In this document: piece after piece, positions 1 through 64,000 of the stretch | How the letters are laid out: the number at the start of each line of letters is the position of its first letter | How positions within the stretch are numbered: position 1 is the stretch's first letter | DNA from: Aurantibacillus circumpalustris | GTDB lineage: Bacteria; Bacteroidota; Bacteroidia; B-17B0; Aurantibacillaceae | DNA length: 64,000 bases | NCBI RefSeq assembly: GCF_029625215.1 | Contig: NZ_CP121197.1 | Span: 2,108,001-2,172,000, forward strand | Direction of reading: 5' to 3' | Notes under the pieces: model-generated | The model's database searches: none | What the model was told of the DNA's origin: nothing | Seen by the model: only the letters and a program-made list of their open reading frames with translations | Position numbers and translations under genes: made by a program

Positions 1-1
1 A

Positions 2-1327
2 ATTGGCGGCTACGTTAGAGATATGTTTTTAGAAAGAAGCAGCAAAGATATTGATGTAGTTACCATTGGAAAAGGAATTGATTTAGCAACGCTTGTTCAT
101 CAAAAATTAGGACGCGAAGCGCATCTTTCTACGTTTAAAAATTTTGGTACAGCTCAGGTTAAATTCAATGATCTTGAAATTGAATTTGTTGGAGCCCGCA
201 AAGAAAGTTATAATCGCGATTCCCGCAAACCCATTGTTGAAGATGGCACGCTTGAAGATGATCAAAACCGAAGAGACTTTACTATAAACGCTTTAGCAAT
301 TGGTATTTCTAAGAACAAGCACGCAAAACTTTTAGACCCATTTAATGGTTTGGAAGATTTGAAAAATAAAATACTCCGGACGCCCTTAGATCCTGCTATC
401 ACTTATAGCGATGATCCGCTGCGTATGATGCGTGCAATTCGCTTCGCAACACAATTAAATTTCGCCATTGAAGAGAAATCTTTGCAGGCAATCGCAACCA
501 ATAAAGACAGAATTAAAATTGTTTCAAAAGAAAGAATAAGCGATGAATTAAATAAAATAATTCTTTCTCCAATTCCTTCTGTGGGATTTAAATTATTATT
601 TAACACAGGTTTACTTCATTTGATTTTTCCTGAAATGGTTAAGTTACAAGGCACCGAAACAATTAAAGGATTGTCTCATAAAGATAATTTTTACCATACG
701 CTTGAAGTGCTTGATAACGTTGCAAAGAAAAGCGATAATCTTTGGTTACGTTGGGCCGCTATTCTGCACGATATAGCAAAACCTGCAACAAAACGTTTTG
801 AAGAAGGACATGGATTTACCTTTCATGGCCATGAGGACAAGGGAGCGCGAATGGTTCCGAAAATTTTCACGAATTTAAAATTGCCATTGAATGAAAAAAT
901 GAAATACGTTCAGAAATTGGTGGAGTTGCATTTACGGCCTATTGTCTTAGCAAAAACAGAAGTTACAGATAGTGCAGTAAGACGTTTGCTTTTTGAAGCC
1001 GGAGATGACATTGATGATTTAATGGCGCTCTGCGAAAGTGATATTACAACTAAGAATCCCAACAAGGTAAAACGTTACATGCAAAATTTTGAAGTCGTGC
1101 GCACAAAGCTGGTTGAACTGGAAGAGAAAGATAAGCTGCGCAACTGGCAGCCGCCAATTATGGGGGAGGATATTATGAAGATGTATGATTTGAGTCCTGG
1201 CCGTGAAATAGGAATTCTTAAAAATGCTTTAAAAGACGCCATACTCGATGGTATAGTAGAAAATACCTTTGAAGGTGCTAAAAAGTTTCTTGACAAAAAG
1301 TTTGAAGAACTAAAGAAAGCGAATTAA
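2..1327 (+). CDS. cca: CCA tRNA nucleotidyltransferase with HD domain (5' partial)
   Basis: This enzyme adds or repairs the 3' CCA end of tRNAs. The reading frame is open from base 2, and the first residues (GGYVRD) are the glycine-rich nucleotidyltransferase motif, so the true start lies a few codons before the window. The metal-binding pair follows as DIDVV, then a DxxRRDFTINAL-type segment and the tRNA-head-binding region. An HD-type domain (ILHDIAKP near base 770, HGHED near 830) lies in the C-terminal half. About 442 codons are present, close to full length for the class II enzyme with HD domain. It matters here because the tRNA-Val gene in this window does not encode CCA. GSCFA follows 26 bp downstream on the same strand. 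Confidence 0.93.
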   Translation: MGGYVRDMFLERSSKDIDVVTIGKGIDLATLVHQKLGREAHLSTFKNFGTAQVKFNDLEIEFVGARKESYNRDSRKPIVEDGTLEDDQNRRDFTINALAIGISKNKHAKLLDPFNGLEDLKNKILRTPLDPAITYSDDPLRMMRAIRFATQLNFAIEEKSLQAIATNKDRIKIVSKERISDELNKIILSPIPSVGFKLLFNTGLLHLIFPEMVKLQGTETIKGLSHKDNFYHTLEVLDNVAKKSDNLWLRWAAILHDIAKPATKRFEEGHGFTFHGHEDKGARMVPKIFTNLKLPLNEKMKYVQKLVELHLRPIVLAKTEVTDSAVRRLLFEAGDDIDDLMALCESDITTKNPNKVKRYMQNFEVVRTKLVELEEKDKLRNWQPPIMGEDIMKMYDLSPGREIGILKNALKDAILDGIVENTFEGAKKFLDKKFEELKKAN

Positions 1328-1353
1328 GTTTTAATTCTTACGATTAAACGAGC

Positions 1354-2301
1354 ATGAAATTTCACCTGAATTACATACCGAAAAAAAATGATTTCGAAAT
1401 CAATCATAAGGATACTATTCTTTTGATGGGTTCTTGCTTTGCTGAGAATATTGGCACTCAACTAATAAATTCAAAATTTAGAACCTGTGTAAATCCAAAC
1501 GGAATTTTATTTAATCCCACTAGTATTTATAATTGTATTGAGGCCGCTGTTCATAAAAGCGCTACCGATGAATCTTTTATTTTGGAAAGAAATGGTTTAT
1601 ATTATAGTTACATGCACCATGGATCTTTTTCTTCAGAAAACAAAAATCAGCTTCTTGGTAAATTAAACGAATCAGTAAATTCAACACATGACTTTATTAA
1701 GAAGACAAATGTGCTCATTATCACTTTTGGTTCTGCATTTGTCTACCATCATAAAACACTTAATGAAACGGTTGCCAACTGTCACAAACAAGCCTCTTCA
1801 AATTTTGAAAAGCGATTATTGGAAGTTGATGAAATAGTAAAAACATATGTTTCTCTTATTAGCGAGGTAAAAGTTTTGAATCCTGAGATTAAAATTATTT
1901 TTACGGTTTCTCCAGTAAAGTATTTAAAAGAAGGGGTGGAGGAAAATAATTTAAGCAAGGCGACGCTGATTTTGAGCATAAACAAGCTGGTGAAAGAGAA
2001 TGCAAATTGTTTTTATTTCCCTGCTTATGAATTAGTGAATGACGATTTACGTGACTACCGTTTTTATAAAGAAGACCTTGCACATCCAAATCAACAAGCA
2101 GTGGATTATATTTGGCAAAAATTTTCGGACTGTTATTTTTCAAATAAAACGATCGATTTAAATCAACAGATTAATAGACTCCAACTGGCGCTTAATCATA
2201 AGCCGATGCGTGAGAGTAGCCTGGAATTGGCCAAATGGCAGGCTTTTATTGAAAATCAAAAACTAGAAATTGAAAAATTAAGTCCAGATATCAAATTTTG
2301 A
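1354..2301 (+). CDS. GSCFA domain protein
   Basis: A 315-residue protein with the family-defining motif MGSCFAENIG around residues 25-34, followed by NPNGILFNP. GSCFA proteins are common in Bacteroidota and resemble SGNH/GDSL-type hydrolases, with the serine of GSCFA in the nucleophile position, but their substrate is not known to me. A later block with DLAHPNQQAVDYIW provides the Asp-x-x-His pair expected of such hydrolases. There is no signal peptide, so a cytoplasmic location is likely. It lies 26 bp after the CCA enzyme and 59 bp before aspS on the same strand, so co-transcription is plausible. The family call is firm and the function is inference. Confidence 0.88.
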   Translation: MKFHLNYIPKKNDFEINHKDTILLMGSCFAENIGTQLINSKFRTCVNPNGILFNPTSIYNCIEAAVHKSATDESFILERNGLYYSYMHHGSFSSENKNQLLGKLNESVNSTHDFIKKTNVLIITFGSAFVYHHKTLNETVANCHKQASSNFEKRLLEVDEIVKTYVSLISEVKVLNPEIKIIFTVSPVKYLKEGVEENNLSKATLILSINKLVKENANCFYFPAYELVNDDLRDYRFYKEDLAHPNQQAVDYIWQKFSDCYFSNKTIDLNQQINRLQLALNHKPMRESSLELAKWQAFIENQKLEIEKLSPDIKF

Positions 2302-2360
2302 GGATTAATAAGGATTACCAAGCAAAAAACCACTAATTTTAGACTATATTTTAAACGATT

Positions 2361-4139
2361 ATGTTACGAACAAATACCTGCGGTGAATTAAGAATAGAAC
2401 ATGTTGGACAACAAGTAAGCCTTTGTGGTTGGGTGCAAAAGACCAGAAAACTAGGTGGTGCTACTTTTATAGATTTAAGAGACCGTTATGGTATTACACA
2501 ACTTGTTTTTTCTGATGACAGCGATGCAGGAAAAGCTCTTGGTCAAGAAGGGTTTACGCGTGAAATGGTTTTAAGAGCCAGTGGCCTTGTGATTGAACGC
2601 GAAAGCAAGAATAAAAATATACCCACTGGTGAAATTGAAATCAAACTTCAAAACATTGAAGTACTGAATAAAGCTATTACACCACCTTTTACTATTGAAG
2701 ATGAAACTGATGGTGGTGATGAGCTGCGTATGAAATACCGTTACCTCGATTTACGTCGTAGTGTTGTAAGAAAAAATCTAGAATTACGTCATCGCATGGC
2801 AATTGAAACCCGTAATTATCTGGATAAACAGAATTTTCTAGAAGTTGAAACGCCAGTCCTAATTAAATCGACCCCTGAAGGTGCGCGTGACTTTGTGGTA
2901 CCAAGTCGTATGAACGAAAATCAATTCTACGCCCTTCCTCAAAGTCCTCAAACATTCAAACAATTATTAATGGTAAGCGGTTTTGATCGTTATTATCAAA
3001 TTGTGAAATGTTTTAGAGACGAAGATTTACGTGCAGACAGACAACCTGAATTCACGCAAATAGATTGTGAGATGAGTTTTGTTGAGCAGGAAGACATTTT
3101 ACAAACATTTGAAGGACTTACAAAGCATTTATTCAGAGCTGTGAAAGGCATTGATATTCCTGAAATTGCGAGAATGAGTTATGCGGATGCCATGAAATAT
3201 TATGGTAACGATAAACCAGACACGCGTTTTGAAATGAAATTGGTAGAATTTAATGAAGTGGTAAAAGGGAAGAGCTTTAAGGTTTTTGATGATGCCGAAT
3301 TAGTGGTTGCGATTTGTGCTAAAGGTGCAGCTGAGTATACACGTAAACAATTAGATGAATTAACTGAATGGGTGAAACGTCCGCAAATAGGCGCTACAGG
3401 TTTGGTATATGCGCGGTGCAACGCCGAAGGAACATTCAAATCAAGCGTAGATAAATTTTATAATGAAGAAGAACTGAAAAAATGGGGAGTGACATGCGGT
3501 GCTGAAAAGGGCGATCTTATCTTAGTATTAGCAGGTGCAAGAGAAAAAACGCAGAAAGCCATGAGCGAGCTGCGTCTTGAAATGGGAAATCGTTTGGGCT
3601 TACGTGATAAAAATAAATTTTCGTGTTTATGGGTCCTTGATTTTCCTTTATTAGAGTGGAATGAAGGCGATCCAAACTTATTGGCTTCTTTAGCAGGACG
3701 CTGGCACGCAAAACATCATCCTTTCACTTCTCCGAAACCAGAGGATATTGAACTATTGAATACCAATCCTGGAGCCGTTAGGGCAAACGCTTACGATATT
3801 GTGATTAATGGAGTTGAAGTAGGGGGAGGAAGTATTCGTATTCACAATAAAGATCTTCAAGCGAAAATGTTTGACGTGCTTGGTTTTACCAAAGAAGAAG
3901 CGCAAAAACAATTTGGTTTCTTAATGAATGCTTTTGAATATGGAGCTCCACCGCATGGTGGTATTGCTTTTGGTTTTGATAGATTATGTTCTCTATTTGG
4001 TGGCGCTGAAAGTATTCGTGACTTTATCGCTTTCCCGAAAAATAATTCAGGACGTGATGTGATGATTGATGCACCAAGTGAAATTAGCCAAGAGCAACTT
4101 AAAGAGTTGAGTATAGACACTATAATAAAAACAACGTGA
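2361..4139 (+). CDS. aspS: aspartyl-tRNA synthetase
   Basis: A class II aminoacyl-tRNA synthetase that charges tRNA-Asp. At 592 residues it has the normal length for the bacterial type with a GAD insertion domain. Seen in order: the N-terminal anticodon-binding OB fold ([21 protein letters not shown]), motif 1 around FLEVETPVL, motif 2 as [20 protein letters not shown], and motif 3 as [15 protein letters not shown] near the C terminus. The ATG at 2361 directly starts the conserved N terminus ([11 protein letters not shown]). The stop codon overlaps the GTG start of the next gene, so the two are translationally coupled or at least co-transcribed. Confidence 0.97.
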
Positions 4140-4948
4140 TAACTATTTTGGGCTTTATAGCGTTTTTAATTATTGGGGTAATTCTCGGGCTTATTGGTGG
4201 GGGCGGTTCAATTTTAGGCGTCCCGGTTTTGGTATATATACTTAATTACAGTGCTGAAGAGGCTACAACATATTCTTTATTTATTGTTGGATTAACTTCT
4301 TTAATCGGTGCAATTTCTTACTTACGTAAGGGTGAAATAAGTGGCGAAGCACTTTATGAGTTTGCATTGGCTTCACTAGTTAGTGTTTTTTGTGTTAGGA
4401 AGTTTGTTATGCCTGCTATACCGGATCAAATTCATATATTCAATGGCGTAATATCTAAAGACATTTTAATCATGGTTTTATTTTCTCTGCTTATATTAAG
4501 TTCTTCCGTAAGTATGATTCGTAAGAGAAAACCTGGAAGTAAAAGTCAGGTGAAATGGGATGAATTTGCAAGAAGTCCGTTGGGTTTACCTTTTGTAATA
4601 CTATTAGGTATTGCGGTTGGTTTTATTACCGGTTTTGTTGGCGCAGGTGGAGGATTTATAATTGTACCCGTTTTAATTTTCTTTTTGCGATTAAATTTTA
4701 AGAAAGCAATTGGAACATCCTTATTTATTATTGCTATAAATTCATTGGTAGGCTTTACGGGCAATATCGGAAATCAAGAAATAAATTGGGTTTTCTTAAT
4801 TAGCATCTCAGCAATGTCCATTGTCGGAATTACTTTAGGAAGTATGTTTTCAGGAAAAGTATCACCAAAAAAATTAAAGCCTGCCTTTGGCTGGTTTACT
4901 TTAGTTGTTGGTATAGCTGTGCTGGTTAAAGAACTAGTTTTTAATTAG
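4136..4948 (+). CDS. TauE/SafE-type sulfite exporter family permease
   Basis: A 270-residue integral membrane protein with about eight hydrophobic segments in two halves. Each half starts with a glycine-rich motif: [17 protein letters not shown] near residue 20 and [15 protein letters not shown] near residue 165. This repeat is the signature of the TauE/SafE (DUF81) family, which moves organic or sulfur-containing anions across the inner membrane; the substrate here is unknown. The start is GTG at 4136, overlapping the aspS stop by four bases. No ATG lies at a suitable position upstream or just downstream. The gene is convergent with the YbjQ-type gene, with a shared hairpin at the junction. 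Confidence 0.88.
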
Positions 4949-4974
4949 AGAAAAAACAATTAGCTTGTTTTCTC
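4948..4974. terminator. hairpin between convergent genes
   Basis: GAGAAAAAACAA is complementary to TTGTTTTCTC across a 5-base loop. The hairpin sits just after the permease stop codon and overlaps the last codons of the convergent gene, so it could act as a bidirectional terminator. The stem is A/T rich and has a two-base bulge. Confidence 0.4.
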
Positions 4975-5292
4975 GACAACAACAGCCGTTCCATAGGCAA
5001 GAACTTCCGTTAATCCACTCATTACTTCATTTGCATCATAACGCATATTAATAATGGCATTGCAGCCCATTTCTTTACCATGTTTAATCATTAACTGCAA
5101 GGCCTCTTCTCGCGCTCTTTCGCACAGTTCGGTGTAAATAGCACTTCTTCCGCCAAAAAGAGTCATAAATCCTCCTACCATGTTTCCAACAATACTTCTA
5201 GAACGCACCGTAATGCCGCGCACCAAGCCAAGTTGTTTTGTTATTTTATAACCTTCTAATGAAGTACTGGTTGTAATTAATGCTGTGTTCAT
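4960..5292 (-). CDS. YbjQ/UPF0145 family protein
   Basis: A 110-residue protein of the YbjQ (heavy-metal-binding, DUF74) family. Features seen are the N-terminal beta strand ending in TTSTSLEGYKI, the block VRGITVRSRSIVGN, and the C-terminal signature GCNAIINMRYDA followed by a Y-GTAV strand. These proteins form pentameric rings of unknown cellular role. I chose the ATG at 5292 because family members begin at this point (MNTALITTST). The open frame extends 13 codons further upstream with no family resemblance. It is monocistronic and convergent with the permease gene. Confidence 0.88.
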   Translation of the reverse strand: MNTALITTSTSLEGYKITKQLGLVRGITVRSRSIVGNMVGGFMTLFGGRSAIYTELCERAREEALQLMIKHGKEMGCNAIINMRYDANEVMSGLTEVLAYGTAVVVEKTS

Positions 5293-5508
5293 ATTAATTT
5301 GTTTTAATGTGAATATACAGTAATTCAACAATTAAGAAAAATAAAAAAATAGTGGTGATGAAATTATTTAGAATGAATCACAAACAGTTTTTTTGTTTAC
5401 CGCCAAATAAAGACGGAGCTATTATTCTGTGGAATTAGAAATAAGTGTCTCTTTTAAAACAGGAAATGACAAGAACCAACACAAATTACGTTTATAAATT
5501 AACGGTAA

Positions 5509-6102
5509 TTAATTCTTGATTATTTTTCGCGTCATAAGTAATTTTTCATCGTTAAGAACTTCCAGAAAATAAATTCCATTTCCAAAAGCTGTCAAATCAA
5601 GGTTAATATCTGATTCAGTGATTATTTTATTGAGCATTTCAGCGCCTGCCACATTTAGAATGCGAATACTTATTTTTTTAGAGGAGAAGAAATCAATCGA
5701 AAAATTTAAATTTAGCGAGCCGTCTGTTGGATTAGGGTAACTTAAAAATTCTTTACTATCACTTGAAGTCTCAAAAATCCCGGTTGTAGAAAAGGGTATA
5801 GTAATATTACTATTATGAGATTGACAAGAATCAGCAACGCCAGTAACATAAATTGAATAAGTTCCAACGCATACATTATCGAAAAAAAAAGTATTTCCGT
5901 TCCAACCAGCGTAAATATATGTTTTGGGTATTATACCCCAATTGAAACTAAAAGGATTACAGGAAGCAACTGTCATTGTAAACGAGCCATCGCAACACGT
6001 ATAACAACTTGCTGGCTTTATATTAAAAACATCGGGTTGAGCATTATTTTTGTGAGTAAAGAACAAAAAGATTAATGTTGCAATGAGAAAATGTTTTTTC
6101 AT
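5509..6102 (-). CDS. small secreted protein with T9SS C-terminal sorting domain
   Basis: A 197-residue protein that begins with a signal peptide (MKKHFLIATLIFLFFTHKNNAQ). A cysteine-rich central region (CYTCCDGSFTMTVASC) resembles the SprB/gliding-repeat type of short beta domains. It ends in a type IX secretion sorting domain (SYPNPTDGSLNLNF, then NGIYFLEVLNDEKLLMTRKIIKN). It should cross the outer membrane via T9SS and be attached to the surface or released. Its ATG overlaps the TGA of a fossil T9SS tail directly upstream on the same strand. The function of the N-terminal part is not recognised. Confidence 0.8.
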   Translation of the reverse strand: MKKHFLIATLIFLFFTHKNNAQPDVFNIKPASCYTCCDGSFTMTVASCNPFSFNWGIIPKTYIYAGWNGNTFFFDNVCVGTYSIYVTGVADSCQSHNSNITIPFSTTGIFETSSDSKEFLSYPNPTDGSLNLNFSIDFFSSKKISIRILNVAGAEMLNKIITESDINLDLTAFGNGIYFLEVLNDEKLLMTRKIIKN

Positions 6103-6278
6103 TCTTTAATTATTTTTTGAGTTGTTAAAAGTTTTCCATCACTAAAAATTTCCACAAAATAATTTCCATTTTTAAAATCTCCCAAATCAAGTTTAATGCC
6201 TGACTCTTTAATATCTGATTCTGCAATTGGTTTATTTAGTAGTTCTGCTTTAGCAACATTTATTGGGTTTTGTATGGT
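6099..6278 (-). pseudogene. fossil T9SS sorting-domain tail
   Basis: Translating the minus strand here gives about 59 codons ending in NGNYFVEIFSDGKLLTTQK, a typical T9SS type A C terminus. It closely parallels the end of the next gene (NGIYFLEVLNDEKLLMTRK). The frame closes with a stop just upstream (near 6279), and no signal peptide or body domain is attached. The TGA overlaps the ATG of the gene at 6102. It is the remains of a paralogue or of a partial tandem duplication. Confidence 0.65.
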
Positions 6279-6424
6279 TTAATAAATATACACCATTTAG
6301 TAGTTTCTTTTAGTGGAAATATGATTTATTATTCTTATTGAGAAAGTTAGTGGAAATGAGTTTGTCTAACAAATCGGGAGGTCAGTAGTAAGTTACGCGC
6401 CTAAGAAAACAAGGTCTTAATTGT

Positions 6425-6494
6425 CTCTTTTAAAACCCGGAATAATTGAAATTGTCTAGTTAGTTAACAGGATCAAATTCCGGGTTTTAAAGAG
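6425..6494. repeat. long inverted repeat in intergenic region
   Basis: The arm at 6425-6443 (CTCTTTTAAAACCCGGAAT) is the reverse complement of 6477-6494 apart from one extra T. The arms are separated by 33 bases. A similar half-arm (GTCTCTTTTAAAACAGGAA) occurs near 5445. The stretch 6280-6660 holds no gene that I can support; apart from this repeat it is A/T-rich and featureless. Confidence 0.6.
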
Positions 6495-6660
6495 CAAGAC
6501 TAAATTAAACTATATGCAAGCACTTGTCAAGTCTTTTAACACTCTATAAGAAACTAAATAATTTTTTCCTTGTTAATAACCTGTCAAATTATCTGTTAAC
6601 CAATCACTTGAGCTAACAGAAAAAAATAATGGTTAATTAAATTTATACTACTAGCACAAT

Positions 6661-6690
6661 AAAAAAACCGAAGCAACGTTCGGTTTTTTT
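6661..6690 (-). terminator. rho-independent terminator of the alcohol dehydrogenase gene
   Basis: An ACCGAAGCAACGTTCGGT-type stem flanked by A and T runs lies 28 bases downstream of the alcohol dehydrogenase stop codon on the minus strand. Confidence 0.8.
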
Positions 6691-6718
6691 GAAAGTATTT
6701 TATCTGTTACTTTTTAAA

Positions 6719-7762
6719 TTATAATGTACTCATATCTATAACAAAACGATATTTTACATCGCCAGCAAGCATGCGTTCGTAAGCGGTGTTAATATAGTCC
6801 ATTGGTATTATTTCAACTTCAGATACGATGTTATGTTCCGCGCAATAATCCAACATTTCTTGTGTTTCGGGTAAACCACCAATTAAGGAACCCGCTAAAC
6901 TTTTGCGACCACCTATTAAACTAAAAGCCATAATTTCAGATGGAGTAGGCGGTGCACCAACGCAAATCATAATGCCATCGGTGTTTAACATGGCAAGGTA
7001 TTGATTGTAATTATGAGGAGCGGAAACAGTGTCAATTATAAAATCAAATTTCCCAACAAGATTTTTTAAATCTTCAGGATTTTTGGTTAATGCAAAATGA
7101 TGCGCTCCTAAAAGACGTGCATCTTTTTCTTTTTCTGGAGACGTGCTTAGCATAGTAACATCTGCACCAAAAGAAGCAGCGAATTTAACTGCCATGTGTC
7201 CGAGTCCGCCAAGACCAATAACAGCAACTTTGTGACCTTTACCAACTTTCCAGTGACGCAATGGAGAATAGGTTGTAATGCCTGCACATAACAAAGGTGC
7301 TACGTTTGCTAATGGAAGTTTTTCGGAAACTTTTAATACAAAATCTTCCGTTACAACAATTTGTTTCGAATAACCACCATAAGTTACGCCACCGCTAATT
7401 TTGTCTTTACCATTATAAGTGCCAGTAGAACCATTACGGCAAAATTGTTCTAATCCTTTTTTGCAATTGTCGCAATCACGGCAAGAGTCTACCAAACAAC
7501 CCACACCAACAAGATCGCCTACTTTAAATTTTTTCACATCAGTTCCAACACTTGTCACTTTTCCTACCATTTCGTGTCCGGGTACAATAGGGTAAACAGT
7601 TCCGCTCCATTCGTTTTTTGCCATGTGGAGATCGGAGTGACAAACACCACAATAAATAATATCGAATTGAACATCTTTAGGTTCAAGAGTTCTTCTTTCT
7701 AAAGTAAATGGCGCTAAAGGCGCTGTGGCGTTTTGTGCGGCGTATCCTTTTGTTGTTTTCAT
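6719..7762 (-). CDS. zinc-dependent NAD(P) alcohol dehydrogenase (cinnamyl-ADH/YahK type)
   Basis: A medium-chain dehydrogenase/reductase of 347 residues that interconverts alcohols and aldehydes. Catalytic zinc ligands are visible as C38, H63 and E64 (PGHEMVG), with a later Cys in PLLCAGITTYSPL. Structural zinc ligands are C94, C97, C100 and C108. The Rossmann motif is GLGGLGHMAVKFA. The sequence pattern matches the broad-specificity aldehyde reductases of the YahK/cinnamyl alcohol dehydrogenase branch. It appears monocistronic, with its own terminator and a 95-bp gap to the gene upstream. The physiological substrate cannot be read from sequence. Confidence 0.93.
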   Translation of the reverse strand: MKTTKGYAAQNATAPLAPFTLERRTLEPKDVQFDIIYCGVCHSDLHMAKNEWSGTVYPIVPGHEMVGKVTSVGTDVKKFKVGDLVGVGCLVDSCRDCDNCKKGLEQFCRNGSTGTYNGKDKISGGVTYGGYSKQIVVTEDFVLKVSEKLPLANVAPLLCAGITTYSPLRHWKVGKGHKVAVIGLGGLGHMAVKFAASFGADVTMLSTSPEKEKDARLLGAHHFALTKNPEDLKNLVGKFDFIIDTVSAPHNYNQYLAMLNTDGIMICVGAPPTPSEIMAFSLIGGRKSLAGSLIGGLPETQEMLDYCAEHNIVSEVEIIPMDYINTAYERMLAGDVKYRFVIDMSTL

Positions 7763-7857
7763 GCTTTATTTATTTAGGTAGATGAAATGAAGTGTGAAAT
7801 TATAATTTGAACAAAATTACAAAGAGAAACAAGGAACAACGTTATTGTTTGGTAATT

Positions 7858-8307
7858 TTAATAATACGCTGCTTCAACTTCAGTTAAGGAGCTATTTAAA
7901 AATTCTAATTCTTTAGCCGTTTTTAGTGCAGTTGCAATGTTTTCTTCTGCTACTTCAATATTTAAAACAAAGGCGATTCCTAATTCAAAATCGGGAATAA
8001 AAGGAAAGCTACGACTCAATTCTTTCAAGGCTTTTACAGAGTTATAGTTGCACAATTTATAAAAGTGGATGTATTTTTTTCGGTAAAATTCAGCGTGAGG
8101 TATAATAATGACGTCGAGTATGTCCGCAAAGTATTTAGTACAATCGGGTGTTTGTTTTACAAGAACGCGTGAGCCTATTTTTTTTGTCTCTAACGATAAC
8201 TGTCTGAGTAGAACGTCATCTACAATAATGGTGGTATCTATCATAAGCGAGCTTAAAGATACGGGTGATACTATGCCCTGCTTGCTATAGACTGTAGCAT
8301 TCTGCAA
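7858..8307 (-). CDS. hypothetical protein
   Basis: A 149-residue protein that I do not recognise. It has no signal peptide or membrane segment. From residue 22 it reads MIDTTIIVDDVLLRQL, which could be an alternative start and looks like the beginning of an alpha/beta fold, followed by a helical C-terminal half. The ATG at 8307 lies only 5 bases after the upstream gene's stop, which favours the longer form and membership of a three-gene operon with a small membrane protein and a PaaI-type thioesterase. Confidence 0.6.
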   Translation of the reverse strand: MQNATVYSKQGIVSPVSLSSLMIDTTIIVDDVLLRQLSLETKKIGSRVLVKQTPDCTKYFADILDVIIIPHAEFYRKKYIHFYKLCNYNSVKALKELSRSFPFIPDFELGIAFVLNIEVAEENIATALKTAKELEFLNSSLTEVEAAYY

Positions 8308-8312
8308 TCATT

Positions 8313-8591
8313 CTACATTTCTTCCGTATTTTCTAACTCAGTATTATCTTCTTCATCTGAATATGTATTAGGAACAAAGGCCGAGGGGCCTCTTCTTTTT
8401 AAGACACGAAGCGCCATAATTAATCCAGTTATTAATCCGATAGCACATAAAAATAAAGAAGCGGCTACTCCAATGATGCCAGGCATAGTTAAATAAACCA
8501 CTATACTTAAAATCATGGCTATGAGAACTGGAAAAAGGACAATGTTTATATAGCCTAATAATCCCGTAAAAATTAATTTGATTTTGTTCAT
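8313..8591 (-). CDS. small two-helix membrane protein
   Basis: A 92-residue protein with two hydrophobic stretches, roughly residues 15-35 and 38-62, then a short basic linker (RVLKRRG) and an acidic tail rich in Glu and Asp. This resembles the DUF3188/YtxH-like class of small inner-membrane proteins, but I cannot name a family. It is spaced 6 bp after the thioesterase gene and 5 bp before the following gene, so it is co-transcribed with both. Confidence 0.65.
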   Translation of the reverse strand: MNKIKLIFTGLLGYINIVLFPVLIAMILSIVVYLTMPGIIGVAASLFLCAIGLITGLIMALRVLKRRGPSAFVPNTYSDEEDNTELENTEEM

Positions 8592-8597
8592 GTGAGT

Positions 8598-9017
8598 TTA
8601 GATCTGGTTTTTCACTATTTCTTTTCCTGTTCTATAAACAGTTCCTTTAAAAAGGGCAATAAGGTTTCCTTCAGAATCTTTTGTTTGAATATCGTACAAG
8701 GCAGTTTTATTTCCAAGATGGTTTTCCTTTGCTTCCACATATAAAACATCTCCCTCTTTGGCGGGTTTTGTGAATGTAATAGAAACGTCTAAAGCCACTG
8801 CAATACTGCCGTGTGAGTTGGCTGCAAATGCGAGTGCAGAGTCTGAAGCCGAAAAAATAACGCCGCCATGGATGCTGTGAAATCCGTTTAGCATTTCTTT
8901 TTTAACTTTAAAATGCAAACTGCAATAACCACTTTCTATTTTGTCGATTTTAAGTCCAAGCCATTTCGTAAACTCGTCTTTTTCTAACATGGTGGCTAAA
9001 ACTTCCTTTGGCGTCAT
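8598..9017 (-). CDS. hotdog-fold PaaI-type acyl-CoA thioesterase
   Basis: A 139-residue hotdog-fold protein. The key segment NGFHSIHGGVIFSASDSALAFA carries the HGG and Asp of PaaI-type thioesterases, and a C-terminal strand (LYDIQTKDSEGNLIALFKGTVYR) completes the fold. Members hydrolyse acyl- or phenylacetyl-CoA esters, and a role in releasing CoA from dead-end thioesters is common. It is the first gene of a tight three-gene operon on the minus strand. The family is clear; the substrate is unknown. Confidence 0.88.
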   Translation of the reverse strand: MTPKEVLATMLEKDEFTKWLGLKIDKIESGYCSLHFKVKKEMLNGFHSIHGGVIFSASDSALAFAANSHGSIAVALDVSITFTKPAKEGDVLYVEAKENHLGNKTALYDIQTKDSEGNLIALFKGTVYRTGKEIVKNQI

Positions 9018-9173
9018 TGTTTCTTTTTTTGGATAATGTTAAGGTGTTTTTTTAATGGTTATAGGGAGTTTAAAGGTAAATAAAGAACCGAGTTTGGACG
9101 AATAAATTTTCGGAATTATTTATTGTACAATGATACAAATCTTCATTTTTTTATCTATTATTACATTAAAAAA

Positions 9174-10328
9174 ATGAAAGCACACATACACATTTTCCTA
9201 ATAGTATTCTTGGCAAGTTTTATGCCTACATATGCACAAACTCCTACTTTTGAAGAGTTAGATTTTGAAATAGATTCCGTAAAAACGGCTTACAAAGCGG
9301 TAGGAAAAAACTATGCTTTCATACGATCTAAGAAGGGAACTGGTGGCGTGAATAAAAATCCGCTGGCAGATGCAATAGTATCTGCGGAGGTTACTGAAAT
9401 TGTACTTGTTTTTTCTGAAACAGAATCGTCTGATCTTGCAGTTCGTGAACAAGAAAATCAGGAAAGATGGGAAAATCTATTACGTACCTACCCTGAATAT
9501 TTTCAATACAGTACTTCTTACAAAAATTTATGTCAGTGTAATACAAAAGGTGACGCTGAGGCATTTAAAAAAGTTCAGGGATTTTATATTTATATAGAAG
9601 GTGCATTGCCAAAGGTAGCACTACCGGTAGAAGAAGAGAGTGCTCCAGTAGCTAAAACGGTTAAGGCAGAGGAGAAAGCTGCTGCGCCTGCTAAGGAAGC
9701 GGTGGCAGAAAAACCTATGGAAAAAGCTGCACCTGCAAAGGAGAGTGTTAAGGAAACACCCAAAGCTGCGGTTAAAGAAACACCAAAGGAAACTGTAAAA
9801 GAAACAGTTAAGGAAACACCAGTAGTAGCTGCTGTTGAGCAACCTGTAGAAGAAAATGAACCTGCAGAAGAAGAGGTTAAAGCAGCGCCTAAAAAGAAAC
9901 CGGCGGTGGCAAAAATACGCAGAGCAAAAGATCCTAAAGCTTGCCGTCCTCCTTGTTATCAGAGTGGGGATGAAGATCTGAATGCTTTTTTTAAGGATCA
10001 AATAACCTTGACTAAAAAACAAAAACGTCAGGGTAAAAATCTAATTTGTAATGTTAGGATTCAGTTAAACCTTGATGGCACTATAAAAAAAACATTTGTG
10101 ATGGGGCAAGACGAAGTACTCAATCAACAAGTAACCGGAGCGTTAACCGCCATGAATCCATGGAACGCGGCGGTTAAAGCAGGCGCAACTGTTAAGTCTG
10201 AAGTAAAATTTAATTTAAAATTCGACAAGGAAACAAAAAGTCTTAAACCAGCCGACATGCTCATAAATCCACGTCCTTCACCCAAATGTAAATGTATGAG
10301 CGACGATGAAATTTTTGGTTCTGATTAG
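9174..10328 (+). CDS. secreted protein with Pro/Ala/Glu/Lys-rich linker and TonB-C-like domain
   Basis: A 384-residue protein starting at an ATG that opens a clear signal peptide ending in TYAQ. The open frame extends 17 codons upstream without one. An N-terminal globular domain (about residues 25-150) is followed by about 110 residues of low-complexity linker built from KETPKAAVKE-like units. The C-terminal domain (ICNVRIQLNLDGTIKKTF ... ALTAMNPWNAAVKAGATVKSEVKFNLKF) has the layout of TonB C-terminal/energy-transducer folds. The lack of an N-terminal membrane anchor argues against a classical TonB. A periplasmic or cell-wall-associated protein is likely. The gene has its own terminator. Confidence 0.7.
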   Translation: MKAHIHIFLIVFLASFMPTYAQTPTFEELDFEIDSVKTAYKAVGKNYAFIRSKKGTGGVNKNPLADAIVSAEVTEIVLVFSETESSDLAVREQENQERWENLLRTYPEYFQYSTSYKNLCQCNTKGDAEAFKKVQGFYIYIEGALPKVALPVEEESAPVAKTVKAEEKAAAPAKEAVAEKPMEKAAPAKESVKETPKAAVKETPKETVKETVKETPVVAAVEQPVEENEPAEEEVKAAPKKKPAVAKIRRAKDPKACRPPCYQSGDEDLNAFFKDQITLTKKQKRQGKNLICNVRIQLNLDGTIKKTFVMGQDEVLNQQVTGALTAMNPWNAAVKAGATVKSEVKFNLKFDKETKSLKPADMLINPRPSPKCKCMSDDEIFGSD

Positions 10329-10354
10329 AAGCAAAACGAAATAGTTATCTGTTT

Positions 10355-10379
10355 AAAGGCTCCTTCGGGAGCTTTTTTT
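10355..10379 (+). terminator. rho-independent terminator
   Basis: GCTCC-TTCG-GGAGC tetraloop hairpin followed by seven T, 27 bases after the stop of the preceding gene. Confidence 0.9.
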
Positions 10380-10561
10380 GCTTTTCAACTAATAGAATTC
10401 AAAAACAATTCGACTTATTTATTCTGTTGATCAATGATTTTGAATCACCATTTATTCTAACAGAATTCTAAGTTAAATATATACTCAATTTAAATACTCA
10501 AGGTAGCTAAAGCCGACGAAAGAACCACGGATTTAAAGTACTGTAAGCGCCTGCGATTGAG

Positions 10562-10589
10562 TCCCGATGGTTATCGAATTGGCGTCAAG
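10562..10589 (+). repeat. IS left terminal inverted repeat
   Basis: Starts TCCCGATGGTTATCG and ends GGCGTCAAG. It pairs with 11969-11996 with two mismatches and contains the transposase stop codon. Confidence 0.9.
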
Positions 10590-11865
10590 TTAAAAATGCC
10601 ACTTTATCGGTAAAGTTCGCTCTATTCCTTGTTTCGTAGGTTATTAATCTTCGACTATTATTAAGTTGTACTTGACTTAAGGTCCAATCCGATCGCGGCA
10701 TTAATCCTACAATAAATCTTGTTGTTTTTATTAAGCTTATACCCTTAAATGTTTTTATTGCTAGTCGGTATACAGGCATTATAAATAAGACAGTCAAAAG
10801 TAAGGTGAGGTAAATAATTGCTTCAGGAATAAATGGTCGGTTTAGTCTTTTAGGGATGTTTTTTTCTAATTTTAGATGACTTTTCCATGATTTAAAAACT
10901 ATTTCTATATGCCACCTTATTTTGTAAATATCTTGTATTACTTGTGGTTCAAGGTCTGCACAAGAACTTACAAAAACATCCCATCCTAATAAATGAAGTT
11001 TTTCTATTGTAAGTTTTTTTCTTCTGTCACGATCCTGAATAGCGCATTTTTGTCTATAGCTTGCTGTTTTACGATCTAATTTAATTGCAAAAAGTGTAAC
11101 AGGTACTTTTTCTTCTTTACCTAAAAGAACAGTCTGTTTCAAATACTTTTTGTTTTTTAATAGCTTCTTCAAATCAATGAGTTGATTGTTATGTGGGAAA
11201 AACAAATGAACATCTTTTCGTAATGGACAAATAAAATGCGCTCCTTTCTTAAGAATCTCTTTAAGAGATCTTAAAACAAAATAACCTAAATCCCTTACTA
11301 TTAAGTCGCCCGCGCTAATATATTGCAAGATGTCAGCGGAAGCTGCCTGATCATTTCTGGTAAAAGAAGTAACCATTAGTTCTTCAAATGTATTCTTCAT
11401 TAAATTATAGATAACCTGAATCTTCGCAACGGAGTGATTACCTGTGTAAGTTTTATTTCCCTGATAAAATTCATACAATGAGCTTGGTAAGTGAATACAG
11501 GTGCTATCTTGAATGTAAACATTACTGAATTTTTTCATGAATTTATTTACCGTGCGCTTAGAATTAAAAGATCTATTTAAAAGTTCGCGACATAAATTTA
11601 TAAAATCAGCATCAACTCGCTCAAAAATAGCCTGTTTCGAAATCGGTTTATTTATAAGTTGACTTAGATGAAAAGCCCAGCCAGAAAGAGAAAACGAACC
11701 ATTTAGGTTACAATTGTAAAAACTCAAAATCAAATTTAAAGGATCGATTTTTTTGGTTCGTCGCTTTTGAAAATTGCATGAATGAGAAAGTGAATAAATT
11801 CTTAATTCTTTTAGTCTTTCTTTTAAAGAGATAATTTTATTTTTGAAATGGTTTCCTGTGCGCAT
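10585..11865 (-). CDS. IS4-family transposase
   Basis: A 426-residue DDE transposase. The catalytic residues can be placed as D120 (VYIQDSTC), D192 (LIVRDLGYF) and E321. E321 lies in the IS4 signature Y314-x2-R317-x3-E321-x6-K328, which matches the family pattern exactly. The frame is uninterrupted, so the enzyme is probably active. The C terminus reaches into the left inverted repeat, as in many compact IS elements. The N terminus has a basic helical region likely to bind the terminal repeats. Confidence 0.93.
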   Translation of the reverse strand: MRTGNHFKNKIISLKERLKELRIYSLSHSCNFQKRRTKKIDPLNLILSFYNCNLNGSFSLSGWAFHLSQLINKPISKQAIFERVDADFINLCRELLNRSFNSKRTVNKFMKKFSNVYIQDSTCIHLPSSLYEFYQGNKTYTGNHSVAKIQVIYNLMKNTFEELMVTSFTRNDQAASADILQYISAGDLIVRDLGYFVLRSLKEILKKGAHFICPLRKDVHLFFPHNNQLIDLKKLLKNKKYLKQTVLLGKEEKVPVTLFAIKLDRKTASYRQKCAIQDRDRRKKLTIEKLHLLGWDVFVSSCADLEPQVIQDIYKIRWHIEIVFKSWKSHLKLEKNIPKRLNRPFIPEAIIYLTLLLTVLFIMPVYRLAIKTFKGISLIKTTRFIVGLMPRSDWTLSQVQLNNSRRLITYETRNRANFTDKVAFLT

Positions 11866-11968
11866 ATTTTGTTTTGTTAGCGCAATTAAAATACAGCAAG
11901 CAGGAAACTTTTTTATCCCTCTATCTTCTTAATTATCAATACATAAAAGTTAATTTCATTAGAATTAC

Positions 11969-11996
11969 CTTGACGCCAATTCGATAGCTATCGGGA
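11969..11996 (-). repeat. IS right terminal inverted repeat
   Basis: Starts CTTGACGCCAATTCGATAG and ends ATCGGGA. Its outer half, CGATAGCTATCGGGAGG, is itself palindromic and resembles hairpins in the tRNA-like units near 41.7 kb. Confidence 0.9.
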
Positions 11997-12030
11997 GGAA
12001 AATGTGAGAGTGAAAATGTAAAAAATGTGC

Positions 12031-12393
12031 TTAAGTTCTTTTACTAGATTTCTTTTTAATAAAATCGAGAACTAAGATTGGAGGTCTTCCAACAAGGGCT
12101 TTAACTCCATCAATAACAATGGGACGTTCAATAAGAATTGGATTTTCACATAAAACTTTTATCCATTGTGTATTTGTAAGTTTTTTACTGGAGAAACGTT
12201 CTTTATAAAGCGGTTCCGTTTTTCTTACAATATCAAAAGCATCACAATTAAGTTTTTTCAATAACTGAGTAAATTCTTTTTTTGTGGGTGGTTCTTTGAG
12301 GTATTCTCTGAAAGTAACTTCACACTTATTTTTTTCTAAAATTTCAAGTGTTTCTCTGCACTTACTGCATCTGGCATTGTAATAAATAATCAT
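12031..12393 (-). CDS. ArsC/Spx-family thioredoxin-fold protein (arsenate-reductase-like)
   Basis: A 120-residue protein of the ArsC/Spx family. The N terminus has C9-x-x-C12 followed by Arg (RCSKCRET), then the family blocks FREYLKEPPT, ILIERPIVIDG and VGRPP. The cysteine pair favours a thioredoxin- or glutaredoxin-coupled arsenate reductase (YffB/ArsC-like) or a redox regulator. No other arsenic genes are nearby, so detoxification is not certain. It is the last gene of a three-gene operon whose genes overlap by four bases each. Confidence 0.88.
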   Translation of the reverse strand: MIIYYNARCSKCRETLEILEKNKCEVTFREYLKEPPTKKEFTQLLKKLNCDAFDIVRKTEPLYKERFSSKKLTNTQWIKVLCENPILIERPIVIDGVKALVGRPPILVLDFIKKKSSKRT

Positions 12394-12623
12394 AGATCCA
12401 TATCCCTCATCTGCACGAACATCTCGTTAAAACGTTTACGGGTTGTTTCAATAAATTCAGAATTAATTTTTGTTTTTAGGTTCTCAACACTTTTTACATC
12501 CTCGGCTAAAAATTTAAAAATCTGTTCCATTGGTCCTGCTTCAAAACGTACCTGATATTTATCATTCATATGAAAAATACTAATGGTCATGCTTTCGTGG
12601 GGAATACTATCTATAATTCTCAT
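12390..12623 (-). CDS. small hypothetical protein
   Basis: A 77-residue soluble protein, unrecognised. It begins with a beta-rich stretch (MTISIFHMNDKYQVRFEAG) and continues into two charged helices. Its start overlaps the preceding gene and its stop overlaps the ArsC-like gene, both by four bases. This indicates translational coupling and makes it very likely a real gene. Confidence 0.65.
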   Translation of the reverse strand: MRIIDSIPHESMTISIFHMNDKYQVRFEAGPMEQIFKFLAEDVKSVENLKTKINSEFIETTRKRFNEMFVQMRDMDL

Positions 12624-13063
12624 TCTTTTTTAAACGCTTTTTTAAAATTAAGCATGTTTTTTAAAGCACCAATAGGGCTAACATTATAATCACCATCTTG
12701 ATGAATTCTACTTTGAATGGCGTGTGCTAATAAAATATAATTTTCTTTTTTTATTTTTTTAAGGAAGTCTTCAGCTTTCTCGTCACCATTAATAATATTA
12801 GCCATAGCAGCCCACTCAAATGCTTTAGCTTTCATAAGAAAGGCAAAAGCTTTTTCATCGTCCCATACAGCGTTTACAAAAGCTGCAAGTACAACGTGTT
12901 TATTATCCATAAGGTATTGAAAGGCTCTTTTTTCATCTCTAATGGCATCAAGCGTTGCGAAGAACTCTTTGTAACCATTATTCATCAACCAGTTAAAACT
13001 AGCTGTATCACCTAACACAAAGCGGGTAAAATGATCGATAGATTCTAAAGAGTACTTTTTCAT
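12620..13063 (-). CDS. protein built of 26-residue helical repeats
   Basis: A 147-residue soluble protein. The ATG at 13063 (MKKYSLESIDHF) is preferred over an upstream in-frame ATG at 13099 whose extra residues look non-coding. From residue 19 the chain is a tandem of about 26-residue units: SFNWLMNNGYKEFFATLDAI, AFQYLMDNKHVVLAAFVNAV, AFAFLMKAKAFEWAAMANII, and a diverged fourth, each joined by an acidic DE/DEK turn. This suggests a small alpha-solenoid for protein binding. I know of no named family for it. It heads the operon with the ArsC-like gene. Confidence 0.7.
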   Translation of the reverse strand: MKKYSLESIDHFTRFVLGDTASFNWLMNNGYKEFFATLDAIRDEKRAFQYLMDNKHVVLAAFVNAVWDDEKAFAFLMKAKAFEWAAMANIINGDEKAEDFLKKIKKENYILLAHAIQSRIHQDGDYNVSPIGALKNMLNFKKAFKKE

Positions 13064-13107
13064 TTTATTCTTTTTGAGTGATAAAAATGCTAATAACAAA
13101 ATTAAAT

Positions 13108-13139
13108 AAAAAAACCGCTTAGCTTGCTAAACGGTTTTT
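13108..13139 (-). terminator. terminator between acyl-CoA dehydrogenase gene and the ArsC operon
   Basis: An AAAACCGCTTAGC/GCTAAACGGTTTT inverted repeat with one mismatch and A/T runs on both sides. It separates two minus-strand transcription units. Confidence 0.7.
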
Positions 13140-13200
13140 AATTTATGAAACTTTAATTTTATTATTTTGTTTGAATAGCGGCATTCTCAGTGCTTTTTTT

Positions 13201-13336
13201 AACCACAAAGGACACAAAGTGTTGCACAAAGGGCACAAAGAAATAATTTTCTCTTAGTGTTTCTTAGTGATCTTAGTGCCTCAGTGGTTCTTTTAACCAC
13301 GAAGCACACAAAGTGTTACACGAAGGGCACAAAGAG
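13201..13336. repeat. AACCAC...GGCACAAAG direct repeat with inverted CTTAGTG arms
   Basis: Two imperfect 42-bp direct copies start at 13201 and 13295 (AACCACAAAGGACACAAAG and AACCACGAAGCACACAAAG). Between them is a stretch of CTTAGTG-type units ending in GTGGTT that is complementary to the copy starts. The 13140-13404 gap contains no gene. This style of ACAAAG/CTTAGTG repeat is a dispersed non-coding family in many genomes. Confidence 0.6.
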
Positions 13337-13350
13337 TTTTTTCTTAGCTT

Positions 13351-13400
13351 AATGCAAACTGCTAACTGGTTACTGCCCACTGTAGACTGCCTACTGTAAA
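13351..13400. repeat. ACTG-type degenerate tandem repeat
   Basis: Units of the type AACTGC, GACTGCCTACTGTA and AACTGCCTAC repeat about seven times with a 7-to-8-base rhythm. They end directly at the stop of the acyl-CoA dehydrogenase gene. Confidence 0.5.
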
Positions 13401-13404
13401 CTGC

Positions 13405-14577
13405 CTACTTCAATAACTCTCTAGCGATAACTAATTTCTGAATTTCACTAGTTCCTTCGCCAATTGTACATAATTTGCTATCGCGGTAAAATTTTTCAAC
13501 TGGAAAATCTTTTGTATACCCGTAACCACCGAATATTTGAACCGCTTCTGTACTGCATCTTACAGCCACTTCGCTCGCATAATATTTAGCAAAAGCCCCT
13601 TCTTTAGTCATCTTTTGATGTTTATTCTTTAAGTCCGCAGCTTTAAACGTTAATAGTTCTGCGGCTTCAAATTCAGTAGCCATATCTGCTAATTTAAAAG
13701 CGATGCCTTGAAAGTTAGCAATTGGTTGTCCGAATTGCTGGCGTTCTTTAGCGTACTTAATACTAGCGTTTAAAGCACCTTTAGCGATACCTAAACTCAA
13801 TGCAGCAATACTAATACGTCCACCATCCAATACTTTCATAGCTTGTACAAATCCATCACCTACATTACCTAATACTTGAGATTTGTGGATGCGACAATTT
13901 TCAAAAATAAGTTCAGCAGTTTCGCTTGCGCGCATACCTAATTTATTTTCTTTTTTTCCGCCTCTGAAACCAGGAGTGGTACGTTCTACGATAAATGCAG
14001 TAATGCCGTGGCTATCTAATAATTCACCTGTTCTAGCTAAAACAACGGCAACGTTACCAGAAATTCCGTGAGTGATCCAATTTTTTGTTCCGTTAAGTAC
14101 CCAATGATCACCATCTTGTTTTGCAACACATTGCATACGCATAGCGTCGCTTCCTGTATTGGCTTCGGTTAAGCCCCAAGCGCCTATCCATTCTGCAGTT
14201 GCTAACTTTGGAAGGTATTTTTTCTTTTGTTCTTCGTTACCAAATTGCAAAATATGTCCCGTACATAAACTGTTGTGGGCGGCCATAGATAAAGCAATTG
14301 AACCACAAATACTACCTAGTTCTGTAATGGCGGTAACATATTCTGTGTAGCTAAATCCAGATCCTCCATATTCGGTTGGAACTAAAACTCCCATTAAACC
14401 TAAGTCGCCAAGCTTTTTAAAAACCTCAATAGGGAATTCTTGCGACTCATCCCATTCCATCATTTTTGGTAAAATATGTTCTTTCCCAAATTTGCGAATC
14501 ATATCCGCAATCATCTGTTGGTTTTCGTTTGTTTGAAAACTCATACCAACCTCGTTTTCTAATAGTGTACTAGACAT
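13405..14577 (-). CDS. acyl-CoA dehydrogenase
   Basis: A flavoprotein of 390 residues that oxidises acyl-CoA to enoyl-CoA in fatty-acid or branched-chain amino-acid degradation. Visible landmarks are the FAD/substrate segment WGLTEANTGSDA, the block GTKNWITHG, the RQQFGQPIANFQ signature, and the C-terminal region with AVQIFGGYGYTKDFPVEKFYRD, ending in IGEGTSEIQ. Length and motifs fit the short/branched-chain subgroup; the chain-length preference is not readable. Its start overlaps the end of apt by 19 bases, so the two are probably transcribed together. Confidence 0.95.
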   Translation of the reverse strand: MSSTLLENEVGMSFQTNENQQMIADMIRKFGKEHILPKMMEWDESQEFPIEVFKKLGDLGLMGVLVPTEYGGSGFSYTEYVTAITELGSICGSIALSMAAHNSLCTGHILQFGNEEQKKKYLPKLATAEWIGAWGLTEANTGSDAMRMQCVAKQDGDHWVLNGTKNWITHGISGNVAVVLARTGELLDSHGITAFIVERTTPGFRGGKKENKLGMRASETAELIFENCRIHKSQVLGNVGDGFVQAMKVLDGGRISIAALSLGIAKGALNASIKYAKERQQFGQPIANFQGIAFKLADMATEFEAAELLTFKAADLKNKHQKMTKEGAFAKYYASEVAVRCSTEAVQIFGGYGYTKDFPVEKFYRDSKLCTIGEGTSEIQKLVIARELLK

Positions 14578-15086
14578 GTTATATTGTTTGTGTGATTTAC
14601 TAATTTACTCTTTCCGTTTAAAAAATCCAAACTTACCACGAAGTTAAACCCTGCAACTTTTGCTCCCATCTTTTCTACAAGTTTTGCAGCGGCTTGTGCT
14701 GTTCCACCTGTAGCTATAAGATCATCGTGTATGATTACGTTCCACCCCTTCTCTAAAGCATCTTCGTGCATTTCAATAATGGAAGTGCCGTATTCTAATG
14801 CGTATTCTTCTTTAACTGTTTTATAAGGAAGTTTACCCGCTTTTCTTACTAAAACAAACGGTACGTTCAATTTGTTAGCGACTAAAAAACCAAATAAAAA
14901 TCCCCGACTTTCAATTCCAATAATGGCATCGGGTACTTCTTCCAAACGTTCAATAAAACCGTTGACGATATCGTTACAAAGTTCTTGTTTGTAAAATAAT
15001 GGCGTAATGTCTTTGAAGATAATTCCAGGTTTCGGAAAATCTGCAATGTCCCTTATTTCTTTCTTTATAGACTGTTCTAATGTCAT
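14559..15086 (-). CDS. apt: adenine phosphoribosyltransferase
   Basis: Converts adenine and PRPP to AMP in purine salvage. The 175-residue product begins at the ATG at 15086 (MTLEQSIKKEIRDI), the normal start of the family; an in-frame ATG six codons upstream is unlikely. Motifs are DFPKPGIIFKDITPL, the ESRGFLFG block, and the PRPP-binding loop HDDLIATGGTAQAA. The 3' end overlaps the acyl-CoA dehydrogenase gene by 19 bases in another frame. Confidence 0.96.
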   Translation of the reverse strand: MTLEQSIKKEIRDIADFPKPGIIFKDITPLFYKQELCNDIVNGFIERLEEVPDAIIGIESRGFLFGFLVANKLNVPFVLVRKAGKLPYKTVKEEYALEYGTSIIEMHEDALEKGWNVIIHDDLIATGGTAQAAAKLVEKMGAKVAGFNFVVSLDFLNGKSKLVNHTNNITCLVHY

Positions 15087-15146
15087 TATTAGCGGCACAA
15101 ACATAGCGTTTTTTTTAGCAGTGTTTTGGAAGTATTTCTGGAATTA

Positions 15147-15620
15147 TTACTCAATAACAACAATACCATCGGCCATAAAACGTACCTCGTTTTTTGGTTC
15201 TGTAATGGCATCAATTTCTTTTTGGGATTTTTTCGCGTCCTGTGCATAGTGTTTTAATTCAGCAACACTGGTTGTTTTGGTAAAGGCATGACCGTCTAAA
15301 ACAACTGTTTTGCCAACAAGATCTAGGGGAACAAAAAAGCCGTAATCTTTCATTTTTACAAATGCATTTTCAGTTTCATTTATTTTAAAGGTCATCCAGC
15401 AACCTTTTTGAGAACATACGTCAAGAACTTTGGCTTTTACCTTAACTGTTAGAGTGTCCTTGGTTTTAAGCATTGCTGTTAGTGAAGATGCTTCAATAGC
15501 ATTTTTCTCGTCTGTTTTAGCTCCGTAAACAGTTCCCGGCTTTGCTTTACCTGATGGAGGCTGTGCCAACACAATTTGCGAGAAAACAATTGTTACAAGA
15601 ATGAGTGTTATTTTTTTCAT
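15147..15620 (-). CDS. DUF4920 domain periplasmic protein
   Basis: A 157-residue exported protein. The N terminus is a signal peptide (MKKITLILVTIVFSQIVLA). The mature part has the DUF4920 pattern: PGTVYGAKTDEKNAIEAS, then VKAKVLDVCSQKGCWMTF with a conserved Cys pair and GCWM, then YGFFVPLDLVGKTVVLDG. The fold resembles small OB-like or metal-binding periplasmic domains. The function is not known to me. It lies 60 bp upstream of apt on the same strand. Confidence 0.85.
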   Translation of the reverse strand: MKKITLILVTIVFSQIVLAQPPSGKAKPGTVYGAKTDEKNAIEASSLTAMLKTKDTLTVKVKAKVLDVCSQKGCWMTFKINETENAFVKMKDYGFFVPLDLVGKTVVLDGHAFTKTTSVAELKHYAQDAKKSQKEIDAITEPKNEVRFMADGIVVIE

Positions 15621-15704
15621 GGTTTTATTTTAATGAATCATAAATATACAATAATAAAAAAGAGGAAGAAAACTCCCTCCTTTTCAATTATATAAAGGCT
15701 TTAT

Positions 15705-17168
15705 CTAGTAATAGAAAGGTCTTCTAACCTCTGAAATGTGTTTACTGAAACGAATTACCTGACGTGTGTAACCGTATTCATTATCATACCAAACGTATAA
15801 TACAATACTCTTTTTATCAGGAGATACAATGGTCGCCTGGCTGTCGTATACACTTGGACAAGGATTGCCGATAACATCTGTACTTACCAATTCATTACTG
15901 AATGCATATTGTATTTGTTCAACAAGTTTACCATTCATCGCATATTTGTGAATGATGGCATTAACTTCGTCGCGGGTAACCTCTTTATTTATATTTAAGT
16001 TTAAGATAGCCAAACTTACATTTGGGGTTGGGACACGCACTGAATTCGCAGTGAATTTTCCACTTAAATGCGGTAATACTTTTTTCAAAGCACTTTCAGC
16101 ACCGGTTTCTGTAATAACCATGTTTAAAGCAGCAGAGCGACCACGACGGTATTTTTTGTGATAGTTATCCAATAAATTCTGGTCGTTTGTATAAGAGTGA
16201 ACCGTTTCAATATGTCCTTTTTGAATTCCGAATTCTGTATCAATCACATGTAAAATAGGCATGATAGCATTGGTTGTACAGCTTGCAGCAGAAAAAATAC
16301 GTTGCGTGCTAAGATCAACTGTTTCGTGATTCACACCGTGAACAACGTTTGGAACATTGCCTTTTGCAGGAGCTGTTAATAATACTTTGTCAATTCCTTT
16401 AGCTTTTAAGTGACGACTTAGTTCAACATCATCTCTGAAAACGCCTGTATTATCAATTAGTAGAGCGTTATCAATACCGTATTTCGTGTAATCAACATCT
16501 TCTGGATTTTTAGCATCAATCATGTGAACTGTATGTCCGTTAATGATCAGTGCTTTATTTGCTAAATCTTCAATAACAGTTCCTGGGAAAGTTCCATGAA
16601 CCGAATCGGTGCGCAATAAATCGGCACGTTTTACAATTTCTTCGTCGCTATTTCCTCTGGTAACGATTGCGCGAAGTCTTAATTGTTCTCCTTTACCAGC
16701 AAGTGTAATTAATTCACGAGCAGCTAAACGACCAATACGTCCGAAGCCGTATAAAACAACATCTTTAGGAGTTACGACAGAAGTAACACCAATAAGACCC
16801 TTTAATTTATCATTAATAAAATCAACTTTTGTTTTGTAGTTAGCATTTTCTTGGTGCCATTCAAAGGCTAATTTTCCAATATCAATACGGGCTGCGCCAA
16901 CTTTAGAATTTAAAATTTCGGTGGCAAGCGCAAGTGTTTCATAAACCGTAATTGGTTTTTTTACAATATTTTTAGCGTATAGGTGCAAATTCATTATTTC
17001 ACTTGCACTGCGGTCAACTAATTGGTTGCGGAATAAAATAAGTTCGATAGATCTATCAAACCATAATTTTCCAACAACATTAATCAAATCCAAAGCAGCC
17101 TTTTCGTGACTGATCCAATCATTTAATTGGGCTTGGTATTCTCCGTTTACTTTTTCAAGTGTTTTCAT
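15705..17168 (-). CDS. gap: glyceraldehyde-3-phosphate dehydrogenase, long Bacteroidota form
   Basis: Catalyses the NAD(P)-linked, phosphate-dependent oxidation of glyceraldehyde 3-phosphate. The core dehydrogenase starts at the Rossmann motif GFGRIGR (141-147). The catalytic cysteine is C297 in SAASCTTNAIMP, and the chain ends with the WYDNEYGYTRQV signature. About 135 residues precede the core, a helical N-terminal extension typical of the 480-residue Bacteroidota enzyme. The extension's role is unknown. The gene stands alone with a TAnnTTTG box upstream. Confidence 0.94.
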   Translation of the reverse strand: MKTLEKVNGEYQAQLNDWISHEKAALDLINVVGKLWFDRSIELILFRNQLVDRSASEIMNLHLYAKNIVKKPITVYETLALATEILNSKVGAARIDIGKLAFEWHQENANYKTKVDFINDKLKGLIGVTSVVTPKDVVLYGFGRIGRLAARELITLAGKGEQLRLRAIVTRGNSDEEIVKRADLLRTDSVHGTFPGTVIEDLANKALIINGHTVHMIDAKNPEDVDYTKYGIDNALLIDNTGVFRDDVELSRHLKAKGIDKVLLTAPAKGNVPNVVHGVNHETVDLSTQRIFSAASCTTNAIMPILHVIDTEFGIQKGHIETVHSYTNDQNLLDNYHKKYRRGRSAALNMVITETGAESALKKVLPHLSGKFTANSVRVPTPNVSLAILNLNINKEVTRDEVNAIIHKYAMNGKLVEQIQYAFSNELVSTDVIGNPCPSVYDSQATIVSPDKKSIVLYVWYDNEYGYTRQVIRFSKHISEVRRPFYY

Positions 17169-17184
17169 TTAAATAAAATTTTTG

Positions 17185-17192
17185 CAAAGCTA
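17185..17192 (-). promoter_or_regulatory. -7 box upstream of gap
   Basis: The minus strand reads TAGCTTTG, a perfect match to the Bacteroidota TAnnTTTG -7 element, 16 bases before the gap ATG. A CTG lies 19 bases further upstream where TTG would be expected. Confidence 0.5.
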
Positions 17193-17400
17193 CGAAAAAG
17201 CTGAAAACAGTCAGTTTTTTGTTAATAAAGTGGGAAAAATAGTCGCAAAGCTTGATTTAAAAGGGTTTGATTAGAAATATTCCAGACTTAACGCTTAAAA
17301 CACTATAAAAGAAGCTAGGAAGGAGGTGTTTTTTAATAAAATAAGTTAAAGACCCTGGCGTATAGAAACTGGTTGGTGAATTTGAGTGTCAAGTATAAAA

Positions 17401-18840
17401 TCAGTACTTAATTATTTTTGAACTTGAACTACTTCCATACTTATTGGTAAATGTTACATAATAAATACCCCGAGAAAATGCAGTCAAATCAATCTCTGTT
17501 CGATCTTGTTTTAAGGATATTTCTTTCACAGGTAAACCTAAAATAGTGCTAATTTTCAAAGTGCCTTCGTCAAATTGTTTAACAAGAACGTTTAGTATGT
17601 TAACTACGGGATTAGGATACATAAGAAATTTAGATTTCTTTTCAAATAATTCGATACCGGTTGTAGAAGTTGTATCACACATCGCACTGGCACTAATTAA
17701 AGGTGCGAAAAAGTTTGCAAGATTATTTTCTCGTAATGTAGAATTATCGTAAGCATGACAGGGATTGTTTACCTGATCGGCGCAACTGCCGGTACCGAAT
17801 AAAAAACTATAAGGGAAAGCCGTACTTGTAAATTCGTTATGAATGGTGTACCCGTAATTGTTATTAGTGTTCCAGTTGCTAAATGCTCTACTGCCATAAA
17901 GTTTAGCAGTGTTTTTAATTGCGTAACAGTTATAACCGTTAGTCATACACCAGGATAAACCTTGATATACAAGGCCGCTGTCTATTGGTACTACAATATC
18001 ACAAGGTTGATGAAAGGAATAAATGGCAGGTTTAGTATGAGCGATCTGGTTATATCTTAATAAATTACTGAACATAGCGCCATAGTTATTTCCAATACCT
18101 TTAATCGTATAACTGATAATTGTAGGTTCAATGATTCCTTCTATGCCGCCAAGATCAGGGCGTGGTACGTTTGAAGATGTAAATGTTTGATTGACATTAT
18201 AAGTACAATTAAGTGCATTGTTATTTGGGTTGGCTAAAGCGCCGATTGCAAATGTTTGCGGCATACGTTCAATAATGGTATCCAGCAGACCAACACCTAA
18301 TGAAATAAGAGAACCTGCGCTTTCTCCAGCAACAAAAATATTATTTACGTCTATTTTAAATTGACTACTGCGGTTGACAAGATATCTTAAAGCCCCTTTC
18401 GCGTCTTGCACCCCTCTGTACCAGGCCCTTATCCATTCAGCACTATCGCCTGCAAATATGCAAGAGTAATTGGGGAAGTTGCAATTCCACGCTGCGTCAT
18501 CTGACACAAAACCCAAACGATAATCTATACTGGCGGTAATGTAACCTCTTTTAGCAAATTGTTTACATAAATTAGATATACTCGCTTCATTCTTACTTCC
18601 CGCTAAAAATGCTCCCCCATGTATCCAAATCATGAGTGGTTTTTTTAATGTAAGAGAAGTATTCCCGCAATCAGGCTCGTATATGTCCATTCTTAACGTG
18701 TCAATTCTACCATTAAAATTAATAGCTGTGCCATAAGTTACGTTCATTGTACTGTCATAACTGTATTTTTTTGTTACCCACTGCTGGGCATTTATGTTTA
18801 TTAAAGTAGTGACAAACAAAAAGGTAAAAATATACTTCAT
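17401..18840 (-). CDS. secreted carboxylesterase-like hydrolase with T9SS sorting domain
   Basis: A 479-residue secreted alpha/beta hydrolase. A signal peptide (ending NAQQ) precedes a carboxylesterase-type domain with the oxyanion motif HGG at 74-76 and nucleophile S174 in GESAG. Many cysteines suggest disulfides outside the cytoplasm. The last 80 residues form a T9SS type A sorting domain (MYPNPVVNILNV ... SRGIYYVTFTNKYGSSSSSKIIKY). It is expected to be exported to the surface or medium to hydrolyse esters; the substrate is unknown. The gene is alone on its transcript. Confidence 0.88.
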   Translation of the reverse strand: MKYIFTFLFVTTLININAQQWVTKKYSYDSTMNVTYGTAINFNGRIDTLRMDIYEPDCGNTSLTLKKPLMIWIHGGAFLAGSKNEASISNLCKQFAKRGYITASIDYRLGFVSDDAAWNCNFPNYSCIFAGDSAEWIRAWYRGVQDAKGALRYLVNRSSQFKIDVNNIFVAGESAGSLISLGVGLLDTIIERMPQTFAIGALANPNNNALNCTYNVNQTFTSSNVPRPDLGGIEGIIEPTIISYTIKGIGNNYGAMFSNLLRYNQIAHTKPAIYSFHQPCDIVVPIDSGLVYQGLSWCMTNGYNCYAIKNTAKLYGSRAFSNWNTNNNYGYTIHNEFTSTAFPYSFLFGTGSCADQVNNPCHAYDNSTLRENNLANFFAPLISASAMCDTTSTTGIELFEKKSKFLMYPNPVVNILNVLVKQFDEGTLKISTILGLPVKEISLKQDRTEIDLTAFSRGIYYVTFTNKYGSSSSSKIIKY

Positions 18841-18965
18841 GGATTGAATTTTTTAATGATTTACCTTATGGCAGCTAATCGCGAGGTATTCACAATAAGA
18901 GCATTTCTACCTAAGATAAGCAATCGATTTCAATAACTCAGATGTTTTTGAAATTACTTTTTGAT

Positions 18966-19361
18966 TTAATTCTCAATTTGCCTGTCGAAATAGTTTTTCA
19001 GGAAATGAATCTGAATAAACAAGAAAATAGTCAAGGATAGAACGGAATACATTAGAATGTTAGAAAATTTGAATCCTTTATTTAAGTCAAACCTCGTATA
19101 ATTTAACTGAGTTAGCCAAGTTGTTGAGGTTTCAGTACCTTTAGTTAAAAGATAGATAAATAGCGCTAAAACACTTCCCAAAATAAAAATTAAAACTGGT
19201 TTCGAAATTAAAGGCGTATACATTGTCGCCTTGCTGACGTGGATAGTTGACACTTTCGCCATCACTTTCGCTGTAAAGTCAAATGAAGGAGCGTCTAATG
19301 GAAGATCTTTTATTATTTTATCGGTGAATTCACCCAAGTTTTTATTTTCGTCCGCTTTCAT
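18966..19361 (-). CDS. membrane protein downstream of ECF sigma factor, putative anti-sigma partner
   Basis: A 131-residue protein from ATG 19361 (MKADENKNLGEF). A soluble N-terminal region of about 50 residues is followed by two membrane segments (PVLIFILGSVLALFIYLL and ILMYSVLSLTIFLFIQ). Its start overlaps the sigma factor's 3' end by 20 bases. That context and the topology are what one expects of an anti-sigma factor, although no zinc-binding HxxxCxxC motif is present. The role is therefore inferred from position. Confidence 0.7.
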   Translation of the reverse strand: MKADENKNLGEFTDKIIKDLPLDAPSFDFTAKVMAKVSTIHVSKATMYTPLISKPVLIFILGSVLALFIYLLTKGTETSTTWLTQLNYTRFDLNKGFKFSNILMYSVLSLTIFLFIQIHFLKNYFDRQIEN

Positions 19362-19932
19362 AATAATCAATTATTTCAGGTTCTAATTTCGTTTTTAAAA
19401 TGGTTGCCATTTTTTTTCTACTTCTAAAGAGTTTAATCTTGAGATTGTTGGTGTTCACGTTCATTATCTTTGAAATATCTTCGAGAGACTGTTCTTCAAA
19501 ATAATACAAGGTAAGTAAAAATGCCTCTTCGCTTGGCAATAAGTGAATACATTCTTGTATAATTTGCCTTCTTTTTTTTTCATCGATGGTGTCTAAAATA
19601 ACTTCAGTACTTAATACGTGATGTTCGTTAAACTCTTCCAGATTTAATAATTCAGGAGCGTTTTTATCTTTTTTTAAGCGATCCAAACAAGTGTTATACG
19701 TTATTTTGTAAATCCAGGTGGAGAATTTGGAGTCCCCTTTAAATTTGCTTAAGGATTTATAAATTTTAATAAACGTGTCCTGTGCCGCTTCCTCGGCCTC
19801 TTCCCTACTTTTTAGCATTCTTAATGTTAACGAAAATACCAGATTCTTATACTGATCAACCACTACTTCAAATGCCTTTACATTTCCGGCAATCACTTGT
19901 TGGATATAATACTGATCGTTTAATGTTGACAT
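19342..19932 (-). CDS. ECF-type RNA polymerase sigma-70 factor
   Basis: A 196-residue ECF sigma factor that would direct RNA polymerase to a stress or envelope regulon. Region 2 is visible as LVFSLTLRMLKSREEAEEAAQDTFIKIYKSL and FSTWIYKITYNTCLDRLKK. Region 4 includes LPSEEAFLLTLYYFEEQSLEDISKIM and the helix-turn-helix VNTNNLKIKLFRSRKKM. It is co-transcribed with a small membrane protein that overlaps its end. A membrane protein gene is divergently oriented 145 bp away. Confidence 0.95.
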   Translation of the reverse strand: MSTLNDQYYIQQVIAGNVKAFEVVVDQYKNLVFSLTLRMLKSREEAEEAAQDTFIKIYKSLSKFKGDSKFSTWIYKITYNTCLDRLKKDKNAPELLNLEEFNEHHVLSTEVILDTIDEKKRRQIIQECIHLLPSEEAFLLTLYYFEEQSLEDISKIMNVNTNNLKIKLFRSRKKMATILKTKLEPEIIDYYESGRK

Positions 19933-20077
19933 TTAATCATTGGACGACAATAAATAAGATTAGGTTACAAATAAAGGTAAAAAATATTTTGCGGAATTGT
20001 GTAACCAGGTAGAATAAACTATCGTCATAAGCAATGAACACATCAATTAATTATTTATTCATTTAAAACAAATCAAC

Positions 20078-20431
20078 ATGTTAGCAGACATTTTAGTGCC
20101 AATTAGTTTTTTTCTAATCGTTTTTGGAATCGCTTATCTTTTTTTATCTACCCGCAATAAAGAGCGTTTAGCACTCATTGAAAAAGGTGTGGATGCGAGT
20201 GTATTTATGAAGGGACGGAGCAGCGGAGGCTCCTTTTATAAAGTAGTCTTATTAAATATTGCATTATTATTAATGGGCATTGGCATTGGAATCTTTGTTG
20301 GACTGATTCTGTCGACGTATACCGCCCTAAATTCAGAAGCAGTTTATCCTTCTGTAATTTTCACAACAGCCGGCGCAGCTTTGTTCATCGGCTTTTCGAT
20401 GGTTAAGAAATGGAAAAGTGATGTACAGTAA
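20078..20431 (+). CDS. small membrane protein (DUF6249-like)
   Basis: A 117-residue inner-membrane protein with three hydrophobic segments: residues 4-23, about 54-80 and about 88-107. Between the first two lies a cytoplasmic stretch NKERLALIEKGVDASVFMKG that recurs in the DUF6249 family, common in Bacteroidota next to sigma factors. It is divergent from the ECF sigma gene, so it may be a regulon member; that is inference. Confidence 0.7.
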   Translation: MLADILVPISFFLIVFGIAYLFLSTRNKERLALIEKGVDASVFMKGRSSGGSFYKVVLLNIALLLMGIGIGIFVGLILSTYTALNSEAVYPSVIFTTAGAALFIGFSMVKKWKSDVQ

Positions 20432-20586
20432 AAGACCAGTTATATAAAGATACTTGTGTAAATTGAAATGCTTTGAGAATCTAATTGTGAACTAAGTGTT
20501 TTTAATGATCCTAAAACTTTAAGCTAATGTGGTTTGGATTATGATTATATTAGCTGTAAACCAGTTTATTTACAAAAACAAACCTC

Positions 20587-20781
20587 ATGAAAAAATTAAT
20601 TACACTTTTTGTGCTAATTGCAGCAGTGTCTTGCAATAGCTCAAGTGAAAAAGCTGCGGCAACAAAAACAAAAATAGTTTGCGGCGATTCTATTGAACAA
20701 GAAATGTTCGATGAAAACGGAAATTCTATTATGGTAAGAGTTGCGGGTAAATGCGATACCATTGTTGTTAACGAGGAGTAA
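20587..20781 (+). CDS. small lipoprotein
   Basis: A 64-residue protein with a lipoprotein signal (LIAAVSC, lipobox Cys near residue 17) followed by a short Ser/Lys-rich spacer. The mature domain is 45 residues with two cysteines (IVCGDS and GKCDTIVV). It is unrecognised, probably periplasmic or outer-membrane anchored. The gene is small, but the lipobox and coding pattern are clear. Confidence 0.7.
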   Translation: MKKLITLFVLIAAVSCNSSSEKAAATKTKIVCGDSIEQEMFDENGNSIMVRVAGKCDTIVVNEE

Positions 20782-20851
20782 TGATTTTTAGAGACTGATT
20801 TTATTTTTGGCATTAATTTACTAGTAACAACAATCTCTAATATTCAAAAAA

Positions 20852-21445
20852 CTAATCTCTTTTTAACCAACCGGCAATGCTCATTCTCGGCGCATGAGTT
20901 ACTTCTACTTCGTGGAGTAACTCATCGCTTTTAAAGAAAACAGTTTTACCTTGAGTGGGTGCGATTTTTTGCTCTCCAACAGTTTGCTGTACGATAAGAT
21001 GTCCACCGTCTTTATGCTCCCAATCACTATTTAAATAGCTTACCATCGAAAAAACCCGACTACTATTATTTTTAAAACGATCTAAGTGTTTTGTGTAAAA
21101 ACTTCCTGTTTCGTAAAATGAGTATTGAAATTCACAGGAGGTAATACCTGTGTAACAGGTTTTATTCAGGTATGAGATAAAATCGTCGATGCGATCAAAA
21201 AATGCATCCTCAGATGCATTGTTGTGTTTACGATCTAACCAATATATAGCATCGCTTCTAACTTCGTTATTATGCATTACTGCTTTATTATTTCCGGTTC
21301 CTGCTGCAAGCAAGCTATTCTGTGAATATAAGGTCAATAAATTTTCTTTGAGCTGAGCGGTAAGAATTTTGCTAAAAAAATCTTCGGTAATGCCGATCTG
21401 CGTGCTGAGGTATCTGGTAATTAGATTTTCAAAATCTGTATCCAT
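20852..21445 (-). CDS. 2-oxoglutarate/Fe(II)-dependent dioxygenase (prolyl 4-hydroxylase type)
   Basis: A 197-residue enzyme. The iron ligands are the HLD pair in GSFYTKHLDRF and the distal His in DELLHEVEVTHA, with the 2-oxoglutarate-binding Arg in APRMSIAGWLKRD. The strand RVFSMVSYLNSDW and the block KDGGHLIV complete the jelly-roll pattern of the P4Hc family. Bacterial relatives hydroxylate protein side chains, for example on translation factors; the target here is unknown. It is monocistronic and convergent with the small lipoprotein gene. Confidence 0.9.
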   Translation of the reverse strand: MDTDFENLITRYLSTQIGITEDFFSKILTAQLKENLLTLYSQNSLLAAGTGNNKAVMHNNEVRSDAIYWLDRKHNNASEDAFFDRIDDFISYLNKTCYTGITSCEFQYSFYETGSFYTKHLDRFKNNSSRVFSMVSYLNSDWEHKDGGHLIVQQTVGEQKIAPTQGKTVFFKSDELLHEVEVTHAPRMSIAGWLKRD

Positions 21446-21707
21446 GGCTTGTGGCCTGAAATGACAGACGGAACTAAAGGTAGTCTAATTAAACTGGAGT
21501 CGGTTACTTTGCGCATTCTTTTAAAAAGTTTATTCGGGAAAGAGGGTTTTACATTTTAGGACCTCAAACTTGAGGCTATATCTACACTATAAGCCCGTTA
21601 GTCTAAATGCTGAAACTTTCGTCTGCTTCTGCCGTAAACAGGGCAACACACAGCACGCTAAATTACCAAAAGGTCAATGAAAACTAAACAATTTAAAATT
21701 AAGCACT

Positions 21708-22376
21708 ATGAAAACAAAGATCTACTTGGTATCCATTATGGCTTTTAGCCTTGGACTTACACTAACCGCTCAAACGTCAAAAACCAACTCAGAGCAAGCA
21801 TCGGCAGAACAACTAACGAGTAATTCAACAGACAATAAAAGGGTTTTGTCACGCGTGGGTGGTAAATCTGTACCCGATAATCTTAGTGCAGAAAGCTCTG
21901 TAGCAATTAAAAGCGCAGATATTAGTGGCGAAAGCGAACGCAGTGAACTTCTGAAACTGGCAGAGGCATTATCATACCAAGCTCGGAGATTAAAAACCGA
22001 GGCGGCGACAAAATCAGGAAGCGAAAAGGATAAACTCCTTTCTGAGGCCAATCAGTACGAAAATAATTCAATTTTGAAACAGGTAAAAGCTTCCGGGATT
22101 CTGGGAACTATTTGTCAGGTAAAATTTAACAGTAATAAAGAGTCTATTCAAAAATTGATTTCTACTTCAAAGGTTGATGAAGCAAGACTCTCTCGGACGC
22201 GTAGCCTGACAAGCTCATCTGATAAAAATATGCAGGAAGCTAAAGATCTGCGCGAAGCATCCTACTCAAGTAACAGTCTATCAGATAAATTAGCAAAAAT
22301 GAGTAGGGCAGAAGAAAAAGAACTCGTAGCATTGGAAGAACAAACCAAGGCGATTGAGTTGCTGTGGAAAAAATAA
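21708..22376 (+). CDS. secreted helical protein, unknown
   Basis: A 222-residue protein with a signal peptide (MKTKIYLVSIMAFSLGLTLTAQ). The next 40 residues are Ser/Asn/Gln-rich and probably disordered. The remainder is Lys/Glu/Ala/Ser-rich and likely forms long helices (ELLKLAEALSYQARRLKTEA, then RAEEKELVALEEQTKAIELL). No cysteines or known motif beyond one Cys near residue 136. A periplasmic coiled-coil protein is plausible. It stands alone. Confidence 0.65.
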   Translation: MKTKIYLVSIMAFSLGLTLTAQTSKTNSEQASAEQLTSNSTDNKRVLSRVGGKSVPDNLSAESSVAIKSADISGESERSELLKLAEALSYQARRLKTEAATKSGSEKDKLLSEANQYENNSILKQVKASGILGTICQVKFNSNKESIQKLISTSKVDEARLSRTRSLTSSSDKNMQEAKDLREASYSSNSLSDKLAKMSRAEEKELVALEEQTKAIELLWKK

Positions 22377-22542
22377 AAATAAACGCGCATGTACTATAAG
22401 CATGTATAGCGTCCCTGCGCCTCTGAACTCATGCTATTAAATTTAAATGCAGAGTGACAGAGACTCAGGGTCACAAAGAAAATAATCTGACCGTATTAAA
22501 ATAATTTTTACAAAAGTGTTTAATTTTCAAAGCCAAACGCGT

Positions 22543-22550
22543 TACATTTG
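22543..22550 (+). promoter_or_regulatory. -7 box directly before a start codon
   Basis: TACATTTG matches TAnnTTTG and ends only three bases before the ATG at 22554. A T-rich TGTTTA lies about 21 bases upstream at the -33 position. If it is real, the transcript would be leaderless. Confidence 0.4.
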
Positions 22551-22553
22551 GAA

Positions 22554-22979
22554 ATGAATTATACACCATTTCTCTTCTGTTTATTTTTAATTTCAAATTT
22601 TTTCCATGCACAGACACTTCATATACAAGTGAGTGGTATCCGTAATTCTTCTGGTAACATACGCCTTGCTTTTTATTCAAATTCTAAAAGCTTTGACGAT
22701 GAAAAACCTTTATTCATTAGAAAGGTAGCGAAGAAAGAAGTTCTTAATAGTAGCCTAAAAATGGTTTATAATGATTTGAAGGCAGGTGTTTATGGCATTG
22801 CAATTTTAGATGATGAGAATTCGAATGATAAAATGGACTATGGTTGGGTTTTGCCAAAAGAGGGCTTTGGCTTTTCAGATTATTACCATACCAACATGAA
22901 GCGGCCAAAATTTGAAAGTTTTGATTTTGCGCTTAAAGATGAAATTAAAATTGTAGAAATTAAGGTAAGGTATCTTTAA
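22554..22979 (+). CDS. DUF2141 secreted protein
   Basis: A 141-residue exported protein. A signal peptide (MNYTPFLFCLFLISNFFHAQ) is followed by a DUF2141 domain with LHIQVSGIRNSSGNIRLAFY, DLKAGVYGIAILDDENSNDKMD and the block GWVLPKEGFGFSD. The family has an immunoglobulin-like beta fold and no assigned function. A TTG two codons upstream keeps the frame open, but the ATG fits the signal peptide. Confidence 0.88.
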   Translation: MNYTPFLFCLFLISNFFHAQTLHIQVSGIRNSSGNIRLAFYSNSKSFDDEKPLFIRKVAKKEVLNSSLKMVYNDLKAGVYGIAILDDENSNDKMDYGWVLPKEGFGFSDYYHTNMKRPKFESFDFALKDEIKIVEIKVRYL

Positions 22980-22992
22980 TTTTTTTCAATCA

Positions 22993-23385
22993 TTAAGCAT
23001 TCACTGTAAGTGAGTTTACTTTCTTTTGAAGCCAATCGTAAGCTAGAGTCTCATCTCCAAATATTTTTGGTTTAACAGCTGGCCTTTCAAAAATCAATAA
23101 TAAATTCAAACGAATTTTACTGATAAGATCTTTTGAAATATAGGCAATTGCTATAACATCTTTTAAATAAGGACTGTCGACAAAATACTCTATTGCATTT
23201 GCGGTAAATTCGTGTTTACTACTCGAATCAAATAACAACCCATAAGGTTTGCCTTTCGATTTTTCTATCGCATAACAGTAAATGTAAATCACGTCTTCTA
23301 CATCTATCACTGCATTTTCAAAAAAATGAACAGACAAAATACCTTCATTAAAAGCTAAATAGGTTTTTTTCTGGGTGCTATTCAT
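22993..23385 (-). CDS. STAS-like alpha/beta protein, hypothetical
   Basis: A 130-residue cytoplasmic protein. The pattern AVIDVEDVIYIYCYAIE ... KPYGLLFDSSSKHEFTANAIEYF ... KDVIAIAYISKD has the alternating strands and helices of STAS/SpoIIAA-like domains, which are common in Bacteroidota as stand-alone proteins. I cannot name a precise family and there is no partner gene alongside. It is convergent with the DUF2141 gene. Confidence 0.6.
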   Translation of the reverse strand: MNSTQKKTYLAFNEGILSVHFFENAVIDVEDVIYIYCYAIEKSKGKPYGLLFDSSSKHEFTANAIEYFVDSPYLKDVIAIAYISKDLISKIRLNLLLIFERPAVKPKIFGDETLAYDWLQKKVNSLTVNA

Positions 23386-23552
23386 ATTACAAACTTAAAA
23401 TCGGGTAATGTAAATTTAGAAATAATTTGCTTCTTATAATTTAGTGTTAGTAAAAATGGAGAATGTTTTTTTCTGAATGCTATGGAGTGGGCAACTAGTA
23501 TGATAGGAAATTCGCCTTAATTCCAGCGCAAGATAATCTTGTCAGACAATTC

Positions 23553-24737
23553 CTAAGTTTTAAAATCTACTAATCCCATTGCTTTGAGAACTTTTCTACC
23601 GTTTTGTTTAATGTTAAACCGGTAACCAACAAATAATAAAACTTTAGAGGTGTATGTTTCTACGTTAAATAGGTTCGGATTTGAGGTGTAATCTGTATCG
23701 TAGCTTGCCATTATGCCAACAAAGTAAAGCACCTTATCGTAACGAATAGCCCCTTTAACGTTTAGATGTAAAGAGGGGTTGAGTGAAAGTGAATGTTCTT
23801 TTCCATCTGTTGTTGTGTAATTTGTTTTTTGACCACCAATGCCAATGTTAATGATGTTACTGGCAATAAATTTGCGGTAAACTAAGGTATAACCATATCC
23901 GCCGCTTATTCCAATAGTGAGTAGCGAAATAGAATTGATGTTAAATAAATCGGGCGTTAATCCGTCTCTTGTATTCAATCCTATTAGTGTTGAATCTACC
24001 GAACGAAAAGTTACTTGTTTGTGATAGATGCCTGCCATTAAAGAAGCTGCATTTTTCTTTTGGATGTCAGTGTAGGAAAATGAACCACGCATCGAATATT
24101 TTTTATAATTAAAAATAAACATCGTGTTTACGCCAAACGCAAAAACTTTTAAATCAGGTCGTACAAAAATGTAAGATCCTTCGGCTCCCTTGTTTAGATA
24201 ATTGTCTGAATTGAGCACATAGAATCCACGGTAGTTTTGATAATATATATCAGTAATAACTCTACGCCCCATTATAAGCGTTTGAATATCTATGCTTTTT
24301 GTATTTCCACTGTTGGGTTTAGAGCCGAATTTAATACCTGGATAAAATCCAAAACTGAAAATAATATTATTAAAATTAAAGCCGACGTGGTAATAGTTAT
24401 TGGGCGCAAAATCGAGCTCTTTTTTTGTTTCCAAATCAACTAAGTTAAAACCGTAGAATTTTTTTGCCAGCGCAACAGTTATTACCAACTTTTTCTTAAC
24501 AGAACGAACATAAGTTGTATCAATGTCGCTTGTGTGCGATTTTAGCATTTGTTTCACATACCAGCGGTGTGGGTACATAAATTTATCTTTGAATGTTTTA
24601 CGTGGAATGTCGTCAACAATTAATTTACTGACAACTGTATCAATTAAGGTTTTAACCAAACTATCTGCTTGCGAAAACATGGGCGACACGTTACCAAGCA
24701 CTATAATAACTAAAACTATCCTTACTCTAAAAAGCAT
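23553..24737 (-). CDS. DUF4421 outer-membrane beta-barrel-like protein
   Basis: A 394-residue exported protein with a signal peptide and a DUF4421 pattern: FMYPHRWYVKQ near residue 50, then YYHVGFNFNN, GFYPGIKFGSKPNSGNT, and DIYYQNYRGFYV. The rest alternates in short amphipathic strands and ends in a strand (KVLLFVGYRFNI) typical of outer-membrane barrels. It follows the AsmA-like gene by 51 bases on the same strand, which places it in the Mla-type operon. A role as an outer-membrane component of that system is inference from position. Confidence 0.75.
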   Translation of the reverse strand: MLFRVRIVLVIIVLGNVSPMFSQADSLVKTLIDTVVSKLIVDDIPRKTFKDKFMYPHRWYVKQMLKSHTSDIDTTYVRSVKKKLVITVALAKKFYGFNLVDLETKKELDFAPNNYYHVGFNFNNIIFSFGFYPGIKFGSKPNSGNTKSIDIQTLIMGRRVITDIYYQNYRGFYVLNSDNYLNKGAEGSYIFVRPDLKVFAFGVNTMFIFNYKKYSMRGSFSYTDIQKKNAASLMAGIYHKQVTFRSVDSTLIGLNTRDGLTPDLFNINSISLLTIGISGGYGYTLVYRKFIASNIINIGIGGQKTNYTTTDGKEHSLSLNPSLHLNVKGAIRYDKVLYFVGIMASYDTDYTSNPNLFNVETYTSKVLLFVGYRFNIKQNGRKVLKAMGLVDFKT

Positions 24738-24788
24738 GAGCGAAAATCATAGAGCACTAATTATTTTATCAGCTAATTTGTTTGACGT

Positions 24789-27206
24789 TTAAACAAATTT
24801 GGTTTTTTTGCGCAAACCCTTAAACTCTTTTCTCGGCGTCTCATTATTCATTTCATTTATTCTTTCAGAAGCTTTACGGAGTGATTCAGGGATTTTTCCG
24901 GTATACCTAATCCTATAGGACGAATAACCGTTGTAAGGAATCTTGTTAACCTCTCTCAACAGTTTAAACTGACCTTTATTTTGTAGCTTAGTAAAATAAA
25001 ACATGAATGCCTCTCTTCTATGTTGACTTATTAAATCATATTTTGAATTAACGGTCGCTCTTGTCACTAAAGCTAAACATTTATCCTGTAATGTAAACAA
25101 CATTGGATCTTGAATTTTTGAATTGACGTAATTGACAAACATTGAATCTTTATTTGACATTACATTTATTTCAGTTAAATCATTAATAGTCAGATTTTCT
25201 TTATTTACCTTATTTATAGAAAGAAAATATTTTTTCTTTGCTTCAAAAAACAATATGTATTCTTTCTCCTTTTCAATATAGATTTCGGGATTAATACTTA
25301 TAGAGAAAGTTGGATCTGATTTTAGTAAAGTTGCGAGCTCTTCCAAAAAATCAATCTGTTCAGATAACAATGACTCTTGAAGAAAATTCCATTTTAACGA
25401 GAGAGATCTTTCAATCTGCTTTTCATTTTCTTTAACCTCTTCTCTGTATATTACAGTGGCTGGTTTTAAAAATGAGTTTTTAAGAGCGTTAATAATTACA
25501 TCTTTGTAATGAAATGTTGGATTTTTTAAATTGCCGCTAATCGGAATGTCATAGTCAATTACATTTCCCCGTTCTCTTACAAAGAACATTGCAAAATGCA
25601 TAGGTAACCAACTATTATTATCGTTTCTAACTCTTTCACCTATTCGTGGATCTATTACTACAAGCTGGTTTTTGCTTTGAATTTCACCATTACGAACATG
25701 CCATGCCCCTTTTATTTCGATTGTTCCACGATCCATTGGAAACGACGTGTATTTGATCAAGAAAGGGTTAAGATGCGTTAAAGGAATATTACTAACGCCA
25801 TATTCAAGATCAAAATCAGAACTGTCTTTGGGATTTATACTTAAATGAAGATTCGCATTTCCATAAGGCTTTATATTGGTAGTAAGTTGTAGTTCTACTT
25901 TTTTTCTTGTTTTATCTATGGAGTCAGCAAAAATGTGAAGTGATTTAGCGCTAGCTGAAAATTTTTCAGCCAATGTATAATCTTCGTATTTCAAATCAGC
26001 ATCAATAATTTCTAATTTATTAATCTTGTATGAACTGTGAAAGAAATTCTTCACCAATACTTTTACATAGCGAACGACTTCAATAATTAAGTTAAACTTT
26101 TGGGAATCGCCATTTACATTTTTTATTTTGGCACCTTTTTTACCAAACATGTATTCGAAATTGTCGAGGTAATCATAACGTTCGTAATTTAAAAAGGGAT
26201 GATGCAAAATAAGTGAATCAATCTGGTACTTGTGGTATTTAGGACTCAACTCAGTCACGCTCACGATGAGTTTATCAAAAGCCGCGTAATCTTCAAGCGA
26301 ATCTTTTCCAAAATGCATATCGTTTACTGAAAGTATTCCCTTTAAGACAATATCTTCTTTATCGTGAAAATTTCCTTTTCCATGTAAATCGGCATTTACG
26401 TATGCTCTGAAACTTCCAAAATTTGAAAGTTCATTGAGGTATTGATTAATAATTTCAAGATCAAATTTTTGAGCGAGTGCAGAAAATTGATAATCCAGCG
26501 TTTTATAGTTGATGCTAAAACTTCCTGCTAAATCCCCTCCGGTTTTCCCACCCTTAAGTGAAACGGTTCCGGAAATAGAATCGCTGTCCCATTTAAATCC
26601 ATCACTTAAGATATTTACCTTTTTAATGGTGTAATTTACCGGAACTTGGTTTTCTTTAAAAATAAAATCGCCATTTATGATGGCTATTTGTAAAATACTT
26701 AAGTGCAGAGGCTGTTTTGACGGTTCTGAATTTTCTGAAGAGAAGCGTGTAATGACATCTTGAAAATTTAACACCCCCTTTTCAACAACAATAAACCCTT
26801 TGGGCTGATCAAGTGTGATGTGAGAAATTTCGAACGTTTTGGCGAGGAGTTTGTGCATTTCAAAATTCGCGCTCAAACCTTTAACAGATAAAAAGAGACT
26901 GTCAGTGTTGGCTTCTCGAATATTTACGTTGTGAAAGTAGACATATCCAGTAAAAGGATTCACATAGGCATAGTCCATGGTAATCTCTCTTCCTAAATAC
27001 TTCAGGTCGTATTTTTGAACAAGGTATTTGGATAGGGGAGATATAAATAAAATGATGGCAAGAATGAGTAATATAATTGCAGCAGCGATAATTAAGAGAG
27101 TCTTTTTGAACTTTGTGTCACAAAGTTTCGTGACTTGGAGTTTTATTTTCAGCCAAATAATTACTGTGATGTGTTTTATTCTAGTCAGTATTTCTGATGC
27201 ACGCAT
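24789..27206 (-). CDS. AsmA-like DUF748 protein
   Basis: An 805-residue protein anchored by one N-terminal membrane segment (around residues 34-55). A long periplasmic region follows with AsmA/DUF748-type repeating beta segments (YVYFHNVNIREANTDSLFL, ISHITLDQPKGFIVV, IEIKGAWHVRNGEI, ISGNLKNPTFHYKDVIINAL). AsmA-like proteins such as TamB, YhdP and YdbH form hydrophobic grooves that bridge inner and outer membranes for phospholipid transfer. Here the gene lies 21 bases after an MCE-domain gene, which strongly suggests the same process. Confidence 0.8.
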   Translation of the reverse strand: MRASEILTRIKHITVIIWLKIKLQVTKLCDTKFKKTLLIIAAAIILLILAIILFISPLSKYLVQKYDLKYLGREITMDYAYVNPFTGYVYFHNVNIREANTDSLFLSVKGLSANFEMHKLLAKTFEISHITLDQPKGFIVVEKGVLNFQDVITRFSSENSEPSKQPLHLSILQIAIINGDFIFKENQVPVNYTIKKVNILSDGFKWDSDSISGTVSLKGGKTGGDLAGSFSINYKTLDYQFSALAQKFDLEIINQYLNELSNFGSFRAYVNADLHGKGNFHDKEDIVLKGILSVNDMHFGKDSLEDYAAFDKLIVSVTELSPKYHKYQIDSLILHHPFLNYERYDYLDNFEYMFGKKGAKIKNVNGDSQKFNLIIEVVRYVKVLVKNFFHSSYKINKLEIIDADLKYEDYTLAEKFSASAKSLHIFADSIDKTRKKVELQLTTNIKPYGNANLHLSINPKDSSDFDLEYGVSNIPLTHLNPFLIKYTSFPMDRGTIEIKGAWHVRNGEIQSKNQLVVIDPRIGERVRNDNNSWLPMHFAMFFVRERGNVIDYDIPISGNLKNPTFHYKDVIINALKNSFLKPATVIYREEVKENEKQIERSLSLKWNFLQESLLSEQIDFLEELATLLKSDPTFSISINPEIYIEKEKEYILFFEAKKKYFLSINKVNKENLTINDLTEINVMSNKDSMFVNYVNSKIQDPMLFTLQDKCLALVTRATVNSKYDLISQHRREAFMFYFTKLQNKGQFKLLREVNKIPYNGYSSYRIRYTGKIPESLRKASERINEMNNETPRKEFKGLRKKTKFV

Positions 27207-27227
27207 GTTTTTTCTATTATGAGGATT

Positions 27228-27908
27228 TTAGTTTTTGTTGTCTTTCTTTTTCTTCTTAAAAAAACCCCTAAGTAGTATATTGTGACTAGCAGCATCCATA
27301 TTTTTTTTAAATCCTCCGGCACCTTTTTGAATATTTACCATGGCTGCATCCACGTTTTCAGCGAAAGTACTATCCATCAAAATTTTCCCAAGCGTTCCTT
27401 TTCCATCTTTAATATTTTCCATTACAATACCAAGATTTTCTGTAATCCACGCGGCATTGTCTGCTGTAACTTTTATTTTAAATAAAATATCATCCATATT
27501 TACCGGTTGTGACGTTTCAATAACATCTTTATCCACAACTTGAATTTTACCAGGTGTACCAGGTGTGATAACAACTATTTTATTTCCCATCAAACCATCT
27601 GAACCAACAATGGCTTTTGCGTTTTTCTTAATAAATTTTCGCGTATCGTCATTAATTAGCATCGTCACTTTTACGGTAGTATCAGTAGTTTGCACAATAT
27701 CATTAACAACACCTACATTAATGCCCGAAAACCGAATGTTGTTTCCAACTTGTAAACCTCCAATGTCTTTAAACACAGCAGTTAATTCAAAGGTGCTTCC
27801 AAAAAGTTGTTGCCTTTTTCCAATGTAATACATACCACCCATGAGCAGTGCAATTGTTACGCTTACGAAAACGCCTAGTTTGAGGCTATTTGTTGTTTCT
27901 TTTTTCAT
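27228..27908 (-). CDS. MlaD-type MCE domain protein
   Basis: A 226-residue lipid-binding subunit of an Mla-type ABC transporter. One N-terminal membrane helix (LGVFVSVTIALLMGGMYYIG) precedes a single MCE domain starting at ELTAVFKDIGGLQVGNNIRF and including GINVGVV and the GSDGLMGNKIVVI block. A 90-residue helical C-terminal tail rich in Lys follows. It probably forms a hexameric ring on the permease. It sits 10 bases after the ATPase gene in the operon. Confidence 0.93.
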   Translation of the reverse strand: MKKETTNSLKLGVFVSVTIALLMGGMYYIGKRQQLFGSTFELTAVFKDIGGLQVGNNIRFSGINVGVVNDIVQTTDTTVKVTMLINDDTRKFIKKNAKAIVGSDGLMGNKIVVITPGTPGKIQVVDKDVIETSQPVNMDDILFKIKVTADNAAWITENLGIVMENIKDGKGTLGKILMDSTFAENVDAAMVNIQKGAGGFKKNMDAASHNILLRGFFKKKKKDNKN

Positions 27909-27918
27909 GATTTTGCTT

Positions 27919-28662
27919 TTAACTGTGTTTAAAAAAAGATGTTATCCATTCATCTTTAGAAGTTGACAATTCTTCAAATGTACCTTCGGCTGCTGCTGCG
28001 CCGTCTTTAAGGATAATTATACGATTCGCGGTTAAGCGAGCGCATTCTACATCGTGCGTAATTATAATGGATGCCGTTTTAAATTTTTTCTGAACGTCCA
28101 ACATTAATTCACTAATTTCTTTTGAGGTAATGGGGTCAAGTCCAGTAGTCGGTTCATCGTAAAGAATGATCTCAGGTTTTAAAATGAGTGTTCGTGCTAA
28201 AGCAACGCGTTTTCTCATACCGCCCGAAAGCTCTGATGGCATTTTATGGATGGCTTCAGATAAACCAACATTAGCTAATGCTTCGTCAACACGAGCATCC
28301 ATTTCTTCTTTTGTGATTTTTTTCTCATCGCGTAATGGAAACTCTAAATTTTCTTTTACCGACATAGAATCGTAAAGCGCACCACTCTGAAATAGAAAGC
28401 CGACTTTTTTTCTTAAGGCGTTTAGTTCTTTACTTTTTAAACCTAAAATATCTTTTCCAAGAATGTTCATTTTTCCTTCATCGGGTTCAAGCAAGCCTAC
28501 CATACATTTTATAAACACAGATTTGCCGCTGCCCGATTTGCCAAGTACAACCAAATTTTCTCCCTTGGCCAACGTAATACTCATATCTTGAAGGACAACG
28601 TTGTTTCCAAATGATTTTTTTAAATGCTCAATTTTTATAACCGCTTCTTCCATTTGCTTCAA
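27919..28662 (-). CDS. ABC transporter ATP-binding protein, MlaF type
   Basis: A 247-residue ATPase. Walker A is GKSGSGKSVF near residue 37, the signature is LSGGMRKRVALARTL, Walker B is EIILYDEPTTGLDP, and the H-loop is IITHDVECA. The fit is to the MlaF/Ttg2A branch of retrograde or anterograde phospholipid transporters. It overlaps the permease gene by four bases. Confidence 0.94.
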   Translation of the reverse strand: MKQMEEAVIKIEHLKKSFGNNVVLQDMSITLAKGENLVVLGKSGSGKSVFIKCMVGLLEPDEGKMNILGKDILGLKSKELNALRKKVGFLFQSGALYDSMSVKENLEFPLRDEKKITKEEMDARVDEALANVGLSEAIHKMPSELSGGMRKRVALARTLILKPEIILYDEPTTGLDPITSKEISELMLDVQKKFKTASIIITHDVECARLTANRIIILKDGAAAAEGTFEELSTSKDEWITSFFKHS

Positions 28663-29501
28663 CTAAATAAACTGGTAATTTGAACAGCGATCATATCCAA
28701 AATAAAAATCACCAGTGATGCTAATACTACGGCTGAATTAGCAGCCTTTCCAACACCTTCGGTTCCTTTATTAGAATTATATCCTGCATGACAACCAATG
28801 AGTCCAACGGCAAAACCAAAAAATACTGTTTTAATAAGGGCAGGTACAATGTCAATGAAACTAAGTTTTTCAAAAACCTGAATGAGAAATAAACTGAAAC
28901 TCACATCTCCTTTAATGTTTACACCAACATAAGCGCCATAAAGAGAAATAACATCTGCAGCCACCACTAAAATTGGAAGCATAAGGGTAGTTGCAATAAT
29001 ACGAGTAACCACAATGTATTTAAAAGGATTGATGCCCGATACTTCCATGGCGTCGATTTGTTCTGTTACTTTCATCGACGCTAATTCTGCACCAATACCA
29101 GAGCCAACTTTTCCTGCAAAAATTAAAGCAGTAATCACCGGACCAATTTCGCGAATGATAGACACTGCTACCATAGCCGGTAACCACGATTCTGCGCCAA
29201 ATTCGGCGAGGGTTGGTCTTGATTGAATGGTTAATACCAAGCCCATAATAAAGCCAGTAATGGCTACGAGTGGAAAAGATTTGTAACCCACCAAGTAGGC
29301 TTGTTTTGCGAATTCCTTTAATTCATATTTCGGAACAAATGCTTCTTTAAAAAAACGAAGCATGAAAAGTGTTAAGGAAGCAACCTCCTCAAAAAAGGAG
29401 CTGAAAGCGGCAGATAGTTTATTGACACTTTCAACCACGAGTTCTTTTTTTGCAAGAACAGGTTCTGTTTTTATTTTTTCCTCCATGCCTTTTGTAATCA
29501 C
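28659..29501 (-). CDS. ABC transporter permease, MlaE type
   Basis: A 280-residue permease with about five membrane segments and the MlaE hallmark regions: GFIMGLVLTIQSRPTLAEFGAE, REIGPVITALIFAGKVGSGIGAELASMKVTEQIDAMEV, and the C-terminal GCHAGYNSNKGTEGVGKAAN. It is first in a five-gene operon with MlaF, MlaD, an AsmA-like protein and DUF4421. An alternative start five codons downstream (MEEKIKTEP) is equally plausible. The 407-bp gap upstream (29502-29908) holds no gene that I can support. Confidence 0.93.
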   Translation of the reverse strand: MITKGMEEKIKTEPVLAKKELVVESVNKLSAAFSSFFEEVASLTLFMLRFFKEAFVPKYELKEFAKQAYLVGYKSFPLVAITGFIMGLVLTIQSRPTLAEFGAESWLPAMVAVSIIREIGPVITALIFAGKVGSGIGAELASMKVTEQIDAMEVSGINPFKYIVVTRIIATTLMLPILVVAADVISLYGAYVGVNIKGDVSFSLFLIQVFEKLSFIDIVPALIKTVFFGFAVGLIGCHAGYNSNKGTEGVGKAANSAVVLASLVIFILDMIAVQITSLFS

Positions 29502-29843
29502 TAGTTTTAAATCCTGTCACCACTACATTGAAAAACATTCTACAGATTGAGAATCTTTTTTGTAAGGTTTTAATCCAATGCAAGATAAGGGCAGAGATAG
29601 AGCCACACATTACAGAAGTTTTTGAAAAACTTACATAAAGCACAGATTTCATGAACGAAAACGATTGTAGATGGAAATAGATTTTCAGAAACGAAAAATT
29701 GATTCAAAACATGAGGTATTCTGACAGAATATTCACTTGCGCTCTAAAATGAATGGGGCGGATACATCGAAAATTAAGACTAGCATTCGATAATGACATT
29801 AGAAGTGCTCTATGAATGGCATCATAAGGGTTTAATTATTAGT

Positions 29844-29874
29844 TTGATTAAGTTAGATAAAACGTGTAAATTAG
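29844..29874 (+). promoter_or_regulatory. promoter for the T9SS gene at 29909
   Basis: TTG at 29844 is followed by exactly 20 bases and then TAAATTAG at 29867, one mismatch from TAnnTTTG. It is well placed 35 bases before the start codon. Confidence 0.45.
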
Positions 29875-29908
29875 ATTCGACCCCTCCACCATTTTAAAAA
29901 ACACACAA

Positions 29909-31375
29909 ATGAAAAGTCTATTAACACTAGTTTCGATTGCATTTACAATAATTTGTTTTTCTCAAGCCGCTCAAAGCTACACTACATTTCAAGGCGCGCC
30001 TCTATCTCTCTATTCGTGGCAGGGCAACAAAATAATGTTGTTGTCCAGTTCAAATACGCTTAACCCGGTAACCATGAACAATTGGGTTTTAAAAATGGAT
30101 ACTGCCTATGACTACTACGCTTTATGTACCGGTAAAGTACCAAACCCTAATCCGGGAGTAACGTACATAAATAGCAGATCCACCATTGCTGAAGTGGCTT
30201 CTACCTGCGGTGCCGGTTGCGGCTATTTAGGTGCTACAGGTATTGAGATGCTGAGTAGCTATTTTACAAATATGTATTCCCTCATCGATGGTCAAAACTT
30301 ATATGATCAGGTTCCTTTTTATGAGTTGGGAAGAAATTTTTGGTTTTATGATTCTAAATTAAAATATCAAACAAATGATCCCATTGTCACTGGATATGCT
30401 GTATTCATGAGGTTTATAGCTATGGAAGCTGCGCATGTTCAGGGCGGACCCTTTAACTCATGGACCTTTTCTCAATTTAAAAATAATGTCATAAATCTCT
30501 TGCCAACATACATGGCCAATACGTCGCTAAATTGGGCAAATACATTAGGTGTTGGGCAGGGGGTGCCAAACTCAAGCTTGGGCGCCACGGATTTATTCGC
30601 ATCCTTTTGTTTTTATTTACGAGATAATTACTGTGGTAAGCAATGGATTGAAAATGTTTGGAAATATGCCGACTTAAGACCCAACGCAGTTACTACTCAG
30701 GATGCCGTAGATAATTTTGTTATTGCCAGTTCGCAGGCAGCGAATTCGGACTTGAGTTCTTTGTTTCTCACTTGGAAATGGCCAGTTTCAAATACTGCTA
30801 TTGCTTACTTGAGTTCTTTAAACCTTGGAAGAATAAATTCTCAGCCGAATAACATCACAATTAACGCAGGCTCTACTGCACAATTTTCGATTAGTTCGTC
30901 TGAACCTACCGCTTATTTTCAATGGCAATTGCAATCAGGTAGCATATTTCAAAATATTAATAATGGCGGCAATTATAGCGGAGTAAATACGAGTAATCTT
31001 ATTTTTTCGAGTGTTAACTCATCAGATAATAACAATAAATATCGATGTCTCGTTACTATTGGTAGTTGCATAGACACTTCCAACATAGCAATTTTGCAAG
31101 TAAATAATCTCACCGGAGTTTCGAAAAAAAAGATAGATTATTCTTTATCAGTTTATCCTAATCCTGGAAGTGGAGTATTTTCCTTTGAATTACAAAATTC
31201 AAATTTTGAGGGACAGTTTTATTTGTATAATGCTTTTGGAGAAAGAGTTTATTCAACCATAATAAATTCAAATGTCACAGAAATTGACATAAGTGAAAAA
31301 ACAAAGGGGATGTATTTTTATAAATTGTTGAGTGGTGAAAAATTAATTAGTACAGGGAAAATTTTTCTGGAATAA
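29909..31375 (+). CDS. secreted protein with Ig-like and T9SS sorting domains
   Basis: A 488-residue secreted protein. After the signal peptide comes a domain of about 290 residues with paired cysteines (STCGAGCGYLGATG), the segment YELGRNFWFYDSKL, and an aromatic-rich helical part. This layout is reminiscent of gluzincin-like secreted peptidases, but there is no HExxH motif, so I make no enzymatic claim. An Ig-like domain with a Cys pair (FQWQLQSGS ... YRCLVTIGSCIDTS) follows, then a T9SS tail (VYPNPGSGVFSFEL ... KGMYFYKLLSGEKLISTGK). Confidence 0.75.
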   Translation: MKSLLTLVSIAFTIICFSQAAQSYTTFQGAPLSLYSWQGNKIMLLSSSNTLNPVTMNNWVLKMDTAYDYYALCTGKVPNPNPGVTYINSRSTIAEVASTCGAGCGYLGATGIEMLSSYFTNMYSLIDGQNLYDQVPFYELGRNFWFYDSKLKYQTNDPIVTGYAVFMRFIAMEAAHVQGGPFNSWTFSQFKNNVINLLPTYMANTSLNWANTLGVGQGVPNSSLGATDLFASFCFYLRDNYCGKQWIENVWKYADLRPNAVTTQDAVDNFVIASSQAANSDLSSLFLTWKWPVSNTAIAYLSSLNLGRINSQPNNITINAGSTAQFSISSSEPTAYFQWQLQSGSIFQNINNGGNYSGVNTSNLIFSSVNSSDNNNKYRCLVTIGSCIDTSNIAILQVNNLTGVSKKKIDYSLSVYPNPGSGVFSFELQNSNFEGQFYLYNAFGERVYSTIINSNVTEIDISEKTKGMYFYKLLSGEKLISTGKIFLE

Positions 31376-31550
31376 GAACCAAAATTAAATTTTATACAAA
31401 ATAAATCCATTTTTAAACATGAAACCGTGCTTAAAGGTCGCCTGCCAAATTAAAAGTCAATCAATAAAGTAGTGTAACATACTTAACTCTTGGGTTCTTA
31501 TTCTGTTGCAGAACCATGATCTAACGAAAATAAAAACGATTTAAATTTTT

Positions 31551-31784
31551 TATTGGGCTGACCCCATGAAGCAAAAGGCTGTTTAAAGTTTTAGCGAGCC
31601 TTTCACTTCAAGGGTCGCGCTTTACGCTCCAGCTCCACAGGGCTTTGCTATGTTTGCAAGTCTGCGGGGTATTTTGCTTTTCAGGACAAAAGCCTCCTCG
31701 CCTAACAAACATTAAGCAAAATTCCTTGCTGGGGCTTCCACTGCCAGGCCTCACGCGGAAACCCGTTATTGTATTGCGTTTATT
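31551..31784 (+). repeat. structured repeat element, copy A
   Basis: A GC-richer element that shares blocks in the same order with 32421-32716: GGGC..ACCCCATGAAGCA, AAGGCTGTT, GCCTTTC, GGGTCG, GCGGGGT.TTTTG, AAAAGCCTCC, CTCACGCGGAA, CCGTTA and ATTGCGTTT. It can fold into nested hairpins (AAGGCT/AGCCTT inside CCATGAAG/CTTCAAGG). The remaining bases of 31376-31878 hold no gene. Confidence 0.65.
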
Positions 31785-31878
31785 TTAGCGCTAGAGTGTT
31801 GAGTTCTTAAAAAGGGATTTTGCTTGATCCAGATGAATGTCATTCTTCACAGCAATTAAAATGAAATAATAGAATAAA

Positions 31879-32325
31879 TTAAGCTCCGTATTTTAAAATC
31901 AATCCAACCTGTCCTGCATGATATGCAGAGTGCGTAATGATACGTCCTAATGCTTCAGATTTTGTTATGGTGCCAAATTCAGCAGTGGTAATATTCGATT
32001 GCCAATCGTTATCACTTTGTTTTAAAATAGCTTCTTCCAAAACAGATTCGGCATCGCTTAAAAGATTCAACTCTGGTTGAAGTACCGTATATTTTCCTGT
32101 ATCATGAATGCCTTGACCAATAGTAGAAGCCATCACACGGATCTCTAACCCAAATACGTTTTTAGCAAACAAATGTTCTACTTCGCCAATATGTCGCAAT
32201 AAAAATCCAATGGAATTAGAATTTGGATGTAATTTTTTTTGAAGATCACTTTCTTTGATGTGAGGGAGCTGATTCGTTAAACGGGTTCGTCCCATTTTAA
32301 ATAACTTCAGTAATTCTTGAGTCAT
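31879..32325 (-). CDS. DinB-family protein
   Basis: A 148-residue four-helix-bundle protein of the DinB/YfiT family. The metal-binding histidines are likely H45 (LLRHIGEVEHLF) and the pair in THSAYHAGQVG near the C terminus. Family members are thiol S-transferase-like or of unknown activity. It is flanked on both sides by copies of the same structured repeat in the same orientation, so it may have moved or duplicated as a cassette. Confidence 0.88.
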   Translation of the reverse strand: MTQELLKLFKMGRTRLTNQLPHIKESDLQKKLHPNSNSIGFLLRHIGEVEHLFAKNVFGLEIRVMASTIGQGIHDTGKYTVLQPELNLLSDAESVLEEAILKQSDNDWQSNITTAEFGTITKSEALGRIITHSAYHAGQVGLILKYGA

Positions 32326-32420
32326 GATAAATTATATTTTATTTTTTATAAGAAAAATTTCTGCTTCATTAGCACACTCAAAGGTGTCAATAAAAAACGT
32401 AGTATCTCGATTTGTTGTTA

Positions 32421-32716
32421 GTTTATTGCTTAGCTTTTGGGCGTGCCCCATGAAGCAGAAAGGCTGTTCATAAAATTAGTGCAAGCCTTTCGCTACATGG
32501 GTCGGGCCAACGCACAATCTGGCCCAAAAGTTCACTGAACTTTTGTCCTGCTATAGTTGGCTTGCAATTAATAAGAGCTGCTAAATACAAGCAGCTGCGG
32601 GGTCTTTTGGCTAAGGCCAAAAGCCTCCACTCTGCTGCAGCTCTGATTAATTGCTTCACCAAGCTGCCGCTGCGGTCCCTCACGCGGAAGTCCGTTAGGA
32701 GATTGCGTTTTTTATT
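32421..32716 (+). repeat. structured repeat element, copy B
   Basis: The longer copy of the element at 31551. Additional perfect hairpins are visible: CAAAAGTTCACTGAACTTTTG and CTTTTGGCTAAGGCCAAAAG. A 88-codon frame on the minus strand across it has no protein character and is not called. Confidence 0.65.
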
Positions 32717-32816
32717 GTCTAAATTCCGAGGCATTTAAAACAAAGTGAATCGAGTATTTAGCTGAGATCAAAAGGCAATCGGTTCTGCCAACTATAGAAA
32801 CTTTAGAGACGATAAT

Positions 32817-33026
32817 TTATTCCTCTGTAGAATTTAAGCCATCAATAATACCAGCCGAAAAAGCACTATTTTCTTGAATTGTTTTGTTGGGTTTTAGGCC
32901 AAACTTTGCTTTTAGTTCACTTATGGCTTGAGAAAATTCCTCAGCGCTAATGTCTGGTCTGTTTGGATGATCATCGTCACTAATGTGAAGAGGATCTTTT
33001 TTGAGTATTTTTTTGAGCGTACCCAT
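32817..33026 (-). CDS. small hypothetical protein
   Basis: A 69-residue soluble, charged protein from ATG 33026 (MGTLKKILKKDPLHI). The open frame extends 18 codons upstream without coding character. The sequence DDDHPNRPDISAEEFSQAIS suggests a helical, acidic protein. It is unrecognised and lies 80 bp after the four-repeat gene. Confidence 0.5.
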   Translation of the reverse strand: MGTLKKILKKDPLHISDDDHPNRPDISAEEFSQAISELKAKFGLKPNKTIQENSAFSAGIIDGLNSTEE

Positions 33027-33105
33027 ATTACTAAGATACGGATTTTTGATGAATATCACTGCGATGCAAAGGAAACACACCTAAAAAAATAACAAGAAAT
33101 TGCAG

Positions 33106-34545
33106 CTATTGCGTTTTCGTCAGATCAAGGTGAGAAACTGTTTCTTGCTTTTCTACATTGTCTTTCGTTAAATATTTTACCGTTGCTTTATGATTAAGGT
33201 CATCTGTTGAAATTATTTCACAGGGAACTATTTCAGAGTTTGTTCCAAGAAAACCAGACTTTGACCAATTTACTTTTTCGCCACTTGTAAATTTATATTT
33301 TTGAGCAGCTTCAATGTCTTTTGCAATTCCATTTTTGTATAATTCTTCACTCGTTTTTCCCAGTTCTAAATAGGGAATATCTTTCACGCGTTCTTCAGCA
33401 AAAACTCCCAAGTGTTTTATGGAGGCCTTGTGATTTTGATCGTTGAGACCAACTACTTCTCCATATTTAACAAGTTTATCATCTTTAAAAATTATTTTTT
33501 CACTAAGTTTAAATTGATGTTTAGCAATTTCTTCCAACTCATTTTTTCTAATGGTTTGAAATTTATCTTCTGGTAGTTTTTCCACTTCTAAACGGTCGAG
33601 GGTTTTAATTTTCTCTTCTCCATAAATGTTTAGATATTTAAGATTGACATCGTGGTTTCTGGAATTCAAGCTAACAACCTCTCCATACATCGCAGTTTTA
33701 CTATCTACCCATGAAACTTTTTCTGCAACATCAAACTTATGCAAGGCAATTTTAATTTGAATTTCCTGAGCATACTTATCATATTGCTCGTTACTGAGTG
33801 GAGTTAATTTTGCGTAATCTACTTTCTTTATGGCGTCGTCACCATACTCATCCAGAAACTTAACACTAGCCGATTGTTTTTTATTATCTAATTGAACCAC
33901 TTCACCGTATTGTGGTTCTTTCGAAGAACCAAATATGGCTTTATCGCCAATTCTGAATCCACCACCGCTAAGTTCTAGTCCTCTGAATTTTATGAGATCG
34001 GCTGTTTGATGGTTGTCATCTTTAAAAATTATGCCATCAAAATTCGAATACTTCTTTTTGCCGCGTTCAATCAACTCTAAAAAAGCTTTGTCTCTTTCAT
34101 CCGGATTTGTATGCCATTTACAATTAATTGTTGCAATGTAATCGTATTCATTACTTGGTAAACAATCAACAAATATATAAACACCCATTCGCACAAAACC
34201 TATTTTTGCCAATGCGTTTCTAGGAGATGTTTCAGTAAACTTAACAGCCTTTGATCTTAATTCTCCGTCAGTAATAATTATCGCATCAAAAGGTTCGCCG
34301 CCCTGTAGACCTGATTCCTTCATCGCATTTTTTACACTCTGAATCATTTTTTCTTCAAGCGATGCGCCAGATTTTAGTTTATTTTGAAAATAAAAAGCTT
34401 TGGAGTTTGGTTCAAGGGGCTCCAAATTAGAAAATACATACTTACCCGAAGAGGATTTTACTTTTGATAGGGTGTAATCTTTTTCGTTTTGTGCTTGAAA
34501 AAATAAAGCAAAAAGGAAAAGGCTAAGGGTTAATTGTATCTTCAT
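33106..34545 (-). CDS. secreted protein with four Tudor/SH3-like repeats
   Basis: A 479-residue exported protein (signal peptide MKIQLTLSLFLFALFFQAQ). Residues 25-190 form an alpha/beta domain (EPFDAIIITDGELRSKA, MGVYIFVDCLP). Four repeats of about 74 residues then start near 197, 270, 345 and 419. Each has the pattern F-x-x-G/S-E/D-K-x-x-F/W ... YGEVVxLNxxNHxASVKYLxxYGEE ... L. The strand pattern is like Tudor, Agenet or SH3 barrels, which usually bind peptides or modified residues. I do not know a named family with this architecture. Confidence 0.75.
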   Translation of the reverse strand: MKIQLTLSLFLFALFFQAQNEKDYTLSKVKSSSGKYVFSNLEPLEPNSKAFYFQNKLKSGASLEEKMIQSVKNAMKESGLQGGEPFDAIIITDGELRSKAVKFTETSPRNALAKIGFVRMGVYIFVDCLPSNEYDYIATINCKWHTNPDERDKAFLELIERGKKKYSNFDGIIFKDDNHQTADLIKFRGLELSGGGFRIGDKAIFGSSKEPQYGEVVQLDNKKQSASVKFLDEYGDDAIKKVDYAKLTPLSNEQYDKYAQEIQIKIALHKFDVAEKVSWVDSKTAMYGEVVSLNSRNHDVNLKYLNIYGEEKIKTLDRLEVEKLPEDKFQTIRKNELEEIAKHQFKLSEKIIFKDDKLVKYGEVVGLNDQNHKASIKHLGVFAEERVKDIPYLELGKTSEELYKNGIAKDIEAAQKYKFTSGEKVNWSKSGFLGTNSEIVPCEIISTDDLNHKATVKYLTKDNVEKQETVSHLDLTKTQ

Positions 34546-34656
34546 TGGCTGGGCTTTGAGTTTGAAATTATTAAATTATTATTTATCCACCAAAGTTCTA
34601 AAAGGATATTATCATTTACAATTTAGAATACAAAGCGGTTATAGCCAGAGGCCTTA

Positions 34657-35151
34657 TTATAAAGGACTTAGCGAGACGCTATGCTGAACGGGAGTAACCG
34701 CAGCCGTAGCCAACAAATAACGCTTCCGACTGGCACTCACTGCATCTGTGTGTATGTATTTGTTTAAGCAGGTATTGAGTTGTGCACTTTTAAATTTCCT
34801 TTTAAATTCTTTGAGACTTTGCGTATTTTTCATAAAGGTGCAATAACAAAGCACAGTTTTTAATTCCTGCCATTCGTAACTATTCTTAAAATCAAAATTT
34901 TTATCAAGCAACACACCCAAATAATATTGCACGGCTAAACGGGCAGTGTCATCTTTAATACTCATTATGCATTTACATACACGCAACAATAATTTTAAGT
35001 TGCAACTTATCTGCAAGGCATTTGTTTGGTCCTTTTTTGAGAGTTCTAAAAATTCATGAAACACTTTAACTGGCTTGCCCGGTTGGCACAAAACGGCGAC
35101 TTCCTTAATATCGTGCGGACTAATCATGCCATCTATAAATCCTGTTTGCAT
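34657..35151 (-). CDS. hypothetical protein downstream of restriction-modification gene
   Basis: A 164-residue, cysteine-containing soluble protein with no signal peptide. Helical segments dominate (KVFHEFLELSKKDQTNALQIS, KLLLRVCKCIMSI, RLAVQYYLGVLLD), and the C terminus is Ser/Val-rich. I do not recognise it. It lies 63 bases downstream of the large restriction-modification gene on the same strand, so it may be part of that transcript. Whether it modulates the enzyme is unknown. Confidence 0.6.
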   Translation of the reverse strand: MQTGFIDGMISPHDIKEVAVLCQPGKPVKVFHEFLELSKKDQTNALQISCNLKLLLRVCKCIMSIKDDTARLAVQYYLGVLLDKNFDFKNSYEWQELKTVLCYCTFMKNTQSLKEFKRKFKSAQLNTCLNKYIHTDAVSASRKRYLLATAAVTPVQHSVSLSPL

Positions 35152-35214
35152 TTTAATTTGTTAGAATAAATTTTAGCAGTACCTTTTATTGGTGAAGCGC
35201 AATAAGCCTATTTA

Positions 35215-38200
35215 TTACTTTGTTGAACTTTCTATAATAGCAATTTCTTCTTCTGTTAAATCGTAAAGTTTGTAAACTAACTGGTCTATTTCTTTTTCAA
35301 TTCTATCAATTTGATTTTTATCAGTTTCACTAGTTCTAAGTGTCACTTTTTCTATGATTTTAGCGATAGCGTTTTCATTTGCTTCTGGAATTGGGAATTC
35401 CTTAAATTTAGTTATTGTAATTTGAGGTTGCTGTCCCTTCTCAAATCTAATTATACCCGCTTTTCTGCAATACCATGTAGCAATTTTCGAATTAATAATT
35501 CCTAGTAAAAATTTAATAGAAATAATAGTTTCGTTAATTATATAAACTGTTACGTCCGAATAATGGTCAACATTATCTGAAAATGCTGCCGCTAATTTGC
35601 CATCACCTGTTAACGGCCGGCGTATCAGCAATTTTTCTTTCTTGAATTTTGTATCGTCAGCCCCTATGCTTGGGGTGCCAACTTTGTTATCCCAAATGTA
35701 TTTTTCAATATTTTTATCAAACCGAATAAAATAATTTCGCTTATTTCTTGTTTGGACTTCATTTGGATATTCAATTTGATATCTAAATATATTACCGCTA
35801 AAAATGGCAGTATGATAAGTGTCGTCAATCTTTGTTTCTGATAAAAAATAATCTTTTACTCCTCCGATATTCATGCCGGATATTAAATAGCACCAACTAT
35901 CTAGAATAGTATGATTACTTTTGATTTTTTTAATCAAATCCGAGTTTATGTCAAACTGAAAATTATAATTGTTATTTTGGTTAATGTCAGTTTGATCAAA
36001 ATCATTAGAATTTCCGTCAATACCTACTTTGTATTTAATCTTATTATTTGGCTTTTTTTCGTTTGTGTAAAAAAGCAATACCTGCCCAGATCCAACACCT
36101 TCAAATACAGATAAATTAGCTACTATTTTTTCAACGTCAATTTTTGAGAGAAGATATTTTCTAATCGGTTCAAAAGCTGGCGAAAAAATATTAATGTCAA
36201 TTATATTGGAGAAGCGGCCATTCAATTTTAATAATCTCGTAGATAGTTCTAAAAAGAGCATCACAGTGCTTAGCCTGTTTTTCGCTTTTTTATTTGTAAC
36301 AAACTCGTAGTTGTTTACATAAAATTCATACTCTTTTGGTTCAACAAATACCGCCATGCCAGAATAATAACTCAAGTATGGAGGATTACCAATTAATACA
36401 TCAAAACCAATAAACTCACCTTCATCATTCAGTACTTCTGGAAATTCAAAACGCCATTCAAAAGCGTTTTCAAAGATCTTATTAGATTTTATTTCTTCAA
36501 TTTCATTGGTGAGTTTTGCAATTTCCTTTTCTAGGTCTTTTTCCCGCTCCTTCGCTTTTTTCTTATTGCTCTCATTCCCATAAGCGGCTTCATCTTCCTT
36601 AAAAATATTTGGCGCAACCAAAACATTGTACTCGTATTGTATTTTTTGAAGTTTAATTATTTTTGGATCACGTTGAGAAATTTCACTTGTAAAATCTGAT
36701 TTAATGTCAGCAATCAGTTTTTCCATTTCCCGCTTTTGTTCTTTGCTTTCAGCATTGCGGTATGTGTCAACAGCAATTCGGTAGCTGTCAATGGTCCATT
36801 TACTTTTTCTAAGCGCTTGTTTTAAATCTGCATCAATGGCAAAACGGCTTACCAAAGAGTTACCGCATTTAATGTTAATATCGATGTTGGGAAGGGTTTC
36901 CAGTTCGGTAGTGTTTTTGTAGTATGCATTTTTTAATAATTCAATCCACAAACGCAAACGGCAAATTTTTACGGAGTTGGTGTTAATGTCTACACCAAAA
37001 AGGCAGTTCTCGATGATGGTTTGTTTTTCGTGAAACAAAGTTTCTTGAATGCGCTGGCTTTCTTTATTCGTAGGATTGTATTCAAAGAGTTCACTTTCTT
37101 CGTCAGTAACAATGAGCTCGTCGTTTACTACCTCTACATGATATTCTTTTAAGCGCTGGCCGCTGCGGTCTTGTAATATTCTTAAATCATTTTTTACGGC
37201 AATTACTTCATTAAGAGCCGAAACTAAAAAGTGCCCAGAACCAACGGCGGGGTCACAAATTTTAATGAAGTTTACAATGGCGTTGGCTTCTTTACGGTCT
37301 TCAATTTTATCATACAGCTCTTCAATGCTAGTGCAGTTCCATTTTTTTGCTTCGTTAAATTTCTGCACAACAGCTTTGCGAATGGTTTCGCGGCACATGT
37401 ACATGGTAATAAAGCCGGGTGTAAAAAAGGAACCGTCTTTGTAACCGTTTATTTTCTCAAAGATTAAACCAAGAACCGAAGCGTTAATAAGGGTTTTATT
37501 GTCTTCTTGAATTTCTTCAGAACCCTCGCTTGCAAAGTCGTAAGCGTTTAAAAATTCAAAGAGGTATTCTAAAGTGGTTAGTTCGCCAGTGCGTTTTTTG
37601 CCTTGTTCGTTTTTAAGTACCGTTGAAGAAATGAGAGGAATGGTTTTATCATCTTTTAAGTTGCTGATAAATAAAGTCAACTGTTCAATTTCGGTAGGTT
37701 CAAAAAGAGAACTGTTTAAATACGGTACTTTGTCAAAGGCTTTTTTTACATCGGCGTTTCTGTCATCGTGTTTGCGTGCTAAAACCTGAAAGAACAAACT
37801 GTTTAAATCGTCGTAGTTTTTAATCTTATCGTGATTTAAAAAAGAATACGATTTATCGCCTTTGTGATAGGTAATGAGTTGGGCTTCTAACAACTTTAAA
37901 AACAGAATACGGTTTATCCAGGTAATAGAGAGCTCAAGGCCCACCGTGAATAAACGTTCTTGCACCGTGTCGCCGTATTGTTGCGGTTTATCTAAACGGC
38001 TTAATTTATCGAGGCTGTCTAATTGAATGATGGCATCTTCTAAAATGCTTCCTGAATTTCTTGCGCCTTCTTTATTACGTTCAATAAGTTTTTTGCTTCC
38101 TTCTTTAGTCTCTGTTAAACCGATGATGTGCAATAACTCCGAATAAAAACGTTTATCGAGGCTGTTGCTGTCGTTTGTGAAGGGAAGTTTTAAAAGGTGT

Positions 38201-38898
38201 TCTGGCGAAAGTAATTTGAATAAAGCGATTAAGGAATTATCGTCTGCCTTATCATCGTTTCGCAGAGGTTTTTGATATTCTTGAATGTTGAAATAAGTAA
38301 ATTCTATTTCGGAGCTTATTGCTTCAATGAAGGGTTCAGCAATTTGTTTGTAAAAAAAGTCGGTTTTTGTATCGGCTAAACGTCCTGCTTCAAAATCAGT
38401 GAACTGTTTTACGAAGTTTTTGTTTTGAGCAAATAGTCTGTCGAAAAGCGTGGCGTCAAAAATAAACCATTCGTTTATGTTGGTTGCAACCAAGTGTTTT
38501 ACTTCGAGGTTGTTGTGGGTGATTCTTTCTCTTAAATAATAAAGTATTAATTCTTGAAATGCTTTTTTGTTAATGGCCTCTTTTGAGAGCATTTCATTTT
38601 TGTTGGTTGGCTTTTTGGCTTCAATAATTACCGCAACGGAAGTTTTTGCTGTATTCCCATTATGAATAACAAGGTCGTTACGTCCTTTGGTATTGATGTA
38701 ATGGTTTGGGTCGTAATAGGTTTTCTTTAAAAAGTCGGTTACCAGGTTTTTATGAAACTCTTCGCTTTCGGTATCGTTGGTTGTATCGAGTAGGGTAATG
38801 AGGTTAGCCTTGAAACTTTCGATTTCAGTTCTGTTGGGCTTTACTTTTAAAAAAGCTTTGTTGAGTGCCTTTTTTGGTTTCAAGGGTTTTGTTTGCAT
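35215..38898 (-). CDS. type IIG-like (Eco57I family) restriction-modification enzyme
   Basis: A 1227-residue single-chain enzyme combining nuclease, methyltransferase and specificity regions. The N terminus carries a PD-(D/E)xK-type nuclease signature: D75 in GRNDLVIHN and E93-A-K95 in VIIEAKKP. The N6-adenine methyltransferase has motif I at D549 (DPAVGSGHFL) and motif IV N838-P-P-Y841. The region after about 900 looks like a target-recognition domain and ends with a helical coil. All key motifs are intact, so it is probably active. It acts as a self-contained defence gene; its target site cannot be read from sequence. Confidence 0.9.
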   Translation of the reverse strand: MQTKPLKPKKALNKAFLKVKPNRTEIESFKANLITLLDTTNDTESEEFHKNLVTDFLKKTYYDPNHYINTKGRNDLVIHNGNTAKTSVAVIIEAKKPTNKNEMLSKEAINKKAFQELILYYLRERITHNNLEVKHLVATNINEWFIFDATLFDRLFAQNKNFVKQFTDFEAGRLADTKTDFFYKQIAEPFIEAISSEIEFTYFNIQEYQKPLRNDDKADDNSLIALFKLLSPEHLLKLPFTNDSNSLDKRFYSELLHIIGLTETKEGSKKLIERNKEGARNSGSILEDAIIQLDSLDKLSRLDKPQQYGDTVQERLFTVGLELSITWINRILFLKLLEAQLITYHKGDKSYSFLNHDKIKNYDDLNSLFFQVLARKHDDRNADVKKAFDKVPYLNSSLFEPTEIEQLTLFISNLKDDKTIPLISSTVLKNEQGKKRTGELTTLEYLFEFLNAYDFASEGSEEIQEDNKTLINASVLGLIFEKINGYKDGSFFTPGFITMYMCRETIRKAVVQKFNEAKKWNCTSIEELYDKIEDRKEANAIVNFIKICDPAVGSGHFLVSALNEVIAVKNDLRILQDRSGQRLKEYHVEVVNDELIVTDEESELFEYNPTNKESQRIQETLFHEKQTIIENCLFGVDINTNSVKICRLRLWIELLKNAYYKNTTELETLPNIDINIKCGNSLVSRFAIDADLKQALRKSKWTIDSYRIAVDTYRNAESKEQKREMEKLIADIKSDFTSEISQRDPKIIKLQKIQYEYNVLVAPNIFKEDEAAYGNESNKKKAKEREKDLEKEIAKLTNEIEEIKSNKIFENAFEWRFEFPEVLNDEGEFIGFDVLIGNPPYLSYYSGMAVFVEPKEYEFYVNNYEFVTNKKAKNRLSTVMLFLELSTRLLKLNGRFSNIIDINIFSPAFEPIRKYLLSKIDVEKIVANLSVFEGVGSGQVLLFYTNEKKPNNKIKYKVGIDGNSNDFDQTDINQNNNYNFQFDINSDLIKKIKSNHTILDSWCYLISGMNIGGVKDYFLSETKIDDTYHTAIFSGNIFRYQIEYPNEVQTRNKRNYFIRFDKNIEKYIWDNKVGTPSIGADDTKFKKEKLLIRRPLTGDGKLAAAFSDNVDHYSDVTVYIINETIISIKFLLGIINSKIATWYCRKAGIIRFEKGQQPQITITKFKEFPIPEANENAIAKIIEKVTLRTSETDKNQIDRIEKEIDQLVYKLYDLTEEEIAIIESSTK

Positions 38899-39022
38899 CT
38901 ACAATTTATATTCCACTAAGGGTGTGTTAAGATAAGTTTTTTCGTTTGATTTGGGTAGAGAACTGTGAGAAAAAAATCGGCTCGGGTAATGTGGTTTTGC
39001 GAAATGTAACACGAAAGGCAAT

Positions 39023-39250
39023 TTATTTTAGGCTATAACAATACTGGCCAACCTTGATGTGGTTGACAGTGTCGCCGAGAATTCTAAATGTACACGAGAA
39101 GTTTCCTAATTCCCAGAAAAGCATGGCACCTTTTTTATAGTGAAGATTTTTACCAATGAATTTCAAGAGGTAGCTTTCTTTTGTTCCCACAGCAATGCTA
39201 TCCCAAAGGGAAACCGCATTTGTTTTAACTTCAATTTCAGCGAATTTCTC
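39023..39250 (-). pseudogene. C-terminal fragment of an unidentified protein
   Basis: Hand translation of the minus strand gives a protein-like stretch: FAEIEVKTNAVSLWDSIAVG, then ESYLLKFIGKNLHYKK, GAMLFWELGNFSCTFRILGD and GQYCYSLK, closing with TAA at 39023. Upstream the frame merges into the LuxR fragment read on the other strand and soon meets a stop, so the N terminus is lost. Codon pattern and amino-acid composition look genuinely coding. I do not recognise the family. Confidence 0.55.
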
Positions 39251-39455
39251 ATTGAGATCTGTTCGCGAACGAGAATTTTTAAAACTAGTTTGTCACGAAA
39301 AAGAATACACCTACGAACAAATTGCCGATCAAATGAAAGTGCAGCACAGAACTGTAGATGGATACAGAGAATCTGTGTTCGATAAATTTGGAATTAAATC
39401 AAAAACGGGTCTGGTGCTTTTTGTTTTAAAGCATAATTTGTTCGATGTGCTTTAG
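39240..39455 (+). pseudogene. LuxR-type response regulator, HTH fragment only
   Basis: The C-terminal DNA-binding half of a NarL/LuxR response regulator. The pattern is REREFLKLVCHEKEYTYEQI, ADQMKVQHRTVDGYRESVFD, KFGIKSKTGLVLFVLKHNLF, as in Bacteroidota two-component regulators. The receiver domain is absent; upstream sequence instead encodes a different protein on the opposite strand. The nearest in-frame ATG (39195) lies in that foreign part. It is almost certainly a remnant. Confidence 0.75.
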
Positions 39456-39661
39456 TAATGAAGCGAGGGTGTTTTTCTAACTGTCAGTTTAAATTACGCC
39501 TACTTGATTTATAAAATGTAGTTGATAGGTTCTCTTTTTAATTTTCTAAAATTTTCGAAGTAGTATTTAAGGCATTCATTATTTAGCATCAACACCACAG
39601 CTTTTTATGTGAGAGTATTTTTGGTAAGGAATTGAGCTAGGTAAATCTCAAACCACACGAA

Positions 39662-39838
39662 CTATAATTGTTGGTTCAAGTTAAACTCCCAGTTCTTTTC
39701 CTGGTATTCGTTATGAATATCCCTGTTTTCTTTTGCAATAAATGCAATTCGTAAAAAATTAATTTTCGGTTTTTACCAATTCAATGGAACTATTAACCAA
39801 TCTGTATCGATTTTAAATAGTTTAGCCGTAAAATACTT
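39662..39838 (-). pseudogene. degenerate gene fragment with internal stop
   Basis: The minus strand encodes a 59-codon stretch: KLFKIDTDWLIVPLNW, an in-frame stop, then KINFLRIAFIAKENRD and NEYQEKNWEFNLN. It reads like the end of a real protein interrupted by one nonsense codon. The family is unknown. The rest of 39456-39947 shows nothing else. Confidence 0.4.
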
Positions 39839-39947
39839 TTAGTTTATAAGAAATACTTATTTTAATTTTAGTCTTACGAAAACCAATTATCTAAGTCCTA
39901 TAAATTACTTCAATTTTGCCTCTGATTAATTATTAAAAATAAAAGAC

Positions 39948-40679
39948 ATGAGAGGACTTACCAAAAAAATCACAAACATACTTGTTTTCCTTGGAAGTAT
40001 TTATACGTTTGATAGCTCTGCACAAATTTCTATAGGTGTTAAAACTGGCGCAAATTTTTCGCAATACAATTTTGTATTATTTGGAGAGGAGCGTTCAGAT
40101 ATTTTGAATTCTTATAGTTATGGTCTAAATATTGGAATTCCGATTGAAATTAGAATCAGTAAAGTGTACGCAATTCAATTGGAGTTAAATTATATAGGAA
40201 AGGGCGGGGATAAGTTTTGGGTAGAATACACTACTAACACTAATGGATGGGAGAGAAGAACCTCAACAATTAAAGCAAAAGTTAATTGTATTGATATTCC
40301 CCTCTTGTTTAAGCTAGGAGTGAATCGCGAAAAATTCGGTGTGAATTTTATGATTGGCCCTAGTTTTGGATTTATAATAGAAGAAGGTTTGGCGTGGAAT
40401 AATACGTACGGCAGTTCTTCTGGTCAAAATACCTCTGAAGCTGATGAAACTTCAATTAGTATTGGCGAAAAAAATTTTGTTCCCGGTTTCGACTTCGGTG
40501 TTAATGCAGGTGCTGAGCTTGCCTTCAAACTAGGTCCTGGTAAAGTATTTGCGGACTTTAGATATCAATATGGTTTTGGTGTGTGGATCGTTCCTATTAA
40601 TAGCCGTGGCATTCAAACAGTAATTGGTTATCGTATCCCACTTTCAAAATCAAAAGAATCTGAATTTGAGAAACACTAA
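39948..40679 (+). CDS. outer-membrane beta-barrel protein (PorT-like), copy 1
   Basis: A 243-residue outer-membrane protein: signal peptide, then a beta barrel that begins SIGVKTGANFSQYNF and includes FGVNFMIGPSFGFI and PGFDFGVNAGAELAFKLGPG. It ends in a strand with an aromatic-rich pattern (GIQTVIGYRIPLS). It belongs to the porin-family/PorT superfamily of small eight-stranded barrels. It is clearly homologous to the next gene, so a tandem duplication produced the pair. Confidence 0.85.
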   Translation: MRGLTKKITNILVFLGSIYTFDSSAQISIGVKTGANFSQYNFVLFGEERSDILNSYSYGLNIGIPIEIRISKVYAIQLELNYIGKGGDKFWVEYTTNTNGWERRTSTIKAKVNCIDIPLLFKLGVNREKFGVNFMIGPSFGFIIEEGLAWNNTYGSSSGQNTSEADETSISIGEKNFVPGFDFGVNAGAELAFKLGPGKVFADFRYQYGFGVWIVPINSRGIQTVIGYRIPLSKSKESEFEKH

Positions 40680-40865
40680 TAACAATGCTAATAAATACAA
40701 TTCATAAACTGAAATCCTTCTTTTCTTTTTGATTCTGAATAGTTAAAACTCTTTCTAATTAAGAGTATATAACTTACTTAGTTTAATTTTATATCTCAAG
40801 AATTAATACTTGATACGCTTCATACTTTTTAGTTTTGATTTGCGTTAATTATAAAAAACAAAAAC

Positions 40866-41576
40866 ATGAGAGCTCTTTTAAAAAAAACTGCAACGCTTGT
40901 TGTAATTATTGTATTGGTAAATTCAATTAATGTAAGGGCGCAAACTTCGATTGGAGTTAAAATTGGAGCCAATTTTGCAAAAATGAGTTTTGACGATAAT
41001 TTTGGTGTGAATGAACAAATTTCTAATTCTACTCTAACAGATATAAATGTGGGTATCCCATTTGAAATTCGTTTTAGTAAGGTAATCGCTATTCAGCCAG
41101 AGATTAATTATATTGGTAAGGGAACGTCACAGGTCGTAAAAGGTTATCAAAATAATGGAACTGAATGGGAGAGTTATGAGTCTGTATCTAAAATAAGGTT
41201 GGGTTATATGGAGGTTCCGTTTTTGCTTAAACTAGGTGTAAATAAAGAAAAGTTTGGAGTGAATGTATTACTAGGACCAAGTTTTGGGATGTTAACAAGA
41301 ATAGCTTATCAATTCGAATCAAACAGCACTAATTCTTCTGGTCAAACCCAATCTAGTTCAGACTCTGAGTCGATGCTTATTGGTAGTCAAAATTTCGAAT
41401 ACGGTTTCGATGTGGGTGCTAATTTGGGTTTAGAGTTCTCGCTACCTTTGGGACCAGGAAAATTATTCACGGAGGCAAGATATCAATATAGTAAAACCTT
41501 TTTAGATGGCACAAGCCTCACTCACATGGGTATTCAGGGTGTGATTGGTTATCGTATACCTTTTTCGGCTTTTTAA
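40866..41576 (+). CDS. outer-membrane beta-barrel protein (PorT-like), copy 2
   Basis: A 236-residue paralogue of the gene at 39948, sharing the same start (MRxLxKKxxxLVVxI-like), the opening strand SIGVKIGANFAKMSF, the block FGVNVLLGPSFGML, the phrase DVGANLGLEFSLPLGPGK, and the C-terminal strand GIQGVIGYRIPFSAF. Divergence is concentrated in the loops, as expected of surface-exposed parts. Its stop codon lies only 8 bases from a truncated GIY-YIG fragment on the opposite strand. Confidence 0.85.
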   Translation: MRALLKKTATLVVIIVLVNSINVRAQTSIGVKIGANFAKMSFDDNFGVNEQISNSTLTDINVGIPFEIRFSKVIAIQPEINYIGKGTSQVVKGYQNNGTEWESYESVSKIRLGYMEVPFLLKLGVNKEKFGVNVLLGPSFGMLTRIAYQFESNSTNSSGQTQSSSDSESMLIGSQNFEYGFDVGANLGLEFSLPLGPGKLFTEARYQYSKTFLDGTSLTHMGIQGVIGYRIPFSAF

Positions 41577-41583
41577 AAACAGT

Positions 41584-41643
41584 TTAAACGCCGATGTAAT
41601 ATTTATCGCTTGTGGGCGAGAATAAGATATAGAGATGAAACAT
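41584..41643 (-). pseudogene. truncated third GIY-YIG gene start
   Basis: Nineteen codons plus stop read MFHLYILFSPTSDKYYIGV, matching the first 19 residues of the GIY-YIG gene at 42369 ([19 protein letters not shown]). The frame then ends in TAA and the rest of the gene is missing, replaced by the end of the beta-barrel gene. The upstream terminator and tRNA-like sequence are the same as for the complete copies. Confidence 0.75.
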
Positions 41644-41651
41644 CGTAAAAT

Positions 41652-41677
41652 TAAAAAACCCGCAGTTGCGAGGTTTT
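41652..41677 (-). terminator. terminator after degenerate tRNA-like unit 2
   Basis: A CCCGCAGTTGCGAGG stem with A and T runs. It is a mutated version of the tRNA-Val terminator at 42380 and lies at the same position relative to the tRNA-like sequence. Confidence 0.6.
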
Positions 41678-41680
41678 CTG

Positions 41681-42012
<332 letters not shown>

Positions 42013-42022
42013 CTATAAAACA

Positions 42023-42050
42023 AAAAAGCCTCACATTACTGTGAGGCTTT
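42023..42050 (-). terminator. terminator after degenerate tRNA-like unit 1
   Basis: AAAGCCTCAC-ATTACT-GTGAGGCTTT perfect stem with an A-run partner on the left, directly after the tRNA-like 3' end on the minus strand. Confidence 0.85.
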
Positions 42051-42052
42051 CG

Positions 42053-42483
<431 letters not shown>

Positions 42484-43373
42484 ATTATTTTTAAAGAACA
42501 AACTTATTTCTTCGATTCAGTGACCCTCCCGACGTTAGTCGGGATGCTCTGAACCAGCTGAGCTAAGCTCCCATTATTTTTAAAGAACAAACTTGTTTCT
42601 TCGATTCAGTGACCCTCCCGACGTTAGTCGGGATGCTCTGAACCAGCTGAGCTAAGCTCCCATTATTTTTAAAGAACAAACTTGTTTCTTCGATTCAGTG
42701 ACCCTCCCGACGTTAGTCGGGATGCTCTGAACCAGCTGAGCTAAGCTCCCATTATTTTTAAAGAACAAACTTATTTCTTCGATTCAGTGACCCTCCCGAC
42801 GTTAGTCGGGATGCTCTGAACCAGCTGAGCTAAGCTCCCATTATTTTTAAAGAACAAACTTGTTTCTTCGATTCAGTGACCCTCCCGACGTTAGTCGGGA
42901 TGCTCTGAACCAGCTGAGCTAAGCTCCCATTATTTTTAAAGAACAAACTTATTTCTTCGATTCAGTGACCCTCCCGACGTTAGTCGGGATGCTCTGAACC
43001 AGCTGAGCTAAGCTCCCATTATTTTTAAAGAACAAACTTATTTCTTCGATTCAGTGACCCTCCCGACGTTAGTCGGGATGCTCTGAACCAGCTGAGCTAA
43101 GCTCCCATTATTTTTAAAGAACAAACTTGTTTCTTCGATTCAGTGACCCTCCCGACGTTAGTCGGGAGGGTCTGAACCAGCTGAGCTAAGCTCCCATTAT
43201 TTTTAAAGAACAAACTTATTTCTTCGATTCAGTGACCCTCCCGACGTTAGTCGGGATGCTCTGAATCAGCTGAGCTAAGCTCCCATTATTTTTAAAGAAC
43301 AAACTTATTTCTTCGATTCAGTGACCCTCCCGACGTTAGTCGGGATGCTCTGAACCAGCTGAGCTAAGCTCCC
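42484..43373 (-). repeat. ten 89-bp tandem tRNA-Val-derived units
   Basis: Units begin at 42484, 42573, 42662, 42751, 42840, 42929, 43018, 43107, 43196 and 43285, exactly 89 bp apart. On the minus strand each starts with the first 27 nt of tRNA-Val (acceptor 5' strand, D arm), then a CCCGAC-TAAC-GTCGGG hairpin in place of the anticodon arm, then GGGTCACTG as in tRNA. After that the T arm is lost and an A/T-rich 3' spacer leads into the next unit. Units are nearly identical, with an A/G change in the spacer and single changes in units 8 and 9. No 3' acceptor is present. Confidence 0.93.
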
Positions 43374-43387
43374 ATTTTTTTGGTGTG

Positions 43388-43418
43388 CAAATGTAGCAGA
43401 TTAAATTTAATTATTCAA
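43388..43418 (-). promoter_or_regulatory. promoter of the tRNA-like array and tRNA-Val
   Basis: On the minus strand TTG (43418-43416) is followed by 20 bases and then TACATTTG (43395-43388), a full match to the Bacteroidota -33/-7 promoter. The first tRNA-like unit starts 15 bases downstream. No comparable promoter is seen between the array and the intact tRNA-Val. Confidence 0.75.
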
Positions 43419-43431
43419 GAAAAAAATTAAA

Positions 43432-44241
43432 TTATTTTTCAGCGGCTGCTTTTTTTGCTGCTTCTTTTTCAACGTCTTCTAGACCTGAATCTGGAATCAA
43501 CATACCATCTACAAGTACACGACCGCAATGTTCGCAAACAATAATTTTTTTATTTAAACGAATATCTAACTGACGTTGAGGTGGAATTTTATTATAACAA
43601 CCGCCGCAAGCATCACGTTCAACCGCAACAACAGCTAGGCCGTTACGAGAATTTGCGCGAATACGTTTGTAAGCATTCAATAAACGATCTTCAATAGTTG
43701 AAGATGCTTGTTCACTATCTTTTGATAATTCTTTTTCTTCTTTTTCAGTTTCAGCAATAATTTCTTCAAGCTCACTTTTTTTCGCTTTTAAATCTTTGCT
43801 GCGTTCTTCAAATTCAATTTTACTTTTCTCGAGTAATTCGCCTTTAATAACGATACTGGCTTTCGCTTCTTTTGTACGCTTTTCAGCTAATTGAATTTCT
43901 AAATTTTGAAATTCAATTTCTTTAGTGATAGCATCGTATTCACGATTGTTACGCACTTTATTTTGTTGAGCTTCGTATTTTTTAATATTGGCTTGAAAAT
44001 CTTTGATGTTTTGTTTTTTCTCGTTTAACTGATTTTCAAGTTCAGCTACTTCTTCTGTAACATTAGCAAGACGTGTTTCTAAGCCTGCTACTGTATCTTC
44101 CAAATCACTTACCTCTAAAGGTAATTCACCACGAATAGTGCGTAATTTATCGATCTTGCTGTCAATTAATTGTAATTGATAAAGGTTTTTTAATTTTCCT
44201 TCAATCGAAGCATCTATTTTCTCTTTAATTTTTGCGCTCAT
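43432..44241 (-). CDS. coiled-coil protein with C4 zinc ribbon (DUF164/CdsZ type)
   Basis: A 269-residue cytoplasmic protein. Residues 15-185 form a long coiled coil (ETRLANVTEEVAELENQLNE, KKSELEEIIAETEKEEKELS). A C4 zinc ribbon follows: CGGC near residue 213, then CEHC near 237. A short Ala/Lys tail ends it. DUF164 proteins of this shape associate with ribosomes or secretion systems in other phyla; the role here is not established. It lies 4 bases after the Nif3-like gene, so it is co-transcribed. Confidence 0.88.
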   Translation of the reverse strand: MSAKIKEKIDASIEGKLKNLYQLQLIDSKIDKLRTIRGELPLEVSDLEDTVAGLETRLANVTEEVAELENQLNEKKQNIKDFQANIKKYEAQQNKVRNNREYDAITKEIEFQNLEIQLAEKRTKEAKASIVIKGELLEKSKIEFEERSKDLKAKKSELEEIIAETEKEEKELSKDSEQASSTIEDRLLNAYKRIRANSRNGLAVVAVERDACGGCYNKIPPQRQLDIRLNKKIIVCEHCGRVLVDGMLIPDSGLEDVEKEAAKKAAAEK

Positions 44242-44245
44242 AGTC

Positions 44246-45340
44246 TTAAAAATAATTTATCGGATTGGTATTAATTTTCGATAAATGGATTGCAAATGTA
44301 GTAAATTTTTTCTGAATTATATCATAAAAAATTTCTGGTGTAAATTGTTCTGATTCATAGTGTCCTGTGTCTACCAATAGAAGTGTTTTTTCAGCATCAA
44401 AGTACTCGTGGTACTTAAAATCTGAGGTTATATAAGCATCAGCACCACTAGAAATCGCGTTTTTTAACAAAAACCGACCACTTCCGCCGCAAATTGCTAC
44501 CTTTTTTATGCTTTTTTGAAGTAAATGTGTGTGTTTAATGGTAGGCACCTGAAACACTTTTTTAACATGATTTAAAAAATCTATTTCCTTTAGGGGCTGC
44601 TCAAATTCACCAATCATACCACTACCAATTAGCGCATGCTTATTATCTAATGTGTATATATCATAAGCTATCTCTTCATAAGGATGTGAGCCTAGTAAAG
44701 CAGATATAATCTTTGTTTGATTTGCGGATTCAAATAGGGTTTCAATGCGTATTTCTTTTTCTTTGCTTAATTCATTGGCTTTGCCAATAAAGGGTTTGCT
44801 TTGTTCATTACCCCTAAAAGTTCCATTACCTTCTAAATTGAAACTACATTGATCGTAGTTACCAATATTACCGGCGCCTGCAGCAAATAAAGCTCTAAGA
44901 ACGAGTTCATGATGTGAAGCGGGAACGAAACTTACAATTTTTTTAAGTAGATTTTTTTTAGGAGCGAGTATCTTTACGTTCAGTAAGCCAAGTTTTTCAG
45001 CGATTTTATTATTAACACCCAGCCTAACGTTGTCCAAATTCGTATGACAAGCATAAATAGCGATATCATTTTTTATAGCCTTAATAATGGTGCGTTCTAT
45101 ATAAGTGCTTCCTGTTATTTTTTTTAAACCGCTAAAAATAATTGGATGATGTGCGATAATAAGATTACATTTTTTCGCGATTGCTTCGTCAACAATTTCC
45201 TCGGTGCAATCCAGTGTTAACAGTGCTCCCGTGGCTTGCTCATGTCTGTTGCCGGTTAATAAACCACAGTTGTCGTAATCTTCCTGATAACTTAGTGGTG
45301 CAAAAATTTCAAGTGCGTCTATTATTTCTCCTACTGTCAT
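44246..45340 (-). CDS. Nif3-like dinuclear metal-centre protein (DUF34)
   Basis: A 364-residue member of the Nif3/DUF34 family. Metal-binding residues are visible in NLIIAHHPIIFSGLKK and YACHTNLDN, and near the C terminus in ADAYITSDFKYHEYF and LLVDTGHYESEQF. The central 140-residue insertion gives the longer form found in many bacteria. It has been linked to GTP cyclohydrolase-like or metal-insertase roles, but its activity is unsettled. It is first in a two-gene unit with the zinc-ribbon gene. Confidence 0.92.
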   Translation of the reverse strand: MTVGEIIDALEIFAPLSYQEDYDNCGLLTGNRHEQATGALLTLDCTEEIVDEAIAKKCNLIIAHHPIIFSGLKKITGSTYIERTIIKAIKNDIAIYACHTNLDNVRLGVNNKIAEKLGLLNVKILAPKKNLLKKIVSFVPASHHELVLRALFAAGAGNIGNYDQCSFNLEGNGTFRGNEQSKPFIGKANELSKEKEIRIETLFESANQTKIISALLGSHPYEEIAYDIYTLDNKHALIGSGMIGEFEQPLKEIDFLNHVKKVFQVPTIKHTHLLQKSIKKVAICGGSGRFLLKNAISSGADAYITSDFKYHEYFDAEKTLLLVDTGHYESEQFTPEIFYDIIQKKFTTFAIHLSKINTNPINYF

Positions 45341-45352
45341 AAACGTGTGGTC

Positions 45353-45385
45353 AAAAAAAATCCCCTCAAATAGAGGGGATTAATA
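45353..45385 (-). terminator. terminator after PpiD-type gene
   Basis: ATCCCCTC-AAATA-GAGGGGAT stem flanked by A and T runs, between the foldase stop and the Nif3-like start on the minus strand. Confidence 0.88.
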
Positions 45386-45392
45386 AATAAAA

Positions 45393-47603
45393 TTAATCAA
45401 TTCTGGACTTATGAAATTCGATATCCGACATTTCTTTTAAGGCATAGAATGAATCAGAATCAGCTCTTCCGTTCAATTCTCGTTCCATGTCTTTCATTTG
45501 GTTTGTGTAATCTTTCATCTCAATGTTTTTCTCAACTGAATTAACTGCCAGTACAAACACACCATTAATTCCAGTAGTTATTTTACTGAGAGCTCCAGCT
45601 TTCGTACCAATTGCAGTTCCAACCATAATATTATCAGGACCAACGCCTTCAATCGTATTTTGTTGAGCTATTAAGTCAGAAGATTTTCTCACTTCTAAAC
45701 CAAGTTTTCCAGCAATTGCTTCAATGCTTTTGTCATTACCCGCTTTATTTTTGAATTCTTCAGTAAACATTTCTGCCTTCTTTGCCTGAGTTGCCTTCAT
45801 GGTAACATCATCCTTAACTTCTTCAAGCGGAAGAAGACCTTGGTTTTTAATACCGCTTAATTTTGCAACAACGTGCTTATCCGTCATAGTAAAAATTGTA
45901 ACGTCTCCTTTGTTAGCATTAAACGCCCATTTAACAAGTTCTTTTGCGCCGTCAAGCCCAGATACTTGATAATTACCTTCTTTAATATTGTTAGCCATGC
46001 GCGGAATAAGTTTCTGAGCAACAACTGCTTTATCAAACAATTCCGCTGTGTTGTTTTCTCCAGCAAACTGATTTGCAGTTGCGAAAACACGTTGGTTAGT
46101 TTCATCGCTAGGACCAATTAATTTAAAAATTTGAGCAACCCTGTAACTGTTGTGGCGAGTTTTACTTACATCCAATACCTCAATAATATGGTATCCAAAT
46201 TGAGTTTCAACTACAGAAATATTCCCTTTACTACCCATTAAACCAGCATTTTTGAATTGTTCCACAAACCCTTCATTTTCATCAAACCAGCCATAATCTC
46301 CACCATTTGTCTTGCTTCCACCGTCATCACTGTAATTTACAACCAGACTGTCGAAAGAAACTTTTTTAGCTTTTAAAAGAACCAAAATACTGTCAGCTTC
46401 ATTCTTTGCTTGTTCTAAACTACGTTTTGGTTTTTGTTGAGCATCATTAATTCCAACAAGAATGTGACGAATTCTAGCGCTATCAGCCATAGAGTTTATG
46501 CCTTGAAGTTTGTATATTTTAAAATAAGCACCTTCGTTATAAGGACCAAAAACGGTTCCTGCAGCAGATGTAAACACGCTTGAGTCACGAATAATCATTG
46601 ATTTCTTAGTAAAATTTTGGATCATAATAGATCCATTTTCACTTTCCTGAGCCATAAAAGAACTGTCGTCTCTTACCGATAAACCTTTGAATTCAGAAGC
46701 CACACGTTGTGCATCGTTCTCAATTTCAGCAAGATCTTCCTTACTTGGTAAAACATTAAATACAACATATTCAGCACTGCGAGTTGCCTCAGAGTTCATG
46801 TATTGGTAAGAATGTTCTTTGTAATATTTTTGAATATCAGAATCCGTAACCTTAACCACAGTATCACTCACTGAATCAAAACGTTTTATAATATAAGAAA
46901 GTTCTCTTTTTTGATTTTGATTTTGATAGTTTTGTTTTGCTTCTGCCTTTGTAACGTAAAGACCTTTTGTTATTAATGCTCTGAACTTTTCAAAATAACG
47001 AGAGTCTTTTACCTGCTCTTCCATACTACGAACCGCCATTTCATTTTCTCCAGTTACGTTTTGTACTGCCTGTCTCCATTTTAATGGGTCAAGTGAACCA
47101 TCCGGGCGCGAAAATTGTTCGTTTATCTTACCAGTATTGGGATCAGTTAAGTTCTGAATAATTGATTGAGCAGGGTTTACAACAACACTTTCATAAAGCT
47201 CATCATCTCCAACCGCAATACCGATTTTATTAAACTGTGGTTTCATAACCAGGTCAATAATGTACTGTTGCCAAATGCCCTCAATTACCTGAGTTTTAGT
47301 AGATTCATCAACATCACGACCTTGATTTCTTTGACGGTAGTTGTTTAACTGGTTTTCGAATTTCATTAGAAATTCGTTCCTGTCAATTTTTTTACCATTG
47401 ATAGAACCGGCATAATTCAAATCACTTCCACCAAAAATGGAAGCCCCTGAACCTAAAAGACTTTCTAAAATAAAAATTAAGAGGGCAACTCCTACTATAG
47501 AGACCAGTAAACCCGTTCTTCTTCTGATTTTTTCTAGAACAGACACCTGTTCTTTTTTTCTTTCTGTATCAACTTGTTGCTGAACGTTTTTTTGCTTATT
47601 CAT
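45393..47603 (-). CDS. PpiD/SurA-type periplasmic peptidyl-prolyl isomerase
   Basis: A 736-residue inner-membrane-anchored foldase. One N-terminal membrane segment (RTGLLVSIVGVALLIFILES) is followed by a SurA_N-type chaperone region (DVDESTKTQVIEGIWQQYII), a parvulin domain in the middle (ARIRHILVGINDAQQ ... SDDGGSKTNGGDYGWFDEN ... ETQFGYHIIEVLDVSKTR) and a second helical/PPIase-like region. It should help fold outer-membrane and secreted proteins as they leave the Sec channel. It has its own promoter and terminator. Confidence 0.92.
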   Translation of the reverse strand: MNKQKNVQQQVDTERKKEQVSVLEKIRRRTGLLVSIVGVALLIFILESLLGSGASIFGGSDLNYAGSINGKKIDRNEFLMKFENQLNNYRQRNQGRDVDESTKTQVIEGIWQQYIIDLVMKPQFNKIGIAVGDDELYESVVVNPAQSIIQNLTDPNTGKINEQFSRPDGSLDPLKWRQAVQNVTGENEMAVRSMEEQVKDSRYFEKFRALITKGLYVTKAEAKQNYQNQNQKRELSYIIKRFDSVSDTVVKVTDSDIQKYYKEHSYQYMNSEATRSAEYVVFNVLPSKEDLAEIENDAQRVASEFKGLSVRDDSSFMAQESENGSIMIQNFTKKSMIIRDSSVFTSAAGTVFGPYNEGAYFKIYKLQGINSMADSARIRHILVGINDAQQKPKRSLEQAKNEADSILVLLKAKKVSFDSLVVNYSDDGGSKTNGGDYGWFDENEGFVEQFKNAGLMGSKGNISVVETQFGYHIIEVLDVSKTRHNSYRVAQIFKLIGPSDETNQRVFATANQFAGENNTAELFDKAVVAQKLIPRMANNIKEGNYQVSGLDGAKELVKWAFNANKGDVTIFTMTDKHVVAKLSGIKNQGLLPLEEVKDDVTMKATQAKKAEMFTEEFKNKAGNDKSIEAIAGKLGLEVRKSSDLIAQQNTIEGVGPDNIMVGTAIGTKAGALSKITTGINGVFVLAVNSVEKNIEMKDYTNQMKDMERELNGRADSDSFYALKEMSDIEFHKSRID

Positions 47604-47633
47604 TATTTTAGATTACAAATTTTTTAAGACTTG

Positions 47634-47641
47634 CAAAGATA
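47634..47641 (-). promoter_or_regulatory. -7 box upstream of PpiD-type gene
   Basis: TATCTTTG on the minus strand, a full TAnnTTTG match 30 bases before the start codon. Confidence 0.55.
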
Positions 47642-47846
47642 GTAGTTTAGGTGAAATAGAAAAATGCATCTGCTAAATGTATTTAACTGAAAATAAACGA
47701 AATACAATCTTTGCGCCTTTATTAGGCCTAAAATTGCAACAAAATTCAAACTTTGCATTTTTTTCAACACTTAAAAAACAAGCAATATTAAATTCTTAAA
47801 TTTATTCGATTCTTAAATTGACCTTAATCAATACGATATTCTACCT

Positions 47847-50800
47847 ATGTTCTTAATTTTTGACACCGAAACAACAGGTTTACCAAGAAATTATAACGCT
47901 CCTGTTTCTGATTCTGACAACTGGCCGCGCATGGTACAAATTGCTTGGCAGTTGCACGATGCACAAGGCAATTTATTAGAGAACGATTCAATTATTGTAA
48001 AACCAGAAGGCTACTCCATTCCTTTTGCAACCATTCAAATTCATGGTATCACTAACGAAAGGGCTAATGAAGAAGGAAGGAATTTAAAAGAAACACTACA
48101 AAAGTTTAGCGAAGCGGTTGCCAAATCAACGTATTTATGCGGACATAATATTGAGTTTGATATTAATATTATTGGTGCTGAATTGTTTCGTTGCGGGATA
48201 GAAAATCTTCTTGAAACTAAAGCTAGTATTGATACTAAAAACGATCAAACAACCGAATTTTGCGCAATTTCCGGTGGAAGAGGGGGTAAATTTAAATGGC
48301 CAACCTTAACCGAATTACATCAAAAGCTATTTAATAAAGGTTTTGATGAAGCTCACAATGCGGCGTTTGACGTTGCGGCTACCGCTAAAGTGTTTTTCGA
48401 AATCATTAAACGGGGTATTACCAAAGTACGTGAAATTACCTCAGAGCTACTACCACTATTAAATTACCAAGCACCCGATTTTTCTGAATTAGCAAAGCAC
48501 GAAGCGTATTGGCGAGAAAGAAAAACTCTCGAAGAGAAACAAAGAGAAGAATTAAAAAAGAAGGAAGAGGCAGAAAAGAAAGTTAATGCAGGAGAAGCAA
48601 CTCATGCGGGTGCTTCTCATTTCAATTTTAGTCATTTACATAACCATACTCAGTTCTCTGTACTACAATCTACAAGTGATGTTACATCTCTTGTGGCTAA
48701 AGCGCTAGAGTTCGGAAGTCCCGGCGTAGCGCTTACCGACCATGGTAATATGTACGGCGCATTTTTATTTTGGAAAGAAATAGATGGGCAGAATAAAAAA
48801 ATAAAAGAGCACAATGCCACTCTCGCTGAGGATGCAGAAAAGAAACAAGAGTTAAAGTGTATAATCGGTTGTGAGGTAAATATTTGTGTTGATCACAAAG
48901 ACAAAACAAAAAAAGATAACGGTAACACACAGGTTTTAATTGCCAAGAATAGAAAAGGTTACGAAAATTTATGCCGCATTAGTTCTATTGGTTTGATAGA
49001 TGGAGCCTATTATGTTCCAAGGATTGATAAGGATATACTTGAAAAATATAAAGAAGGATTAATTGCAACAACAGGCTCATTAAATTCTGAAGTGCCATAC
49101 ACAATTATTAATCTTGGTGAACAGCAGGGTGAAGCGGCATTCTTATGGTATAAAGAACAATTTGGCGAAGATTTTTATGTAGAAATAAACCGTCAGTATC
49201 AAACCAAAGATGAAGAGTACGCTAACGAAAAATTATTAGCATTCGCGCGAAAACACAATGTGCCTTATTTTGCAGCCAATAGTAATTATTACATTGATAA
49301 AAAAGGTTCTGAAGCGCATGATATTTTATTGTGCGTTAAAGATGGAGAGAAAAAAAGTACAGCTGTTGGAAAAGGTAAAGGTTTACGCTACGGTATGCCA
49401 AATCAGGAATTTTATTTTAAATCTCCGGCAGAAATGGCGGTACTTTTCAAAGATCTTCCTGAAGCCTTGCACAACACCAATCTTATTGTAGATAAAATTG
49501 AACAATTCAAATTAGGTCGGGAAGTTCTACTTCCAAAATTTGAAATAGCACAAGATTTTATTGATGGAAAAAAAGAAGAGATTGATGCGTCATTTCAAAG
49601 AATTGTTGCGTCAAAAGAAAAACAATGGCAGGAAAAAAATTACAGCGATGTCGTAATTAATGACCTTAAAGCTGAGATGCGGATTATTGCTGAACAGTTT
49701 GTTTACATGACAGAGTTAACATACATCGGCGCAGCAAAACGTTACCCTGATTTAACGCCTGAAATTAAAGAACGCATCGATTTTGAATTAGCTACTATTG
49801 AAAGAATGGGATATCCCGGTTACTTTTTAATTGTAGCCGATTTTATTAGTGAAGCTAGACGTTTAGGCGTTTCCGTTGGTCCGGGACGTGGATCGGCTGC
49901 TGGTTCTGCGATTGCCTATTGTTTAGGAATTACAAATGTAGATCCCATTAAGTTTGATTTACTCTTTGAGCGTTTCTTAAATCCAGATCGTATTTCAATG
50001 CCCGATATTGATATTGATTTTGATGATGAAGGTCGTGGCAAAGTAATTGATTATGTAATTAATAAATACGGATCTAACCAGGTTGCGCAAATTATTACCT
50101 ATGGAACAATGGGCGGTAAGTCTGCCATCAAAGATACAGCAAGGGTTTTAGACTTACCTCTTGATGATGCGAACCGTCTCACAAAAATGTTTCCAGATAG
50201 TTTAGATGCTAAACTAAAAGCATTATTAAAGCCAGGAGGAATTGATGTAAAATATTTAGGCAAGATAGAAGGCAAACGCGAGGTCATTGATCAATCACAC
50301 ACATTCAGAAAATTAGCAGAGGAAAAAACGCCAGAAGCCGACGTTTTAAAACAAGCCTACGAATTAGAAGGTTGCTTGCGTAACACGGGTATTCATGCTT
50401 GCGGCGTTATCATCACACCGGGTGAAATGGTGAAGTACGTTCCTGTTACAAAGGGAAAAGAAAGTGAAATGCTCGTAACCCAATTTGATAACTCTGTGGC
50501 AGAAAGCGCCGGTTTATTAAAAATGGACTTTCTTGGCTTACGTACATTAACCATTATTAAAGATGCCATCTCTTTCATCAAACAAACAAAAGGCATTGAA
50601 ATTGATATTGACGCGATTTCTCTTGAAGATGAAAAGACCTACGAACTTTTTCAACGTGGTGAAACCAACGGTATTTTCCAGTATGAAAGTGCTGGAATGC
50701 AAAAATCTTTGAAGGAATTAAAACCCGATGCATTCACTGATTTAATTGCAATGAATGCACTTTACCGTCCGGGTCCTATTGCATACATTCCTAATTACAT

Positions 50801-52337
50801 TAATCGTAAACATGGTCGAGAGCTTGTTACCTATGACTTAGAGGGAATGGATGAGTTTTTGAAAGAGACTTATGGCATTACGGTTTATCAGGAACAGGTA
50901 ATGCGTTTGAGTCAGAAACTTGCAAACTTTACCAAAGGTGACGCCGACGTTTTGAGGAAGGCTATGGGTAAGAAGGATAAAAAAACGCTGGATAAATTAA
51001 AGCCTTTATTTATTGAAAACGCAACCAAAAATGGTCATGACGCCACAGTGCTTGAAAAAGTTTGGAAAGATTGGGAGGCCTTTGCTTCTTATGCTTTCAA
51101 CAAATCGCATTCAACATGTTATGCTTATGTTGCTTTTCAAACTGCTTATTTAAAAGCGCATTATCCAAGCGAATACATGGCTTCTACTTTAAATCATTCA
51201 GGAAGCATTGAAGCCATTTCTTTTTTTATGGAAGAATGTAAACGCATGGGCATTCGTGTATTAGGTCCTGATATTAACGAAGGATTTTCAAAATTCATGG
51301 TAACTCCTAATGGGGATATTCGCTTTGGAATGGCCAGTATTAAAGGAGTAGGGGAGAACACTGTAAAAAATATTATTGATCAGCGAAACGAAAATGGAAA
51401 TTTTGTTTCAGTATTTGATCTCGCACAAAGATTGGATAGTAAAAGCATTAATAAAAAATCTCTAGAAGGTCTCGCGCTTGCTGGTGGCTTCGATAGTTTT
51501 GTAGGGGTGCACCGTGCCATGTTTTTTGTGCCGGATATTGCAGATGGTTTAACGCTGACGGACAAAATGATTAAGTACAGTAACCAAATGAGCAATGGTA
51601 ACGATACTTCGCAAGCGAGTTTATTTGGTGGCGATGATGAAATTGAAATTACTGAACCGCAGTTGCCAACTAAAGTAGAACCTTGGAGTGCGCTTGAACA
51701 ATTGAGCCGTGAAAAAGAGGTGGTTGGGTTTTTTATTAGCGGACATCCTTTAGATCCGTTTAAAACGGTGATTGAACATCGCTGCAATGCGAACTGTGCG
51801 CAATTGAAAGCAGGACTAGAACCTTTTAAAAATCGCGAAGTTATTTTTGGTGGTATTGTTATTGGTTTTGAAAATCGTACCAGTAAAACAGGTAATGCCT
51901 TTGGTAAACTCATTATTGAAGATTACAACGGAACGGTAGAGATAATGCTATTTGGTAAAGATTTTATCGAGTACAATAAATACATGGTGCAAGGACTTTT
52001 TATTTTTGTAAAAGCACGTGTGCAAGAACGTTACAATCAACCTGGAAGTCTTGAGATTAAACTCAGTAAAATTGAGTTATTAGATGAGGTAAAGAAAAAT
52101 GCCTTCAATCTCATTAAACTAAAAATTAAACTCAGTAAGCTCGATGAGGCAATGGTTTTGAAATTAGAAGGCTTGATGAATCGTTTCGAAGGTAAGAGCA
52201 GTGTTGAGTTTTATGTGGAAGACGAAGAACAACACCAAAACATAAAATTATTTTCTAAGAAAAATAAAATAGCAATCGATAATGAGTTTTTAATGGAGTT
52301 GGAAAAGTTCACCGAAGTGCAATATGATTTGAATTAA
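47847..52337 (+). CDS. dnaE: DNA polymerase III alpha subunit with fused 3'-5' exonuclease
   Basis: The replicative polymerase, 1496 residues. Residues 1-200 are a DnaQ/epsilon-like DEDDh exonuclease: D6 and E8 in FDTETTGL, GHNIEFDI, and HNAAFDVAATA. A charged linker leads to the PHP domain (FSHLHNHTQFSVLQ, LTDHGNMYGAF). The polymerase core contains SVGPGRGSAAGS and the palm aspartates in PDIDIDFDDEGR. A helix-hairpin-helix and OB fold follow (EVIFGGIVIGFENRTSKTGN). The exonuclease fusion is known in Bacteroidota. The ATG at 47847 directly opens the exonuclease strand. Confidence 0.97.
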   Translation: MFLIFDTETTGLPRNYNAPVSDSDNWPRMVQIAWQLHDAQGNLLENDSIIVKPEGYSIPFATIQIHGITNERANEEGRNLKETLQKFSEAVAKSTYLCGHNIEFDINIIGAELFRCGIENLLETKASIDTKNDQTTEFCAISGGRGGKFKWPTLTELHQKLFNKGFDEAHNAAFDVAATAKVFFEIIKRGITKVREITSELLPLLNYQAPDFSELAKHEAYWRERKTLEEKQREELKKKEEAEKKVNAGEATHAGASHFNFSHLHNHTQFSVLQSTSDVTSLVAKALEFGSPGVALTDHGNMYGAFLFWKEIDGQNKKIKEHNATLAEDAEKKQELKCIIGCEVNICVDHKDKTKKDNGNTQVLIAKNRKGYENLCRISSIGLIDGAYYVPRIDKDILEKYKEGLIATTGSLNSEVPYTIINLGEQQGEAAFLWYKEQFGEDFYVEINRQYQTKDEEYANEKLLAFARKHNVPYFAANSNYYIDKKGSEAHDILLCVKDGEKKSTAVGKGKGLRYGMPNQEFYFKSPAEMAVLFKDLPEALHNTNLIVDKIEQFKLGREVLLPKFEIAQDFIDGKKEEIDASFQRIVASKEKQWQEKNYSDVVINDLKAEMRIIAEQFVYMTELTYIGAAKRYPDLTPEIKERIDFELATIERMGYPGYFLIVADFISEARRLGVSVGPGRGSAAGSAIAYCLGITNVDPIKFDLLFERFLNPDRISMPDIDIDFDDEGRGKVIDYVINKYGSNQVAQIITYGTMGGKSAIKDTARVLDLPLDDANRLTKMFPDSLDAKLKALLKPGGIDVKYLGKIEGKREVIDQSHTFRKLAEEKTPEADVLKQAYELEGCLRNTGIHACGVIITPGEMVKYVPVTKGKESEMLVTQFDNSVAESAGLLKMDFLGLRTLTIIKDAISFIKQTKGIEIDIDAISLEDEKTYELFQRGETNGIFQYESAGMQKSLKELKPDAFTDLIAMNALYRPGPIAYIPNYINRKHGRELVTYDLEGMDEFLKETYGITVYQEQVMRLSQKLANFTKGDADVLRKAMGKKDKKTLDKLKPLFIENATKNGHDATVLEKVWKDWEAFASYAFNKSHSTCYAYVAFQTAYLKAHYPSEYMASTLNHSGSIEAISFFMEECKRMGIRVLGPDINEGFSKFMVTPNGDIRFGMASIKGVGENTVKNIIDQRNENGNFVSVFDLAQRLDSKSINKKSLEGLALAGGFDSFVGVHRAMFFVPDIADGLTLTDKMIKYSNQMSNGNDTSQASLFGGDDEIEITEPQLPTKVEPWSALEQLSREKEVVGFFISGHPLDPFKTVIEHRCNANCAQLKAGLEPFKNREVIFGGIVIGFENRTSKTGNAFGKLIIEDYNGTVEIMLFGKDFIEYNKYMVQGLFIFVKARVQERYNQPGSLEIKLSKIELLDEVKKNAFNLIKLKIKLSKLDEAMVLKLEGLMNRFEGKSSVEFYVEDEEQHQNIKLFSKKNKIAIDNEFLMELEKFTEVQYDLN

Positions 52338-52356
52338 GAGACACCTAAATTTTTTT

Positions 52357-52387
52357 AAAAAAACCAGTGCTAGCACTGGTTTTTTTG
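52357..52387 (+). terminator. dnaE terminator
   Basis: ACCAGTGC-TAGCACTGGT near-perfect stem with A-run before and T7 after. Confidence 0.9.
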
Positions 52388-52423
52388 TTATGTTTATAGC
52401 TTAAACTTTTATCCAAAAATCCA

Positions 52424-53266
52424 ATGAAAAATTTTATTCTTTCCTTAGCGGTAATGATTTCTACGAGTATGTTTTCGCAAATTTCTCTCAATCACACGCA
52501 TAGTGAGAGACGCTTTCTCACAAAGCTCGATTACGGAGGGTATGTATTTTATAGTATTAATCCCGCAACAGAAACTATTGATCTATTCGATCCGGGTTCG
52601 AATACGTTAATAAATGCGATTGCCGTTCCAAATTTTACGACCGCGGACCTTACTGAAATTTATTTGAGTGATAATTTATTCGACACAGATAACCTGATTG
52701 AGTTTTTACTTTTTAGAGTGCGTCCGAATAATACACTCGATCTTGAAATTTATAATGAATTAGGAACACTTATTTTTTCAGCTACAAACTGCGCTGCCCT
52801 CAATTACATTAGTGGCTCTATGCACATTCCCGTTTTTAGAAATGATAATATGATTTTTTTCGACGGTATGAGTGCCAAGATGCGCGTTGCGAAGGTAATA
52901 TCCCCATATGTTTACACCTATGAGGTGTATTATCTACCTGGTTCTCTTCCTTGTATTGAGTGTTCCCCTGGAGGAGTGACCGTTGGTAATAAATCAAACA
53001 AGATAAGTAAATCAGAAGTTAATTTTTTTCCAAATCCAGTTAAAGATGAAGAACGCTTGAAATTAAATTACTCTATCCCAGCGACGACAAAAAACGCACG
53101 GGTTAAAATTTATGATATGAATGGAAAGCTAATGGATGATCTCCGCATATCTTCTGGATCTGATTATATTTTATTACCCTCTTCATACGATAACGGCTTG
53201 TATTTATATTCTTTAGAAATCGACGGAAAAGTAATTAAAAACGAAAAAATTATTCTTGATAAATAA
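52424..53266 (+). CDS. secreted protein with T9SS sorting domain
   Basis: A 280-residue exported protein. A signal peptide (MKNFILSLAVMISTSMFSQ) is followed by about 160 residues of beta-rich sequence (GYVFYSINPATETIDLFDPG, LLFRVRPNNTLDLEIYNELG) without a recognised family. It ends in a T9SS type A domain (VNFFPNPVKDEERLKLNY ... DNGLYLYSLEIDGKVIKNEK). Two cysteines (PCIECSPGG) lie before the sorting domain. It is monocistronic with its own terminator. Confidence 0.78.
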   Translation: MKNFILSLAVMISTSMFSQISLNHTHSERRFLTKLDYGGYVFYSINPATETIDLFDPGSNTLINAIAVPNFTTADLTEIYLSDNLFDTDNLIEFLLFRVRPNNTLDLEIYNELGTLIFSATNCAALNYISGSMHIPVFRNDNMIFFDGMSAKMRVAKVISPYVYTYEVYYLPGSLPCIECSPGGVTVGNKSNKISKSEVNFFPNPVKDEERLKLNYSIPATTKNARVKIYDMNGKLMDDLRISSGSDYILLPSSYDNGLYLYSLEIDGKVIKNEKIILDK

Positions 53267-53349
53267 TTTTAAGAACGCGTTTCCTGCTTTGGATAAGTTT
53301 TAATATAACACCAGATGTTTCGAAAATGGTGCAAAACATAATTATAATT

Positions 53350-53377
53350 AACCAGCCTAAAAGCTGGTTTTTTTTAT
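53350..53377 (+). terminator. terminator after T9SS gene
   Basis: AACCAGC-CTAAAA-GCTGGTT stem followed by T8. Confidence 0.88.
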
Positions 53378-53404
53378 TATGTTTATATCTTAAACCCCAG
53401 CAAA

Positions 53405-54370
53405 ATGGAAATTATACACAACAGAGAATTTAAAAAACTCCTAAAGTTTAACGGTGATCACAGTACCTTAGTTGGACTGCGTATCTTAAACAATGTATTA
53501 AAAGTGATTACACTCGGATTGTACTACCCTTGGGCCCGAGCTTCTGTATTGCAATACATGTATGGTGAAGCAGAGTATTTGGAAACAAGATTTGTATTTC
53601 ACGGAACGGGAAAAGAAATGTTTAGAGGTTTTATAAAAGCGCTTGCCATTTTTCTCGTACTTTATGGGTTTTTGTTTTTTTGTATTTTCACAAAACAGCC
53701 AATGATGGCAGTTGTAGGTGGTATCGTTTTCTATATTGGTATTTTATTGCTTGTTCCACTTGCAATTCATGGTTCGCAACGTTACCGTTTATCACGAACA
53801 TCCTGGAGAGGCATTCACTTTGGCTACAGAGGTGATTTAAAAGAATTTGTTAAGTTGTTTATTGGACATGGCTTACTTAGCATGTTAACATTGGGTATAT
53901 ATGGCCCTTGGTTCAGGGTTAAAATGAAAGAATATATTTATGGCAATATGCGTTTCGGAAATATTGAATTTAAATTCACTGGAAAGGGTGGCGATCTTTT
54001 TTTAATTCGTTTAAAGGGAATCTTTTTATCCATTATCACTTTGGGTATTTACTCATTTTGGTTTTTAAAGGAGCTGGTTGAATTTGAATTAAAAAATATA
54101 AAAATTATTCAGGACGGTGTAGAAATTAATATGCGCTCAACACTTTCGGCTGGAAAAATTTTCGGAATGGTTTTTGTAAATTATTTAATTGTCATCTTCA
54201 CCTTGGGTTTAGCTACAGGAGTTGCAATAAATAGAATTATGCGCGTTGCTTTTGAAAATATTGAATTTGATCTTCCAATTAATCCAGATAAATTAATGCA
54301 AACCGAAGATGAATACAAAGATGCTACAGGTGATGACCTTGCGGGGATGTTGGATATTGATTTCGCTTAA
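53405..54370 (+). CDS. DUF898 (YjgN-type) membrane protein
   Basis: A 321-residue inner-membrane protein made of three related units. Each starts with a GNGxx-like soluble stretch and a helix ending in WARA or W-R-K type motifs (ITLGLYYPWARASV, MLTLGIYGPWFRVKMKEY, IITLGIYSFWFLKELVEF). This three-fold pattern defines DUF898/YjgN. Its function is unknown. It is followed after two bases by an M48 peptidase gene; this pair is common and suggests a shared role in membrane quality control. Confidence 0.9.
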   Translation: MEIIHNREFKKLLKFNGDHSTLVGLRILNNVLKVITLGLYYPWARASVLQYMYGEAEYLETRFVFHGTGKEMFRGFIKALAIFLVLYGFLFFCIFTKQPMMAVVGGIVFYIGILLLVPLAIHGSQRYRLSRTSWRGIHFGYRGDLKEFVKLFIGHGLLSMLTLGIYGPWFRVKMKEYIYGNMRFGNIEFKFTGKGGDLFLIRLKGIFLSIITLGIYSFWFLKELVEFELKNIKIIQDGVEINMRSTLSAGKIFGMVFVNYLIVIFTLGLATGVAINRIMRVAFENIEFDLPINPDKLMQTEDEYKDATGDDLAGMLDIDFA

Positions 54371-54372
54371 TA

Positions 54373-55446
54373 ATGGATAGTACTGGCGTCTATAACGACG
54401 GTTTTTCGGCAAGGCAAATTAATTGCACCATCAGTGTTACGAATGGTCATTTACACATCTACCTTCAAAACGAAACCCGTGATTTATTAATTTGGGATCT
54501 AAAAAATCTTAAGTCCTGTCATTTAAATGGTTCGCATATCATAATTAAGTATGGTGAGTATCCTCATCATACCCTAGAATGTAATGGAGAAGTAGCCAAA
54601 GAAATTTATAGAATTTGGAGTGGAAACCATTTCATACGAAAAGCCGAAGGTCTTACATTCAGTAGCAAAAGGGTAATGGTTATTTCTCTTATCGTTTTGT
54701 TTATAGCACTAGGCGTATTTACCTTGTTTTATGTGCTGCCTTGGGCAGGTGAAAAGGCCGCAAACCTTATACCCATTAGTACAGAAGTTCAACTCGGTGA
54801 AAGCATTGGTGAAATGTATGCCAAAGAAAGTGACATGAATGATTCTGCCAATTATTATATGCACCAATTTGTAAAACAACTTGAGCTGGACGATACTTAT
54901 AAAATCGATGTAAAAGTTGTACAATCAGAAGATATCAATGCGTTTGCTTTGCCGGGTGGAAAAATATTTGTGTATTCGGGTATTATTGAAAAAATGGAAA
55001 ATTATGAGGAGTTAGTTGCTCTGCTAGGACATGAAGTGACTCACGTTTTAAATCGCCATTCATTAAAAAATATTTGCAGAAGTGCTGCCACAAGTATTGT
55101 TGTTGCGAGTTTGTTCGGTGATGTTACGGGTATTGGCGCTGGAATACTATCACAAGCAGAACAATTTAAACAACTCGACTATTCACGAGATTTGGAAACG
55201 GAAGCCGATAATAATGGACTTCAGATTATGGTAGAGAATAAAGTAAATCCGCAAGGAATGCTTGATTTGCTGCGCTTACTAAAAGAAGAAGGAACGGAAA
55301 TGCCTAAATTTATGAAATACCTGAGCACACATCCTGATACTGATTCAAGAATTTCCAATATTTTAAATAATCCGGAATTGAAAAACGAGTTCCCTGAAAA
55401 TGAAAAGTTAAAGGAGCTTTTTATCAAGGTGAAAGGCTGTATTTAA
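54373..55446 (+). CDS. M48-family zinc metalloprotease
   Basis: A 357-residue membrane-bound protease. An N-terminal soluble domain (1-95) resembling those of DUF898-linked proteases is followed by one membrane segment (residues 101-125). The peptidase domain has H220-E-V-T-H224 and a downstream ETEADNNG block that supplies the third zinc ligand. The chain has the NAFALPGGKIFVYSGII substrate-binding strand. It probably degrades misfolded or damaged envelope proteins. The start lies two bases after the DUF898 stop, so the pair is one operon. Confidence 0.93.
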   Translation: MDSTGVYNDGFSARQINCTISVTNGHLHIYLQNETRDLLIWDLKNLKSCHLNGSHIIIKYGEYPHHTLECNGEVAKEIYRIWSGNHFIRKAEGLTFSSKRVMVISLIVLFIALGVFTLFYVLPWAGEKAANLIPISTEVQLGESIGEMYAKESDMNDSANYYMHQFVKQLELDDTYKIDVKVVQSEDINAFALPGGKIFVYSGIIEKMENYEELVALLGHEVTHVLNRHSLKNICRSAATSIVVASLFGDVTGIGAGILSQAEQFKQLDYSRDLETEADNNGLQIMVENKVNPQGMLDLLRLLKEEGTEMPKFMKYLSTHPDTDSRISNILNNPELKNEFPENEKLKELFIKVKGCI

Positions 55447-55483
55447 GGATTGGCAAGTGTTTTAAAAATCCCCTAAAATATCC

Positions 55484-55491
55484 TATCTTTG
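55484..55491 (+). promoter_or_regulatory. -7 box upstream of ABC-F gene
   Basis: TATCTTTG, a perfect TAnnTTTG, 20 bases before the start codon. The -33 position holds TTT rather than TTG. Confidence 0.5.
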
Positions 55492-55511
55492 CCCCCTAAT
55501 TTCAGAAAAAA

Positions 55512-57449
55512 ATGATCTCAGTTAATGGCGTTACGGTGAGTTTTGGCGGGTACGACTTGTTCGACAATATTTCCTTTTTAATAAACCCGAAAGATAGAAT
55601 TGGTTTGGCCGGAAAAAACGGCGCAGGTAAATCTACTTTGCTTAAAATTTTATCGGGAAATCAGAATCCTACCAAGGGAGATATTTCCATGCCTAAGACC
55701 TGCAAGATCGGTTATTTGCCACAAGATATGATTCACCAACATGGTCGCACCGTGTTTGAAGAAACGGAATCTGCTTTTGAAGAAATTCAACAGTTAGAGA
55801 ATCGTATTATTGAGATTAATCACCAATTTGAAACACGCACCGATTACGAAAGCAAAGAATATTCTCAATTAATAGAAGAACAAACGGATGTTTACACACG
55901 TTTGGATATGCTTGGTGCAAGCAATGTGCACGAGGAAATTGAAAAGATATTAAAAGGTTTAGGTTTCGATCGCAAAGATTTTGACCGTCAAACAGCTGAA
56001 TTTAGTGGTGGTTGGAGAATGCGTATTGAATTAGCAAAATTGCTTTTACAAAAACCCGATGTGTTATTATTAGATGAGCCCACCAATCACCTGGATATTG
56101 AAGCCATTATGTGGTTGGAAGAATTTATGGAAACGTTCTCTGGTTCTGTATTACTAATTAGTCACGATAAAACATTTTTAGATAATGTAACCAATCGTAC
56201 CATTGAAATTTCTAATCAAAAAATTTACGATTACAAAACAAATTATTCTCGCTATTTAGTTCTTCGTAAAGAACGTCGTGAACAACAAGAAAATGCTGCT
56301 AAAAACCAACAAAAAATAATTGATCAAACCGAAGTACTCATTGATAAATACCGTGCTAAGGCCAGCAAAGCAGCATTCGCACAATCTTTGATTAAGAAGT
56401 TAGATCGTATGGAGCGTGTTGAGGTAGACGATGACGATACACAAAGTATGAACTTCCGTTTTCCTGCGCCAGCGCATAGCGGCAAGATTGTATTGACCGT
56501 GGAAAACGCTGCTAAAAATTACGGACCAAAACATATTTTTTCAGGCGCAGAATTTATTATCACGAAAGGTGAGAAGATTGGATTAGTGGGACGTAACGGT
56601 GAAGGAAAAAGTACCATGATGAAGATGATTGCCAAAAAAGTAGACTTCGATGGTAAAATCACTTTAGGGCACAGTGTTTTGATGGGTTATTTTGAGCAAG
56701 ATCAAGAAGAAAAATTAGATCCAAAGAAAACAGTTTTTGAAACGATTGATGAAGCTGCAGTTGGCGAGGTGCGTCGTCAGGTACGCGGATTGTTAGGTTC
56801 CTTTTTATTTAGAGGTGACGATATTGATAAAAAAGTTCAGGTGTTAAGTGGGGGAGAACGTGGTCGTTTAGCATTATGCAAATTATTGCTAGAGCCTTAC
56901 AATCTTTTATTAATGGATGAGCCAACGAATCACTTGGATATCCGTTCGAAAGATATTTTAAAGCGTGCTTTAATTGATTATGAAGGAACGGTAATCATGG
57001 TGAGTCACGATAGAGATTTTATGAAAGGAATTTGCGATCGTTTATTCGAATTCCGCGAAGGCAAGGTAAAAGAGTACTTATGCGACATTGAAGAATTCAT
57101 GCAAATACGTAAAGTAGAACGCTTAAATGAACTGGATTTGGATAAAACGGGTAGGGTACAGGAGACAGTTGTTCAGTCTGCAGGAAGCAGTAAGCAGGTG
57201 GCAGCGAGTAGTGAGCAGAAATCGAATGAAGCTGAGCAAAAACAAATTCGTAATCAAATAAAAAAGTCGGAAGAAACAATTTCTAGTTTAGAAGAGAAGA
57301 TAAAAGCTTGTGACGATAAATTAGCAAATGCTGATGAATACGAAAAGCTGATGAATGATAAAACTTTTTTCGCCGACTACGAGAAATTGAAAAAGGACCT
57401 TGAAGCGGAGATGGAGAAGTGGGAAGAGTTAAGCGGGAAATTGCTGTAG
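55512..57449 (+). CDS. ABC-F family ribosome-associated ATPase
   Basis: A 645-residue soluble protein with two ABC domains and no membrane segment. First domain: Walker A GKNGAGKST (34-42), signature FSGGWRMRIELAK, Walker B VLLLDEPTNHLD. Second: GRNGEGKST, LSGGERGRLALCK, LLLMDEPTNHLD. A charged linker between them (RKERREQQENAAKN) is the P-site tRNA-interacting motif of ABC-F translation factors. The C-terminal coiled coil is preceded by a low-complexity stretch (SAGSSKQVAASSEQKSNEAE) whose DNA resembles the ACTG repeats found elsewhere in the window. Confidence 0.95.
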   Translation: MISVNGVTVSFGGYDLFDNISFLINPKDRIGLAGKNGAGKSTLLKILSGNQNPTKGDISMPKTCKIGYLPQDMIHQHGRTVFEETESAFEEIQQLENRIIEINHQFETRTDYESKEYSQLIEEQTDVYTRLDMLGASNVHEEIEKILKGLGFDRKDFDRQTAEFSGGWRMRIELAKLLLQKPDVLLLDEPTNHLDIEAIMWLEEFMETFSGSVLLISHDKTFLDNVTNRTIEISNQKIYDYKTNYSRYLVLRKERREQQENAAKNQQKIIDQTEVLIDKYRAKASKAAFAQSLIKKLDRMERVEVDDDDTQSMNFRFPAPAHSGKIVLTVENAAKNYGPKHIFSGAEFIITKGEKIGLVGRNGEGKSTMMKMIAKKVDFDGKITLGHSVLMGYFEQDQEEKLDPKKTVFETIDEAAVGEVRRQVRGLLGSFLFRGDDIDKKVQVLSGGERGRLALCKLLLEPYNLLLMDEPTNHLDIRSKDILKRALIDYEGTVIMVSHDRDFMKGICDRLFEFREGKVKEYLCDIEEFMQIRKVERLNELDLDKTGRVQETVVQSAGSSKQVAASSEQKSNEAEQKQIRNQIKKSEETISSLEEKIKACDDKLANADEYEKLMNDKTFFADYEKLKKDLEAEMEKWEELSGKLL

Positions 57450-57475
57450 GGCAATGTATCTCGTAATTTGCACCT

Positions 57476-57557
57476 TGTAACTTGTCTGGATGTTTAAAAA
57501 AAACAGGACTTATAGGCAAAGTTAAGCACGCAAACAAGGCACGGTGTACAAGTTACA
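57476..57557. repeat. inverted repeat between convergent genes
   Basis: TGTAACTTGT at 57476 and its complement ACAAGTTACA at 57548, with 62 bases between them. It lies in the 145-bp gap between the ABC-F gene and the convergent membrane protein gene. Confidence 0.45.
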
Positions 57558-57594
57558 GCAAGAAGGGTGATAAACGAATGCTAGCTATCAGCCA

Positions 57595-59040
57595 CTAAAG
57601 CCCCTCATTCACCTTTAAAATCAAAGTCCCAGTTTCTTTAAAAAATTCTACCGCTTTAAATTTCACCGGATTGTTTTTGTAATAACTCAAATTATATGGA
57701 GGAAATAGTATCAAATAATCAAATTCCTTAAGTTCATTCCTATTGTCACTTAAGCCTTTCGGGTGATGTGTGTTAATAGAAACTCCTTTAAAATTATAAT
57801 GGTATTTGTCAGTCATCTGATAATAATTCCTGAAACCTCCATATAATTCGGGACTTATGCCCACTTTAACGGCATTCAAAGCTTCTACTTTATCAAAGCT
57901 CTTTTTTAGATCAGCTTGTATATGAAAATCAAAAACTGAGTTTAAATTCATTGATAAAATAAAATTAAGCGCTAATAAACTCGATATTAAATAAAAAAGA
58001 ATTGGTTTTATAAATCCTGATTTAAAAATTTTATTGAGCATATAAATAAAACAGACCGCACTTGTAGGGAAAAGAAAAATGGCACTACGGTAATAAGGAA
58101 ATACAACGTGGAAAAGATATCGGTTAATAAAAGTTACACTCAACATTGTAAGTAAGATGATGCTTGTGTAATACCAGATTCTATTTTGTTTCGCGTTTCG
58201 ACTGAAGATGCCAAGCATGCAGGAAAGAGCGAGTAGAATGAAAATTGTAATTGAGAGAAAATTTAATAAAGTTTCATTTATTTGAGAATGGTAAAGAAGC
58301 CCTTGGCTAAAAACCTGAAAATACTCTAAAAAATGATCGGTGCCTGCTCCAACAACATCGTTTGAACAAATGGTCATAAAAATAAAAGCTCTAATAACGA
58401 TGGCTGAAATAAGAATAACATAAGTAACATCCCTGTAAAAAACCCATGAACGAAATATTTGTAGTCCATTTTTAAAATGCACAACAAAAAAATAAACAAT
58501 AGCAAAAGCCATAAAAAAGTAAATAAAACTAAAGTTGGAAAGGGGGCTGAGTCCAGAAAAAATAAGCCCAAAAAAAGCTTGTTTTAAATTGTTGTTCTTA
58601 AGCGATAATATAAAAAGGAGTAGAGCGAGTGCTTGGAACATAAGTCCTGGTGAGTAACCACGAGCTAATCCAAGATAATCGAGGATATAAGGATTTAATA
58701 AAAGAACAGAAAAAATTAAGAATTTAAGATGAGTTGGTTCGATCGACCTGATCCAAATAAGTACAACCACAAAAAAAGTAAACGTTGAAAGGGTACTAAA
58801 CCAGCGAATTTGCCAGAGACTTTCGGCCTTAAAAAGAATAGCGATTTTAATTGCTATACTGTTAATCCAATGAGTATTACCAGTGCAGAGGGCTTCGGTA
58901 TACCAGAATTTTTTCATGTTGTAGAATGAGTAAGCTTCATCGTGGGTAATGTCTACCAAAGTCGTTCTTAAGAAAACGTAAATAAACAGACTACAGATTA
59001 ACAGTAGTATAAAAGTATCGGTTTTGCTGAGCTTCCCCAC
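57595..59040 (-). CDS. polytopic membrane protein, GT-C/PMT-like glycosyltransferase
   Basis: A 481-residue protein with about eleven membrane segments. The first periplasmic loop carries DITHDEAYSFYN near residue 33, in the position of the catalytic Asp/Glu of GT-C (PMT/ArnT-type) glycosyltransferases, and the last soluble region follows the final helix. Such enzymes use lipid-linked sugars, but no acceptor can be inferred. There are no glycan genes next to it. The call is at superfamily level. Confidence 0.7.
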   Translation of the reverse strand: MGKLSKTDTFILLLICSLFIYVFLRTTLVDITHDEAYSFYNMKKFWYTEALCTGNTHWINSIAIKIAILFKAESLWQIRWFSTLSTFTFFVVVLIWIRSIEPTHLKFLIFSVLLLNPYILDYLGLARGYSPGLMFQALALLLFILSLKNNNLKQAFFGLIFSGLSPLSNFSFIYFFMAFAIVYFFVVHFKNGLQIFRSWVFYRDVTYVILISAIVIRAFIFMTICSNDVVGAGTDHFLEYFQVFSQGLLYHSQINETLLNFLSITIFILLALSCMLGIFSRNAKQNRIWYYTSIILLTMLSVTFINRYLFHVVFPYYRSAIFLFPTSAVCFIYMLNKIFKSGFIKPILFYLISSLLALNFILSMNLNSVFDFHIQADLKKSFDKVEALNAVKVGISPELYGGFRNYYQMTDKYHYNFKGVSINTHHPKGLSDNRNELKEFDYLILFPPYNLSYYKNNPVKFKAVEFFKETGTLILKVNEGL

Positions 59041-59111
59041 GATTTAAATATAATTTAAAAGGAAGTAAAACACTAGTTTTATTAATATTATATTTGTTTT
59101 CTCGAAATAAA

Positions 59112-59879
59112 ATGGAACTTAAAAAACATATACCAAATGCACTTACTTGCGGGAATTTATTCTTTGGATGTTTGGCTTTGGTTCAGGCTTTTAATAATGA
59201 TTTGGTTTACACCGCTTATTTTGTAGCCATTGCTTTAGTGTTGGATTTTTTTGATGGTTTTGTCGCAAGATTATTGAAAGTGTGCTCTCCAATAGGCAAG
59301 GATTTAGATAGCTTAGCAGACATGGTCACTTTTGGCGTGGTGCCTGGCGTGGTGATGTTTCAACTCTTAAATGCGGCTTTTCTGAGCGTGTTAAATACAA
59401 CTGATTTGTCGGGCGATGTAGGAATTAGCCCAAATTATTCTGGTATTCAAACCGAAGCGTATTTCGGGTTTATTATCACCATTTTTTCGTGTATACGTTT
59501 GGCGAGATTTAATAACGACACCCGTCAATCTACTTCTTTTATAGGGCTGCCAACGCCTGCTAACACCATGGTTATTTGTTCATTACCTTTGATTTTGGCT
59601 TTTCAGCCAGAGTTGCATTTTGCTACTAAATTAATAGAAAATCCAGCGTTTTTAATTGCATTCTCCTGTATCATGAGTTATTTATTACTAGCTGAAATTC
59701 CTTTGTTTGCGCTAAAATTCAAGAATTTTGCTTGGTCCGATAACAAAATAGTGTATCTTTTTTTACTGGTGGCGGTGGTTCTGCTCTTTGGTCTGAATGT
59801 GATAGCGGTGCCGCTGATTATTCTTCTTTATATTTTAATAAGTATTGTGAATAACATATTTTTAAAGAATAAAGTTTAA
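59112..59879 (+). CDS. pssA: CDP-diacylglycerol-serine O-phosphatidyltransferase
   Basis: Makes phosphatidylserine, the precursor of phosphatidylethanolamine. The CDP-alcohol phosphotransferase motif D-G-x2-A-R-x8-G-x3-D-x3-D is complete in DFFDGFVARLL ... SPIGKDLDSLADMVTFG. About eight membrane segments follow over 255 residues. The ATG at 59112 (MELKKHIPNALTCGNLFFG) matches the family start; an in-frame TTG six codons upstream is not needed. purS begins 32 bases after it. Confidence 0.95.
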   Translation: MELKKHIPNALTCGNLFFGCLALVQAFNNDLVYTAYFVAIALVLDFFDGFVARLLKVCSPIGKDLDSLADMVTFGVVPGVVMFQLLNAAFLSVLNTTDLSGDVGISPNYSGIQTEAYFGFIITIFSCIRLARFNNDTRQSTSFIGLPTPANTMVICSLPLILAFQPELHFATKLIENPAFLIAFSCIMSYLLLAEIPLFALKFKNFAWSDNKIVYLFLLVAVVLLFGLNVIAVPLIILLYILISIVNNIFLKNKV

Positions 59880-59911
59880 TTCTATTTTTGTTGCTCAAAA
59901 TTTTAAAAAAG

Positions 59912-60169
59912 ATGACAAAGTTTATTGCAGATATTGATGTAATGCCGATGAAAGCATTATTAGATCCACAAGGAAAAGCGGTTACGGGATCGATGAAAAA
60001 TTTAAATCTTTCTGAGATTGAAAATGTACGTATTGGCAAACACATTACTTTAGAAATTAGTGCTGCTGATGAAGCTGCTGCGAATGCTAAGGTTGACGAG
60101 GCGTGCAAGAAATTATTGTGCAATCAAATCATGGAGTTTTACGAATTTAAATTGACAGCAGTTAAATAA
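59912..60169 (+). CDS. purS: PurS, FGAM synthase small subunit
   Basis: An 85-residue PurS. It forms a bridge between PurL and PurQ to make formylglycinamidine ribonucleotide synthase in purine biosynthesis. The pattern FIADIDVMPMKALLDPQGKAV, SEIENVRIGKHITLEI and ACKKLLCNQIMEFYEFKL covers the entire small alpha/beta fold. The ATG at 59912 fits; the upstream TTG eight codons earlier is probably not used. No purL or purQ lies in the window. Confidence 0.93.
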   Translation: MTKFIADIDVMPMKALLDPQGKAVTGSMKNLNLSEIENVRIGKHITLEISAADEAAANAKVDEACKKLLCNQIMEFYEFKLTAVK

Positions 60170-60247
60170 TTTGTAATTATTCTGTTTTAGAATATTAAAA
60201 TATAATCAATCTAATAATTTATAAAATCAAAAAATAACCAAACAACA

Positions 60248-61501
60248 ATGGGATATTTATTTACATCAGAGTCAGTTTCAGAAGGACATCCAGATAAGGT
60301 AGCAGATCAAATTTCTGACGCTTTAATCGACAATTTTTTAGCATTCGATCCGAATAGTAAGGTTGCATGTGAAACTTTAGTAACCACGGGTCAAGTAGTT
60401 TTAGCGGGTGAAGTTAAATCCAAAGCATATTTAGATGTGCAGGAAATTGCACGTGAGGTGATCCGTAGAATTGGATACACAAAATCAGAGTACATGTTTG
60501 AAGCAAATTCTTGCGGAATTCTTTCTGCAATTCATGAGCAATCTTCTGATATTAATCAGGGAGTTGATCGTAAGAAAAAAGAAGAGCAAGGTGCTGGTGA
60601 TCAGGGAATGATGTTTGGTTATGCGACCAACGAAACAGATAATTACATGCCTTTGGCTTTAGATTTAGCACATGGTATTTTAATTGAGTTGGCTGCATTG
60701 CGTAGAGAAAATAAACAAATAAAATATTTACGTCCCGATGCTAAATCACAAGTTACTTTAGAGTACAGTGATGATAATGTACCTGTTCGTATTGATGCTA
60801 TTGTTGTTTCAACACAGCACGATGATTTTGATTCAGAACCAAAAATGTTGGCCAAGATTAAAAAAGACATCATTGATATTTTAATCCCTCGTGTAAAGAA
60901 AAAATATCCAAAGTATGCTCACCTGTTCAATAACAAAATTAATTACCATATTAACCCTACTGGAAAATTCGTAATTGGTGGGCCACATGGTGATACTGGT
61001 TTAACAGGTCGTAAAATTATTGTAGATACATACGGCGGAAAAGGTGCTCACGGTGGTGGTGCTTTCTCTGGAAAGGATCCGAGTAAAGTAGATCGTTCAG
61101 CAGCTTATGCAACGCGTCATATCGCTAAAAATTTAGTAGCGGCAGGCGTTTGTTCAGAAGTATTAGTTCAGGTTTCTTATGCCATAGGTGTTGCACAACC
61201 AATGGGTATTTTTATTGATACTTATGGTACCGCAAAAGTAAAAATGACCGACGGTCAAATTGCGAAGATTGTTGAAAGTGTATTTGATATGCGTCCGTAC
61301 TTTATTGAACAACGTTTTAAATTGCGTACACCAATGTATAGCGAAACAGCTGCTTATGGTCATATGGGACGTAAAAACGAAATAGTTACCAAAACCTTTA
61401 AAACCCCTGATGGAAAATCAAAAACAATGAAAGTTGAATTGTTTACCTGGGAGAAATTAGATTATGTTTCAAAAGTTAAATCTGCTTTCAAGATTAAATA
61501 A
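60248..61501 (+). CDS. metK: S-adenosylmethionine synthetase
   Basis: Makes S-adenosylmethionine from methionine and ATP. The 417-residue chain shows the standard marks: [20 protein letters not shown] at the N terminus, [15 protein letters not shown] (motif 1), and [19 protein letters not shown] (motif 2). Full length and typical. I looked for an SAM riboswitch in the 78 bases upstream and saw no structure. Confidence 0.97.
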
Positions 61502-61523
61502 TAATTAATTTTATTTTTTTATT

Positions 61524-61556
61524 AAGGCTGTCATTATTGAAATGGCGGCCTTTTTT
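61524..61556 (+). terminator. metK terminator
   Basis: AAGGCTGTCAT and ATGGCGGCCTT pair with G-U and one mismatch, then T6. Confidence 0.8.
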
Positions 61557-61726
61557 GTTAAATTATTAATTAGTAGTTAATTATATTCCTGAAATATTTG
61601 TAGATAAGATTATCCTAAATTTTATAGTAGATGGATTTTATTGGCTTAAATTTGAATTACTAATAACACAACTAAAGTGCTAAAAGTATAAACCCAAAAA
61701 TTCTTAAAAACCTTAAAACAATTTCT

Positions 61727-64000
61727 ATGAATTCTCTTAAAAAGACCTTTAGGTTAACGTGCCTCGTTATGGCATTATTTTTAATCACGGCCAGTAAGGC
61801 TCAACTCTCTGGAGCATATGCTGTACCAGGAACATTTACTTCGGTTGCCGCAGCAATAAACAGTCTTAATATTGCCGGAGTGAGTGGACCTGTTATTATC
61901 AATATATCTGCTGGATACACAGAAACTGTTGTTGTAGGAGGTTTTACGTTAAACTCGATTACAGGAGCTTCTTCAATAAACACACTTGTCTTTCAAAAAA
62001 GCGGTGTAGGTGCAAATCCTATTCTTTATGCGTATGCCGGCGGTACAGCTACACCAAGTTCTGCGGTGCAAGATGGGATTTGGAGTTGCGTTGGTGCAGA
62101 TTATGTAACGATTGATGGTATTGATCTGAATGATCCAAATACATCAAATCCATCAACGATGGAGTATGGTTATGGTTTTTTTAGAGCAAGTGCAACAGAT
62201 GGTTGTCAGAATAATACCATCAAAAATTGTGTAATAACTCTTAACCGGATAAATAATGTCGCAGGTTCAGGCCCTGCAACAGATGGTTCTCGAGGTATTG
62301 ACGTAGTGGATGCAATTCCTTCATTACATACAACTGCTCTAACAATAACATCGGCGAGTGGAACAAACTCAAATAATAAGTTTTACACAAACACCATACA
62401 AAATTGCAACATAGGTATTGCCCTGATAGGTTTTGCTGCTGCAAGTCCATTCACTCTTGCCGATACAGGAAATGATATAGGAGGAAGTTCTGTGACAACG
62501 GGAAATACTATTATTAATTTTGGTGGTGGGGGCACTACAAGTCCGTCGGCAGGTGTACGTACTTTGGCTCAGTACAATATCAATGTAAGTTACAGTACGC
62601 TAAATAACAATACCGGTAGTGGCGTACTGAGTGCACAGGTGTTAAGAGGTATTTATCTGAATACTGCTACGAGCGCAAATGCTACCATCAACAATAATAC
62701 TATTACTGTAAATGGTGGCGGTACTACTAGTCAGCTAACGGCTATAGAAAACGTATCTGGAGCCACTGCTGCAACTAACTCTATTGTTATTACCAACAAT
62801 CTTATTACAAATTGCACATATAATACCGCAACCAGTGGTGTTTTTTATGGATTATATAGTACGGCATCTGCCGCGTATCTTAGTATTTCAAATAACACAT
62901 TAAGTAACAATTCGACTAATGCCACTAGTGGCAGTTATTACCCTATATACAACACCGGGGCGGTAACAACCACGGTTAATATAAATAATAATACAATTGG
63001 TCTTGGAACATTTAACGCCGGTGCTACGTCTTTAGCGCTGAGAGGTGTATATAATACGGGAGGTACAACAACTTCCACTGTAAATGTGAATTCTAATATA
63101 TTTCAGTCTGCTACTTATGTGGGCACGGGTTCTGGGGAAGCAAGTATGGTGTACAATTCAGCAACAAGAGGGCTTACTAATATGAATAATAATAATTTTA
63201 ATAACGTTGGTCTTAAAACTACTGGTACAATTTACCTGATGTACAACAGTAATGCAACTCAAAACACGAATGTAAACAACAACTTAATCACCACTGGATT
63301 TTCCAACGGAGCAACTGGCAGTACAAGTAACATGTATTTGTATTATAACTTTGGCTCGCCAACTGCTGGAACCGCTTTGTTTGATGGTAACAATTACACG
63401 AATATTACCATGGTTGGTACGGGTGTTTTTTATGGATTATATCAAGCAACAAGTACTTCACAAATCGAAATTTTCCAGAATAATCTTATTTCTAATGTAA
63501 CAGCAAGCACTTCTGTAATCAATGCACTTTACCATAACTATGGGGCTGCCACTAGTGCAATTACCAATAACACAGTTACAAACTTAAAAGGCGGTTCAGT
63601 AAATGCGATTATTATTGGAAATTCTAGTGCATCTAGTGGACTTACTGTAAACCTTAACACTGTTGGTTCATGTACCGCTTTAGCAACTACAGGACAGGCT
63701 GTAGGCATTTTTCATGTTGCAGGAGCGGCTAGTAATATTTTCAGAAATCGGGTATATGATTTAACAGGAGCAAGCACCACAAATGTGATTGGCGGGATTT
63801 ATATAAATGCTGGAGGAACACTAAGTATTTATAATAACCTGGTAGGTGATTTGAAAGCACCTTTAACCGATGGGCTTTCTATCTCAGGGTTGTATATTGG
63901 AGCTGCTACCTCAGTAAATGCGCATTTCAACACTGTTAATCTTTCAGCGTTAAGTTCGGGTGCAAATTTTGGATCAATTGCATTATATGCTTCTACTACT
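61727..64000 (+). CDS. large secreted repeat-rich surface protein (3' partial)
   Basis: The reading frame is open from ATG 61727 to the end of the window (758 codons). A signal peptide (MNSLKKTFRLTCLVMALFLI, then TASKAQ) precedes a mature chain rich in Ser, Thr, Asn, Gly and Ala. The chain repeats phrases such as NNTGSGVLS, INNNTITVNGG, SNNTLSNNSTN, LNTVGS and VTNLKGGSV about every 35-45 residues. This is typical of right-handed parallel beta-helix adhesins of Bacteroidota, which usually end in a T9SS sorting domain. The C terminus lies outside the window, so that last point is untested. Confidence 0.78.
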   Translation, partial: MNSLKKTFRLTCLVMALFLITASKAQLSGAYAVPGTFTSVAAAINSLNIAGVSGPVIINISAGYTETVVVGGFTLNSITGASSINTLVFQKSGVGANPILYAYAGGTATPSSAVQDGIWSCVGADYVTIDGIDLNDPNTSNPSTMEYGYGFFRASATDGCQNNTIKNCVITLNRINNVAGSGPATDGSRGIDVVDAIPSLHTTALTITSASGTNSNNKFYTNTIQNCNIGIALIGFAAASPFTLADTGNDIGGSSVTTGNTIINFGGGGTTSPSAGVRTLAQYNINVSYSTLNNNTGSGVLSAQVLRGIYLNTATSANATINNNTITVNGGGTTSQLTAIENVSGATAATNSIVITNNLITNCTYNTATSGVFYGLYSTASAAYLSISNNTLSNNSTNATSGSYYPIYNTGAVTTTVNINNNTIGLGTFNAGATSLALRGVYNTGGTTTSTVNVNSNIFQSATYVGTGSGEASMVYNSATRGLTNMNNNNFNNVGLKTTGTIYLMYNSNATQNTNVNNNLITTGFSNGATGSTSNMYLYYNFGSPTAGTALFDGNNYTNITMVGTGVFYGLYQATSTSQIEIFQNNLISNVTASTSVINALYHNYGAATSAITNNTVTNLKGGSVNAIIIGNSSASSGLTVNLNTVGSCTALATTGQAVGIFHVAGAASNIFRNRVYDLTGASTTNVIGGIYINAGGTLSIYNNLVGDLKAPLTDGLSISGLYIGAATSVNAHFNTVNLSALSSGANFGSIALYASTT

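Follow-up and report, generated by a model that had tools for sequence, protein, structure and literature searches.

Introduction

Several described systems share parts of the architecture reported here. Integrative elements in tRNA genes have flanking partial tRNA copies, type III toxin-antitoxin systems (ToxIN) carry tandem repeats, a terminator and a nuclease in a row, and REP palindromes are small palindromes tied to one protein family, the RAYT proteins, which are tyrosine transposases. The locus described below resembles each of them in one respect, since partial tRNA copies flank it, since repeats, a terminator-like hairpin and a nuclease also follow one another in it, and since its small palindromes are linked to one protein family. 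It differs from integrative elements in that only GIY-YIG open reading frames (ORFs) and no integrase lie between the tRNA and the element end, and from ToxIN in that the repeats do not accompany every nuclease (33 of 80 close loci) and the nuclease belongs to another family (Pfam reports GIY-YIG only and PADLOC gives no ToxN-type toxin). It differs from REP/RAYT in that the protein is of the GIY-YIG type, the palindromes lie inside tRNA copies, and the tie to dispersed palindromes is weak. The single-domain GIY-YIG proteins of the UPF0213 group (PDB 1zg2, 1ywl), which we take to be YhbQ-like, have size, fold and sequence in common with the nuclease; we know of no link between these proteins and tRNAs or palindromes, and none was found in the open-access literature.

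In behaviour, the closest system is SegB of T-even phages, a free-standing GIY-YIG homing endonuclease. In the available part of one report, this enzyme, whose gene sits in a tRNA cluster, causes a stretch of DNA that contains a tRNA to be amplified in tandem, and the segB 3' end and the tRNA 5' end share microhomology (PMC13096335). The accessible portions of two reports place free-standing GIY-YIG genes beside tRNA genes of many isotypes in phages (PMC13096335, PMC2988022). At the locus analysed here a free-standing GIY-YIG gene also lies beside a tRNA gene, the 3' end of its first nuclease ORF likewise enters tRNA sequence, a tandem amplification would have taken place, and, as in SegB-like homing, presence and absence alternate at a fixed site (seven loci with, ten without, one that cannot be told). 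The differences from SegB are that the present element is chromosomal in Bacteroidota, encodes a one-domain protein of about 80 aa for which a search of 50,697 phage records (E 1e-4) gave no match, carries palindrome-disabled tRNA copies, and has amplified units that are not working tRNAs. Searches of the open-access literature, with most subscription journals outside their scope, found no description of chromosomal tRNA-linked GIY-YIG elements, and no open-access paper contained any of the five palindrome strings tried.

Results

Anatomy of the tRNA-Val locus

The window, meaning the whole stretch of 64,000 nucleotides that was analysed, comes from Aurantibacillus circumpalustris. On its minus strand the locus reads, in order, as TACATTTG, ten repeat units, tRNA-Val(TAC), a terminator-like hairpin, GIY-YIG ORF 1, a first 3' tRNA-Val copy, a terminator-like site, GIY-YIG ORF 2, a second 3' tRNA-Val copy and the start of a broken third ORF. 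Its features in window coordinates are as follows.

43432-44241, minus strand: conserved zinc-ribbon gene, upstream and outside the element, marking the orthologous site in the genus
43388-43395, minus strand: TACATTTG, a Bacteroidota-type -7 promoter-like site before unit 1 (motif match)
42484-43373, minus strand: ten tandem 89-bp units feeding into tRNA-Val(TAC)
43328-43345, minus strand: palindrome (hairpin) of unit 1, recurring each 89 bp in units 2-10
43107-43195, minus strand: unit 3, with a palindrome 5 bp longer (unit-by-unit comparison)
42408-42483, minus strand: intact tRNA-Val(TAC) (ARAGORN and Rfam)
42379-42407, minus strand: hairpin followed by a T run behind tRNA-Val, terminator-like by eye and unflagged by the terminator scan
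42091-42369, minus strand: GIY-YIG nuclease ORF 1, 92 aa (Pfam), its 3' end reading into the pseudo-tRNA
42052-42124, minus strand: 3' pseudo-tRNA-Val copy 1, with palindrome TCCCGATCCGTAGGATCGGGA at 42083-42103 and the T arm and acceptor 3' strand kept
42024-42051, minus strand: terminator-like site after pseudo-tRNA 1 (terminator scan)
41764-42012, minus strand: GIY-YIG nuclease ORF 2, 82 aa, 89% identical to ORF 1 over 79 aa
41680-41766, minus strand: 3' pseudo-tRNA-Val copy 2, in which both the D loop (41743-41760) and the anticodon arm (41711-41731) hold a palindrome
41584-41643, minus strand: start of the third, broken GIY-YIG ORF (72% identical stretch)

The original prediction, a tandem array of ten 89-bp units derived from tRNA-Val, was confirmed by TRF (period 89, 10.4 copies, 98% matches, zero indels, span 42456-43381) and by unit-by-unit comparison. 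Each unit is built from the leading nucleotides of tRNA-Val (nt 1-28, where 27 had been counted), the hairpin TCCCGACTAACGTCGGGA, GGGTCACTG, an altered T arm and an A/T-rich spacer. The units had been said to lack the T arm and the 3' acceptor strand; the T stem 3' strand and the acceptor 3' strand are indeed absent, but most of the T arm 5' strand is kept and forms, with the tRNA variable region, the segment GGGTCACTG. Beyond what had been noticed before, the anticodon arm is not merely lost from the units; it is exchanged for a perfect hairpin, TCCCGAC-TAAC-GTCGGGA (7 bp, 18 nt). Five of the ten units (1, 4, 5, 7 and 10) are identical to the consensus, and the others depart from it at nt 19 (unit 2), at nt 26, 28 and 67 (unit 3) or at nt 67 only (units 6, 8 and 9), with one to three differences each. 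The expectation of recent amplification or homogenisation was right. The palindrome of unit 3 is longer because its two changed flank bases match its own opposite arm.

ARAGORN called none of the units as a tRNA, nor did Rfam at its gathering threshold, and tRNA-Val was the sole Rfam match in the whole window. The pattern CATCCCGAN{2,14}TCGGGAGGG occurs 11 times in the 4.6-Mb genome, always at the tRNA-Val locus, and its reversed control never, which excludes chance for the units; all 13 matches to a unit query in this genome also fall at that locus. The array thus consists of ten copies of the front half of the valine tRNA gene, amplified and disabled.

The expected position of the array, between a promoter-like site and the tRNA, was borne out by same-genus loci free of the array (e.g. 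G002, G018 and G006), where such a site lies directly before tRNA-Val. Since the promoter-like site abuts the tRNA in these simplest empty loci, the array sits between leader and tRNA, with the nuclease part after the tRNA. The array is probably transcribed as a leader of tRNA-Val. That the promoter before the first unit is the only one is insecure, because TAnnTTTG, which we take to be the Bacteroidota -7 box, is matched both by TACATTTG and by the spacer TAAGTTTG of six units (1, 2, 4, 5, 7 and 10), and its count in the window is at chance level (97 seen, 100 expected). The hairpin after the real tRNA had likewise been called the only terminator; terminator-like sites follow both downstream sets too, in a scan whose count is itself at chance level (2 found against 2.1 expected). 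Read by eye, the nuclease-free same-genus loci L013, L014 and L017 have a short leader hairpin of differing sequence just before tRNA-Val.

The palindromes of the two 3' copies are related to that of the array units, yet different from it. The acceptor 3' strand is missing upstream, and in the downstream copies the 5' strand is lost or altered; neither kind of copy looks able to make a normal tRNA. A tRNA-Cys (anticodon aca) called by ARAGORN at 41680-41756 was rejected as false, being the palindrome-bearing tRNA-Val remnant of 3' copy 2. Doubtful calls of this type were seen at related loci as well, such as Glu at L039, Ile at L043 and Cys at L116.

The encoded nuclease

ORFs 1 and 2 matched the Pfam GIY-YIG family PF01541 with 60.6 and 64.1 bits (cut-off 22.6), and among 43 family members Y5, Y16, G18, R27 and E63 were invariant; four of these, Y5, Y16, R27 and E63, correspond to the conserved catalytic Tyr, Tyr, Arg and Glu of the GIY-YIG superfamily. 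A profile search with the nuclease matched two UPF0213 structures, and an AlphaFold model (pLDDT 78) matched PDB entries 1zg2, 6seh (Slx1, with branched DNA), 1ywl and 1ln0 (the catalytic domain of I-TevI), the best with an E value of 1.3e-3 and a probability of 1.00. The protein is a single catalytic domain of the GIY-YIG superfamily, and an NCBIfam search with it returned no family. Its ORF is free-standing between tRNA and pseudo-tRNA, outside any intron or intein; the two GIY-YIG ORFs are the only ones of at least 60 aa between the tRNA and the element end, and the ORF list for 38000-48000 contained no integrase gene within 41584-43373. Beside the element lie two adjacent similar ORFs, of which 39948-40679 matches outer-membrane beta-barrel families and 40866-41576 looks by eye like a paralogue, and a 1227-aa ORF with an NPPY motif at 35215-38898 resembles, by eye, a restriction-modification enzyme.

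Presence and absence at one site in the genus

The zinc-ribbon gene is followed by tRNA-Val in all 18 same-genus loci at hand. A nuclease lies 25-40 nt after the tRNA in seven of them, a proportion that is no frequency because carriers were deliberately included; ten are without it, and one (G036) cannot be told, since its sequence stops 53 nt past tRNA-Val in a possible ORF start. The seven carriers have 10, 3, 2, 1, 1, 1 and 0 upstream units, and the other 11 loci have no full unit, with decayed-looking remnants seen by eye in G034 and G036. Three palindromic copies make up the upstream array of the same-genus locus L039. Identity to the window nuclease ranges from 69 to 84% in six genus carriers and that of the zinc-ribbon neighbour from 85 to 90%, and the two do not track each other. 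Of 40 genus genomes, 12 gave a nuclease match at E 1e-15, in some of them at other sites; G002 and G006, for example, have no nuclease at tRNA-Val and a match elsewhere in the genome.

A family of nuclease genes beside tRNA genes

The A. circumpalustris genome contains two further members, beside tRNA-Ala(GGC) and tRNA-Arg(TCT), each with a palindrome-bearing tRNA copy. The Ala-linked member (G000:C1:760351-760608; L023) has a tRNA copy with TCCCGACTCGGGTCGGGA in place of the anticodon loop, and the Arg-linked member (G000:C1:897276-897530; L025, L191) has D-loop palindromes of the form CCTGCCTGCCG..GGCAGGCAGG in copies on both sides.

A contig scan with the window nuclease, a Val-type query, gave 113 relatives, of which 80 were kept as loci; these close loci include L057, L075 and L083, which carry titles of other phyla and are perhaps misbinned. 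Among the 247 genomes of the class, 63 held relatives of the Ala-linked protein and 32 held relatives of the Arg-linked one; these searches contributed 59 loci (L162-L220). The 142 loci, less the duplicates L181, L217 and L025, left 139 distinct loci for counting, many of them in metagenome assemblies whose contigs break off close to the repeats. Where a host order was stated (55 loci), 52 belonged to Cytophagales, Chitinophagales, Flavobacteriales, Sphingobacteriales or Bacteroidales.

Among the 139 distinct relatives, 90 have a tRNA call at most 130 nt upstream on the same strand and 18 have one at most 220 nt downstream; in 15 the call is farther away, six lie at a contig edge, and ten have none. 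Direct adjacency to a tRNA thus holds for 108 of 139, or about 103 once L057, L076, L090, L114 and L116 are removed, these being at least the loci in which the adjacent call looks like a palindrome-bearing copy and not a true tRNA. The 108 adjacent calls comprise 62 for Val, 10 each for Ala and Arg, six for Ser, five each for Met and Leu, two each for Asn and His, one each for Lys, Asp, Phe and Cys, and two unnamed, so that ten or more other amino acids are present beside Val, which dominates in a tally that is tilted towards it, as the 80 close loci derive from a Val-type query.

Two layouts recur, one running intact tRNA, terminator, nuclease, 3' tRNA copy and the other 5' tRNA copy, nuclease, intact tRNA. 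Palindromic tRNA copies were found upstream in 33 of the 80 close loci and not in the other 47, some of which are cut by contig ends; in 26 of the 80, 5' units run into the tRNA or the next unit. Upstream arrays of palindromic copies occur elsewhere, with seven in L109, four in L055 and three in L104, and downstream tandems of nuclease and pseudo-tRNA recur with periods mostly of 327-379 bp. The strict Val-type hairpin pattern was found in 17 of 395 genomes of the phylum, with no match of the reversed control in any row. A plasmid search gave three matches only, all distant, and together with the lack of a phage match this means that no vector was seen.

Palindrome families follow nuclease classes

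Nucleases were assigned to val, ala and arg classes, which are best matches to the three A. circumpalustris proteins and not named families, and palindromes to family A (TCCCG) or family B (CCTGCC) by a rule written after the sequences had been seen. Under that rule, all 70 distinct loci with family A palindromes have a val- or ala-class nuclease and all 16 with family B an arg-class one; one val-class locus (L186) is mixed, with both families, and 52 of the 139 are unlabelled, including the arg-class loci L210, L213 and L219, in which TCCCGA-like repeats are present. On a nuclease tree built by a quick method from about 79 residues (one protein of fewer than 60 residues left out of 142, duplicates included), palindrome family required one change over 88 labelled rows, against at least 12 in 200 shuffles. 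The amino acid of the tRNA required 18 changes over the 77 of these rows with such a call, where shuffles gave at least 29; it is therefore more clustered than chance, and it switches more often than palindrome family does. Host order required 24 changes over 55 rows (shuffles at least 27, mean 31), at most a hint of transfer. Within single genomes, five of the 11 listed were labelled for both classes, and all five keep the rule, the A label of one (G556) resting on a weak palindrome; this speaks against host background as the cause of the association.

Among 79 distinct family A hairpins, not all independent, stem pairs 2, 6 and 7 change jointly on both sides, and pairs 6 and 7, which the hairpin search rule did not require, are paired in 76 and 77 of 79, G-T included. 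A palindrome extension copying the opposite arm, as in unit 3, was seen in another genome (L105), and among 138 copies at other loci extensions of at least two pairs occurred in three, namely L100, L105 and L103, although that of L103 is probably just the arm of a normal tRNA. Concerted changes of the kind seen in unit 3 and L105 are a known mark of hairpin-templated repair, so that the palindrome probably extrudes in DNA.

The flanking copies match the tRNA of their present host. The 3' 30-mer of the local tRNA is copied with at least 24 of 30 positions in 39 of the 57 Val loci that have enough sequence, perfectly in 12 of the 57, where shuffled 30-mers reach 17 at most. In 34 of these 39 loci the copy fits its own host best, in three it ties and in two it fits worse, which indicates that the element carries or keeps exchanging a host tRNA end, as repeated recombination predicts.

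Discussion

The reading that we favour, as probable though some way from secure, is that the tRNA-Val(UAC) gene houses a chromosomal GIY-YIG nuclease element of homing-like character, which belongs to a Bacteroidota-wide family located beside tRNA genes of many kinds. It may spread or amplify by recombining with tRNA genes. The ten-unit array is best read as the 5' tRNA remnant of this element, one part of something larger and not a stand-alone feature. The element would consist of a nuclease ORF, a clade-specific palindrome inside partial host-tRNA copies, and an intact tRNA kept within. Its nuclease would work on DNA within or close to the palindrome or the tRNA sequence, and repair of the break via tRNA homology on either side would insert, remove or multiply parts of the element and, by recombination, allow it to enter tRNA genes. 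The array may have grown by recombination between tRNA-derived direct repeats, and the 28-bp direct repeat common to units and tRNA could serve both its growth and its loss. The tie of nuclease class to palindrome family suggests that the palindrome, or the form it takes when extruded, is what the nuclease recognises. Several points weigh against this scheme. Should the nuclease target the tRNA itself, the intact copy would have to be protected; no vector was seen; the strict Val-type pattern is uncommon in the phylum; upstream copies were found in fewer than half of the close loci; tRNA type is clustered on the nuclease tree; and the palindrome families were defined after the sequences had been seen.

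The array could instead be passive debris, a palindrome-bearing half-copy of tRNA-Val expanded by slippage or unequal crossing-over with the nuclease gene uninvolved. Near-identical direct repeats are what such a process leaves, tandem repeats expand unaided, and an upstream copy was not found in the 47 close loci mentioned above, contig ends cutting some of them; six of the seven genus carriers nonetheless have upstream units, the other 11 loci lack any full one, and the palindrome family goes with the nuclease class. We regard this explanation as unlikely.

It seems more doubtful still that the units are an RNA device, transcribed as tRNA-like decoys or as an RNA antitoxin for the nuclease in a module of repeats, terminator and toxin. 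The order of promoter, repeats, tRNA, terminator and nuclease does resemble the type III toxin-antitoxin layout, the hairpin stem pairs change together, and the folding of the unit RNA surpasses that of 200 shuffled versions (z -3.4). In the available part of a survey of the GIY-YIG superfamily, tRNA comes up in two references and in a remark on a TrmH fusion, and a possible role in RNA metabolism is suggested for a prokaryotic relative of Slx1 that carries a fused TrmH domain (PMC1564403). Against such a device, upstream copies accompany only the 33 close loci noted above, and PADLOC returned one weak match, to UzuA, at E 0.011. The D loop can pair with the altered T arm, with a combined p of 0.002 over 22 units that are not independent, but this pairing is significant alone in four of the 22. 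A general fold of the unit RNA was considered and rejected: in the window unit the spacer pairs with the 5' acceptor strand, but acceptor-like pairing of this kind did not hold generally across the 27 loci that were folded. The structural relatives of the nuclease that have been characterised, Slx1 and I-TevI, act on DNA.

A regulatory leader, with repeated units whose GTTCTTTAAAAAT spacers tune or antiterminate transcription of tRNA-Val, is very improbable in our view, even though the array lies between a promoter-like site and the tRNA. The GTTCTTTAAAAAT motif, which we take to resemble boxA, has ten matches in the window, all inside units; there are ten because the units are repeats, which counts against a regulatory meaning, as do the lack of this spacer in most of the other arrays compared and the 11 of 18 genus loci without a full unit. 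The suggestion that the array acts by itself, as a decoy or a regulator, is unsupported; the array forms one side of an element that also includes a GIY-YIG gene and tRNA copies at its 3' side. An assembly artefact in unit copy number is hardly credible: long identical repeats can be miscounted, but the variants at nt 19, 26, 28 and 67 are interspersed, the genome is one contig, and arrays occur in other genomes too.

A bolder extension of the favoured reading, towards which we are more sceptical than convinced, would make the locus an example of an undescribed class of chromosomal mobile element, in which a minimal GIY-YIG nuclease and its cognate palindrome colonise tRNA genes of many isotypes throughout Bacteroidota, disable the flanking copies, keep a working tRNA inside and amplify their arms into arrays. 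With the working copy held inside the element, loss by recombination between the outer repeats would be lethal. If this were true, many of the small GIY-YIG genes of Bacteroidota for which nothing beyond the domain is known would be tRNA-gene parasites with a recognisable anatomy and a clade-specific palindrome, and tRNA-linked amplification of the SegB type would extend from phages to bacterial chromosomes. False tRNA calls and arrays of tRNA pseudogenes would be explained as well, and the compact pair of nuclease and palindrome would offer a specificity that is directly testable.

Similar palindromes are also dispersed in these genomes. Leaving aside the tRNA-Val and tRNA-Ala loci, that of A. 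circumpalustris has 19 palindromes of the form TCCCGAN{2,10}TCGGGA, including four with the exact sequence TCCCGATAGCTATCGGGA, and this 18-mer occurs in 71 of the 247 genomes of the class, with up to 30 per genome. Its presence is weakly tied to that of the nuclease, with an odds ratio of 3.9 for the arg class and 2.0 for the palindrome-matching class. The idea of the nuclease as a general spreader of dispersed palindromes was dropped, since the association is weak and reaches its highest value in the class whose own palindrome is the other one. Elsewhere in the same genome, a more distant GIY-YIG ORF (L024; G000:C1:1141462-1144689) has no tRNA and lies amid many copies of the interspersed repeat TTCCTTCGGGTTTGTTCTTTACACGCGGTTGCCTCGGAATGACGG.
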